The notes under the pieces were generated by a model. The model did not search any database. It was given only the letters and a program-made list of their open reading frames with translations, and was not told the origin of the DNA. Shown piece by piece: positions 1 through 34,780 of a stretch of 34,780 bases of DNA. The stretch comes from a virus, in IMG/VR virus record IMGVR_UViG_3300044986_000255, positions 1 through 34,780 of that record. One strand, given 5' to 3'. How positions within the stretch are numbered: position 1 is the stretch's first letter; the number at the start of each line of letters is the position of its first letter. The position numbers and the translations under genes are program-made.

Positions 1-127
1 AAAAGATACTACTAACTTCTTGCCTGTTGAACCTGTTAATTGGTTCATTATTCTATTAGTGATGTCGTCTTTTTCTTGGTCCGCAGGTTGCCCATTGTTG
101 AAATTTAGTACAGTCGTTGGCGAAAAT
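1..127. repeat. Terminal direct repeat, left copy (contig join)
   Basis: These 127 bases recur without a mismatch as the last 127 bases of the window. The repeat lies inside the portal gene and keeps its frame across the join, so it is best read as an assembly overlap of a circular sequence. A length of exactly 127 matches a common maximum k-mer of short-read assemblers. A true phage terminal redundancy is less likely, because it would cut a core gene at exactly that length. Confidence 0.95.
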
Positions 128-765
128 CCGTTAGTTACCTCATTTATAAGGTATTCTGCTATTTTTTCTTCCAATACAGCATAATCCAATGCACCTTGAT
201 AATCAACATAGCTAAAATATTTCATACCAACGCTATAAGGTTGAATTGTCAATATTTCAATCTTTTCTTTTGACGTTCCGAATACTGGAAATGGTTTAGG
301 CTTAAATTTTTTAACGTCTTGCCAATTATCTGAGTAATATTGTGTAACTATTTCTCCATCTTCATTGCATTTTGCAGGTCTTAACAATTGTTGAGGTATA
401 TGGAAAATCTCAATTACTTTATCGTGTCTGTCATTGTAATGAACTTGTAAACTTCCTTGACCTAATAAATATAAATCAATTATTAATTTTTTAAGTTCTT
501 CTTGTGAAATAATGCTAATAACATTCGCCCAGTCCTCAGGTTTCTGAAATGAATCTTTTGCATATAACCCTTCACCATAAATCAATTTACAAATATTGTT
601 GATTATAGCGTTGTTCGTAGCGCTGTTTAAGAACCTTTCAATTAAGAATTGATAATAATTATTGTCTTCACCATAATTAACCCAGTCTTCCCTTTTATCC
701 TCGCTTATTTTGGGTTGTACGTAGGCACTTAATTCAATGACTTTATTCGAAAATTGTAAACTCAT
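1..765 (-). CDS. Portal protein, N-terminal part (gene continues across the contig join)
   Basis: The gene starts at the ATG at 763-765 (MSLQFSNKVIELSAYVQPKI) and is open to the window edge. It continues in frame in the copy that ends at 33649, giving about 589 residues when the circle is closed. The portal forms the dodecameric ring at one capsid vertex through which DNA is packaged and the tail is joined. The part seen here has the typical portal opening: an early helical stretch (NNAIINNICKLIYGEGL), then a region with LYLLGQGSLQVHYN and HIPQQLLRPAK, resembling the wing region of Bacteroidetes phage portals. The start overlaps the end of the upstream 111-residue gene by 23 bases. The assignment rests on these sequence patterns and on its size. 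Confidence 0.8.
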   Translation of the reverse strand, partial: MSLQFSNKVIELSAYVQPKISEDKREDWVNYGEDNNYYQFLIERFLNSATNNAIINNICKLIYGEGLYAKDSFQKPEDWANVISIISQEELKKLIIDLYLLGQGSLQVHYNDRHDKVIEIFHIPQQLLRPAKCNEDGEIVTQYYSDNWQDVKKFKPKPFPVFGTSKEKIEILTIQPYSVGMKYFSYVDYQGALDYAVLEEKIAEYLINEVTNGFSPTTVLNFNNGQPADQEKDDITNRIMNQLTGSTGKKLVVSF

Positions 766-1078
766 TTATAGTAGTATTTTGTGTATAGTAATTTTTATTC
801 AATGAATAATCATCTTCGTTTGCAGTTGCTAACATTAAACCCTTGTAGTAAATAGGCTCAGTTAATGTAGTATCATAAAGCTCTATTCTGTAAACGTGTC
901 CCTCTTTTAATTTAGAATAAGCAAACGTAACAGTAGTATAATAACTTCCAACCACAGAAGTAACGTTTACCACATCAGTTATATTTGTTTCTTTATCCGT
1001 TATTCGCAACCTATTTACAAGAGCTCTCGGACTAATGATAAAGCTTTGATTTGTTGTTATTGGCTCAACTATATTCAT
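743..1078 (-). CDS. Conserved small virion-associated protein (111 aa), function unknown
   Basis: The protein is a 111-residue, beta-rich polypeptide with no signal peptide or membrane segment. I do not recognise a named family. It lies between a terminator hairpin (1115-1142) downstream of the SCEI-type paralogs and the portal start, and its 3' end overlaps the portal start by 23 bases, so the two are probably translationally coupled. The pattern of short beta strands (FIISPRALVNRLRITD, YYTTVTFAYSKLKEGHVYRI) would fit an Ig-like or jelly-roll structural protein. A virion role such as connector, decoration or tail component is inferred from position only. Confidence 0.65.
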   Translation of the reverse strand: MNIVEPITTNQSFIISPRALVNRLRITDKETNITDVVNVTSVVGSYYTTVTFAYSKLKEGHVYRIELYDTTLTEPIYYKGLMLATANEDDYSLNKNYYTQNTTINEFTIFE

Positions 1079-1114
1079 ATATTAATAACCATTTTAAATG
1101 AATTTGTTTCAAAC

Positions 1115-1142
1115 AAAAAAACCCCACCATAAAAGGTAGGGT
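1115..1142 (-). terminator. Intrinsic terminator after the second SCEI paralog
   Basis: On the minus strand ACCCTACC and GGTGGGGT form a stem of 7-8 pairs with one G-U pair and a loop of about 6 bases, followed by a run of seven T. It sits inside the late operon, so it probably causes partial termination between the abundant structural genes and the portal. Confidence 0.8.
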
Positions 1143-1161
1143 CTAATCGTATTAATTTTAA

Positions 1162-1806
1162 TTAATCTACTAAAGAATTGTCAGTAACTAAAGAACTATC
1201 CCTAAATACTTTAATAAAAATACTTGGAACTTTTTGAAATTCACTAATTGCATTTGTTACTAATGCACCCTCATTCGTTGCATAAAGAAATGGTGCAGGT
1301 TTTAACTCCTCACTTGTAAGCGTCAAAGTGTATCCATTATGGTCTACTTTAGCACCACCACTTGTAATAGTACCCCCTGTAACGTCAGCACCAAATTTTA
1401 AACCCATTAAAAAATACTGATTGTTATTGTTTTCAACCACCACTCTAACTTTTCCGTATGCTAACAATTTCAAATATTTGTGTGTTGTCGCATCTTGTTT
1501 TTTTAACTTAATATTTAGCACTTGTTGATAAACAGTTGTACCATTATTACGGTCGCTTAAAACATTTTCAACGTAAGTATTTTCGTTTGCTTTTAATTCA
1601 AATTTATAAAGGTTAGTTACATCGTCAATAAAACAAATTGTATCGCCTAAATATGATGGGATAACATCTAACCCAGTAAAATTTTCAGCAGGTAATTGAC
1701 TCATTAATGTTGTAGTAGGCTCTTCGTTGAAAAAAAATACATTTTTCAAGCCTCCCATGCTGTCCTTACATGGCTCTGTACGTCCGATTAAAATTTCACA
1801 GCTCAT
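1162..1806 (-). CDS. SCEI-type structural protein, copy 2 (probable tail tube or related virion protein)
   Basis: This 214-residue protein begins MSCEILIGRTEPCKDSMGG and is a close paralog of the next gene upstream. They share the opening, KFELKANENTYVE, SDRNNGTTV, NxKLKKQDATTHKYLKLLAYG, RVVVENN, GGTITSGGAxVDHNGYTLTL and the ending TDNSLVD/SDNSLVD. The two differ most between residues 25 and 75, where this copy carries an extra segment. Proteins with this opening are common next to the capsid gene in Bacteroidetes phages. I read them as tail tube subunits or an abundant head-tail structural protein, but no sequence motif proves it. The stop is 2 bases beyond the next feature and is followed by a terminator. 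Confidence 0.75.
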   Translation of the reverse strand: MSCEILIGRTEPCKDSMGGLKNVFFFNEEPTTTLMSQLPAENFTGLDVIPSYLGDTICFIDDVTNLYKFELKANENTYVENVLSDRNNGTTVYQQVLNIKLKKQDATTHKYLKLLAYGKVRVVVENNNNQYFLMGLKFGADVTGGTITSGGAKVDHNGYTLTLTSEELKPAPFLYATNEGALVTNAISEFQKVPSIFIKVFRDSSLVTDNSLVD

Positions 1807-1808
1807 AA

Positions 1809-2372
1809 TTAATCAACTAAAGAGTTATCACTAATAACCGTAGCAGAAGCGAATAAAGTAGCTAAAGTAGATTCAGAAGTACAATTCAAAAATGGTGCAG
1901 GCATTCTCTCTTCACCACTTAGAGTTAAGGTATAACCATTGTGATCGACTAAGGCACCACCGCTTGTAATAGTCCCTCCAGAAACGTCCATTCCCCTGTC
2001 TAAACCTGCTAAAAAGTACTGCCCTGCGTTGTTTTCTACTACTACCCTCACTAAACCATAAGCTAACAATTTAAGATACTTATGCGTTGTAGCATCTTGT
2101 TTCTTTAATTTTAAATTTAAAGCTTGTTGAAATACAGTTGTACCGTTGTTTCTATCAGATACAATAGTTTCAACATATGTATTTTCGTTTGCTTTAAGTT
2201 CAAATTTAAACAATTGTGTTACTCCTGTAGCACTTAATATCACATCCGTAGATTCTAATGGTGTAGTATCAAACGTTGCAACAGGTACTGTATTAATAAA
2301 GTAAACATTCTTAAGACCTCCAACAGAATCCTTACACGTTTCCGCACGTCCTATTAAAATTTCACAGCTCAT
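1809..2372 (-). CDS. SCEI-type structural protein, copy 1 (probable tail tube or related virion protein)
   Basis: This 187-residue protein (MSCEILIGRAETCKDSVGG) is the first of two tandem paralogs directly downstream of the major capsid protein. The high identity of residues from about 60 onward, with a divergent N-terminal segment, shows duplication followed by local divergence. The two conserved cysteines near the start (SCEI, CKD) occur in both copies. Terminators lie before the pair (2393-2425) and after it (1115-1142), so the pair can be expressed as its own dosage block. A tail tube role is inferred from family association and position; a head decoration protein is the main alternative. 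Confidence 0.75.
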   Translation of the reverse strand: MSCEILIGRAETCKDSVGGLKNVYFINTVPVATFDTTPLESTDVILSATGVTQLFKFELKANENTYVETIVSDRNNGTTVFQQALNLKLKKQDATTHKYLKLLAYGLVRVVVENNAGQYFLAGLDRGMDVSGGTITSGGALVDHNGYTLTLSGEERMPAPFLNCTSESTLATLFASATVISDNSLVD

Positions 2373-2392
2373 ATTTTTATATTTTTAAGTTC

Positions 2393-2425
2393 AAAAAAAA
2401 AGGGCGGTGTTTTTTGCACCACCCT
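2393..2425 (-). terminator. Intrinsic terminator after the major capsid gene
   Basis: On the minus strand AGGGTGGTG pairs with CACCGCCCT (9 pairs, one G-U) around a loop of about 7 bases, followed by nine T. The capsid gene ends at 2444 and the next gene starts at 2372, so the hairpin exactly fills the gap. Readthrough must occur for the downstream late genes to be made from an upstream promoter. Confidence 0.85.
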
Positions 2426-2443
2426 AATTACAATTAGTTAATA

Positions 2444-3400
2444 TTAATTTGCAGAGTTTGTAATACCATATGTAACGATCTCTTCAGCGTTTACATAGTT
2501 AACAGCCATACCTGCTCTCATTACAAATCTTACATTTTGGTCTCCTAAAATCTCAGAAGTATCAATAACTTTGATTTCGTTTAAATCAGACATTAAACCA
2601 GCACCGAAGTAAAGGTTGTCGATAGTTGTAGCGATAGCAGTGTTAGAAGATAAACCATTTGCAACGAATAATTTTACACCATCAAAGTATAAATCATTCA
2701 TCATTGAATACCATTGTGTACCTTTGTTATCTGTACCATTAGCACCTAATCCTGAAGCACCAAAACCACCTAATGCTCTAACATAAGCACGTGCAATGTT
2801 TTGTGGAACATAGATTCTTAAATCTTCTTTACCATACAAAGCAGCTGGTATTGCATCAACGATTTTCCCTAACTCAGTAATAACATTTGAAGCAGTTACA
2901 GTTGTACCCGCTACTTCTTGTGCAGTTGGCAAAGCAGCATCCGCAGCAATTAAAGTCGCAATACCATCAACTTGACCTGCTGTTGCGTTAGCACCTCTCC
3001 AAATAGAAGTTTCAACATCAGCAGAAACCTTATCAGCCATATAAGCTAAGAAGTAATCTTGAAAAGATTTAGGAAGTACTTTGTTAGCACTGAATCCCAT
3101 CTCAGCAGATTGCCATGATGTAATAAAGTTTGATTTACACAAATTAACGTTCACTTGGAATTGCTCCAATGTTAAAGAACGTTCTGTAATTGTTACAGTT
3201 GACGTTGGGTCGAAATCACACGTTGCATTCTTAAGAAGACCATCAGTCCCTAATTTATGCAAAATTGTTTTGTAAGGAATGTTAGGTAAAATCGTCATAC
3301 CTCCATTCGCTAAGGTATTTCCGCTTAATAATGCAGCAGATACCCATTTTGCAGATGATTCACCTGCGTAACTTGTCGTTAATGATAAACTTGTAGCCAT
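2444..3400 (-). CDS. Major capsid protein
   Basis: This 318-residue protein is the best candidate for the major capsid subunit that forms the icosahedral shell. It directly follows the protease and scaffold-like genes, which is the usual prohead cassette order. The composition (Ala, Thr and Gly rich, few cysteines), the length and the C-terminal pattern (GDQNVRFVMRAGMAVNYVNA) fit HK97-fold capsid proteins of Bacteroidetes phages. The segments LRIYVPQNIARAYVRAL and DLYFDGVKLFVANGL look like the P-domain and A-domain strands of that fold. The start is the ATG at 3400, 11 bases after the upstream stop. The fold is inferred from context and pattern. Confidence 0.85.
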   Translation of the reverse strand: MATSLSLTTSYAGESSAKWVSAALLSGNTLANGGMTILPNIPYKTILHKLGTDGLLKNATCDFDPTSTVTITERSLTLEQFQVNVNLCKSNFITSWQSAEMGFSANKVLPKSFQDYFLAYMADKVSADVETSIWRGANATAGQVDGIATLIAADAALPTAQEVAGTTVTASNVITELGKIVDAIPAALYGKEDLRIYVPQNIARAYVRALGGFGASGLGANGTDNKGTQWYSMMNDLYFDGVKLFVANGLSSNTAIATTIDNLYFGAGLMSDLNEIKVIDTSEILGDQNVRFVMRAGMAVNYVNAEEIVTYGITNSAN

Positions 3401-3411
3401 ATCTTTTTTGT

Positions 3412-4008
3412 TTATTTGTTATATATTCTTTCTAAAATTTTATCTAATCCACTCATAGGAGCTTTAGGTGTTAAATCAGTCCAATCCATAGGAGTTGTAT
3501 TTTCAGGATTGTAAGAAATTGGTTTAACCTCTTCATGTTTTGAAAATTCAACAGTGTCAGTTGGTTGTTCTTCAACATACTTCTCAGATTTTAAATCAAT
3601 GATTTCTTTTTTCAAATTCTCAACCTCGTCAATTAATGCTTTAATCTCTTCAGATGAAAAATGGTACTCTTTCGATTCAACAACTTTTTTCGGTTGTGCT
3701 TCTACTTGTTTAGTTTCTGTTGATGCTTCAACTTCTACTTCAACTTCTTGCTCTGCTTCTTTTTCTTTAACTTCAGCAATTACTCCCTCTTCTGTAACTA
3801 CTAATACCATTCCGCTTTCCAATTCGTATTCACCAACTGGCAAAGCCACCATTTCACCCTCTGAACTTAATACAGATACGGAATAACCAGCCTCGAATTT
3901 ATCAGCTTCCAAAGTTGCACCATCAACTAACTTCATTTGCTCTAACTTAACCTCCATTCCAAGGTAAGTTTTTAGCGTGTTTATTGCTTGTAAAATTTCT
4001 GTCTTCAT
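3412..4008 (-). CDS. Scaffold-like prohead protein
   Basis: The 198-residue protein is strongly acidic and helical. After a small beta-rich N-terminal domain (LPVGEYELESGMVLVVTEEG, about residues 57-78) comes a Glu and Lys rich segment (about 80-155). Part of it is a predicted coiled coil (SSEEIKALIDEVENLKKEII). A short C-terminal tail (MSGLDKILERIYNK) could contact the capsid protein. Its place between the protease and the capsid gene is the classic place for a scaffold, which guides shell assembly and is then removed. No catalytic motif is visible. The scaffold role is inferred from composition and order. Confidence 0.7.
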   Translation of the reverse strand: MKTEILQAINTLKTYLGMEVKLEQMKLVDGATLEADKFEAGYSVSVLSSEGEMVALPVGEYELESGMVLVVTEEGVIAEVKEKEAEQEVEVEVEASTETKQVEAQPKKVVESKEYHFSSEEIKALIDEVENLKKEIIDLKSEKYVEEQPTDTVEFSKHEEVKPISYNPENTTPMDWTDLTPKAPMSGLDKILERIYNK

Positions 4009-4023
4009 AACTAATTAACTTTA

Positions 4024-4224
4024 TTAATTTATAATGTTGCCATTTACAAAAGTTCTTGGTGTAATTTCTTGGATTATTTCAGCAGTAGATAGCTCTGATA
4101 CCGAATAAATACCTTGTGCTATTGTGCTACCGTTACAACATTCTTTTTTGTATGTTCCGTCTTTGCATAAGCACGCTTGTTTTCCTCCTACTCTACTTGC
4201 AGGAGCTTTTTTTTTCTTTTCCAT
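4024..4224 (-). CDS. Cysteine-rich small protein in the prohead cassette
   Basis: This 66-residue protein has a basic N-terminus (MEKKKKAPASRVGGKQ) followed by a compact cysteine motif, ACLCKDGTYKKECCNG, with four cysteines at about residues 18, 20, 29 and 30. The pattern could bind a metal ion. Similar small proteins sit beside the capsid genes of other Bacteroidetes phages as I know them, but I know of no assigned function. Its start lies 1 base after the stop of the protease gene, so it should be made together with the prohead proteins. Confidence 0.7.
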   Translation of the reverse strand: MEKKKKAPASRVGGKQACLCKDGTYKKECCNGSTIAQGIYSVSELSTAEIIQEITPRTFVNGNIIN

Positions 4225-4225
4225 T

Positions 4226-4789
4226 TTATATACTATTTAAAAAATCCTTAATCAATTCCAATTCTTCGTCAACTTTTGACAATTGGTTTAACCCATCAAA
4301 TTTGCCCTCTATTGAAAAACCATTATAAGTTCCATCTTTAATACCCTTTAACACCTCATCATTTTCAATCTTTGCTTTTATCACCCAACTGCCTTTTTTA
4401 GCGTTTAGATTGTATAAATTAGATTTATCTTGTTTCTCGTCTTCAACTATCCAACTTTCAAAAAATGTAACTCCATCAGTCTTGACCTCATGGTCTAAAG
4501 TGGCACTTTTGGAATAGTTGTTTTTCATCCATAATAGTTGAGTTTGTGCGATCGTTTCCTCTGAGAAATAAATATTAAATTTCTCACCATTCATCATGCG
4601 AAGTATTCGCTTGTTAGGCACTAAAACCAACCCTACAACTTCACGTTTTAACTCGTCTATAACTTTGAATTGAACATCTATTTTTGATAATAAAATAAAC
4701 TCCTCCTCAATTGCAGGACGATCAACTAATGAAATTGCGAAAACTCCATCGACTGACTCATCAGATATTTTTAATTCCACTTCCTTCAT
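4226..4789 (-). CDS. XkdF-like prohead maturation protease
   Basis: This 187-residue protein resembles the XkdF family, the putative serine proteases that cleave scaffold and capsid proteins during prohead maturation. The key region is ATLDHE (His at about 100), then VTFFESWIV (Glu at about 111) and YNGFSIEG (Ser at about 159). This is the His and Ser arrangement expected of the family, with an acidic residue between. The N-terminal part (ISDESVDGVFAISLVDRPAI) also matches the XkdF opening, where a peptide containing DRPAI is typical. It precedes the scaffold-like and capsid genes, as expected for a protease. Catalysis is inferred, not shown. Confidence 0.75.
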   Translation of the reverse strand: MKEVELKISDESVDGVFAISLVDRPAIEEEFILLSKIDVQFKVIDELKREVVGLVLVPNKRILRMMNGEKFNIYFSEETIAQTQLLWMKNNYSKSATLDHEVKTDGVTFFESWIVEDEKQDKSNLYNLNAKKGSWVIKAKIENDEVLKGIKDGTYNGFSIEGKFDGLNQLSKVDEELELIKDFLNSI

Positions 4790-4804
4790 AACCTAATAAC
4801 TATT

Positions 4805-6868
4805 TTAAAGCGTTGCGTTGCGTAATCTATTTCTGTCTAATGATTGTTGTGTTGTTACCTCTCCACTCACTACATAAGCTTTAACAGGTTTATCACTTAC
4901 TTGTTGTGTTTGGTTAGCTTCTCCAATTACGTTGAATGTAGGAGCTTGTATGCGTTCTTGTTGTTGCTGTCCTCCTGTGCCACCACCTCCAACGCTTGGG
5001 GTACTTGGGGTGAATGTAGATTGTTCAATTTTACGTATTTGAGCAATAGCAAAAGCACCCGCAACACCTGCTTCAATCCCCCCTAATATAGGACCACCTA
5101 TTGAGTTACCATGTGCATAAGCCGATAATACTGCTTTATATCCATCCAAGACAGCTTGTGCTATATCAAACGCTTTTTTAACTTCAAATGCTTTCTTTTG
5201 TTCTTCCTCTGTTTTACCTGCAAAGGCTTCTGTCAAAGCACCTAAAGCACTAAATGTACTTGATGCTATTTGTACTTTATTTAGTTGTAATTCTAAATCC
5301 TTTTGCGCTTGTTCTTTTCTATACTTTTCGTTAATCTTTGCGAGGTCGTTTGTTTTAGCAATTTCTATTTCTGCAAGTGCTTCAGCGTTATTAATAGCTA
5401 AATTCTCAAGTTCAAAATATTTATCATTTACTGCTGTCAATTCTAATTGCTGAGCTGTTAACATTGCGTCATAATTAGCTTGTGTTATTTGTGCTAATCT
5501 TTCAGCTAAATCATTTTCTGATTTTAATTTATAGCTATTTGCTTCATCAATATATTTTTGATTTATTTTTTGTATTTCTTCATCCCTTGCTTTCTCTAAA
5601 GTTGTTATATCTTGATTAAAACCTTTTGCTTGTTCTATAATAGTGAAATATTTTTCACGTACTTTTTGAACCTCTAAATCTTGTAAATTCTTTTTACTAT
5701 CAAAATATTCGTTTTCTAAATCTTCAATACTTTTAAGTAAATCATTTTCAAACTTTACTCTATTTTGATTAGCTTCATTTTGTATCCTTAATCTTTCTTG
5801 TGCCGATTCTTTTGCTTTATCATTTGCCTCTTTATTTCTTTGAGCTTGTTTTTCCTTTTGATTTTTATAGAATTCAGCATCTTGTATTTCTTCTTTTCCT
5901 TTTAAATCTTTTAATAGTTCATAAGTTTCAAGTGCAGCATCTCGTTCAGCTTTTTTAGTTTGGTCGTATGAATAATATCTAATTTTTAAATTATCAATTT
6001 CTTTTCTTGTTAATTCTTTTGATTTATTAAATATTTCTAATTCACTTCCCCCTTTTGCCTTTAAAAGGTCTATTTCTCTTTGTAAATCATTTAAACCTCC
6101 TTTTCTGCTATTTCTTTCCTTTTCTCTTTGTGATATTACTTCATTTAGTGTATCTAAATATTTTTTATTTGCTTCATTTGCCTTTTTTGTTTTGTCAATT
6201 TCCTCATCTAATTGGTCGTTGTATTCATCAACTGCATAAATCAAACCACCCAAAGCCACAACTAAAAGACCTATTCCTGTTGATGCAATTGCACCTTTTA
6301 AAGTTGAAAAAGCACCTACAACACTTGTTTTTATTGCTGTTGCTAAACCAGTAAATAAAGGTATTGCCATTCGTACACCTTCAACACCTTGAGCCAAAGC
6401 CATAGCACTATTAACTTTTAATAATGCTTTTTCAACGTCTCCGCTTTCAACACCAACTAACCCCATTGCGCCTTGAACTAATGAGAAACCACTCGCAGCA
6501 CCTTGTAAAGCCCCTCCTAATTTTTGCGACATTGTTTGAGCAGCAGCATCAACAACCATGTCAGTTTGAATCTGAACTTGTCTAAAATTTGCAGTTGCTT
6601 TTAATAGTTCTTTGTATTCAGCAGTATTTTGTTTTCCTGCCAATGCTAATTCATAAAGTCTATCTTCTGCCTCTCCTAAACGTGCTGTAAGTGGCTTTAA
6701 ATCTCCGTATACTTCGTCAAATGTTTTGGATACATCTTCAAACTCTTTATCTAATCTATCAGCACTATTGGTTAAATCTTTTACTTCTTTGTTTAAGTCG
6801 TTTATACCTTTAGACGTCTTATCTAAATTATCCTTAACCTCAATTTCAATTACTTTCTTAGTTGCCAT
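4805..6868 (-). CDS. Tail tape measure protein
   Basis: At 687 residues this is a typical tape measure: it spans the tail lumen and sets tail length. At about 1.5 angstrom per helical residue it suggests a tail of roughly 100 nm. The N-terminus (KVIEIEVKDNLDKTSKGI) leads into helical heptads. A hydrophobic segment follows (ASTGIGLLVVALGGLIYAV, about residues 190-208), then a long charged coiled-coil region (about 215-535). A Gly and Ala rich C-terminal part (GGPILGGIEAGVAGAFAIAQ) ends in a low-complexity Gly/Gln linker. Its start overlaps the end of the 54-residue gene upstream by 11 bases. Confidence 0.88.
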   Translation of the reverse strand: MATKKVIEIEVKDNLDKTSKGINDLNKEVKDLTNSADRLDKEFEDVSKTFDEVYGDLKPLTARLGEAEDRLYELALAGKQNTAEYKELLKATANFRQVQIQTDMVVDAAAQTMSQKLGGALQGAASGFSLVQGAMGLVGVESGDVEKALLKVNSAMALAQGVEGVRMAIPLFTGLATAIKTSVVGAFSTLKGAIASTGIGLLVVALGGLIYAVDEYNDQLDEEIDKTKKANEANKKYLDTLNEVISQREKERNSRKGGLNDLQREIDLLKAKGGSELEIFNKSKELTRKEIDNLKIRYYSYDQTKKAERDAALETYELLKDLKGKEEIQDAEFYKNQKEKQAQRNKEANDKAKESAQERLRIQNEANQNRVKFENDLLKSIEDLENEYFDSKKNLQDLEVQKVREKYFTIIEQAKGFNQDITTLEKARDEEIQKINQKYIDEANSYKLKSENDLAERLAQITQANYDAMLTAQQLELTAVNDKYFELENLAINNAEALAEIEIAKTNDLAKINEKYRKEQAQKDLELQLNKVQIASSTFSALGALTEAFAGKTEEEQKKAFEVKKAFDIAQAVLDGYKAVLSAYAHGNSIGGPILGGIEAGVAGAFAIAQIRKIEQSTFTPSTPSVGGGGTGGQQQQERIQAPTFNVIGEANQTQQVSDKPVKAYVVSGEVTTQQSLDRNRLRNATL

Positions 6869-7022
6869 TCTTATAAGCTTTACTTAATAACTTTCTTTTT
6901 TCTCTCTTGTACGTCTTCTTAATAGAATAGTCTAACTCATTGCGCCCCTTGGCAATGTCGATTAGTTCCGATTGTCCGTAGAAATCAGAAACTTTTAATA
7001 GTTGTAAAATGTTTAAAATCAT
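6858..7022 (-). CDS. Small basic protein coupled to the tape measure gene (54 aa)
   Basis: The ATG at 7020-7022 overlaps the TGA of the upstream 825-residue gene (ATGA), and the stop lies 8 bases inside the tape measure gene. The 54-residue product starts MILNILQLLKVSDFYGQSEL and ends in a Lys and Arg rich tail (KKTYKREKRKLLSKAYKNGN). It fills the gap between two tail genes exactly and has overlaps at both ends, which strongly supports translation. Its function is unknown. A tail assembly helper is possible by position. Confidence 0.7.
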   Translation of the reverse strand: MILNILQLLKVSDFYGQSELIDIAKGRNELDYSIKKTYKREKRKLLSKAYKNGN

Positions 7023-9496
7023 TCGTAAAAAACGTTATAAGGTTGTGTATATTCGCTTCCATCTTCATAGAATAGAGTGAAATCAATTGTAAAATAGTTT
7101 CCTGTTGTTTCGTTTGAAACTATGTTTAATCCGTTATCTGTAATTAATTCATTTCCTGAGCTATCAATTAAATAAGTCGTTTCTTGAATAGGAGGGTAAC
7201 TGATAGTAACCAACTGACTTGCTCCACTTACTGTTTGTGAGTATTCCGTTAGTAATAATAAATCGTTTTCTGTTTCGTATCCAATACCATCTTCTGTATC
7301 TAATGATATTTCAAAGTTCATTTGCGCGCTACCACCATCAGGTGCAGGCATAATAAAAGACATTTGCCCGCCACTTTGCAAAGCATTTGGTAACGTTGCA
7401 TTGATAAGTTGTCTAAAATCGTGTAATAGATTTAATTCTACTTCACTTGTAGTTAGATTCTGTTTAATGTCGTTTATTATATATCTTTTATCTCTTATAA
7501 CTAAACGATCGTAAAGCTTAATCTTAGTTAGTAGCGACAAAGGAAAAGTAGTCGTAACGTTTGTAAGCCTATTTTTAGGATTCGTTAGCCCAAAGAAATA
7601 AGATGCGTAATATTGTGAAAAAAGATTGTTGTACAATGTAGTGTTATCCTTAACGCTTAACTCATTTGAAAAATGTATTGAATACCTTGTACCGTTTATT
7701 GTTGTTTCTTGAATGAATGGTCTGTAACCGCTTATAGTAGAAGTAACAACACCATCAGTCATTTTAAAATTCTTGGTTATTTTATCATCAACATATAACA
7801 ACAAAGGAGCTTGTATTTGTGGATTGTAAGCTTTATCTAAAGCATAACCAACGTACATATCAGTTGCTAACTTAACTGTTGATATATCTCCAAATTTTGT
7901 TTCTATTTTAAATTCACCATCTTCTAAATTTTCATCATAATAAATATAGTCTCCATATTCTCGTGATTGAGTAGAAGTTTTAGAATATTGTTCATTTAGA
8001 AAATTGTTAGTTTTCTCGTGTTTAAACTCATTCTTTTTGCTTAATGGTATTCTTGAAATGGTAATATCGTCAATGTCTACATATGGAGTTATATCATAAA
8101 TCTGACCTTTAGAATAAAAGTCGTTTAAAGGTATTAATTCAAATTCACTTTCAGATCTTGGTATGATTGTAAGGTTAAAAGTCTTTAAAATTGACGTTAT
8201 ATAATCCTCAAATGTCAAATCAGGTATATAATCATTTACGTTATATTGTTGCGCTGTAAATGTTTTAGATTGTAAATTAGAAACATATTTAAAAACTTGT
8301 GCATTGCTTCTATATACATTTCCACCATCAACATATACAAAACCATTACGAGCTATGTTAGCTGTCATCGTTCCTGTTAACGTTGTTGGATCTTCTGTTT
8401 GAATATAAAACGAATAATTACCTTTTACTAAAGATTGTAATTGACCACTAACAGCTATTATAGCTGTACCACTAACACCCTCAACCTCATAATAAAATTT
8501 GTTATTAATAAATATTTTAATGTATATTTTTGTAATACCTGAAGAACTCGTAAAATTAAAAGTTATATTATTAATAGTTGATTCCAAACCAACTACATTT
8601 TGAACACCAATAGTTGCATTTTGTAAATCAAATAAATCTTGCTCGTAAAATGGAAGCTCTAAAGGGGATGCAGTTGTATAGTATTTAGACAATGAAAACT
8701 GTTGACCTAATTGGTTAAACGCATTGTAATAAAGACGAATATCATTAAATACATTAAACTGCGAACCTGTGCGAGGTAATTTTTCTTTATCATTTTGAAA
8801 CCATAAAAAGGATTTAGTAAACCTTTTATCATTCAGAAATTCCCCAGTAAATGTCAATCCACATTTAGTTGCTATTTTGTTTAAAATTGTTTTGCTTCTA
8901 ATTGCAGGATTTAATTCTAAATAATCAATAGCTCCAGCAGTTGTACTAATATCGTTTGAATTTGCTAATCCATAATTCCAAACTCTATTTTGTTTTGTAG
9001 ATATTAATGGAAAAGCTAAATCTAAATCACTTGAAGTATTAATATATCCAATAGTATTTGATAAATTGTTAGTGAAATTCAAATCACTGAAATCCAAATC
9101 AACTAACTTAAATTTTTCAAACTTATCCTTTAATGATATAACAAGACCGTAAAATGTAATTGTATAACTTTCTATTTTGTCGTTTACTATGTTAGCTTTC
9201 TCGATTGCTATTTTCCCACTTTTAAATGGGCTTAAATCTATTTCAATGTATGCGTTACGTCTATAATTTGGATTTATTGAAGTGTCAACAGCATTCTCAT
9301 AATAATGCTTAAAAATTCTATTATTTTCTGAACTCGCAGGAATGGTAAATGTTTGACTAAAATCAGTAAACACCTTTGAAATATCTTGTACATTCTGTAT
9401 TGAACTATTAATGATGATTTCCTCATCTTGGAATAGCTCGATTTTGTCATATACTCCTGCAGTTTCGTTTTCAATCCAAATATCAACTTGTCTCAT
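7019..9496 (-). CDS. Large tail protein, probable baseplate hub or tail-tip component
   Basis: At 825 residues this is the largest protein in the window. It is rich in beta strands, Asn, Thr and Tyr. It begins MRQVDIWIENETAGVYDKIE and contains the pattern KVFTDFSQTFTIPASSENNRIF near residue 40, which I associate with a family of large tail proteins of Bacteroidetes phages. Its middle part (YNVNDYIPDLTFEDYITSIL) resembles hub proteins that assemble under the tail tube. Its upstream neighbour starts at 10587 and overlaps it by 4 bases. No hydrolase motif is visible. The tail-tip role is inferred from size and position between tail genes and the tape measure. Confidence 0.65.
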   Translation of the reverse strand: MRQVDIWIENETAGVYDKIELFQDEEIIINSSIQNVQDISKVFTDFSQTFTIPASSENNRIFKHYYENAVDTSINPNYRRNAYIEIDLSPFKSGKIAIEKANIVNDKIESYTITFYGLVISLKDKFEKFKLVDLDFSDLNFTNNLSNTIGYINTSSDLDLAFPLISTKQNRVWNYGLANSNDISTTAGAIDYLELNPAIRSKTILNKIATKCGLTFTGEFLNDKRFTKSFLWFQNDKEKLPRTGSQFNVFNDIRLYYNAFNQLGQQFSLSKYYTTASPLELPFYEQDLFDLQNATIGVQNVVGLESTINNITFNFTSSSGITKIYIKIFINNKFYYEVEGVSGTAIIAVSGQLQSLVKGNYSFYIQTEDPTTLTGTMTANIARNGFVYVDGGNVYRSNAQVFKYVSNLQSKTFTAQQYNVNDYIPDLTFEDYITSILKTFNLTIIPRSESEFELIPLNDFYSKGQIYDITPYVDIDDITISRIPLSKKNEFKHEKTNNFLNEQYSKTSTQSREYGDYIYYDENLEDGEFKIETKFGDISTVKLATDMYVGYALDKAYNPQIQAPLLLYVDDKITKNFKMTDGVVTSTISGYRPFIQETTINGTRYSIHFSNELSVKDNTTLYNNLFSQYYASYFFGLTNPKNRLTNVTTTFPLSLLTKIKLYDRLVIRDKRYIINDIKQNLTTSEVELNLLHDFRQLINATLPNALQSGGQMSFIMPAPDGGSAQMNFEISLDTEDGIGYETENDLLLLTEYSQTVSGASQLVTISYPPIQETTYLIDSSGNELITDNGLNIVSNETTGNYFTIDFTLFYEDGSEYTQPYNVFYE

Positions 9497-10587
9497 TTTA
9501 CATTCTGTATTAAATCGTAAGCTAATTCAAACTCCATTTGGTAACTAAATTGTTTGTTGTTCAAGTGTTTAAACAATTCTGTTTTATCTGTTTTCAAAAT
9601 CGCAGGTTTACCATCTATTAAAACTCTTTCACTTAACATCAACTCTTCTATTTGGAAGTTACTATCTTCTTCCATCCAACCTGTATTTAATGTAAAAGTT
9701 TTGCGTCCTGTCTTATTAAAGATTTTAGATACTCCATAAATTGGGTCGTAATTCCATGAAGTTTGTTTAATATTATACTGCTTTGAAGTAGTAGAAATAT
9801 TTTCATTTGAAGATTTAAAGAACCATAGAAAATTCCACATACCAAACTTATCTATGTAATCAATTTTAACAGGTGTATATTTGCATTCAAGTATAGGTTT
9901 AAATGTAAATGTTTTTAAAACAGTAGAGCCATTTTTTAATTCTAAAATATTCCCACTGAAATAATTTCCACTTAAAACTTTTGGTATCACTCTAAATTGA
10001 GAAGGATTAGAACTACTTGTACTTAAATCAACAGTCGTAACAACACCCTCTATTAAATCTGTATAAACTGCAGATGTAATAGCTGAAGTTCCGTTATATT
10101 TATGAATTCCAATATGCCCTATTCTTCCAATTGTATTTGAATCAGGATAGTAATAATATACACCTGATTTAGCATAAATACCAGCTATTGCATTATCTGC
10201 ATTGGCATAATCTTCAAATGAATTATATCCATTTGTCGCAACACCTTTATAAAATGTTCCTAATAAATATCCATCTCCTAAATCATAATATGCAAACACC
10301 TCAAAATAACAATATTCGTAATTGTCTAATGGAGCTGTATTCGTCAATGATGGCTGCGGTGAAGAATTACTTATAAACTCTCTACAATATGGTGAAATAT
10401 CAAATGTAATTTCTGTTAAATTACTGCTTGGAATTGGTTTGCTTAAAGTATATTGAGGTGAAGCAGGAATTGTATTAATTGTATTAGACAAATATATTTC
10501 AACTTTACCTGACACTTGACCTTCTTCGTTTATACTTACAATATAAGGTGATCTCGCGTAAATTCTTGCTGTTACTGATGAACTCAT
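9493..10587 (-). CDS. Tail protein, distal-tail-like (364 aa)
   Basis: This beta-rich protein of 364 residues lies between a tail completion candidate and the 825-residue tail protein, with 4-base overlaps at both ends. The opening (TARIYARSPYIVSINEEGQV, then KVEIYLSN) and the central FGMWNFLWFFKSSNEN match a group of Bacteroidetes phage tail proteins, as I recall them. A C-terminal segment (NTGWMEEDSNFQIEELMLSE) precedes a strand-rich end. It may form the ring that connects the tail tube to the hub. I see no enzymatic motif, and a receptor-binding role cannot be excluded. Confidence 0.6.
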   Translation of the reverse strand: MSSSVTARIYARSPYIVSINEEGQVSGKVEIYLSNTINTIPASPQYTLSKPIPSSNLTEITFDISPYCREFISNSSPQPSLTNTAPLDNYEYCYFEVFAYYDLGDGYLLGTFYKGVATNGYNSFEDYANADNAIAGIYAKSGVYYYYPDSNTIGRIGHIGIHKYNGTSAITSAVYTDLIEGVVTTVDLSTSSSNPSQFRVIPKVLSGNYFSGNILELKNGSTVLKTFTFKPILECKYTPVKIDYIDKFGMWNFLWFFKSSNENISTTSKQYNIKQTSWNYDPIYGVSKIFNKTGRKTFTLNTGWMEEDSNFQIEELMLSERVLIDGKPAILKTDKTELFKHLNNKQFSYQMEFELAYDLIQNVK

Positions 10588-11111
10588 TTTAATTGTTGTT
10601 TAAGTAATTCTTCTAATACTAAACCATATCTATCAACTATATCATTCGGTAATCTTTCAAATGCTTTGTTAAATGGCTTTGTAAAGAAATAACTTGGTTT
10701 TAACCCTTTGTTGTAGATAGCACGTGTAATAATAAAAGCTGTTTGTTCGTAGCTTAAAAAACGTCCTTTGATGTCTTTAAATTGTATTCTCTTTGCTTTT
10801 ACCCAACCTCTTATACCTTCTGTTAATCCTCCTTTTGGTCCTGTTCCAGTTCCAAATTTATAAGGTGAGTTAGGCGCACGATTGCTTGAAATTTTACCTT
10901 TTACTCCTTGGTCTTGGTAGCTTCCATGATCTTCCATTTCAAAATACAAGCCAATAGACGACCCTTTTTTACTTGCGAATGTTTCTCCATTGATTGAGTT
11001 ATAAAGCTTCTTAGAAACGTTTTTCCCCCCTCTCGTTAAGTTAGCACGTGATTGACTTACAACGTACTTTTTAAAGCGTTCTAATTCATCTATTATATCA
11101 TCTCTTAGCAT
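10584..11111 (-). CDS. Tail completion or neck protein (HK97 gp10-like, tentative)
   Basis: The 175-residue basic protein starts MLRDDIIDELERFKKYVVSQ, an N-terminal helix of the kind seen in head-tail joining and minor tail proteins. It then has a Gly and Lys rich middle (GTGTGPKGGLTEGIRGWVKA) and a C-terminal FTKPFNKAFERLPNDIV. Many small phage genes of this length between connector and tail tube genes have such a layout. It overlaps the previous gene by 7 bases and the next by 4. The family call is tentative; the neighbourhood is the main support. Confidence 0.5.
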   Translation of the reverse strand: MLRDDIIDELERFKKYVVSQSRANLTRGGKNVSKKLYNSINGETFASKKGSSIGLYFEMEDHGSYQDQGVKGKISSNRAPNSPYKFGTGTGPKGGLTEGIRGWVKAKRIQFKDIKGRFLSYEQTAFIITRAIYNKGLKPSYFFTKPFNKAFERLPNDIVDRYGLVLEELLKQQLK

Positions 11112-11563
11112 ATTGTCCCATTATTGTAAAGAGCAACGTCTAAAGTCAAAGTGCACCCTGCAACCTTATCTACAAACCTATCTGAAAAATATTCGATATT
11201 TGCGCTTTCATCAACTAACTGCATTCCGTTATTATAAAAAGCACCACGTCTAAATAGTTCATAGATTCTTATCGCTTGTTCATTCATTTGGTTTATTATG
11301 TCATCCTCGTTGTCGTGCGAGTAATACACGTGTGAACTTTCTTTTTTGTTGTGATCCAATATGTCCATCAGAATAAAAGACACGTTATAAACGATTGTAC
11401 TGCTTTCTATTCGTGAATTGTTAATAGATATGTGGCAAATTGGATAAAGTGATACCTTTTGCAAATCCACTTGATCAATACCTCCCTTTGTTATCGTGTT
11501 GATAAATGGTTCTACTTCTAAAATAGTCTTTAGTTTATCTATTAGCGTGTAATATCCTATCAT
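11105..11563 (-). CDS. Probable tail terminator or tail completion protein (152 aa)
   Basis: This 152-residue protein has the alternating helix and strand pattern of tail terminator-like proteins: an N-terminal helix (TLIDKLKTILEVEPFINTIT), a strand (LYPICHISINNS), and a helix (NQMNEQAIRIYELFRRG) followed by C-terminal strands (GCTLTLDVALYNN). It lies directly after the frameshifted open frame and overlaps it by 29 bases, and it is followed by a completion candidate. No catalytic residues are visible. The role is inferred from size and gene order. Confidence 0.5.
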   Translation of the reverse strand: MIGYYTLIDKLKTILEVEPFINTITKGGIDQVDLQKVSLYPICHISINNSRIESSTIVYNVSFILMDILDHNKKESSHVYYSHDNEDDIINQMNEQAIRIYELFRRGAFYNNGMQLVDESANIEYFSDRFVDKVAGCTLTLDVALYNNGTIC

Positions 11564-11804
11564 TTTCTTGCTGTATTATTTTGTTTAAATCGTGTTTATA
11601 TGTCAATAGTGTAAGGCACTTGTGTAATCCTTGCCTTGTAACTTCGTCAAACTTTGTAACGTCTCCGTTAGCGAGATCATAGATTGAGTGATACCATCCC
11701 CACTGCTTGCTAAATTGTCCTTTTGCTGTATAGTCTGGAGTTCCCTCGTCTGCACTTCCAAATAGTTTGGGATAGCTTTCAACAATTCGAGACCTAAAGT
11801 CCAA
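11535..11804 (-). CDS. -1 frame extension of the candidate tail assembly chaperone (252 aa fusion)
   Basis: This frame of 89 codons has no convincing start of its own: its first codon is TTG directly at the T9 run. It is reached by a -1 slip on that run from the 229-residue gene, giving a 252-residue fusion (163 + 89 residues). The segment GWYHSIYDLANGDVTKFDEV and LTLLTYKHDLNKIIQQENDR looks like a conserved domain rather than a shadow. The competing zero frame over the same 200 bases is low in complexity (LETLQSLTKLQGKDYT). Tail assembly chaperones of long-tailed phages commonly use this device. A sequencing error in the T9 run could also explain the two frames. Confidence 0.65.
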   Translation of the reverse strand: MDFRSRIVESYPKLFGSADEGTPDYTAKGQFSKQWGWYHSIYDLANGDVTKFDEVTRQGLHKCLTLLTYKHDLNKIIQQENDRILHANR

Positions 11805-12292
11805 AAAAAAACCTGCGCTGATAATGCAATATTTAAAGGTGTGTATTTTAATACCTCTGTAAAGTCTTTTCCTCTGTCCTTTGATTCGATAGTATACAAA
11901 TCTTTTTTACGTTCCTTAATCGGTCTATAAAGTATAGATAAAGCTTTGTGCAACTTGTTTACGTCTGTAATGTTTGCCTCTATGTCCACATACTCTTCAA
12001 AACTTATTTCCTCCAAGTTAGGAATGAATCCAAACTCTATACCTTCAATAGTGAATCTTTGAACGAATGCTCTCGGCTCTTCAAATATCTTCTTAAAATG
12101 TGACATCAACTCATTTATAGTTGTTGCTTTCATGCTTACGATATTCGCTAAAGATACATTACAAAATATTTCAATCATCTTTTGAGTGATGAACGTAGCG
12201 TCTTCATTTGTTGTTGTTATCGTGTTGTACTTCTGATATTGTTTAAGTGTTATTTCGCTTAAATTATCAGGCACGTTTAATTCTATCTTCAT
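11603..12292 (-). CDS. Candidate tail assembly chaperone, zero-frame product
   Basis: The 229-residue product starts MKIELNVPDNLSEITLKQYQ. It has a helical core with FVQRFTIEGIEFGFIPNLEE and FEEYVDIEANITDVNKLHKA, a pattern common to a family that follows the terminase in Bacteroidetes phages. At codons 161-163 it reads GTT TTT TTT, then TGG, through a run of nine T. Without slippage it continues for about 66 residues to a stop at 11603. With a -1 slip it would join the domain described at 11535-11804. Tail assembly chaperones coat the tape measure during assembly. The usual place is next to the tape measure gene; here several tail genes intervene, so the role is less certain than the frameshift. 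Confidence 0.6.
   Translation of the reverse strand: MKIELNVPDNLSEITLKQYQKYNTITTTNEDATFITQKMIEIFCNVSLANIVSMKATTINELMSHFKKIFEEPRAFVQRFTIEGIEFGFIPNLEEISFEEYVDIEANITDVNKLHKALSILYRPIKERKKDLYTIESKDRGKDFTEVLKYTPLNIALSAQVFFWTLGLELLKAIPNYLEVQTRELQTIQQKDNLASSGDGITQSMISLTETLQSLTKLQGKDYTSALHY
11803..11811 (-). promoter_or_regulatory. Candidate -1 ribosomal frameshift site (T9 run)
   Basis: The minus strand carries nine consecutive T, and the zero-frame codons here are GTT, TTT, TTT, TGG. The heptamer T TTT TTT fits the X XXY YYZ rule perfectly. A -1 slip switches to a frame that is open for 89 codons. I did not find an obvious stimulatory stem by eye. Confidence 0.6.
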
Positions 12293-12302
12293 AATATATT
12301 AA

Positions 12303-13520
12303 CTATCTAATTCCTATTTTGTAGTTACCATGATTTGGTTTAGCTAACTGATATGAAACAGCATATCTCAAGGCATCAATAGCATGGTTGTACATATCAA
12401 TCGGTGTCTCACTCTTTTTTTCTAACCAACAATAATTATTTAACTCTTTAATCAAATCAACACTATCCTCACTAATTACTAAATCATAATCTTTTAGTAG
12501 TCTTATTCCATCGTTTACACTTCCAGCACCTTTAACACAATCAACTACAACTAAACCTTTACTCTTCATTTCTGCAATGGTTAATTTTTCGGCATGGTCT
12601 GCTACAATTAAACTTTTCTCACAAAACTTTTTATTAAGCTCTACTATTTGAGTAGGTGTTAAATCTGATTTATAGTAGCAAAGTTCAATGTAAATCTTTT
12701 TATTTGTTTTATCAATTGAAGTTTTAACCAATGTAGTAGGGTCTACTGAACCAAAGTCTTGACCAAAAACAATGGTACCACAATTAACAAAGCTACCTAT
12801 TGACCAATTATTAAATATTACACCCTCAGCTTTATCTAACCAACCACCAAGAATTGTGTGTTTAAACTTGTCAGGTCTTTCTACTTTCATTCGTTCAATC
12901 TGTGATAAATAAGATTGAGAAATATTTTCGATGTTATCTAAGTAGGTAGTATGAATAAATGTAGTGTCATTCTTCTGTGTGTTTTCTCCTCCATTAATAC
13001 CATTTTGTTCAAAGAATTTTCTATAAATAAAATGCTCTTTTGTCGTTGGATTGAGTACAAGTATAACTCTATTGTGTTTAGTCTTAACACGTATTGAAAA
13101 ATCAATCTTATCAAATGTATCTTCATCTTGTAGCTCTTCAGCTTCATCAAGTACCCAAGTAGTAACACCTGACAAAGATTTTAAATTTGCTGTTTGATTT
13201 CCTGAACTTGTTTTGATACCCTTAAATAAAATCCTACTTCCTGTATCTAAATTAATTATTTCATCTTTGGTAACATGGAATTTGTGTTCAAGATTTAGTA
13301 TTTCAATCTTTTCTAAAAACTCAGGAATAATTGAAACTTGTGCGGAAGTTAATGTATAACGTGTAAACAAAATAACATGACCACTCTCAAATGTTAATAG
13401 CAATAGAAATACATTAAGCGAAAAAGACTTACCGCTTCCCCTACCTCCTGTTACTACATAATACCGACTATTCTTTTCAAATAATGGTACGTATTTAGTC
13501 TTTAAATCTAACAAGTTCAC
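12303..13520 (-). CDS. terL: Terminase large subunit
   Basis: This 405-residue protein is the packaging motor ATPase and nuclease that docks on the portal. Walker A is GGRGSGKS (about residues 25-32) and Walker B is VLDEAEE (about 123-129). The ATPase coupling region is followed by a C-terminal RNase H-like nuclease domain that starts with FGQDFGSVDPTT and ends with YNHAIDALRYAVSYQL, both carrying acidic metal-binding candidates. The start is a GTG at 13520, inside the end of the small subunit (26-base overlap), as is usual for terminase pairs. Length fits phage TerL (400-550). Confidence 0.93.
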   Translation of the reverse strand: MNLLDLKTKYVPLFEKNSRYYVVTGGRGSGKSFSLNVFLLLLTFESGHVILFTRYTLTSAQVSIIPEFLEKIEILNLEHKFHVTKDEIINLDTGSRILFKGIKTSSGNQTANLKSLSGVTTWVLDEAEELQDEDTFDKIDFSIRVKTKHNRVILVLNPTTKEHFIYRKFFEQNGINGGENTQKNDTTFIHTTYLDNIENISQSYLSQIERMKVERPDKFKHTILGGWLDKAEGVIFNNWSIGSFVNCGTIVFGQDFGSVDPTTLVKTSIDKTNKKIYIELCYYKSDLTPTQIVELNKKFCEKSLIVADHAEKLTIAEMKSKGLVVVDCVKGAGSVNDGIRLLKDYDLVISEDSVDLIKELNNYCWLEKKSETPIDMYNHAIDALRYAVSYQLAKPNHGNYKIGIR

Positions 13521-13773
13521 TAATATTAAAATCAGTCAAATTAATATTATTATCAACTGTTTCTTTTGGTTTACCAAATAAATGTTCAGCTAAAAAAATT
13601 TGACCTCTTGTAGTACCGTATAAATCTATAATAAATTTTTCTTTTGCTTCCTCATCTGTTTCAACAGAATGATAACCTTTAAGAGCTTTAACAATTAAAT
13701 CAGTAACTCTTTTTTCTTCTGCTACTGGTTTTCTACCTGCTCCTTCTCTTTTACCGCCTCTTTGTTTTTCCAT
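13495..13773 (-). CDS. terS: Terminase small subunit
   Basis: The 92-residue protein starts with a basic motif (GGKREGAGRKPVAEEKR) that is common at the N-terminus of small terminases. It is followed by helical segments (VTDLIVKALKGYHS, EKFIIDLYGTTRGQIFLAEHLFGKPKE). The small subunit recognises the packaging site and loads the large subunit. It overlaps the GTG start of the large subunit by 26 bases, which supports coupled translation. It is shorter than many TerS proteins but ends naturally. It follows the two micro-ORFs. Confidence 0.85.
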   Translation of the reverse strand: MEKQRGGKREGAGRKPVAEEKRVTDLIVKALKGYHSVETDEEAKEKFIIDLYGTTRGQIFLAEHLFGKPKETVDNNINLTDFNISELVRFKD

Positions 13774-13787
13774 TGATTTTTTTTTGT

Positions 13788-13871
13788 TTATTCAAATGCT
13801 ATATAGTACAAATACATGAATAGTATCGTCCATGATAGCATTAAAAATATTATAGCTAATAAGTAGTTCAT
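13788..13871 (-). CDS. Single-span membrane micropeptide (27 aa)
   Basis: The ATG at 13871 overlaps the stop of the preceding micro-ORF (TAATG). The 27-residue product (MNYLLAIIFLMLSWTILFMY, then LYYIAFE) is one long hydrophobic helix with no charged residue until the end. The gene fills the gap before the small terminase. The coupling and the membrane character support it, but there is no independent evidence of translation. A role in late membrane events is speculative. Confidence 0.45.
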   Translation of the reverse strand: MNYLLAIIFLMLSWTILFMYLYYIAFE

Positions 13872-13957
13872 TAGTTTAAAAAATATATTATTTCAATACC
13901 TCCAAAATAAAACTCATTCTCTATATAAATGTAGTTATACAATTCTTTAATATTCAT
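13871..13957 (-). CDS. Micropeptide coupled to a membrane micropeptide (28 aa)
   Basis: The ATG at 13955-13957 lies within the last codons of the 120-residue gene, and the TAA shares bases with the ATG of the next micro-ORF. The product (MNIKELYNYIYIENEFYFGG, then IEIIYFLN) is rich in Tyr, Ile and Glu. The tight nesting on both sides is the only support. Confidence 0.35.
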   Translation of the reverse strand: MNIKELYNYIYIENEFYFGGIEIIYFLN

Positions 13958-14309
13958 TATACAATCTCATTAATTGGTGCAACCTATCCGCTAAACAAGA
14001 ACCGCAGGTAGTATATTCTACTTTTGTTTTCATTACTCGTGCATATATCTTGTTTATTGCATTTTGTTCTACTGGTGATATAGTAACAGGCTTTCTTTCC
14101 TTATACGCGCTTAGAATCTCTAATTCGTTTTCATTAAAGCATTCAGGTTTCTTGTATGGAAATAGTTTGTTAAGTGTTTCTTTTCGTTTATCGCAACCAC
14201 AATCTAAACCAGTAATTTCTGAAACCTTATCTACAACTGACTTAATTCCTGTTGCTTCGGTGAACTTTTCAATTGAATCTCCGAGTCCTTTTGATTTTCT
14301 TCTTGCCAT
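13947..14309 (-). CDS. Zinc-binding-like conserved protein next to the sigma-like gene (120 aa)
   Basis: This 120-residue protein has a basic N-terminus (MARRKSKGLGD), a central LDCGCDKRKETLNKLFPYKK and a C-terminal TTCGSCLADRLHQLMRLYNE. The two Cys-x-Cys or Cys-x-x-Cys pairs (CGC at about 37-39, CGSC at about 101-104) probably bind zinc. Similar proteins occur before the terminase genes of Bacteroidetes phages, as I recall. It starts 79 bases inside the 3' end of the sigma-like gene, in another frame. This long overlap ties its expression to the sigma-like factor. I infer a regulatory or packaging role only from this position. Confidence 0.7.
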   Translation of the reverse strand: MARRKSKGLGDSIEKFTEATGIKSVVDKVSEITGLDCGCDKRKETLNKLFPYKKPECFNENELEILSAYKERKPVTISPVEQNAINKIYARVMKTKVEYTTCGSCLADRLHQLMRLYNEY

Positions 14310-14782
14310 AATCTATGTTGTATTTGTTCTCTGCAATGTTTTAAGGTTGCAAAGATAGTTTTTAGTGATATGTTAGTGTCTCGTGCTATGTCACGCATTG
14401 ATAAATCAGTTGTGGTGTATAGTTGCCAAAGCATTAAGTCAAACCAATGGAAGTCTTTTTTTGTTTCTTCCTCTGTATTGTATACTTTTTCCCACTTTCG
14501 TTTTAGCTCCATATGGTCCTCTTGAACTAAATCTCTGATTAAATCAATGTTTATATGCTCTTTGTTAAGTCTATGATAGTCAAAGTAAAGGTTTCGTAGT
14601 ATCACCCAACAATATACTTTGTTCGGTTGGTTGTTTTCGATAACCTTAACTACTTTGTTGTTGTATACTTTCATGTAGAAATCTTGAACAATATCATCAT
14701 AATGTTCTGAGTGACCGAAGGAACGTACTATACGTTTCCAATCTTCGTCATGTCGTGCTAAAATGTCTAAATGTGCGTTCAC
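14231..14782 (-). CDS. Sigma-70-like transcription factor, candidate late gene activator
   Basis: This 183-residue protein has a region-2-like part (YDDIVQDFYMKVYNN near residue 28, then VYCWVILRNLYFDYHRLN near 56). It also has a C-terminal helix-turn-helix of region-4 type (LSMRDIARDTNISLKTIFAT, about residues 124-143) followed by LKHCREQIQHRL. Together they resemble small phage-encoded ECF-like sigma factors. It starts with GTG at 14782, just after a terminator hairpin that marks the end of the early operon, and it leads the terminase and structural genes. It could direct host RNA polymerase to late promoters. The C-terminal tail (from about residue 160) is polar and overlaps the next gene. 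Confidence 0.72.
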   Translation of the reverse strand: MNAHLDILARHDEDWKRIVRSFGHSEHYDDIVQDFYMKVYNNKVVKVIENNQPNKVYCWVILRNLYFDYHRLNKEHINIDLIRDLVQEDHMELKRKWEKVYNTEEETKKDFHWFDLMLWQLYTTTDLSMRDIARDTNISLKTIFATLKHCREQIQHRLWQEENQKDSEIQLKSSPKQQELSQL

Positions 14783-14796
14783 GTGTTAAATATAAT

Positions 14797-14829
14797 AAAA
14801 AATCCCCACACCAATATAGATGTGAGGAT
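14797..14829 (-). terminator. Intrinsic terminator at the early-late boundary
   Basis: On the minus strand ATCCTCACATC (14829-14819) pairs with GGTGTGGGGAT (14812-14802) over 11 pairs, with a 6-base loop, and is followed by six T. It closes the early operon after the gene ending at 14861. It also lies about 15 bases downstream of the start point predicted for the promoter at 14849-14856, so it could block that promoter's transcripts too. Confidence 0.88.
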
Positions 14830-14848
14830 AAAACCATTTAAAAGCATA

Positions 14849-14856
14849 CAAATATA
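14849..14856 (-). promoter_or_regulatory. Candidate promoter -7 element (TATATTTG)
   Basis: The octamer matches the Bacteroidetes TAnnTTTG consensus exactly. It lies just after the last early gene and before the terminator at 14797-14829 and the sigma-like gene. No strong -33 TTTG is evident at the expected distance, so the site may be weak or may need an activator. Confidence 0.5.
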
Positions 14857-14860
14857 CTAA

Positions 14861-15049
14861 CTATGATCCACAACTGAGGCAAATATCTCCATCTTCTTCG
14901 TCAATTTCTTCAATTGTCTTATTAGTTTCAAGTGATAATTGTTTTTTAAGCTCGTAAATTTGTGCTTGAGTTTCGCAATCTTCCAACAATTCCCCTGTTA
15001 AAGTTGCTTTTAACACTTCAATTTTATTTCTTATTTCTTGCTCTTCCAT
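14861..15049 (-). CDS. Small acidic protein with C-terminal cysteine pair (62 aa)
   Basis: This 62-residue protein is helical in the first two thirds (IRNKIEVLKATLTGELLEDC). It ends in an acidic tail with a Cys-x-x-Cys pair (EEDGDICLSCGS), which suggests zinc binding with a partner. It is the last gene before the boundary terminator and starts on the last base of the upstream stop. I do not recognise a named family. Confidence 0.65.
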   Translation of the reverse strand: MEEQEIRNKIEVLKATLTGELLEDCETQAQIYELKKQLSLETNKTIEEIDEEDGDICLSCGS

Positions 15050-15243
15050 TATAAATTCATTTTAATTTGTCTATCTTCTATCTTAACTTGTTTCTTTGAT
15101 TGAATGTATTTATTATAATAGCTCTTAAGAATCAATCTATCAGTACTATTTTCATAAATGTATTCAACTCCATTAATTACTACGCCACCACTATATCTTG
15201 CTACAGATAAGTAGGAAGTACTAACGTTTTCAATTATGTTCAT
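15049..15243 (-). CDS. Conserved hypothetical small protein (64 aa)
   Basis: The 64-residue protein contains SVARYSGGVVINGVEYIYEN, a beta hairpin-like motif, and ends in a basic segment (KKQVKIEDRQIKMNL). It overlaps the upstream gene by 4 bases and shares one base with the downstream start. It could be a small nucleic-acid-binding protein, but nothing in the sequence proves this. Confidence 0.6.
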   Translation of the reverse strand: MNIIENVSTSYLSVARYSGGVVINGVEYIYENSTDRLILKSYYNKYIQSKKQVKIEDRQIKMNL

Positions 15244-15911
15244 TCCTTAATAAATGATCCGTTAACTACTTTACCTCGTCTGTTTTTAATTACTTCGTAC
15301 GCTGAACGTGTACAAGCCATTAATGATACATTACGCATATAAGATAATCCTAACAAAGTAATCATTACATCACCGAATGCGTCTATTTCTTCGTCACGTT
15401 TACCTTTGATTATCGCACTGGATAGCTCTCCAAGTTCTTCCATGACTTTCATCATTTGCTTAGGTGCGTTTTCTTGTTTGATTAATTCTTTCTCATCAAA
15501 CCACTTTCTAATGTTGTCAAATAGTTCACTGCTTTCTTGAGTCTTTAGTTTCTCGATGTAATTTACCGCATCCATCAGCTCTTCCTGTAGATGAGTAAGA
15601 AAATTGTCAGTGTTATTTTCCGCCAAAGTTTTACCATATTTTTCTATTCCAATTTGTGAACGTTCACGAAATTTCTGTATTACTTTATTAACTACAAAAT
15701 CAGTTTTTTCTTCTACTAATTCAAATTCTTTATCAAAAGCATGCATTTTAAAAATCATTAATTCATTTAAATCATTTATTACTTGATAGCCAGTCTCACA
15801 TTCAGTAATATGTGCAACTTCATAAATTTTATTCCATGTTATAACGTTTTTTTCATAAAAAACAACTGTCTTTTTTGACCTTATCTTATCACCTACTTTA
15901 ATCTTGCTCAT
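15240..15911 (-). CDS. MazG-like nucleotide pyrophosphohydrolase with extra N-terminal domains
   Basis: The 223-residue protein appears to combine three parts. An SH3-like beta segment (KVGDKIRSKKTVVFYEKNVI) is at residues 5-65. A helical domain follows (KFRERSQIGIEKYGKTLAEN, then HLQEELMDAVNYIEKLK, about 80-123), of a kind common in phages beside nucleotide enzymes. A C-terminal MazG-type domain holds MEELGELSSAI (Glu at 158, 159 and 162) and EEIDAFGDVM (Glu 174/175, Asp 177 and 181). These acidic residues match the magnesium site that splits NTPs into NMP and pyrophosphate. It sits among ThyX and SSB genes, so nucleotide pool control is likely. The fusion is longer than a bare MazG domain. 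Confidence 0.75.
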   Translation of the reverse strand: MSKIKVGDKIRSKKTVVFYEKNVITWNKIYEVAHITECETGYQVINDLNELMIFKMHAFDKEFELVEEKTDFVVNKVIQKFRERSQIGIEKYGKTLAENNTDNFLTHLQEELMDAVNYIEKLKTQESSELFDNIRKWFDEKELIKQENAPKQMMKVMEELGELSSAIIKGKRDEEIDAFGDVMITLLGLSYMRNVSLMACTRSAYEVIKNRRGKVVNGSFIKE

Positions 15912-16065
15912 CGTTTATATACTTTTTTTCTTTTATTACTCCCTTTCGGTTTTCTCTTTGCTTCCATCTTTTACAAAACAAATCATCTTTAGATTTAGGA
16001 GCGATGCGACTAACACCACTCCATATTACTGTTAAACGATTAAATATTAATTTACGTGCGTTCAT
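15898..16065 (-). CDS. Small basic protein (55 aa)
   Basis: The ATG at 16065 overlaps the stop of the SSB-like gene (TAATG), and the stop lies 14 bases inside the next gene. The 55-residue product (MNARKLIFNRLTVIWSGVSR, later KDDLFCKRWKQRENRKG) is strongly basic. It fills the gap exactly. I do not recognise it; DNA or RNA binding is possible from charge. Confidence 0.6.
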   Translation of the reverse strand: MNARKLIFNRLTVIWSGVSRIAPKSKDDLFCKRWKQRENRKGVIKEKKYINDEQD

Positions 16066-16385
16066 TAGAAAGGTAAATCTTGATTATTACTTTCAACTTT
16101 AAGCTCTTCGATACGCTCTTTGTCGGCTGTTTGAATGTTTAAGGACCAGCATTCGATTGTATTAAACCACTTACCATTGTACTCTCTACCTCTAAGATTT
16201 ACGTTTGCTTCAACTTGTTCGCCTTGTCTTACTGAATCAATTAACGAGCATCTATCGTTGTTAAGCTGTATAGCTAATTCTTGAGGATATTGCTCTAATG
16301 TTCTTACTACAAACATTCTTTTTGTAAACTTATCCGATATCTTTTCGGAATCAAATTTTTTAATTAGTTCTCCTGTTATTTTCAT
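16065..16385 (-). CDS. Single-stranded DNA-binding protein-like (DUF3127-type)
   Basis: The 106-residue protein has an OB-fold-like beta pattern: MKITGELIKKFDSEKISDKF, then TKRMFVVRTL, EVNVNLRGREYNGKWFNTIE-like strands and a flexible C-terminal tail ending NNQDLPF. The tail resembles the SSB tip that recruits replication partners (typically DDIPF/DLPF). DUF3127 proteins of Bacteroidetes phages have this layout and are thought to replace SSB. It lies in the recombination and nucleotide gene block, upstream of MazG. The function is a family inference. Confidence 0.75.
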   Translation of the reverse strand: MKITGELIKKFDSEKISDKFTKRMFVVRTLEQYPQELAIQLNNDRCSLIDSVRQGEQVEANVNLRGREYNGKWFNTIECWSLNIQTADKERIEELKVESNNQDLPF

Positions 16386-16419
16386 AATTTAAATTTAGTT
16401 ATTTTTTTAATTTATAAGG

Positions 16420-16830
16420 TTAAGAATGTATAAATTCCACATTTAAAATAGGCTGATATTTATTTATCAAACCTCGTTCAACAAAATCTATCATATGTTT
16501 ATCTACTTCAATATATGAAAAAAATCTTGTCAGCTTTCTTTTTAATAATATTTTATCTTTTTCATAATCTTTTAAGTATACTGATATTGGAGCAATACAA
16601 TGAGACAAAAGTCTCATTCTTATTGAATTTGAAGATTTTCCAATATAAATTATTTTTTTGTTTTCATCATACAATAAATAACATCCAATTTTTTTTTGGT
16701 TTATTATATATTCTTTTGTTCTATATCTCCAATGTGTATTTAAACTATGCTCATAACATTCTTTTAATAAATCTATTGGAATTATATTTAAATGATTATT
16801 AATAGTATAATTTATATTATCCGTCATCAT
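16420..16830 (-). CDS. GIY-YIG nuclease domain protein
   Basis: This 136-residue protein carries the motif GCYLLYD (residues 49-55) and IIYIGKS (60-66), the two strands of a GIY-YIG nuclease. Arginines at about 71 and 73, a Glu in VERGLI (about 118) and an Asn near ILNV (about 130) fit the rest of the active site. Such nucleases cut DNA once or act as homing endonucleases. It starts on the stop of ThyX (ATG overlapping TGA), so it looks integrated into the operon. A free-standing homing endonuclease, a repair nuclease or an anti-host nuclease are all possible. Confidence 0.75.
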   Translation of the reverse strand: MMTDNINYTINNHLNIIPIDLLKECYEHSLNTHWRYRTKEYIINQKKIGCYLLYDENKKIIYIGKSSNSIRMRLLSHCIAPISVYLKDYEKDKILLKRKLTRFFSYIEVDKHMIDFVERGLINKYQPILNVEFIHS

Positions 16831-17468
16831 AATTCAAATGCTTTTAAACTCAACTCAAAACTTCCATTTTCTTTTACTTGCTTTAACATTTCTTCAACCA
16901 CTTCACGTGTTTCTTGCTGTGCGTCTTGTTTTAAACGCTGCTTACATAATCGAATGAATGAATAGAGTGAACCTGTCCAAATCATAGTCGTGTTAAGATT
17001 TAAAGGTAGTATTGTTCGTGCTTGTTCTTTACTTACACCTAATTTAATTAAATCGCTATATGCTTGTTTACAAACGTCTAAAACATTATCTTCAATTTCT
17101 TGACAAACTAACTGACTTGACAACCTAAGTTCTTCCGCACTTCCTTGTTTACTATCTTTAGATTGTTTACGCCATCTTTTAATTGGTGTGTATGTATCAC
17201 TAAAATCCACGTAACGTCCCGATATCGAGTTATACTCGACACCTGCTTGTGTTTTAATCAATTGACGCTCCACATAAATAGGAATTTGCAACCTAAATTG
17301 TAAACGTGGGTGACTAAAAGGGCTCCAATGATTGTGCTTTGCCAAGAAATTAATCAGTTTTTCATTTTGTTCTGATGAATAATTAGCCGACTCTTTTTGA
17401 TAGGATACACGTGCGCAATCTACAACCATTTCATCGTTGCCAAATATTGATATTAACTCTACATTCAT
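16827..17468 (-). CDS. thyX: Flavin-dependent thymidylate synthase
   Basis: The 213-residue protein matches ThyX, which makes dTMP from dUMP using methylenetetrahydrofolate and FAD. It has HWSPFSHP (about 47-54), the core VERQLIKTQAGVEYNSISGR (66-85) followed by Y86, and the C-terminal SKEQARTILPLNLNTTMIWT (146-165) and KQDAQQETRE (180-189). Length fits the family (about 210-260). The canonical RHR of the RHRxxSxNxxSxR motif is replaced by TQA here, although the flanking NSISGRY is intact. It probably raises dTTP supply for AT-rich phage DNA. It overlaps the genes on both sides by 4 bases. Confidence 0.87.
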   Translation of the reverse strand: MNVELISIFGNDEMVVDCARVSYQKESANYSSEQNEKLINFLAKHNHWSPFSHPRLQFRLQIPIYVERQLIKTQAGVEYNSISGRYVDFSDTYTPIKRWRKQSKDSKQGSAEELRLSSQLVCQEIEDNVLDVCKQAYSDLIKLGVSKEQARTILPLNLNTTMIWTGSLYSFIRLCKQRLKQDAQQETREVVEEMLKQVKENGSFELSLKAFEL

Positions 17469-17689
17469 AACTTTTCTATTTCTTCTTTAATTTCTAATAA
17501 ATACATTGTTTTATCAAATCTTTCACTTAAATCACCTGTTATAAATTCACGTGAAAATTCAACTGCAATTAATGCGCATTGTTTGGCAATCTCCCAATCT
17601 TTACTTGCGTACTCATTTGATATAGTATGCTCAATATTATGGTAATACTTCCAAACTAACTCACTTGCTTTTTCTTTCGGATTACTCAT
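17465..17689 (-). CDS. Small protein of a paralogous phage family, copy 2 (74 aa)
   Basis: The 74-residue protein has the pattern KEKASELVWKYYHNI, then EIAKQCALIAVEF and YLLEIKEEIEKL. It shares this layout with the 80-residue gene at 21908-22150 (KEKAKELVLAFR, CKESALISVDEI, YWIEVRKEIENI). This small helical family is frequent in Bacteroidetes phages and has no known function. It lies between ThyX and a 108-residue gene, with 4-base overlaps at both ends. Confidence 0.7.
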   Translation of the reverse strand: MSNPKEKASELVWKYYHNIEHTISNEYASKDWEIAKQCALIAVEFSREFITGDLSERFDKTMYLLEIKEEIEKL

Positions 17690-18012
17690 ACTATTGAAAC
17701 TTTTATTTCTTGTTTAAATTGATCAATCTGCTCTACTATATTACTAAATGATTGTACCATGTCAATATTGTTCGTTTCAACGAATACATCAGCGTAAAGT
17801 TCTATCCCTCTCATAAACGTGTTAATTGTACTTGTTAGCATATGTTTGTTAAATGCGTTTGTTTTAACGTCATCTAAAGAATGAATAGCCGACTGACACA
17901 GCATCATTGCACGTGCGATGTGTTGGTAAAACTCCTTGTACATTTCCTGTTGCTTTTCAGGTAAATCTTTTAAAGATCTTATTTGCTTTTTTACTGGTTT
18001 TTTAGTTTTCAT
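17686..18012 (-). CDS. Conserved hypothetical helical protein (108 aa)
   Basis: This 108-residue protein has a basic N-terminus (MKTKKPVKKQIRSLKDLPEK) and then long helices (EMYKEFYQHIARAMMLCQSA and a C-terminal MVQSFSNIVEQIDQFKQEIK). No membrane span or catalytic motif is visible. It overlaps the genes on both sides by 4 bases. I do not recognise a family. Confidence 0.65.
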   Translation of the reverse strand: MKTKKPVKKQIRSLKDLPEKQQEMYKEFYQHIARAMMLCQSAIHSLDDVKTNAFNKHMLTSTINTFMRGIELYADVFVETNNIDMVQSFSNIVEQIDQFKQEIKVSIV

Positions 18013-18338
18013 AATTCATCAAATTTTTTAATTGTTACTTTAATTCTTCCCTCTTTTAGCGAAGCGATTTTTTTAAATGCTCTTTCTGATAGGTCTATCA
18101 CATTGTTTTTCATTCTTCCTTTGTCGTTAACTTTAACAACTACCGACTTGTGATTAATTGGATTAGTTACTTCTAACATTGTACCGATCTTAAAGTGATT
18201 CGAGGCGCAAGTCATTTTGTTTTTATCAAACTTCTCACCTGAATAGGTTAGGTTTCCATGAAAAGAACCTCCGTAATATGTAGCTTCAAAAGTTAAAGAG
18301 GTCAGCACTAACCAACCTCCTATTATTATTTTTTTCAT
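18009..18338 (-). CDS. Secreted RlpA-like double-psi beta-barrel protein
   Basis: The 109-residue protein opens with a short signal peptide (MKKIIIGGWLVLTSLTFEA), so it should be exported. The rest resembles RlpA and other double-psi beta-barrel proteins: ATYYGGSFHGNLTYSGEKFD, then MTCASNHFKIGTMLEVTNP and VKVNDKGRMKNNVIDLSERA, which carry the glycine, cysteine and aspartate residues common in this fold. RlpA is a lytic transglycosylase-like protein acting on peptidoglycan. An exported DPBB protein among recombination genes is unusual. It could modify the host envelope early in infection, although in lytic use it would fit with the late lysis genes. It overlaps its neighbours by 4 bases on both sides. 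Confidence 0.78.
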   Translation of the reverse strand: MKKIIIGGWLVLTSLTFEATYYGGSFHGNLTYSGEKFDKNKMTCASNHFKIGTMLEVTNPINHKSVVVKVNDKGRMKNNVIDLSERAFKKIASLKEGRIKVTIKKFDEL

Positions 18339-18826
18339 TTTATTGTAAGATTAATGTTTTCTACTAATCGACATCCATAAACTTCCTGACCACTTTCGAT
18401 TGCTTTCTTGATTGCTACTTTATCCGCTGTTTCTGTAACTTTAACCGTTTTATATTGCTTTGGTAGGTCATTCACATCGTAATCTATAACAACTTGCTTT
18501 GATTTACGAGTACTAAACTTTAAAAATCCTGCTTCATAATTTCCAAATATATTTACAGCTTGTAACAAGTTTGATTTAAGCCTTGATACCAATGTATCAT
18601 TTTGCTTTTTTAACGCTTGTAATCGCTTAATTTCATCATCTATGCGTACATTAAAGCTTTCTCGTTGCTTGATAACCTCTGCATACGCAATGCTTTTAAC
18701 TTCTAATTCTGATTTTTTGATGATTAACTCTTCTTCCAACTCAGGTGTCAACACACCATCTGCTAATTCTATTCTGCCAAATAATTCTAAATATTCAGCG
18801 TTAATCTTGTAAAGGCTCTTTTCCAT
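18335..18826 (-). CDS. Siphovirus Gp157-like protein
   Basis: This 163-residue protein matches the Gp157 family in layout: a long N-terminal coiled coil (IELADGVLTPELEEELIIKK to LKKQNDTLVSRLKSNLLQAV) and a C-terminal beta part (TVKVTETADKVAIKKAIESG, then VYGCRLVENINLTIK). Family members often precede or follow single-strand annealing proteins, and here ERF is the nearby upstream gene. Gp157 has been linked to host resistance to phage in streptococci, but its mechanism is unknown. It overlaps a 50-residue gene upstream by 26 bases. Confidence 0.78.
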   Translation of the reverse strand: MEKSLYKINAEYLELFGRIELADGVLTPELEEELIIKKSELEVKSIAYAEVIKQRESFNVRIDDEIKRLQALKKQNDTLVSRLKSNLLQAVNIFGNYEAGFLKFSTRKSKQVVIDYDVNDLPKQYKTVKVTETADKVAIKKAIESGQEVYGCRLVENINLTIK

Positions 18827-18953
18827 CTTCTTTGCTTTTTTCTTGGTTTTGTTTTTCTTGTTGTTCTTGATACCATCTCAAATACTCGAGACGTTCTTGT
18901 TCTTCTACTTCCGATTGATCAGGTGTCCGGTAGTAATCATAAACTCTACTCAT
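18801..18953 (-). CDS. Small acidic-basic helical protein (50 aa)
   Basis: The ATG at 18953 opens a 50-codon frame (MSRVYDYYRTPDQSEVEEQE, then LRWYQEQQEKQNQEKSKEDG) that ends 26 bases inside the Gp157-like gene. It is almost all polar and helical. It occupies the gap between ERF and Gp157 and has no other competitor. I do not recognise it. Confidence 0.6.
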   Translation of the reverse strand: MSRVYDYYRTPDQSEVEEQERLEYLRWYQEQQEKQNQEKSKEDGKEPLQD

Positions 18954-18957
18954 TTTT

Positions 18958-19467
18958 TTAGGCTTTAATTATCTCCTCTAATTCTAAAATTTGTTGTGAT
19001 GACAATTCATAAGTTTCTTTTAATTTAGCATACAATTCAACTTCTCCATTAATTATACGTTCAACTGCTTTATTAAATTGTTGCTCTGAAATCAAAACTT
19101 TTTTTGGCTTAATATTTTGAGATGCGTTATTTCCATCGTCATCTATAACCTCTAACGATAACAAAGATTGTAAAGTATATCTTCTATAATATGTTATTTG
19201 GCTTCCTCTTTGTTGTGGGTTTAAATTACCATCTAATTCTAAAATGCTTTCTATTTTTTCTCCAGTTTCAGCATCTATTATTTGAGTGATTACCTTATTA
19301 TTTATAACTGGTTGCAATAATAATAAACCATTTTCAAGTAATACAGGCTCGACAACTTCTAATAAATTGTTAATATCAGCATAAGTATTTTTAAAATGAC
19401 TATTTCTCATAGTCTTTTTTACCTTTCCGATCTCTTTTTTTGCTTTTAATAGTTTTCCGTAAATCAT
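18958..19467 (-). CDS. erf: ERF-family single-strand annealing recombinase
   Basis: The 169-residue protein has the ERF pattern. An N-terminal FKNTYADINNLLEVVEPVLL leads to the loop NNKVITQIIDAETGEKIESI, then a glycine-rich NPQQRGSQITYYRRYTLQSL with the conserved QxxGSxxTYxRRY-like motif and a short acidic DDDGN patch. ERF anneals complementary single strands during phage recombination and circularisation, working with nucleases and SSB. It lies in a block with NinG, Gp157 and SSB-like genes. The C-terminal helix (ELYAKLKETYELSSQQILEL) is probably accessory. The start overlaps the upstream stop by 4 bases. Confidence 0.87.
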   Translation of the reverse strand: MIYGKLLKAKKEIGKVKKTMRNSHFKNTYADINNLLEVVEPVLLENGLLLLQPVINNKVITQIIDAETGEKIESILELDGNLNPQQRGSQITYYRRYTLQSLLSLEVIDDDGNNASQNIKPKKVLISEQQFNKAVERIINGEVELYAKLKETYELSSQQILELEEIIKA

Positions 19468-19661
19468 TTGCGTAGTTTTAAATATTTCTCAATCGTTTCA
19501 TTAGGCAATAACTCCATTAGCTCGCAAGCTAAATTAATGTAGTACCCTTTCATCTCATAACTATGGTTAATGTAGTTATCAATTGTTCTCACTCGCTTTA
19601 CTTGATCGTTTGCTTTCTTTGATAAAGTAGTAAGTGCTTTGCGTTCAGTTTTCTCTGTCAT
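19464..19661 (-). CDS. Conserved hypothetical small protein (65 aa)
   Basis: This 65-residue, basic, helical protein (MTEKTERKALTTLSKKANDQ, then NLACELMELLPNETIEKYLK) overlaps the upstream gene by 17 bases and ERF by 4 bases. No family is recognised. It may act with ERF by position. Confidence 0.6.
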   Translation of the reverse strand: MTEKTERKALTTLSKKANDQVKRVRTIDNYINHSYEMKGYYINLACELMELLPNETIEKYLKLRK

Positions 19662-19881
19662 AAATATCTATTTTTTGTTGTTCTGTAAATAATCCTAAAT
19701 TTATGTAGTTGTCGCATATGTTACCTGTTTGCGTTGTATACTCTGGACGAGTGCCTACATAAATGCAGAATGGTCTGTTTTCTACTTCTAAGAAGATTTT
19801 ATTTCCAAACCTTCCCATTACTTCATAAGTACCTGCGGCAATCTGCTCACGGAAGTACTCTTGTACGTGTGTTATATCCAT
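19645..19881 (-). CDS. First gene of the third early operon, hypothetical (78 aa)
   Basis: The 78-residue protein (MDITHVQEYFREQIAAGTYE, then NKIFLEVENRPFCIYVGTRP) is mixed alpha/beta with a single cysteine pair. It follows a clear promoter (19935-19942) with a leader of about 47 bases, so it begins a separate transcript that runs through ERF, Gp157 and ThyX. No function is evident. Confidence 0.65.
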   Translation of the reverse strand: MDITHVQEYFREQIAAGTYEVMGRFGNKIFLEVENRPFCIYVGTRPEYTTQTGNICDNYINLGLFTEQQKIDIYDREN

Positions 19882-19934
19882 TATTAAATTGTTTTTGATT
19901 TTTTTAATTTTCCCGCGATGTCAAAGAACTTGTA

Positions 19935-19942
19935 CAAATATA
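19935..19942 (-). promoter_or_regulatory. Candidate promoter for the ERF-to-MazG sub-operon (TATATTTG)
   Basis: This exact TAnnTTTG element lies in the 83-base gap between NinG and the 78-residue gene. The surrounding gap is AT-rich, and the leader to the ATG at 19881 is about 47 bases. A matching -33 TTTG is not obvious by eye. Confidence 0.6.
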
Positions 19943-19964
19943 ATATAAAATAATTAATTAACTA

Positions 19965-20510
19965 CTATTTTTTTATTTTATTTTTATAAATATTTATTAA
20001 CTCTTTGACTTCTTGAATATTAAACTTTCTTGTTTCGTTAGCAATGCTTTCTAAATACTCCAAACGTTCCAAACCTATTCTATTAATCAAACCTTTTCTG
20101 TAATTAATAAGATCACCTGATTTGTCTTTATTGCAAGGTCTTGAACATTGTCCGTGAACATTATCTTCATTAAACCTAACATTATAATGACCACCACTTG
20201 ACATGTAGTGACCAGCATCTGTATTTCCTTTTCTCAATTCTTTTCCACAACTTATGCATGGTTTATCTTTGTCTCTATATCGTATGTAAGTATTAAAGTG
20301 TATTTGTGCTATCTTCAACCAATCTGAAAGACTCATCAAGTCCTCTTTCATTTTAGCCTTTTTAATCTTCCAATCTTTAAGCTCTTTTTTTCTGTTTAGT
20401 TCATCTGCGTATAGTTGTGCGCAAAGATAATTACAGACGACTTGTGTACTTCTAAATGGATTAAAAAGAGTTTTACACACCCTACATTTCTTTTGTTTTA
20501 ATTGTTTCAT
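19965..20510 (-). CDS. ninG: NinG (Rap-like) recombination protein
   Basis: The 181-residue protein has the zinc motifs of NinG. The N-terminal Cys set is KCRVCK and VVCNYLC (C9, C12, C26, C30). The core holds PCISCG (C85, C88), NTDAGHYMSSGGHYNVRF (with H101) and VHGQCSRPCNKDKSGD (C122, C126). NinG/Rap acts as a recombination endonuclease or branch-targeting factor in lambda-like phages. Here it ends a small operon with an HExxH protein and lies upstream of ERF, so the two probably form one recombination pathway. It overlaps the upstream gene by 29 bases. Confidence 0.9.
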   Translation of the reverse strand: MKQLKQKKCRVCKTLFNPFRSTQVVCNYLCAQLYADELNRKKELKDWKIKKAKMKEDLMSLSDWLKIAQIHFNTYIRYRDKDKPCISCGKELRKGNTDAGHYMSSGGHYNVRFNEDNVHGQCSRPCNKDKSGDLINYRKGLINRIGLERLEYLESIANETRKFNIQEVKELINIYKNKIKK

Positions 20511-20709
20511 TTATATCTATGTTTTTTTCAAGTAGTAATTGATCCATAAAGTTAATAGCTTCATCCAATTGCTCACCATCACATTTTCCAAATGAATCTA
20601 TTTTTAAATACATTTTAATTAAAAACTCCGCATCGTCTCTACTTGTATCATATGCTTCAGCTATGTAAGGAATTAAAATCCCTTTAATAAATTTTATCCT
20701 TTTTTTCAT
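20482..20709 (-). CDS. Conserved hypothetical protein upstream of NinG (75 aa)
   Basis: The 75-residue helical protein (FIKGILIPYIAEAYDTSRDD, then LDEAINFMDQLLLEKN) overlaps NinG by 29 bases and the peptidase-like gene by 26 bases. Such long overlaps suggest strict co-expression. No motif is recognised; a NinG partner is possible from position. Confidence 0.6.
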   Translation of the reverse strand: MKKRIKFIKGILIPYIAEAYDTSRDDAEFLIKMYLKIDSFGKCDGEQLDEAINFMDQLLLEKNIDINETIKTKEM

Positions 20710-21025
20710 CTTTCAAAAATTTTACTACTTTTTTAAATAAATATGCAAATAGATATGCTTCAGGCTCATCATTTGTTCTTGACTTACGAATATTACTATC
20801 AATATAAATATAGTTCACCAAATGGACTATTTCGTGAACTATTTGTGAAATGTTATTAGTCTTTAAACAGATGTAATAGTTGTGTTCAGTTTTCTTGTAA
20901 CAAAATTCAGCGTGTCTTTCATCTACTTCTATACCTATAATATCATATATTTCTTTCCAACTATCACATTTTATAATAGTTACTTTACCATAAAAAATCG
21001 GTAGTTTAAATGTTTTGCTTTTCAT
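20684..21025 (-). CDS. Putative zinc metallopeptidase (HExxH)
   Basis: The 113-residue protein contains HEIVHLV (H64, E65, H68), a HExxH zinc-binding motif, and downstream NDEPEAYLFAYLF, where Glu 87 or 89 could be the third ligand as in gluzincins. The length fits small phage minigluzincins, and no signal peptide is visible, so it should act in the cytoplasm. Target and role are unknown. Cleavage of a host defence or regulatory protein is one possibility because the gene is in an early operon. Substrate and activity cannot be judged from sequence alone. Confidence 0.7.
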   Translation of the reverse strand: MKSKTFKLPIFYGKVTIIKCDSWKEIYDIIGIEVDERHAEFCYKKTEHNYYICLKTNNISQIVHEIVHLVNYIYIDSNIRKSRTNDEPEAYLFAYLFKKVVKFLKDEKKDKIY

Positions 21026-21089
21026 CTTTTTTATCTATTATTCTATAAATTAATCTCATCATATTTACACCTGAAAACATCCAAAGCAT
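21006..21089 (-). CDS. Possible micro-ORF overlapping the peptidase gene start (27 aa)
   Basis: An ATG at 21089 opens 27 codons (MLWMFSGVNMMRLIYRIIDK, then a charged tail) that end 20 bases inside the HExxH gene. The overlap pattern is like other small genes here, but no homologue comes to mind. A non-coding leader is equally possible. Confidence 0.25.
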   Translation of the reverse strand: MLWMFSGVNMMRLIYRIIDKKDEKQNI

Positions 21090-21120
21090 AAAATGTATTA
21101 TTACATCTTACATATTTATT

Positions 21121-21315
21121 TTATTTAAAATTTTCTTGATAATATTCTTCACCACTCATATGATTGCCATAATTTGGTTTAGCATTATCAAAAGCATTAA
21201 TTATGTTATCTTTTTCTATTTTTTTTGCTGTTTCAATTATATCGATAGTTAAAGGTATATTGGAATTAATTATCTCTATAATCCATTCTATTGCAGTTCC
21301 TTTTATTATTTTCAT
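21121..21315 (-). CDS. Small helical protein in the first position of an early operon (64 aa)
   Basis: The 64-residue protein (MKIIKGTAIEWIIEIINSNI, then ETAKKIEKDNIINAFDNAK) ends MSGEEYYQENFK. This C-terminal pattern (YYxExFK/YYNETYK) recurs in small early proteins of Flavobacterium phages as I know them. The gene is the first downstream of the structured leader at 21341-21430, so it is probably controlled by that leader. The function is unknown. Confidence 0.65.
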   Translation of the reverse strand: MKIIKGTAIEWIIEIINSNIPLTIDIIETAKKIEKDNIINAFDNAKPNYGNHMSGEEYYQENFK

Positions 21316-21340
21316 AATTATTTAATTTAAATCGATTAAT

Positions 21341-21430
21341 AAAAAAGCCAAGCTAACGAAGGTGCGTAGGAAAACCTTGTTGCTTGACTTTGTGTTATAA
21401 AAAATATTTTTCGGAGTTTCCTACGCTTCG
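21341..21430 (-). ncRNA. Structured leader RNA with loop-to-5'-end complementarity, copy A
   Basis: From the predicted start (about 21430) the RNA opens CGAAGCGUAGGAAACUCCGA. A terminator-like hairpin follows: AAAGUCAAGC (2191-82 in the 21400s numbering, i.e. 21391-21382) pairs with GCUUGGCUUU (21353-21344), and AAGGU-ACCUU closes an upper stem. The hairpin is followed by U-rich sequence. Its ten-base loop, UUUCCUACGC (21373-21364 complement: GCGTAGGAAA on the plus strand), is also available at 21417-21426 as the exact complement in the 5' end, so GCGUAGGAAA can pair with the whole loop. A second copy at 25980-26075 keeps every pairing with different bases. It may be a stand-alone small RNA or a termination switch for the 64-residue gene. 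Confidence 0.75.
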
Positions 21431-21436
21431 ATGTAA

Positions 21437-21464
21437 CAAATATAATAAATTATTTCATTTCAAA
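21437..21464 (-). promoter_or_regulatory. Promoter for structured RNA A and the NinG sub-operon
   Basis: The -7 element TATATTTG (21437-21444) and an upstream TTTG (21461-21464) are separated by 16 bases. The promoter of copy B has the same two elements with the same spacing. The start point is expected near 21430, exactly at the first base of the structured RNA. Confidence 0.8.
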
Positions 21465-21479
21465 TTGTTTTTGCATCTT

Positions 21480-21668
21480 TTAATTAAATTTATGTTTTCC
21501 AAGTGGTTGATTACAATTATCACAAATACCAGTACTATCATTTCCAGCTATATAAAATTTACAACATTTTTCATAATCTAAATAATCTTTTAAAACAGAT
21601 TCAAAAAGTTTATGATATTTAATTATTTTATTTTTTTTTAATGCTCTTTCAAAATTTTCTTTATTCAT
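21480..21668 (-). CDS. Small zinc-finger-like protein (62 aa)
   Basis: I choose the ATG at 21668 because it directly overlaps the upstream stop. The 62-residue product has a helical N-terminus (NKENFERALKKNKIIKYHKL) and a cysteine-rich end: EKCCKFYIAGND, then GICDNCNQPLGKHKFN. Cys-Cys, Cys-x-x-Cys and a His could form one zinc site. It ends just upstream of promoter A and closes the operon that starts at 26088. No function is assigned. Confidence 0.6.
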   Translation of the reverse strand: MNKENFERALKKNKIIKYHKLFESVLKDYLDYEKCCKFYIAGNDSTGICDNCNQPLGKHKFN

Positions 21669-21906
21669 AATATTTAATTTCAATTAATTGTTTTAAATCC
21701 ACATCTATTTTTAAAATAAACATAAATATTTCTTCTATTTCATCAATACTCTCATAGAAATATTTATCATGTATAACATAAGGCTTCCATTTTTCATAAT
21801 GAATATTAAAAAATTTATGATACCATTTTTTAGGCTCTGTATTTTTATATTGAATTTGATAATAAAATTTTTCTCCTTTTTTTTGACTTCTTAATACTCT
21901 ATACAT
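21661..21906 (-). CDS. Conserved hypothetical protein (81 aa)
   Basis: The ATG at 21906 is 2 bases after the upstream stop, so I prefer it to an earlier non-overlapping start within the upstream frame. The 81-residue product (MYRVLRSQKKGEKFYYQIQY, then YHKFFNIHYEKWKPYVIHDK) is rich in Tyr, Lys and Phe. It has a charged C-terminal helix (DEIEEIFMFILKIDVDLK). No family is recognised. Confidence 0.55.
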   Translation of the reverse strand: MYRVLRSQKKGEKFYYQIQYKNTEPKKWYHKFFNIHYEKWKPYVIHDKYFYESIDEIEEIFMFILKIDVDLKQLIEIKYYE

Positions 21907-21907
21907 A

Positions 21908-22150
21908 TTACCAAACAATATAATTATCACCAATATTTTCTATTTCTTTCCTTACTTCAATCCAATATTCTAAATTGCTTTCATATTCAAAACCATTGTA
22001 ATACATAGGACTTGAATTTATTATTTCATCTACTGAAATTAATGCTGACTCTTTGCATTTACTAATTATATATTCTTCGGGTATATAATATTCATAAACA
22101 TAAGGTCTAAACGCTAATACTAATTCTTTTGCTTTTTCTTTCGCTTTCAT
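21908..22150 (-). CDS. Small protein of a paralogous phage family, copy 1 (80 aa)
   Basis: This 80-residue protein has the same layout as the 74-residue gene at 17465-17689: KEKAKELVLAFR at the start, SKCKESALISVDEIINS in the middle and EYWIEVRKEIENIG near the end. The two differ in the loop and in their neighbours. It lies after the methyltransferase gene with a 6-base gap. The family is common in Bacteroidetes phages and has no known role. Confidence 0.65.
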   Translation of the reverse strand: MKAKEKAKELVLAFRPYVYEYYIPEEYIISKCKESALISVDEIINSSPMYYNGFEYESNLEYWIEVRKEIENIGDNYIVW

Positions 22151-22156
22151 AACTAA

Positions 22157-23182
22157 CTATTTTTTAATAAAAATAAATATATGCTCAATAACTGGTAACG
22201 TCCAACCATCACCTAATAAACACGCCGCTTGATTTCTTGTTAAAATACTTGTATATCCATCTTCAAAACCTTGAAGTCTTTCAAGTTCTATTTGTGTGAA
22301 GTATCGAATATCTCCATCTTGAAAAACAAAGTATTCATTGTTACGTAATAGGCAATTAGATTTTTCTTTCATTCCTCTCCCTCTTCTTGTTGTTGATGTT
22401 GGGTAACTTAAATCAACTGCTTCATTGTTTGCTATATCTACAAATCCAATTGATGTCGCTTCTTTAACACGTAAGTATGTTTGTTCGTCTTTAAAAATTA
22501 AATTAGCCATTCCAATTTCAAAATATCTACGTGCCATCTTACTTGGTGTGCTTAATAGTCTTGAATTACTTTCAAGCAAACACATTGATTTTGATTTTTC
22601 AGTATATCCATTTTCTAAAATATCTTTTAAATAAATTTTACGGTCTTTTGGTTCCGGAATATCAACAACCGTATCAAACATAGTTTGTTTCGTTTGTATA
22701 TTGGTCCAGTAATATCTATCTCTCATCTGTGCCACTACTTTTGAACTATTAAAGCGAACAGGGTAAACCCCTAATTCTCTACTCATTATTCCAACATCTA
22801 ATTTACTTGCACTACCTACATTTTCCTGTAAAAATAACACATTTGAATTAAGTGATTTACAATGATTCAAAATATCAACAAAAGTAAAAAACAAAGATGA
22901 TTTCTTTCCGTGAATACCTGCTCGTTTTCCTGCTGCGCTTAAATCTTGACAAGGAGATCCGCTTAATATCAAATCAATGCTTTTCCAGTCAATATCCCAT
23001 TCTTTCCATTTAGTTACATCGCCTACTTGTATAGTGTCAGGGAAATGATGTTGTGTTAATTCAATTGCATAAGGTTTAATCTCACTCGAATAATATTTAT
23101 TAACTTTTATTCCAATATTTTCTAAGGCTTGTCTACCTGTGTTCATTCCATTGAATAAACTTACTACGTTAATTTTTTTCAT
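22157..23182 (-). CDS. DNA (cytosine-5) methyltransferase
   Basis: This 341-residue protein carries the C5 methylase motifs in order: motif I VSLFNGMNTGRQAL (residues 7-20), motif IV GSPCQDLS (75-82) with catalytic Cys 78, motif VI LQENVG (118-123) and motif VIII QMRDRYYW (152-159). A target recognition region (about 180-290) is followed by the C-terminal motif IX/X part (RYFTQIELERLQGF and LLGDGWTLPVIEHIF). It transfers a methyl group from SAM to cytosine and may protect phage DNA from host restriction. No matching restriction enzyme is visible. It overlaps the upstream coiled-coil gene by 14 bases. Confidence 0.9.
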   Translation of the reverse strand: MKKINVVSLFNGMNTGRQALENIGIKVNKYYSSEIKPYAIELTQHHFPDTIQVGDVTKWKEWDIDWKSIDLILSGSPCQDLSAAGKRAGIHGKKSSLFFTFVDILNHCKSLNSNVLFLQENVGSASKLDVGIMSRELGVYPVRFNSSKVVAQMRDRYYWTNIQTKQTMFDTVVDIPEPKDRKIYLKDILENGYTEKSKSMCLLESNSRLLSTPSKMARRYFEIGMANLIFKDEQTYLRVKEATSIGFVDIANNEAVDLSYPTSTTRRGRGMKEKSNCLLRNNEYFVFQDGDIRYFTQIELERLQGFEDGYTSILTRNQAACLLGDGWTLPVIEHIFIFIKK

Positions 23183-23339
23183 CTAATTTTTTATTATAAC
23201 CTGATATAAAGCCATCCATATAGCCTTTTTTATATTCTATTTTCAACTCTTTTAATTGATTATCAATTTTACTTTTCAGAAACTTTAGTTCCATTTGTAA
23301 ATATTGGTTTTCTTGTTCTAATTTAGAAAGGACATTCAT
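23169..23339 (-). CDS. Short coiled-coil protein between helicase and methylase (56 aa)
   Basis: The ATG at 23339 lies inside the last codons of the primase-helicase gene, in another frame. The 56-residue product is a coiled coil (MNVLSKLEQENQYLQMELKF, then KSKIDNQLKELKIEYKKGYM) with a short tail (DGFISGYNKKLDEKN). It overlaps the methylase start by 14 bases. It may be an adaptor, but no function is known. Confidence 0.65.
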   Translation of the reverse strand: MNVLSKLEQENQYLQMELKFLKSKIDNQLKELKIEYKKGYMDGFISGYNKKLDEKN

Positions 23340-25113
23340 CGAATTTAGTATTAGGTTCAAAATAATTAATAGGTTCTATTTGTGATATTTCTTCATAATT
23401 TAATGTTAAGTCAAAACCTTCAGGATTACTTCCTTCAACATAATATCTTCCTGTTGGAATATGATACTTAAATTTCACTAAACCTTCAATCTTACCTTGA
23501 AATGAGAATTTAGTTTTTTGATTTGAAAACATTGTAAATCCTTCTTTTTCTTCTGTTTCAAACTGTCTATAAATTGTAAATCCATTATGAGTTTGATTTT
23601 TAAAATCAGATGAACCACTTACATCGTATAGAGTTGGCATTTCATAATCTCCATTTGCATCTTTTTTCATTTTAGTAGGATGTGCAACTAAAAATATATG
23701 AACGTTATATTTTACGCAAAACATAGTTAGTTTAGTTAAAATAATGTCAATTCCTTCCTTACCTCCTAACCCTTTTGGCATTTGAATTTTATTCCATGCA
23801 TCTATTACAAATAAATTAATACCATAGGTAAAAATCTGTTCTTCAAATTTATTAAATAACCAATCCCAATCAGGAGCTTTATCCTGTTCTTGAGTTGTAT
23901 AATACATTTTATCTTTTGACCATTCAATAAACCTATAAATATCTGTATCATTACATCCATTTTCTCCATAAAAAGGTTTACCAATTGCTAATTGAATATG
24001 TTTTGTAGCAAATAATTCAAGCGGATTATGCTCAGGTGAGTAAATAGAAGCTTTATATCCGTATTCGTGAATTAAATTAAGCAAATACCAATCCAAAAAA
24101 CTACTCTTTCCATGTGAAGGAATACCTGTTATAGTAGTTAATTGCCCCATCATAATAGAAAAAGTTTCTTTTAAATTTCCAAAAACAGATTTCTTTGGTG
24201 AAATTGTATCAGGTAATCCTTTTTCTTTTAGTCTTAATATTGAATCTAATAAATCAAAACTTGTAAATGTTCCACCTATACTGAATCTATGCTCTTTTTT
24301 TATAGAATTAGTTAGTTTTCCAAGCTTTAAATCATCGTTAGCATCCTTGCTGTCAAATTCAATGTAAACGCATCTGTAACGCCCTAATCTTTGCGCTATC
24401 TTTTCTCTAACTTCAATTCCTTTTTGATCGTTATCGGTTGCAATAATAAATTTTTTAACATCTTTTAAATATTTTTCAGAATTAATCCAAAAATCATCGT
24501 TATCATTTGCACCATTTGGAAGGCTTATAACGTTCTTAATTCCTATTTCATAAAGTGCTAAAACATCAAATTCCCCTTCTACTATGTAACATTCATCTAA
24601 ACCAATAATAGAATTTATATTGTAAAATATTGGCTTTCCTCCAGTGTGCGAAGTAAATAGTTTTTTTGTTTCTCCGTTGATATTTGCAACACCTCTATAT
24701 TTTTTATTAACTAATGTTTCCCCTTCAAAGTAATTAAACACAATTGCATTTTGTTTCTTTTGAATTTGTGGAAAATAAACCTCTTCTTGTGTAATTTCAA
24801 GTTGATTGAGAGTATTTTGGCTAATATTCCTTTCACTCCAAACCCATTTAACAAGTTTATCAGGTAAATTAGTGTAGTTTTTCCATTCTTGTTTTGGAAA
24901 TGTATAAACTTTTTCTTTAAAAGTGTCAGTAACTGAATCTCTAAATGTTAAAGCTTTGCAGTAAAAACAAGATCCAAATCCTTTATCGTGTTGAATTTTC
25001 AAAGACTTATCTTTTTTATCTGTTCTTACCTCATCACAAGCTGGGCATCTTAAAGCCTCTCTACCACTATATTTTTTTAATGGCAATGTATTCCATTTTA
25101 TAAACTGTTTCAT
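23323..25113 (-). CDS. Primase-helicase (Twinkle/T7 gp4-like)
   Basis: The 596-residue protein has three parts. An N-terminal zinc ribbon has CPAC (C23, C26) and CFYC (C49, C52), suited to priming. A toprim-like part has YIVEGEFDVLA (176-186) and ATDNDQKG (225-232). A RecA-fold helicase has Walker A GIPSHGKSS (330-338), the motif YSPEHNP (358-364), Walker B FVIDAW (435-440) and VHIFLVAHPTKM (471-482). It should unwind DNA at the fork and lay RNA primers, although true primase activity depends on residues I cannot verify. The gene directly follows the initiator (ATGA overlap). Confidence 0.9.
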   Translation of the reverse strand: MKQFIKWNTLPLKKYSGREALRCPACDEVRTDKKDKSLKIQHDKGFGSCFYCKALTFRDSVTDTFKEKVYTFPKQEWKNYTNLPDKLVKWVWSERNISQNTLNQLEITQEEVYFPQIQKKQNAIVFNYFEGETLVNKKYRGVANINGETKKLFTSHTGGKPIFYNINSIIGLDECYIVEGEFDVLALYEIGIKNVISLPNGANDNDDFWINSEKYLKDVKKFIIATDNDQKGIEVREKIAQRLGRYRCVYIEFDSKDANDDLKLGKLTNSIKKEHRFSIGGTFTSFDLLDSILRLKEKGLPDTISPKKSVFGNLKETFSIMMGQLTTITGIPSHGKSSFLDWYLLNLIHEYGYKASIYSPEHNPLELFATKHIQLAIGKPFYGENGCNDTDIYRFIEWSKDKMYYTTQEQDKAPDWDWLFNKFEEQIFTYGINLFVIDAWNKIQMPKGLGGKEGIDIILTKLTMFCVKYNVHIFLVAHPTKMKKDANGDYEMPTLYDVSGSSDFKNQTHNGFTIYRQFETEEKEGFTMFSNQKTKFSFQGKIEGLVKFKYHIPTGRYYVEGSNPEGFDLTLNYEEISQIEPINYFEPNTKFDECPF

Positions 25114-25784
25114 GATTTTGCAAATCTACGTTTTAACATTTGTTCTTCTGTCTCTATTATTACACCTTGTTTATTTTGTGAAATAGTTTCGTTTTTTATT
25201 TCATCATTCCAACATTCATTATATAACCAAGTTTTAGGGTGTTTTAAATATTGTTTATCTTTTACCGATTTAAGATAATTAGGTAATACCAATTTTATTT
25301 TTACTTTTTGTTCATTTGACAACCTATTAAATTTTTGTTCACAAGTTTTACGATCAAGTTTCTTGTCATAAGTGTTCCAAAATTCATCAAATGAATATAT
25401 ATTATTTTCTATATTATTATTAGTATTATTAATAATAGTATTATTGGGTAAAGTTTCTTTACTACCCCCCAGTAAAGTTTCTTTACTACCCATGTTAAGA
25501 TTCTTTACTACCCATAAAGAAATTTTATACCTATTAAAACTAACTCCATTAATAGTATTTACATTCTTAATAATTAGGTTTTTTTCAGTTAAAAACTTCA
25601 ATGATTTTATAGCAGTAGGACGTGAACAATTAAGCCACTTACATAAGTAATTAATAGAACCAGTAAACTCACTTTCACCATCTTGAGAAAAACCATAAAT
25701 AAGGGCGTATGTAAGCAAATCATTTCCTGACAAATTCAATTCTGAAACCATCCATCCTTGAATAACTATATAATTGTCTTTCAT
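25110..25784 (-). CDS. Winged-helix replication initiator or helicase loader
   Basis: The 224-residue protein has an N-terminal winged-helix domain. It opens MKDNYIVIQGWMVSELNLSG and then LTYALIYGFSQDGESEFTGS, INYLCKWLNCSRPTAIKSLK and FLTEKNLIIKNVNTINGVSF, which is the usual replisome organiser pattern. The C-terminal part (SFDEFWNTYDKKLDRKTCEQ, then HPKTWLYNECWND) resembles helicase loaders and DnaD-like proteins. Its middle holds SKETLLGGSKETLPN, a peptide repeat written by DNA iterons. Such self-contained initiators carry the origin within their own gene in lambda-type phages. It precedes the primase-helicase and overlaps it by 4 bases. Confidence 0.8.
   Translation of the reverse strand: MKDNYIVIQGWMVSELNLSGNDLLTYALIYGFSQDGESEFTGSINYLCKWLNCSRPTAIKSLKFLTEKNLIIKNVNTINGVSFNRYKISLWVVKNLNMGSKETLLGGSKETLPNNTIINNTNNNIENNIYSFDEFWNTYDKKLDRKTCEQKFNRLSNEQKVKIKLVLPNYLKSVKDKQYLKHPKTWLYNECWNDEIKNETISQNKQGVIIETEEQMLKRRFAKS
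25389..25513. other. Candidate replication origin: iterons plus AT-rich tract
   Basis: Three direct repeats lie inside the initiator gene on the plus strand: GGGTAAAGTTTCTTTACTACCC (25446-25467, core of 20: GTAAAGTTTCTTTACTACCC), AGTAAAGTTTCTTTACTACC at 25471-25490, and the diverged GTTAAGATTCTTTACTACCC (25494-25513). Each holds the inverted repeat TAAAG-TTT-CTTTA or a near version. Their spacing is about 23 bases, near two helix turns. The neighbouring 25389-25445 is almost only A and T. This is the lambda-type arrangement of iterons and an unwinding tract. Confidence 0.7.
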
Positions 25785-25960
25785 TATTTCATTTCTTTAT
25801 GAATCAAATGCAAAGCACCAATTAAATGATAAATGTCCTTTTTATTTAAATAGGCGCATACTGGTTCATCATTTTCATCTAAAACTGTAAAAACAACAGA
25901 TTTTTCATTAAACAATTCTACTTCTAAAGTAGTTGTTTCATCTTGAAATTTGTAAATCAT
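25784..25960 (-). CDS. Small protein in first position of the replication sub-operon (58 aa)
   Basis: The ATG at 25960 opens 58 codons (MIYKFQDETTTLEVELFNEK, then YLNKKDIYHLIGALHLIHKE), ending on the ATG of the initiator gene (TAATG). The product is a beta-hairpin plus helix. It is the first gene downstream of structured RNA B. No family is recognised. Confidence 0.65.
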   Translation of the reverse strand: MIYKFQDETTTLEVELFNEKSVVFTVLDENDEPVCAYLNKKDIYHLIGALHLIHKEMK

Positions 25961-25979
25961 AATAAATAAATTTTTTTAA

Positions 25980-26075
25980 CACAAAAAGCCAACTTCAAAG
26001 GTGCGTGAGAAAACCTTATCAGTTAGCTTTTGTATTCGTTTTTTAATAAATTTTTTCGGAGTTTCTCACGCTTCG
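25980..26075 (-). ncRNA. Structured leader RNA with loop-to-5'-end complementarity, copy B
   Basis: The RNA begins CGAAGCGUGAGAAACUCCGA near 26075. AAAAGCUAACU (26031-26021) pairs with AGUUGGCUUUU (25994-25984) in the lower stem of a hairpin that continues with AAGGU and ACCUU, followed by U-rich sequence. The ten-base loop UUUCUCACGC is fully complementary to GCGUGAGAAA at the 5' end. Relative to copy A, the 5' segment and the loop differ by the matched changes AG to GA and CU to UC, so pairing is kept while sequence is not. CUCCGAAAAA and the AAGGU/ACCUU pair are constant. The next gene starts 20 bases downstream. Confidence 0.75.
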
Positions 26076-26080
26076 ATAGA

Positions 26081-26108
26081 CAAATATAATAATTATTTTT
26101 TAATCAAA
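26081..26108 (-). promoter_or_regulatory. Promoter for structured RNA B and the replication sub-operon
   Basis: The -7 element TATATTTG (26081-26088) and TTTG (26105-26108) have 16 bases between them, the same as at copy A. The TTTG overlaps the stop of the upstream gene. The start point is expected close to 26075. Confidence 0.8.
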
Positions 26109-26475
26109 CGTTTTTTGATTCATTTTTTATTAATCTTTCTAACCCATAAACACAATCTAATATGCTCGTAGCACGTTGTGTTAAACTTGTTATATTACTT
26201 CTTATTTCATCCTCATTATAGCTTACATAATAACCATATTTACAACTCAACAAAGGTATGATTGAATGAGTGCGATAATAGTTAACTATCTTTCGTAATC
26301 TCGCATCATTAAATTTAGTCTTTAAATTATACGTTCTATTCACTCCTTCTACAATTTCCTTAGCTATAACTGGGTTAACCTTAGAACGTGCTTTAAAACT
26401 CTTAATTAATAGCTCTGCGAGGTGCAGTTCTTCCGTATTAAGTTCGTGCGTTATTTCTTCAAAGTTTGTAATCAT
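26104..26475 (-). CDS. Probable DNA-binding early protein (123 aa)
   Basis: The 123-residue helical protein starts MITNFEEITHELNTEELHLA and has a wing-like middle: NDARLRKIVNYYRTHSIIPL, then LSCKYGYYVSYNEDEIRSNI. Its length and pattern match early proteins of Bacteroidetes phages that look like winged-helix factors. The gene ends at the promoter of RNA B, so it may bind there, but no evidence shows this. Its start shares bases with the stop of the upstream micro-ORF. Confidence 0.65.
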   Translation of the reverse strand: MITNFEEITHELNTEELHLAELLIKSFKARSKVNPVIAKEIVEGVNRTYNLKTKFNDARLRKIVNYYRTHSIIPLLSCKYGYYVSYNEDEIRSNITSLTQRATSILDCVYGLERLIKNESKNV

Positions 26476-26549
26476 TAGAATAAATTTTGGTTTCTAACTT
26501 GTATTAAATGTTGGTTAATGCTTTTTAACCATTGTATAAATTTCTTCAT
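26475..26549 (-). CDS. Coupled micropeptide (24 aa) between two DNA-binding genes
   Basis: The ATG at 26549 overlaps the TGA of the 86-residue gene (ATGA), and the TAA overlaps the ATG of the 123-residue gene (TAATG). The product is amphipathic and basic (MKKFIQWLKSINQHLIQVRN, then QNLF). It fills the gap completely and is coupled on both sides, which argues that it is translated. Confidence 0.5.
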   Translation of the reverse strand: MKKFIQWLKSINQHLIQVRNQNLF

Positions 26550-26806
26550 AAACTATTGTATATTTCTTTTTCTAAATTACTTAAATCATTATAGCTACAT
26601 TTAAAACCTTGTATCATTTCTTCCTCTGTTGCGTAAGCTTCGTTTTTATAACCCATTGTTACAACCTTGTAGGTGTATTTCATCTTATAGTAGCTGTGGA
26701 GAGTTTTTTTACACATTCCTAAATGATCCGCAATTTCTTCAAGCTTCCATCCTGCTACTAAAAAAGTATTAACTTTTCGCTTTATATCTCTAATACTTCT
26801 TTCCAT
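26546..26806 (-). CDS. Helix-turn-helix protein (86 aa)
   Basis: The 86-residue protein has a basic N-terminus (MERSIRDIKRKVNTFLVAGW) followed by a helix-turn-helix, KLEEIADHLGMCKKTLHSYY (about residues 21-40). The C-terminus is helical and acidic (YNDLSNLEKEIYNSL). It could be an early transcription regulator of the phage. It is coupled to micro-ORFs on both sides. Confidence 0.7.
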   Translation of the reverse strand: MERSIRDIKRKVNTFLVAGWKLEEIADHLGMCKKTLHSYYKMKYTYKVVTMGYKNEAYATEEEMIQGFKCSYNDLSNLEKEIYNSL

Positions 26807-26880
26807 TAATCTTGGAATGACATTATTTTTAAAAATCCTAACACTAAAACTAAAACTATTATTAATCCTAAATTGCTCAT
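26806..26880 (-). CDS. Coupled membrane micropeptide (24 aa)
   Basis: The ATG at 26880 overlaps the stop of the 57-residue gene (ATGA), and the TAA overlaps the next ATG (TAATG). The product MSNLGLIIVLVLVLGFLKIM plus SFQD is a single membrane helix. The double coupling and the clear membrane pattern support translation in spite of its size. Confidence 0.55.
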   Translation of the reverse strand: MSNLGLIIVLVLVLGFLKIMSFQD

Positions 26881-27050
26881 ATCATTGTTATTGATGAAAT
26901 TATACCTCCCTTTTTTAACTCTATCATCAGCCTTTTTTCAGCATATTTTTCATATGTCTCAAGCTGTTTAACGTCTTCTTTCAATTCCTCTAATCTTTTA
27001 ATTACAGAATCTATTTGAGTAATGCTGAATTTTACTGTCTCGCTTTTCAT
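26877..27050 (-). CDS. Small coiled-coil early protein (57 aa)
   Basis: The ATG at 27050 opens 57 codons: MKSETVKFSITQIDSVIKRL, then EELKEDVKQLETYEKYAEKR and a short hydrophobic end. The middle is a heptad-rich coiled coil. It ends in an ATGA overlap with the membrane micropeptide. No family is recognised. Confidence 0.6.
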   Translation of the reverse strand: MKSETVKFSITQIDSVIKRLEELKEDVKQLETYEKYAEKRLMIELKKGGIISSITMI

Positions 27051-27111
27051 GTTTTTGTGTTTTAATCAATTAATACTGCTTTGTAATGTTTAAAAGGGTT
27101 TTTATACCATA

Positions 27112-27309
27112 TTATCTAATTACTGAATATTCATCAGTTTTTAGATATTGTTTCCAATCATTTTCTGTCCAATAATATGCACTATCAAACTCTTGTCTTG
27201 ACATTCTATACGTTCTATATTTTATGAACGTTTTCCCATTACTATCACACTCTCTAATAGTGTAAGTTTTTGCTGATTTGTTTGCTGTTGTTTTGATCGT
27301 TGCTTTCAT
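27112..27309 (-). CDS. First early gene, hypothetical (65 aa)
   Basis: The 65-residue basic protein (MKATIKTTANKSAKTYTIRE, then FIKYRTYRMSRQEFDSAYYW) is the first gene after the strong early promoter at 27342-27349. First-position early proteins of phages often act against the host, but nothing in this sequence points to a target. A small beta-sheet DNA or RNA binder is one possible reading. Confidence 0.65.
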   Translation of the reverse strand: MKATIKTTANKSAKTYTIRECDSNGKTFIKYRTYRMSRQEFDSAYYWTENDWKQYLKTDEYSVIR

Positions 27310-27341
27310 GATTTCTAATTTTTAATTGGTTATCTATAGAA

Positions 27342-27400
27342 CAAATATATAAATAGTTTTTGAATAAATAATAAAAAAATAATAAAAAAATAATTAAATA
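27342..27400 (-). promoter_or_regulatory. Leading early promoter with upstream A/T tract
   Basis: The -7 element TATATTTG lies at 27342-27349. Upstream of it (27350-27400) is an almost pure A/T tract with direct repeats of the type AATAAAAAAAT, which looks like an UP element. The leader to the ATG at 27309 is short. It sits directly after the late terminator, so it starts the whole early half. Confidence 0.7.
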
Positions 27401-27411
27401 TTTTAAGACAC

Positions 27412-27435
27412 AAAAAAAGAGGCTATTAACCTCTT
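27412..27435 (-). terminator. Late operon terminator after the endolysin gene
   Basis: On the minus strand AAGAGG and CCTCTT form a 6-pair stem with a 7-base loop, followed by a run of seven T. It lies 22 bases after the endolysin gene and before the leading early promoter, so it ends the late transcript. Confidence 0.85.
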
Positions 27436-27457
27436 GATATTGTATTGTTTATGCAAA

Positions 27458-28042
27458 TTAGAACTCGTTGATTAAACAGTAAGAAATTCTCATTTCGTTT
27501 TTAATCATATTAATAATCATCTTGTATTGTTCTATGTTATTACATACTGCACAACCTGCTGACCAAGTCCCTATATTTTGTGTGACTGCGTGGCTTGTTA
27601 GGTCGTAACTTGTAGAATGGAAGTTAATACCATACAACCCTTTGATAGGTTTACCGATTTCCTCGCTTTTAGCGTCTTTATCTCCATCTCGGTATACAAG
27701 ACATTCACCAACCTGTACAAGTGCTGGCATTTTTCCCCTATGAAGCCCATATTTCCACATTCCGTAATACCATTCCTCAGACTTAACAACTGCTGCACCT
27801 ACTTTGTTATATTCAAGAAAACCACCTTTTAATATTGGTGTTCCAGGGTTTGTAGTTCCTGATGTTACCTTGATGAATTCCTCGCCTCTGAAAATGTAAA
27901 ATTTATCGTCAAATTTGTTAGGTTCATCTTCGTTACTTCTAACGCCTAAAATCCAATATCCTTGTGGAAAAGCTTTAAACGATGGTAAAGATTTGACTTT
28001 GTTTAATAGTTGGTCTGTTGTATAGTTTCTAACATTACTCAT
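27458..28042 (-). CDS. Candidate endolysin with YkuD-like catalytic motif
   Basis: The 194-residue protein ends its core with GINFHSTSYD (His 142) and GTWSAGCAVCNN (Ser 161, Cys 164). This HxxT-like plus S-x-G-C pair is the pattern of L,D-transpeptidases of the YkuD family, where Cys attacks the peptide. A peptidoglycan-acting role is supported by its place at the end of the late operon after a holin candidate. Whether it cuts cross-links or exchanges them cannot be told. No signal peptide is seen, so it would need the holin. It overlaps the upstream membrane gene by 8 bases and is followed by a terminator. Confidence 0.65.
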   Translation of the reverse strand: MSNVRNYTTDQLLNKVKSLPSFKAFPQGYWILGVRSNEDEPNKFDDKFYIFRGEEFIKVTSGTTNPGTPILKGGFLEYNKVGAAVVKSEEWYYGMWKYGLHRGKMPALVQVGECLVYRDGDKDAKSEEIGKPIKGLYGINFHSTSYDLTSHAVTQNIGTWSAGCAVCNNIEQYKMIINMIKNEMRISYCLINEF

Positions 28043-28712
28043 ACTTTATATTTTTAAATTTTCCATTTAATGCCTCAAATGTAGTTAACATATCTTTTGG
28101 AAGCAAATCGATCCCCATTGAAAACATCTCATATACTGCTAAAATCTTATCAAACGTTGTCTTATGGTGAGTACTTGCGAAAATAGCTTCTATTCTGTGC
28201 TGAAAGCTTACTACAACATCGTAGCGGAACTTTTCAAACAATTCTATAATGTAGTCTACATCTTCTAACTTAATACCTTTAGAAAGCCAAAATGCACGTG
28301 TTTGTTTAACATACTCCGCGTGCATCGCCCACATCTCTTTAAGGACCATTTGTTTTAATTGGTCGAAGTCTACACCTGTGAAATCTTTTAAAATGAACTC
28401 GTAAAAATAATCACTACAAACATTGCATTTAAATTTTGCAAAGTCATTACACATACGAGATTTAGTAGCGTCATATTCACCATTTGTGTAAAACTTCATA
28501 AATGATACTTCTTGCTTTACTCTTTGTAAAGTGTTAAAAATATCATGCGATTTTAGATCGCTAATTTTACCCTCTTTTTCTTTCTTTACTAAAGAAGTTA
28601 ACCACGATACAATTGGCTTTTGAAAGTAATATAATATTAACCCTAACAATATTAAAACAAATATCATTAAAGGCGACAACTTCGAGTTGATTATATTACT
28701 TATCCATTCCAT
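28035..28712 (-). CDS. Membrane-anchored protein in the lysis block (225 aa)
   Basis: An N-terminal hydrophobic helix (LSPLMIFVLILLGLILYYFQ, about residues 12-31) is followed by a long, mostly helical domain of about 190 residues with few motifs. A cysteine cluster (SRMCNDFAKFKCNVCSDYFY) lies near residue 90. The position between the holin candidate and the endolysin suggests a lysis-related role, such as lysis control or a spanin-like partner, but no known family is recognised. It starts directly after the holin stop and overlaps the endolysin gene by 8 bases. Confidence 0.6.
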   Translation of the reverse strand: MEWISNIINSKLSPLMIFVLILLGLILYYFQKPIVSWLTSLVKKEKEGKISDLKSHDIFNTLQRVKQEVSFMKFYTNGEYDATKSRMCNDFAKFKCNVCSDYFYEFILKDFTGVDFDQLKQMVLKEMWAMHAEYVKQTRAFWLSKGIKLEDVDYIIELFEKFRYDVVVSFQHRIEAIFASTHHKTTFDKILAVYEMFSMGIDLLPKDMLTTFEALNGKFKNIKYE

Positions 28713-28898
28713 TTAATCTTCTGTTGTTAATTGAGCTAATGCACTAATTGTTGAACCTACACTTATAATTATTCCACCTATTAAAGGTTGAAACTTCACT
28801 ATCACACCTCCTAAAATTGATAGTGCTAAACCGTTTTTTTGAACTTTCTTCCAAAATTTCGGAGTTGGACTATTCCAACGTTCTATTAAATTTTTCAT
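28713..28898 (-). CDS. Putative holin (61 aa)
   Basis: This 61-residue protein has a charged N-terminus (MKNLIERWNSPTPKFWKKVQ) and one or two hydrophobic stretches (LALSILGGVIVKF and IGGIIISVGSTISALA). The opening resembles small membrane proteins found beside lysis genes in Bacteroidetes phages. A holin makes the lesion in the membrane that sets the time of lysis. It overlaps the upstream 72-residue gene by ATGA and is followed by the membrane-anchored protein. Confidence 0.6.
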   Translation of the reverse strand: MKNLIERWNSPTPKFWKKVQKNGLALSILGGVIVKFQPLIGGIIISVGSTISALAQLTTED

Positions 28899-29113
28899 AA
28901 TTCTGGTATTGTAATTGTAAATTCAATTGGCGTGCCTAAAACGTTCTCTAACCCATCAACATATTGAATGTAATATATTGAATCTAAATTAGAATAATTG
29001 TAATTTACCCAATAAAGTGTATCTCCTTGTGGATTAGGCAGTCCTTTATAAGTGGTTGCTTGATTGCGTGCTGCAATTGCTTCTTGTTCTGTTGTGTATT
29101 TGTATCCTGTCAT
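28895..29113 (-). CDS. Small tail-associated protein (72 aa)
   Basis: The 72-residue protein (MTGYKYTTEQEAIAARNQAT, then YNYSNLDSIYYIQYVDGLE) ends on the holin start with ATGA. Similar short proteins that begin with TGYKYxTExEAIAAR lie between tail fibre and lysis genes in related phages, in my recollection. It could be a tail fibre chaperone, but nothing proves this. Confidence 0.55.
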   Translation of the reverse strand: MTGYKYTTEQEAIAARNQATTYKGLPNPQGDTLYWVNYNYSNLDSIYYIQYVDGLENVLGTPIEFTITIPEL

Positions 29114-29115
29114 GT

Positions 29116-29985
29116 TTAGTAGATTGTATAATAAGAATTAATATTAGTGTTAATTGCATTTATTGAAGTTGATTCATTTTCAAAGAAAATACTTTCACTA
29201 ATTGAACCGTTGAATCTTACACCAACATTAACATTGTAAGGGTCAGCACCTACCATCATATACTTGTTACCAGCGGTTGATGTCTGATTCAATGATATTA
29301 AGTTAAGATTAGTGTTTGCATTTGGCAAAGTTATACCAATACCCCAAGCTAAATTAGCAACATTTTGAGAGATATTATTAGCGTAAAAAGACGTTATATT
29401 ACCCCCTATTATTTTATTTGAACTTGGGTAAACACCAATTGCTCTCGTTTCATTCGAAGCTTGCATCCAAGCCACATTTATACCACTGGCTCTCCATGTC
29501 CATATACTTGGGTAATCCGCAGTTGCATTTCCATCTATACTAAGAGTAGTAAAATTATTTTTAATAGATGTACTTATAGTACTTGTTGTGTATAAATGGT
29601 TAAAATTATTCTCAAATCTAACTGCAGTTTTTGAATTTCTTATAACTAAATTTCCACTAATAATTATTAATGGTTGATAAGTTAAAGTTGGTTGTATTAA
29701 ATTTTTACCATTTCCACTTTGATCATACCATATAGACACAAATCCATTTCCAGCACCAACAAATGATAACATAGATGTAGTGTCTAAATTTCCACTTCCA
29801 TCGAATCCAATGTCTTGCGAATTATTATCACTTGAACGTCTTACACGTATAGCATAACCAGTGTATGCTGAACTTAATTTTCTAAGTGAATATGCAGCAA
29901 TTGCTCCACTATAAGTATCTAAAAGATAACTTGGCGCAGCAGCACCACTACCCATACTATTTATTAAAGGATAATAATTTCTCAT
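29116..29985 (-). CDS. Tail protein with arabinofuranosidase-like/concanavalin-fold domain
   Basis: The 289-residue protein opens with a Gly/Ala linker. It then has SGAIAAYSLRKLSSAYTGYA, IRVRRSSDNNSQDIGFDGSG and VGAGNGFVSIWYDQSGNGKN, which closely match the catalytic-domain fold of alpha-L-arabinofuranosidase B (GH54-type, concanavalin-like). In phages this domain is usually a carbohydrate-binding part of the tail tip. Hydrolase activity is possible but unproven, as I cannot place the catalytic residues. It starts on the stop of the preceding tail gene and should recognise host surface glycans. Confidence 0.78.
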   Translation of the reverse strand: MRNYYPLINSMGSGAAAPSYLLDTYSGAIAAYSLRKLSSAYTGYAIRVRRSSDNNSQDIGFDGSGNLDTTSMLSFVGAGNGFVSIWYDQSGNGKNLIQPTLTYQPLIIISGNLVIRNSKTAVRFENNFNHLYTTSTISTSIKNNFTTLSIDGNATADYPSIWTWRASGINVAWMQASNETRAIGVYPSSNKIIGGNITSFYANNISQNVANLAWGIGITLPNANTNLNLISLNQTSTAGNKYMMVGADPYNVNVGVRFNGSISESIFFENESTSINAINTNINSYYTIY

Positions 29986-30422
29986 TACGCTTCTGTGTTA
30001 ACTCCTAAAACGTCAAATTTATCATCCGTAGCGTTGTAGACTACACCTAAATACGTTGTTTTACTTAACGTTGTTGTAGTCGGTAAAGTAACTCCTAAGG
30101 CTCTAAATTTAGATCCGTATGTAATAGCTCGAGCAGTACCATTGTCTTTAATTCTAAACAATAAAGCTTGTCCCTCGGTAAATGTTCCTGTTGGATTAGC
30201 TAACGTTAATGCCTCTGCTTGTGCGGTAATTTTCACTAAATCATTTGTTGATGTAGCTGTAACAGTCGCAGAACTTGTAACGCTTTGAACTCTTGCGTTT
30301 AAAATATTAGCTCCTGTAATAGATTTAGAGCTATATACACCTCCTCCTTGATCTTCTGCAATTGCTAATATATCCGTAGCTACTATTGAACTACCTTTTG
30401 CTGTTAATTCTGTAAATTTCAT
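29985..30422 (-). CDS. Tail protein sharing the N-terminal anchor of the 621-residue tail protein (145 aa)
   Basis: I take the ATG at 30422 (MKFTELTAKGSSIVATDILA) because it directly follows the upstream stop. The N-terminal segment LTAKGSSIVATDILAIAEDQ, then GGVYSSKSITGANIL, parallels the start of the 621-residue protein (LTAKTTNLTANDRLPLAEPD, then GGYVTKHVTGQQML). The rest (VKITAQAEALTLANPTGTFT, then EGQALLFRIKDNGTARAITY) is a small beta-sandwich common in phage tail fibres. It probably docks to the same virion site as the larger protein. Confidence 0.7.
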   Translation of the reverse strand: MKFTELTAKGSSIVATDILAIAEDQGGGVYSSKSITGANILNARVQSVTSSATVTATSTNDLVKITAQAEALTLANPTGTFTEGQALLFRIKDNGTARAITYGSKFRALGVTLPTTTTLSKTTYLGVVYNATDDKFDVLGVNTEA

Positions 30423-30424
30423 AT

Positions 30425-30628
30425 TTATCTCGATAATTTTGTTTGACCTGACCAACTAACTTCATAAACAGAACCCCATCCGTTTAAATCATAAGTCGGT
30501 AATTGTGTTATTATAGATTCTTCATTTTCATAGAAATAGAATTGTCCATCTTCTGTTATGAGGTTATCTCCTTCAGAATTACTTTTACCCCATCCTATTA
30601 AATTAAATGCTCCGTTACCCCATTCCAT
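30425..30628 (-). CDS. Short tail-associated protein with Trp-Gly motifs (67 aa)
   Basis: The 67-residue protein has MEWGNGAFNLIGWGKSNSEG, then LNGWGSVYEVSWSGQTKLSR. Repeated (I/N)GWG motifs followed by SWSG or a similar strand are typical of short proteins near tail fibre genes in Bacteroidetes phages. The function is unknown; a fibre subunit or chaperone is likely from position. Confidence 0.6.
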   Translation of the reverse strand: MEWGNGAFNLIGWGKSNSEGDNLITEDGQFYFYENEESIITQLPTYDLNGWGSVYEVSWSGQTKLSR

Positions 30629-30664
30629 AATCTAATAACTAATTAAGTGTGTATTGTTGTCTAA

Positions 30665-32530
30665 TTATACAGGTATTTTGATAACAGAAAAGTTTAAATC
30701 AGAAACTCGCATATTTGATGAACTTGTATTTTTCACAAATAATTCAACATAATCATTTGCTGTCATTTCAATTTGAGTATGTGTTGAGCCCGGGTATTCT
30801 TGGTTAGCTACATCTGTTCTAATTGTCATTTCACTTTCAGTTAAAATACTTCCATTTTTAGCGACTCCAATAGATATAACTTGCGAAGATGATCCACTCC
30901 GCACGTTTGCACTAATTGAAATTAAAAAACTATTGATAAACGCCCCAGTGTAAGTCAATTTATTTGATGTATGCGTAAATTTAGAGTTGTTAGAACCTGC
31001 TGTTGTTGTACCTGATGCTTTAACCCAAACATTTACGTTTGAAACTCCTATTGTAGTGTCAGTAGTATTGTTAACCATGTACATAAAACCACGTGTTGAA
31101 GTATTCGCTATTCCAACACAATTTGCAAATAAAGATTTATTTGATGTTGAATCTAACCCACTTAAATAAGTTCCTCCACCGCTGAAATTAACAGTATCTA
31201 AAATATACTTTTCATCTCCAATAGTTGCACTTGATGAAGCATTTATACCAGTTTCACCTGATAAAACTACAAAAGAGGAATAAATAATCCTAAATCTTCT
31301 ACTTACAGTTAGTGTACTTGGTAATGTGAAAACAGTTCCAGAACTTGCACAATCAAATAAACAATTTGTCATTCCTATCGTTCCTATCGTTCCATCAAAA
31401 GTTAAGCCTTGAGAATTAAGAAAAGCACTATCTCCCATAATAAAATTAGTGTAGTCTTTAATAATTCCAACCGTTGCGCAATCTGTAAAATTAACACCAA
31501 ACCAATCTAATGCAGTTGTTGTTCCATCCCCATCTAAATTTAAAGCAGTACCATGAGTAATCGTAATATTTCGCATAGGTAACGAATAAACAGAGGTTAT
31601 TAATGCAGTTGAACTACTTAACCCAGTACTTTTTAAAATACAATTTTCAGAACTTGTACCTAAAATAACACTATTTTGACCGCCTACTAATCTATCTCCT
31701 GTTAAATCAATAGTTTTAGTAATAACATAAGTATAGTTGTCTACTAAAGTAATAACACCACCACTCGCAGTCGGTAAATCAGATTTAGAATTTACTAATA
31801 TGTATTCAACGTTATCGCTCGTAAATTGTTTATTTTCCCATAGACCAGTACCACTATTATAAGTTAAAATATCATTGTTTACTGGACTTGTTACACTTAC
31901 ACCATGTAACTCATTTAATTCGTATCCGTTTTGAATAGCTACAACAATTTTTCCATTCACTCCATGACTATAAGCAACACGACCAATATAAACAGAATGT
32001 GCAGGCTCCGCAGGTGGTGTATTTGCAACCATTTGACCCGCAGTTGACGAAAGCCACAAGCTATCTCCATCAGCATAGGCAGACGTGTCTAAAGTATGAA
32101 ACAATCCGCTTGTAATAATATATCCATTTGTATTATTTGATAACGCAGTTAACGTTAATCCTATTGTTTTACTCGATGTCGCTTCACTATCAGCATCCGC
32201 AAGCGTTACAGTTGGCATTTGACCAGTAGCACCATTTATGTATACTACTGAACCTTTAGGAATAGTTGAACCTGTTGTATTTCTAACTAATAAAACTTCC
32301 TTTTCAGTTGAATCAACTACACCATCGTCATCAGTATCATACACCGCCTTTGTCATGTCTCCAGATGTACCTACAACTATTTCAGCTTCAAAATAGTCGA
32401 GCATTTGTTGACCTGTTACGTGTTTAGTTACATAACCTCCAACACCATCAGGTTCTGCAAGTGGTAACCTATCGTTTGCTGTTAGGTTGGTTGTCTTTGC
32501 TGTTAAGTTCTCTATTTTTATCGTCGCCAT
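30665..32530 (-). CDS. Tail fibre / receptor-binding candidate with anchor, beta-helix and C1q-like end
   Basis: The 621-residue protein has four parts. The N-terminal anchor (KIENLTAKTTNLTANDRLPL) comes first. A domain with VRNTTGSTIPKGSVVYINGA and AYADGDSLWLSSTAGQMVAN (about 80-205) is widely found in phage tail proteins. A central region (about 240-480) has repeated hydrophobic strands and Asn/Ser turns that look like a parallel beta-helix (NITITHGTALNL, GMTNCLFDCA). The C-terminal part (about 520-621) resembles C1q/TNF-like jelly rolls (IGVAKNGSILTESEMTIRTD). This is the layout of a fibre or spike. It is the best receptor-binding candidate. Confidence 0.75.
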   Translation of the reverse strand: MATIKIENLTAKTTNLTANDRLPLAEPDGVGGYVTKHVTGQQMLDYFEAEIVVGTSGDMTKAVYDTDDDGVVDSTEKEVLLVRNTTGSTIPKGSVVYINGATGQMPTVTLADADSEATSSKTIGLTLTALSNNTNGYIITSGLFHTLDTSAYADGDSLWLSSTAGQMVANTPPAEPAHSVYIGRVAYSHGVNGKIVVAIQNGYELNELHGVSVTSPVNNDILTYNSGTGLWENKQFTSDNVEYILVNSKSDLPTASGGVITLVDNYTYVITKTIDLTGDRLVGGQNSVILGTSSENCILKSTGLSSSTALITSVYSLPMRNITITHGTALNLDGDGTTTALDWFGVNFTDCATVGIIKDYTNFIMGDSAFLNSQGLTFDGTIGTIGMTNCLFDCASSGTVFTLPSTLTVSRRFRIIYSSFVVLSGETGINASSSATIGDEKYILDTVNFSGGGTYLSGLDSTSNKSLFANCVGIANTSTRGFMYMVNNTTDTTIGVSNVNVWVKASGTTTAGSNNSKFTHTSNKLTYTGAFINSFLISISANVRSGSSSQVISIGVAKNGSILTESEMTIRTDVANQEYPGSTHTQIEMTANDYVELFVKNTSSSNMRVSDLNFSVIKIPV

Positions 32531-32590
32531 AAATCTTTTTTAGATATATTTCTAATTTTTTAATATTTTCTTTTTTTGGAGCGTACTTTT

Positions 32591-33091
32591 TCATATGTGC
32601 CAATTGGTATAATAATTCTCTCTAATTGGGTGTATATCATCGTTAGTATTACTTGTATATTCAGGAAATAAATTTGATGAAAAACACATATAATCAACAA
32701 ACCTTTGTGAGTAGTTTTCCGCAATCTTTTTATACTTTTCAGCAAGTAGCTGAATATTCTCATAGCTTACCGCTGTTGAACTTTCAACCTCTTTTTGATA
32801 TACACCATTATTAGAGATTTGAAAGCTCGAGAAAGGCAAATATTCAACCATTGAATAAAAAATCAACATAGGTTTTAAAAATGTCGTAGTTATAGTCAAA
32901 TAGTTTCCTGATAAAGTATTTGCTAAAATATCCGCTTTAATCTTATTCAATAAATCTGTACCTGTGTATTGTTGAATCCATATATCTTGTGCAATCTTAA
33001 CAAATGGTAATAATTTATCATAATCGATGTTACCATCTAATGAAGTGTATTTTGCGATGTCTGTTTTGTTAATTAGTAGTGCTTCTGCCAT
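32591..33091 (-). CDS. Head-tail connector-like protein (166 aa)
   Basis: This 166-residue helical protein (INKTDIAKYTSLDGNIDYDK, then FVKIAQDIWIQQYTGTDLLN) has the size and opening of head-tail adaptor proteins that bind the portal. It follows the portal once the HNH gene is set aside. The HNH end overlaps its start by 19 bases. No enzymatic motif is visible. Confidence 0.6.
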   Translation of the reverse strand: MAEALLINKTDIAKYTSLDGNIDYDKLLPFVKIAQDIWIQQYTGTDLLNKIKADILANTLSGNYLTITTTFLKPMLIFYSMVEYLPFSSFQISNNGVYQKEVESSTAVSYENIQLLAEKYKKIAENYSQRFVDYMCFSSNLFPEYTSNTNDDIHPIRENYYTNWHI

Positions 33092-33588
33092 AATTGTCTA
33101 TATGCTTTTTTATTTTTAATTCTCCAAACAATACATGGAGATATACTATATATTTTTCCTAATTTTCTTGTAGATAAATTTGAGTTAAAAATATCTAAAG
33201 CTTGTTCATCTGTTAATTTAGTTTTTATTAATCTGTTTTTTGTTGCGTGTATAATGTTTTCGCTTATTGTACACCACTCTAAATTTTCAACTCTATTATC
33301 TGTTTTAATACCATTTATATGGTTTACTACTGGTTTATTTTCTTCATTTGGTATAAACGCTTCAGCTACTAATCTATGTACTGTAAAATCAAATCTTTTA
33401 CCATCATTTTTTAAATTACATCTGTAATATCCTTTATCATTTAATCTTATGTTTTTAGGCGTCCCTTTGTAAACCCTTGTAAAACCCTCTTTATAATGTT
33501 TCACTATCCTATCAATACTTCTAATGTTTCCAATATTACTAACTTCATATTGTTTTTCAAATCCTTTAATTGCTTTCCAAATTTCCAT
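33073..33588 (-). CDS. HNH homing endonuclease with NUMOD4 domain
   Basis: The 171-residue protein has an N-terminal NUMOD4-like DNA-binding motif (IWKAIKGFEKQYEVSNIGNI, residues 3-22). The HNH nuclease motif is HRLVAEAFIP and VVNHINGIKTDNRVENLEW (H71, N89-H90, N102). The C-terminus has a helix-turn-helix of the type found in homing enzymes (LTDEQALDIFNSNLSTRKLG). Such free-standing enzymes spread by cutting genomes that lack them. It separates the portal from the connector-like gene and has its own promoter. It is more likely a mobile gene than a packaging nuclease. Confidence 0.9.
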   Translation of the reverse strand: MEIWKAIKGFEKQYEVSNIGNIRSIDRIVKHYKEGFTRVYKGTPKNIRLNDKGYYRCNLKNDGKRFDFTVHRLVAEAFIPNEENKPVVNHINGIKTDNRVENLEWCTISENIIHATKNRLIKTKLTDEQALDIFNSNLSTRKLGKIYSISPCIVWRIKNKKAYRQLWQKHY

Positions 33589-33605
33589 ATTATCTTATTT
33601 TTTTA

Positions 33606-33613
33606 CAAAGATA
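33606..33613 (-). promoter_or_regulatory. Candidate promoter of the HNH gene (TATCTTTG)
   Basis: An exact TAnnTTTG element lies in the 60-base gap between the portal stop and the HNH gene, with a TTGG about 22 bases upstream. A free-standing homing gene often carries its own promoter. Confidence 0.5.
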
Positions 33614-33648
33614 ATAAAATGATTACAATATAATACCAACCTTATTAT

Positions 33649-34780
33649 TTATTTCACGTCTGAAGGTAAATTTTTATTTCTTGGACTATATCCTTTTAAT
33701 GGTAAGTTGTTAGGATAAACAGAAACTTCTGAGGGGTTAGTCACTTTGTACCCTCTAATCTCTGCTGCTCTTGTTCCTACCTTTTCAAACACATCTTTAT
33801 CATTTAACATATAAGTTAATCGTGACCATTTATGATGGCATCGAGGACCTCCATGGAATCTAAAAATATCGTATTTGTCAGCTCCAAATTCACCAAAACC
33901 TCTATTAACAATACTTTCACTCATTCTGTCAATATCCTCTTTTCTATATACTTTGTTTGCGCTCATCATTGCTTTACAAAAAGCTCTTTCAGGGTTAGGA
34001 TTACCTGTATATTTATATCGAACCTTGAACATTATTCCTTTTATTTGTTTGTCTTGTGAAGATACTGCCGTTGGTCTTGCTGTTCCTGTTGAAACAAAAT
34101 TAAATACTTTATCAATTAAAGAAAGTTTTGTAGTAGTATTTTCAAGGTCGTTTAAATATTCGTTTAAAAACTCTTCATTATCATAATCGGCATCCCTTTC
34201 ATCAATTAATACGTAGTTTTCATCAATATCTTCACCAAACTCATCTAATAATAATTCAAGTTCTGATTTGTCCGAATTCATATGAATGGTTTGTGTATCA
34301 TCTTGTTTAGACAATGTTTGTAATTCTGAAGAACTCGATTTAAATGGATTCAATGACTTAAAAGCTAAATCTAAATTAATGTCATTAACTCTAAATATTT
34401 TCTTTAAAGAATCAATTATCAATTGTTGTTTTGGCTTGATAACCATATTTTCGTACAATGTAAACGAATTTTGTAACTCATCCGCATTAGCACTAAATCC
34501 AGTTGTTGTAGCAATACCAAAAATCAAAGGACTAACAACGTTATGACCTACCATTATTTTAGTTCTACATTCTTCACTTAGATATGCATAATGTTCAGGT
34601 GCATCGTTTAAAGGTACACTATCAATTGTTGTTTTTGTAGCTTCGTTATCGTTAAAAGATACTACTAACTTCTTGCCTGTTGAACCTGTTAATTGGTTCA
34701 TTATTCTATTAGTGATGTCGTCTTTTTCTTGGTCCGCAGGTTGCCCATTGTTGAAATTTAGTACAGTCGTTGGCGAAAAT
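33649..34780 (-). CDS. Portal protein, C-terminal part (gene continues across the contig join)
   Basis: This is the same gene as 1-765: the frame agrees across the 127-base overlap, giving about 589 residues. The core portal part has LSEECRTKIMVGHNVVSPLI, then GFSANADELQNSFTLYENMV. Residues from about 360 to 440 form an acidic linker. The last 130 residues form a separate region with FCKAMMSANKVYRKEDI and YDIFRFHGGPRCHHKWSR (Cys about 482 and 527, His 528 and 529). This region looks like a MuF-type head morphogenesis module, but the match is by eye only. The C-terminal domain suggests the portal carries extra assembly functions. It is followed by the HNH gene. Confidence 0.8.
   Translation of the reverse strand, partial: FSPTTVLNFNNGQPADQEKDDITNRIMNQLTGSTGKKLVVSFNDNEATKTTIDSVPLNDAPEHYAYLSEECRTKIMVGHNVVSPLIFGIATTTGFSANADELQNSFTLYENMVIKPKQQLIIDSLKKIFRVNDINLDLAFKSLNPFKSSSSELQTLSKQDDTQTIHMNSDKSELELLLDEFGEDIDENYVLIDERDADYDNEEFLNEYLNDLENTTTKLSLIDKVFNFVSTGTARPTAVSSQDKQIKGIMFKVRYKYTGNPNPERAFCKAMMSANKVYRKEDIDRMSESIVNRGFGEFGADKYDIFRFHGGPRCHHKWSRLTYMLNDKDVFEKVGTRAAEIRGYKVTNPSEVSVYPNNLPLKGYSPRNKNLPSDVK
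34654..34780. repeat. Terminal direct repeat, right copy (contig join)
   Basis: These 127 bases are identical to bases 1-127. Removing one copy gives a circular sequence of about 34,653 bp with an intact portal frame. Confidence 0.95.

Follow-up and report, generated by a model that had tools for sequence, protein, structure and literature searches.

Leader RNAs with complementary hairpin loops at the heads of phage operons: candidate transcription attenuators in Bacteroidota phages

Introduction

What might two short, related RNAs do at the heads of two operons of one phage, when the terminator loop of each is complementary to its own 5′ end? The question was raised by an earlier note on a 34,780-nucleotide stretch of viral DNA (IMG/VR record IMGVR_UViG_3300044986_000255, positions 1 to 34,780), referred to here as the window. 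Two copies, A and B, had been described right after near-identical promoters, and the possibilities considered included a paired attenuator and a stand-alone small RNA family. Here, the two copies and their relatives in other phages were analyzed computationally.

Results

The locations of copy A (21341-21430) and copy B (25980-26075) were verified, and the near-identical promoters (TTTG-N16-TATATTTG) were confirmed on the minus strand, which is the strand of both copies and of nearly all phage genes in the window. The promoters are of the Bacteroidota type (consensus TTTG/TAnnTTTG). In both copies the promoter is followed by a 5′ hairpin (SL1), an A-rich spacer and a second hairpin (SL2) with its U-tract, and an ORF starts ~ 20-30 nt further on. 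The parts are as follows.

21437..21464, minus strand: promoter, copy A; TTTG 21464-21461, N16, TATATTTG 21444-21437
21411..21431, minus strand: SL1, copy A; UCGAAG-(CGUAGGAAA)-CUCCGA, one A.C mismatch; stem clear in relatives and covarying in alignment A4 (below)
21417-21426, minus strand: kissing segment in the SL1 loop, copy A; GCGUAGGAAA
21344..21391, minus strand: SL2, predicted intrinsic-terminator hairpin, copy A; loop UUUCCUACGC at 21364-21373 (plus-strand numbering); from folding and covariation
21341..21346, minus strand: U-tract after SL2, copy A; minus-strand TTTTTT, from the sequence
26081..26108, minus strand: promoter, copy B; TTTG 26108-26105, N16, TATATTTG 26088-26081
26056..26076, minus strand: SL1, copy B; UCGAAG-(CGUGAGAAA)-CUCCGA, one A.C mismatch
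26062-26071, minus strand: kissing segment in the SL1 loop, copy B; GCGUGAGAAA
25984..26031, minus strand: SL2, predicted intrinsic-terminator hairpin, copy B; loop UUUCUCACGC at 26003-26012 (plus-strand numbering); from folding and covariation
25983..25987, minus strand: U-tract after SL2, copy B; minus-strand TTTTT, from the sequence

Each terminator loop is exactly complementary over 10 nt to the 5′ segment of its own copy, and when folded, A and B each form a terminator whose 10-nt loop is unpaired (z = -2.2 and -2.9), in agreement with the terminator-like hairpin and ten-base loop described earlier. The 5′ segment is itself the loop of the SL1 hairpin, and the pairing in A and B would therefore be a loop-loop (kissing) contact. 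The sequence CUCCGAAAAA, once suggested as a contact for a ligand or protein, was dropped as a ligand site since most of it is the 3′ arm of SL1; conserved CUCCGA is, as judged from the predicted stem, this arm rather than a separate contact.

Six intergenic TAnnTTTG sites are present on the minus strand of the window, and the element is found at two of them; those at 19942 and 27349 were both inspected and lack it. A TAnnTTTG promoter was not seen on the plus strand near A or B, and antisense control from that strand was rejected on this ground. Copy A heads an operon that runs on to NinG and ERF, while copy B is the head of a replication operon, with the following genes.

21121..21315, minus strand: first ORF after A, 64 aa, ~ 30 nt past the element
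25784..25960, minus strand: first ORF after B, 58 aa, MIYKF... family, ~ 22 nt past the element
25110-25784, minus strand: helix-turn-helix (HTH) protein of the replication operon headed by copy B
23323-25113, minus strand: TOPRIM primase/helicase of the same operon

Homologues were gathered by an IMG/VR pattern scan and by primase-based searches, and covariation was assessed in two alignments, one of the window subfamily (A3, 18 sequences) and one of a second subfamily (A4, 23 sequences). The A3 kissing helix is 93.9% paired, with two-sided changes at 6 of its 10 pairs (23 cells) and no one-sided changes. This covariation was reached by 0 of 500 shuffles, and slid controls of the helix showed two-sided change at two pairs at most. 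The SL2 stem of A3 is changed on both sides at 6 of 17 pairs. The A4 kissing helix is 100% paired (two-sided change at 6 of 8 pairs, 19 cells; one-sided changes, 0), 99.0% of cells in the whole A4 structure are paired, and the variation in its SL1 and SL2 stems is compensatory, with wobble pairs; the kissing helix contains no wobble pair in either alignment. Four measures exceeded all 500 shuffles in A4 and the fifth, pair types, was reached by one shuffle, while in A3 four measures exceeded the shuffles and the count of pair types did not. The shuffles do not correct for the relatedness of the sequences, but the slid structures, in which it is retained, gave two-sided change at no more than 5 pairs, versus 12 and 18 in the true structures. 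Given the covariation of the loop helix and the SL2 stem in the 18 homologues, the pairing in A and B is not a product of chance, and selection on RNA structure, for which a statistical covariation check had been suggested, is upheld by both alignments.

The 10-mer is at the same time an inverted repeat of strict identity, free of wobble, as would be expected if it acted at the DNA level as paired protein-binding sites or as repeats held identical by template switching. Such a role is extremely unlikely: the stems covary with G-U pairs included, pointing to RNA, dozens of loop words exist, promoter and U-tract are strand-consistent, and the element is nearly absent from the reversed controls described below. 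As a separate observation, template switching could still help to create paired changes.

At three loci without the sequence family of the window, the syntenic leader keeps the layout in unrelated sequence, with these complementary pairs.

L019 leader pair: GAGTCTCA/TGAGACTC
L021 leader pair: CATCCAC/GTGGATG
L026 leader pair: GAGAACCAC/GTGGTTCTC

The other subfamilies are scarcely reached by R1, a covariance model built on the window subfamily, as is expected where loops and stems differ between them. BLASTN of the RNA against phage records returned matches at chance level only, Rfam returned zero matches at A or B even with E up to 10, and full-text searches of open-licence papers found no published description of the layout. 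The earlier remark that no such family is described agrees with the Rfam and full-text searches.

The element was then sought by its architecture. Among the candidates of a promoter-first scan, 54 distinct ones had a complement of 8 nt or longer, where ~ 12 would be expected from re-pairing. In a promoter-blind scan, 79 of 2154 terminator-like hairpins (~ 25 expected) were preceded by a complement of 7 nt or more, and TAnnTTTG was located upstream of 71% of these 79 versus 3.8% of the other hairpins. The final detector identified 78 distinct elements in the earlier locus set, against 6 in reversed sequence. With the set enlarged by 36 and 65 IMG/VR contigs, fetched by two loop-pattern scans, and a hairpin-energy cut-off of -9 kcal/mol, 153 distinct elements were identified in 268 loci versus 2 in reversed sequence; reversal preserves composition and inverted repeats while destroying the polarity of promoter and terminator. 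The 153 elements carry 67 distinct loop 7-mers. The two homologous RNAs first described are real, but the scale was missed in that description: they belong to a broad architecture whose loops vary. In 72 elements of a 75-element set the segment is enclosed by an SL1 stem of 3 bp or more, which again argues for a loop-loop contact.

The ORF after the hairpin starts at a median distance of 17 nt (range 5-60 nt), a position that favours the paired-attenuator option of the earlier note. In 146 of the 153 cases an ORF of 40 aa or longer begins within 120 nt of the element, which is not the setting of an independent gene for a trans-acting sRNA; because almost all elements lead directly into a gene, a family of purely stand-alone small RNAs, as also entertained before, is unlikely. 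The first proteins, named via sequence motifs and record annotation, sort into 47 unrelated families, all behind the same module, and include HNH/NUMOD-type endonuclease-like, small replication-operon, helicase-like and methyltransferase-like kinds. In the HNH-like class the gene begins ~ 6 nt past the hairpin. Such short distances would suit a structured 5′-UTR serving mRNA protection or translation control, with the U-rich stretch merely part of an AT-rich leader. This is very unlikely, since in a search that did not require a U-tract a run of at least four T followed the stem directly in 68 of 87 elements (78%), compared with 9.6% of spacer/control windows. The U-tract is weak in some members (L026 and L155), and termination may therefore be partial there.

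The element was found in the cultured phages morran9-1, tooticki6-1, elemoA, Flavobacterium columnare phage V181 and Cellulophaga phi19:1, and was not detected in P12024L, Bacteroides BT2 or FPSV-S20. Three exact subfamily patterns gave 0 matches in 399 genomes of one bacterial family, that of the genome of L151, and for these subfamilies a host-borne element is disfavoured in this family. By these predicted structures, many viruses of Flavobacterium-like bacteria open operons with such a leader, in which the pairing word varies by virus.

Two or more elements are present in 46 loci, where a shared loop word was found in 0 of 62 pairs. Permutation gave P = 0.0002 for this within-locus avoidance, a value biased by the loop-pattern fetching of loci; the unbiased subset of 15 pairs had 0 shared words with 0.9 expected and is not significant. 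Non-cognate pairing across A and B is 6-7 kcal/mol weaker than cognate pairing. Differing words and weaker cross pairs would suit avoidance of cross-talk in trans, although they give only hints of it. A terminated leader of 90-100 nt could accumulate and kiss nascent leaders of the same word, as an immunity-like or dosage-sensing RNA that tells an operon or phage how much of its own RNA is present. This we regard as fairly unlikely. Loop words that vary on conserved stems, and a kissing helix without wobble in both alignments, would be in keeping with it, as would the absence of any word common to two elements of one locus and the weak A/B cross pairing; against it, the avoidance statistic carries the bias noted above, and diversity also arises by compensatory drift when the constraint is purely in cis. 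By analogy with ColE1 or pT181 plasmids, loop diversity would on this reading mark compatibility groups, which is similarly doubtful. It is likewise a rather improbable proposal that Bacteroidota phages possess a modular, RNA-only address system, with each operon head having its own loop word and terminated leaders acting in trans on same-word leaders.

Discussion

The balance of the sequence evidence tips towards the element being a cis-acting, promoter-proximal transcription attenuator of phage operons, with readthrough set by kissing between SL1 and the terminator. An attenuator is the simplest account of a site between promoter and gene, a U-tract and a loop-loop contact. The structure and position of the element are well supported by comparison of the predicted RNAs; we infer that SL2 terminates in vivo and that kissing would influence termination, in a given direction and perhaps with input in trans.

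The general kind, promoter-proximal RNA attenuators, is already known, while the architecture of the element is apparently undescribed, and we are aware of none like it elsewhere. The phage P4 CI and P1/P7 c4 RNAs are phage leader RNAs with premature termination and complementary segments in one transcript, and act as repressors with sequence specificity, each belonging to a single temperate or satellite phage. A and B likewise have complementary segments within one terminator-ended phage leader, and we know of no homology between those RNAs and the elements. In ColE1, RNAI and RNAII kiss intermolecularly through short, fully complementary loops of diversified sequence. The elements share the complementary loops and the loop diversity, but here the complementarity is within one leader.

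In the pT181 leader, a 5′ hairpin holds the anti-terminator, a terminator precedes the gene, control is initiated by kissing and loop bases set specificity; the kissing partner of the 5′ hairpin is an antisense RNA, and the target of the anti-terminator is the 5′ arm of the terminator (PMC4878617). The element resembles this attenuator in logic, as a leader with a 5′ hairpin and a terminator ahead of a gene, and differs in that the 5′ hairpin is matched to the loop of the terminator itself, with no TAnnTTTG promoter visible on the opposite strand near A or B. For a contest between leader terminator and 5′ hairpin, the anatomy and covariation were seen here and the competition was modelled by plain folding only.

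The HK022 account describes putRNA as ~ 70 nt with two stem-loops and an A3-C72 fold with a triplex, places putL just downstream of PL, and has put binding the zinc-binding domain of the polymerase β′ subunit (PMC9378689). The elements also have two stem-loops just past a promoter and, like putL and putR as described there, belong to phages, appear to act in cis, are RNA-only and measure ~ 70-100 nt. By this likeness, and by the location directly after early-type promoters, a complex of SL1 and SL2 could bind the transcribing RNA polymerase and render it resistant to pausing and termination downstream. We hold this unlikely. Each element ends in a U-tract terminator of its own, and the wide variation of sequence and stems between subfamilies is hard to square with sequence-specific polymerase binding; loop-loop kissing, built-in terminators and variable loops do not feature in the passages on put considered here.

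In the attenuator reading, host RNA polymerase would initiate at the TTTG/TAnnTTTG promoter and transcribe SL1. Some 30-40 nt past SL1, the 5′ arm and loop of SL2, the putative intrinsic terminator directly before the first gene, would be made, and the SL1 and SL2 loops would pair through 7-10 Watson-Crick pairs during or before closure of the SL2 stem. The pairing would set how often polymerase stops. If the kiss opposes termination, occupation of the SL1 loop, for example by already terminated leaders of the same loop type or by a protein recognising kissing complexes, would lower readthrough.

The kiss seems slightly more likely to oppose or delay termination than to favour it, because expression of the gene from this promoter requires polymerase to get past the promoter-proximal terminator and because the SL1 loop can contact the SL2 loop before the 3′ arm of SL2 exists. 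For 142 of 153 elements, the minimum free energy structure at emergence of the SL2 loop pairs that loop with the 5′ segment, by plain secondary-structure folding that considers thermodynamics only and ignores kissing, kinetics and polymerase, and partly as expected since complementarity was a selection criterion; the polarity is accordingly a judgement and not a result. With 1-2 linker bases left in the loops, the A4 and HNH-type subfamilies can keep both stems closed, and kissing might there just as well stabilise the terminator or serve some other end, for example 5′-UTR stability. As suggested earlier, full 5′ pairing might open the upper stem, but for most subfamilies ordinary kissing, in which neither stem opens, is an equal or better fit.

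If the attenuator reading is true, the elements would make up a class of cis-regulatory RNA that is widespread in Bacteroidota phages and apparently undescribed, and that heads operons for replication, recombination, methylation and homing endonucleases; to our knowledge, little is known of early gene control in these phages. Loop-loop control of transcription is directly testable, as cultured Flavobacterium and Cellulophaga phages have the element, and the dozens of natural loop words offer a ready-made set of candidates for orthogonal RNA switches. Should the leaders instead form an address system acting in trans, a phage would gain dosage feedback on itself, co-infecting phages would show incompatibility, and loop words would diversify in the manner of plasmid incompatibility groups.

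In subfamily A4, the second alignable group of kissing elements (23 sequences), GGNRGC...GCCNAA was kept around the kissing loop of the terminator hairpin SL2 (for example, from 12632 onward in locus L168), and this conservation suggests a non-canonical internal loop, possibly containing tandem G.A pairs.

The same protein stretch (FSPTTVLNFNNGQPADQEKDD...) was found to be encoded at both ends of the window (1-765 and 33649-34780), indicating a terminal overlap, and the record is therefore probably a complete, circularly permuted genome. Contig L149, from a MAG labelled Campylobacterales, carries a Bacteroidota-phage kissing element together with a primase, and is probably a mis-binned phage contig.

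Two features lie at or next to the kissing element of L165, from the cultured Flavobacterium phage morran9-1:

14157-14300, gp042, annotated hypothetical CDS (47 aa)
about 14286-14333, GGU-N8~10-ACC motif region, SL2-to-start-codon interval

The span annotated as gp042 overlaps that of the kissing element, and this CDS probably does not represent a gene. A second small conserved motif, GGU-N8~10-ACC (e.g. GGTAATCTAAAAACC), was observed between SL2 and the start codon in five loci (L006, L085, L108, L118 and L165). The ATG directly 3' of it opens a family of proteins of about 60-86 aa with an LDKxTAIKFAKTLR-like C-terminal end, and the motif is possibly a translational operator.
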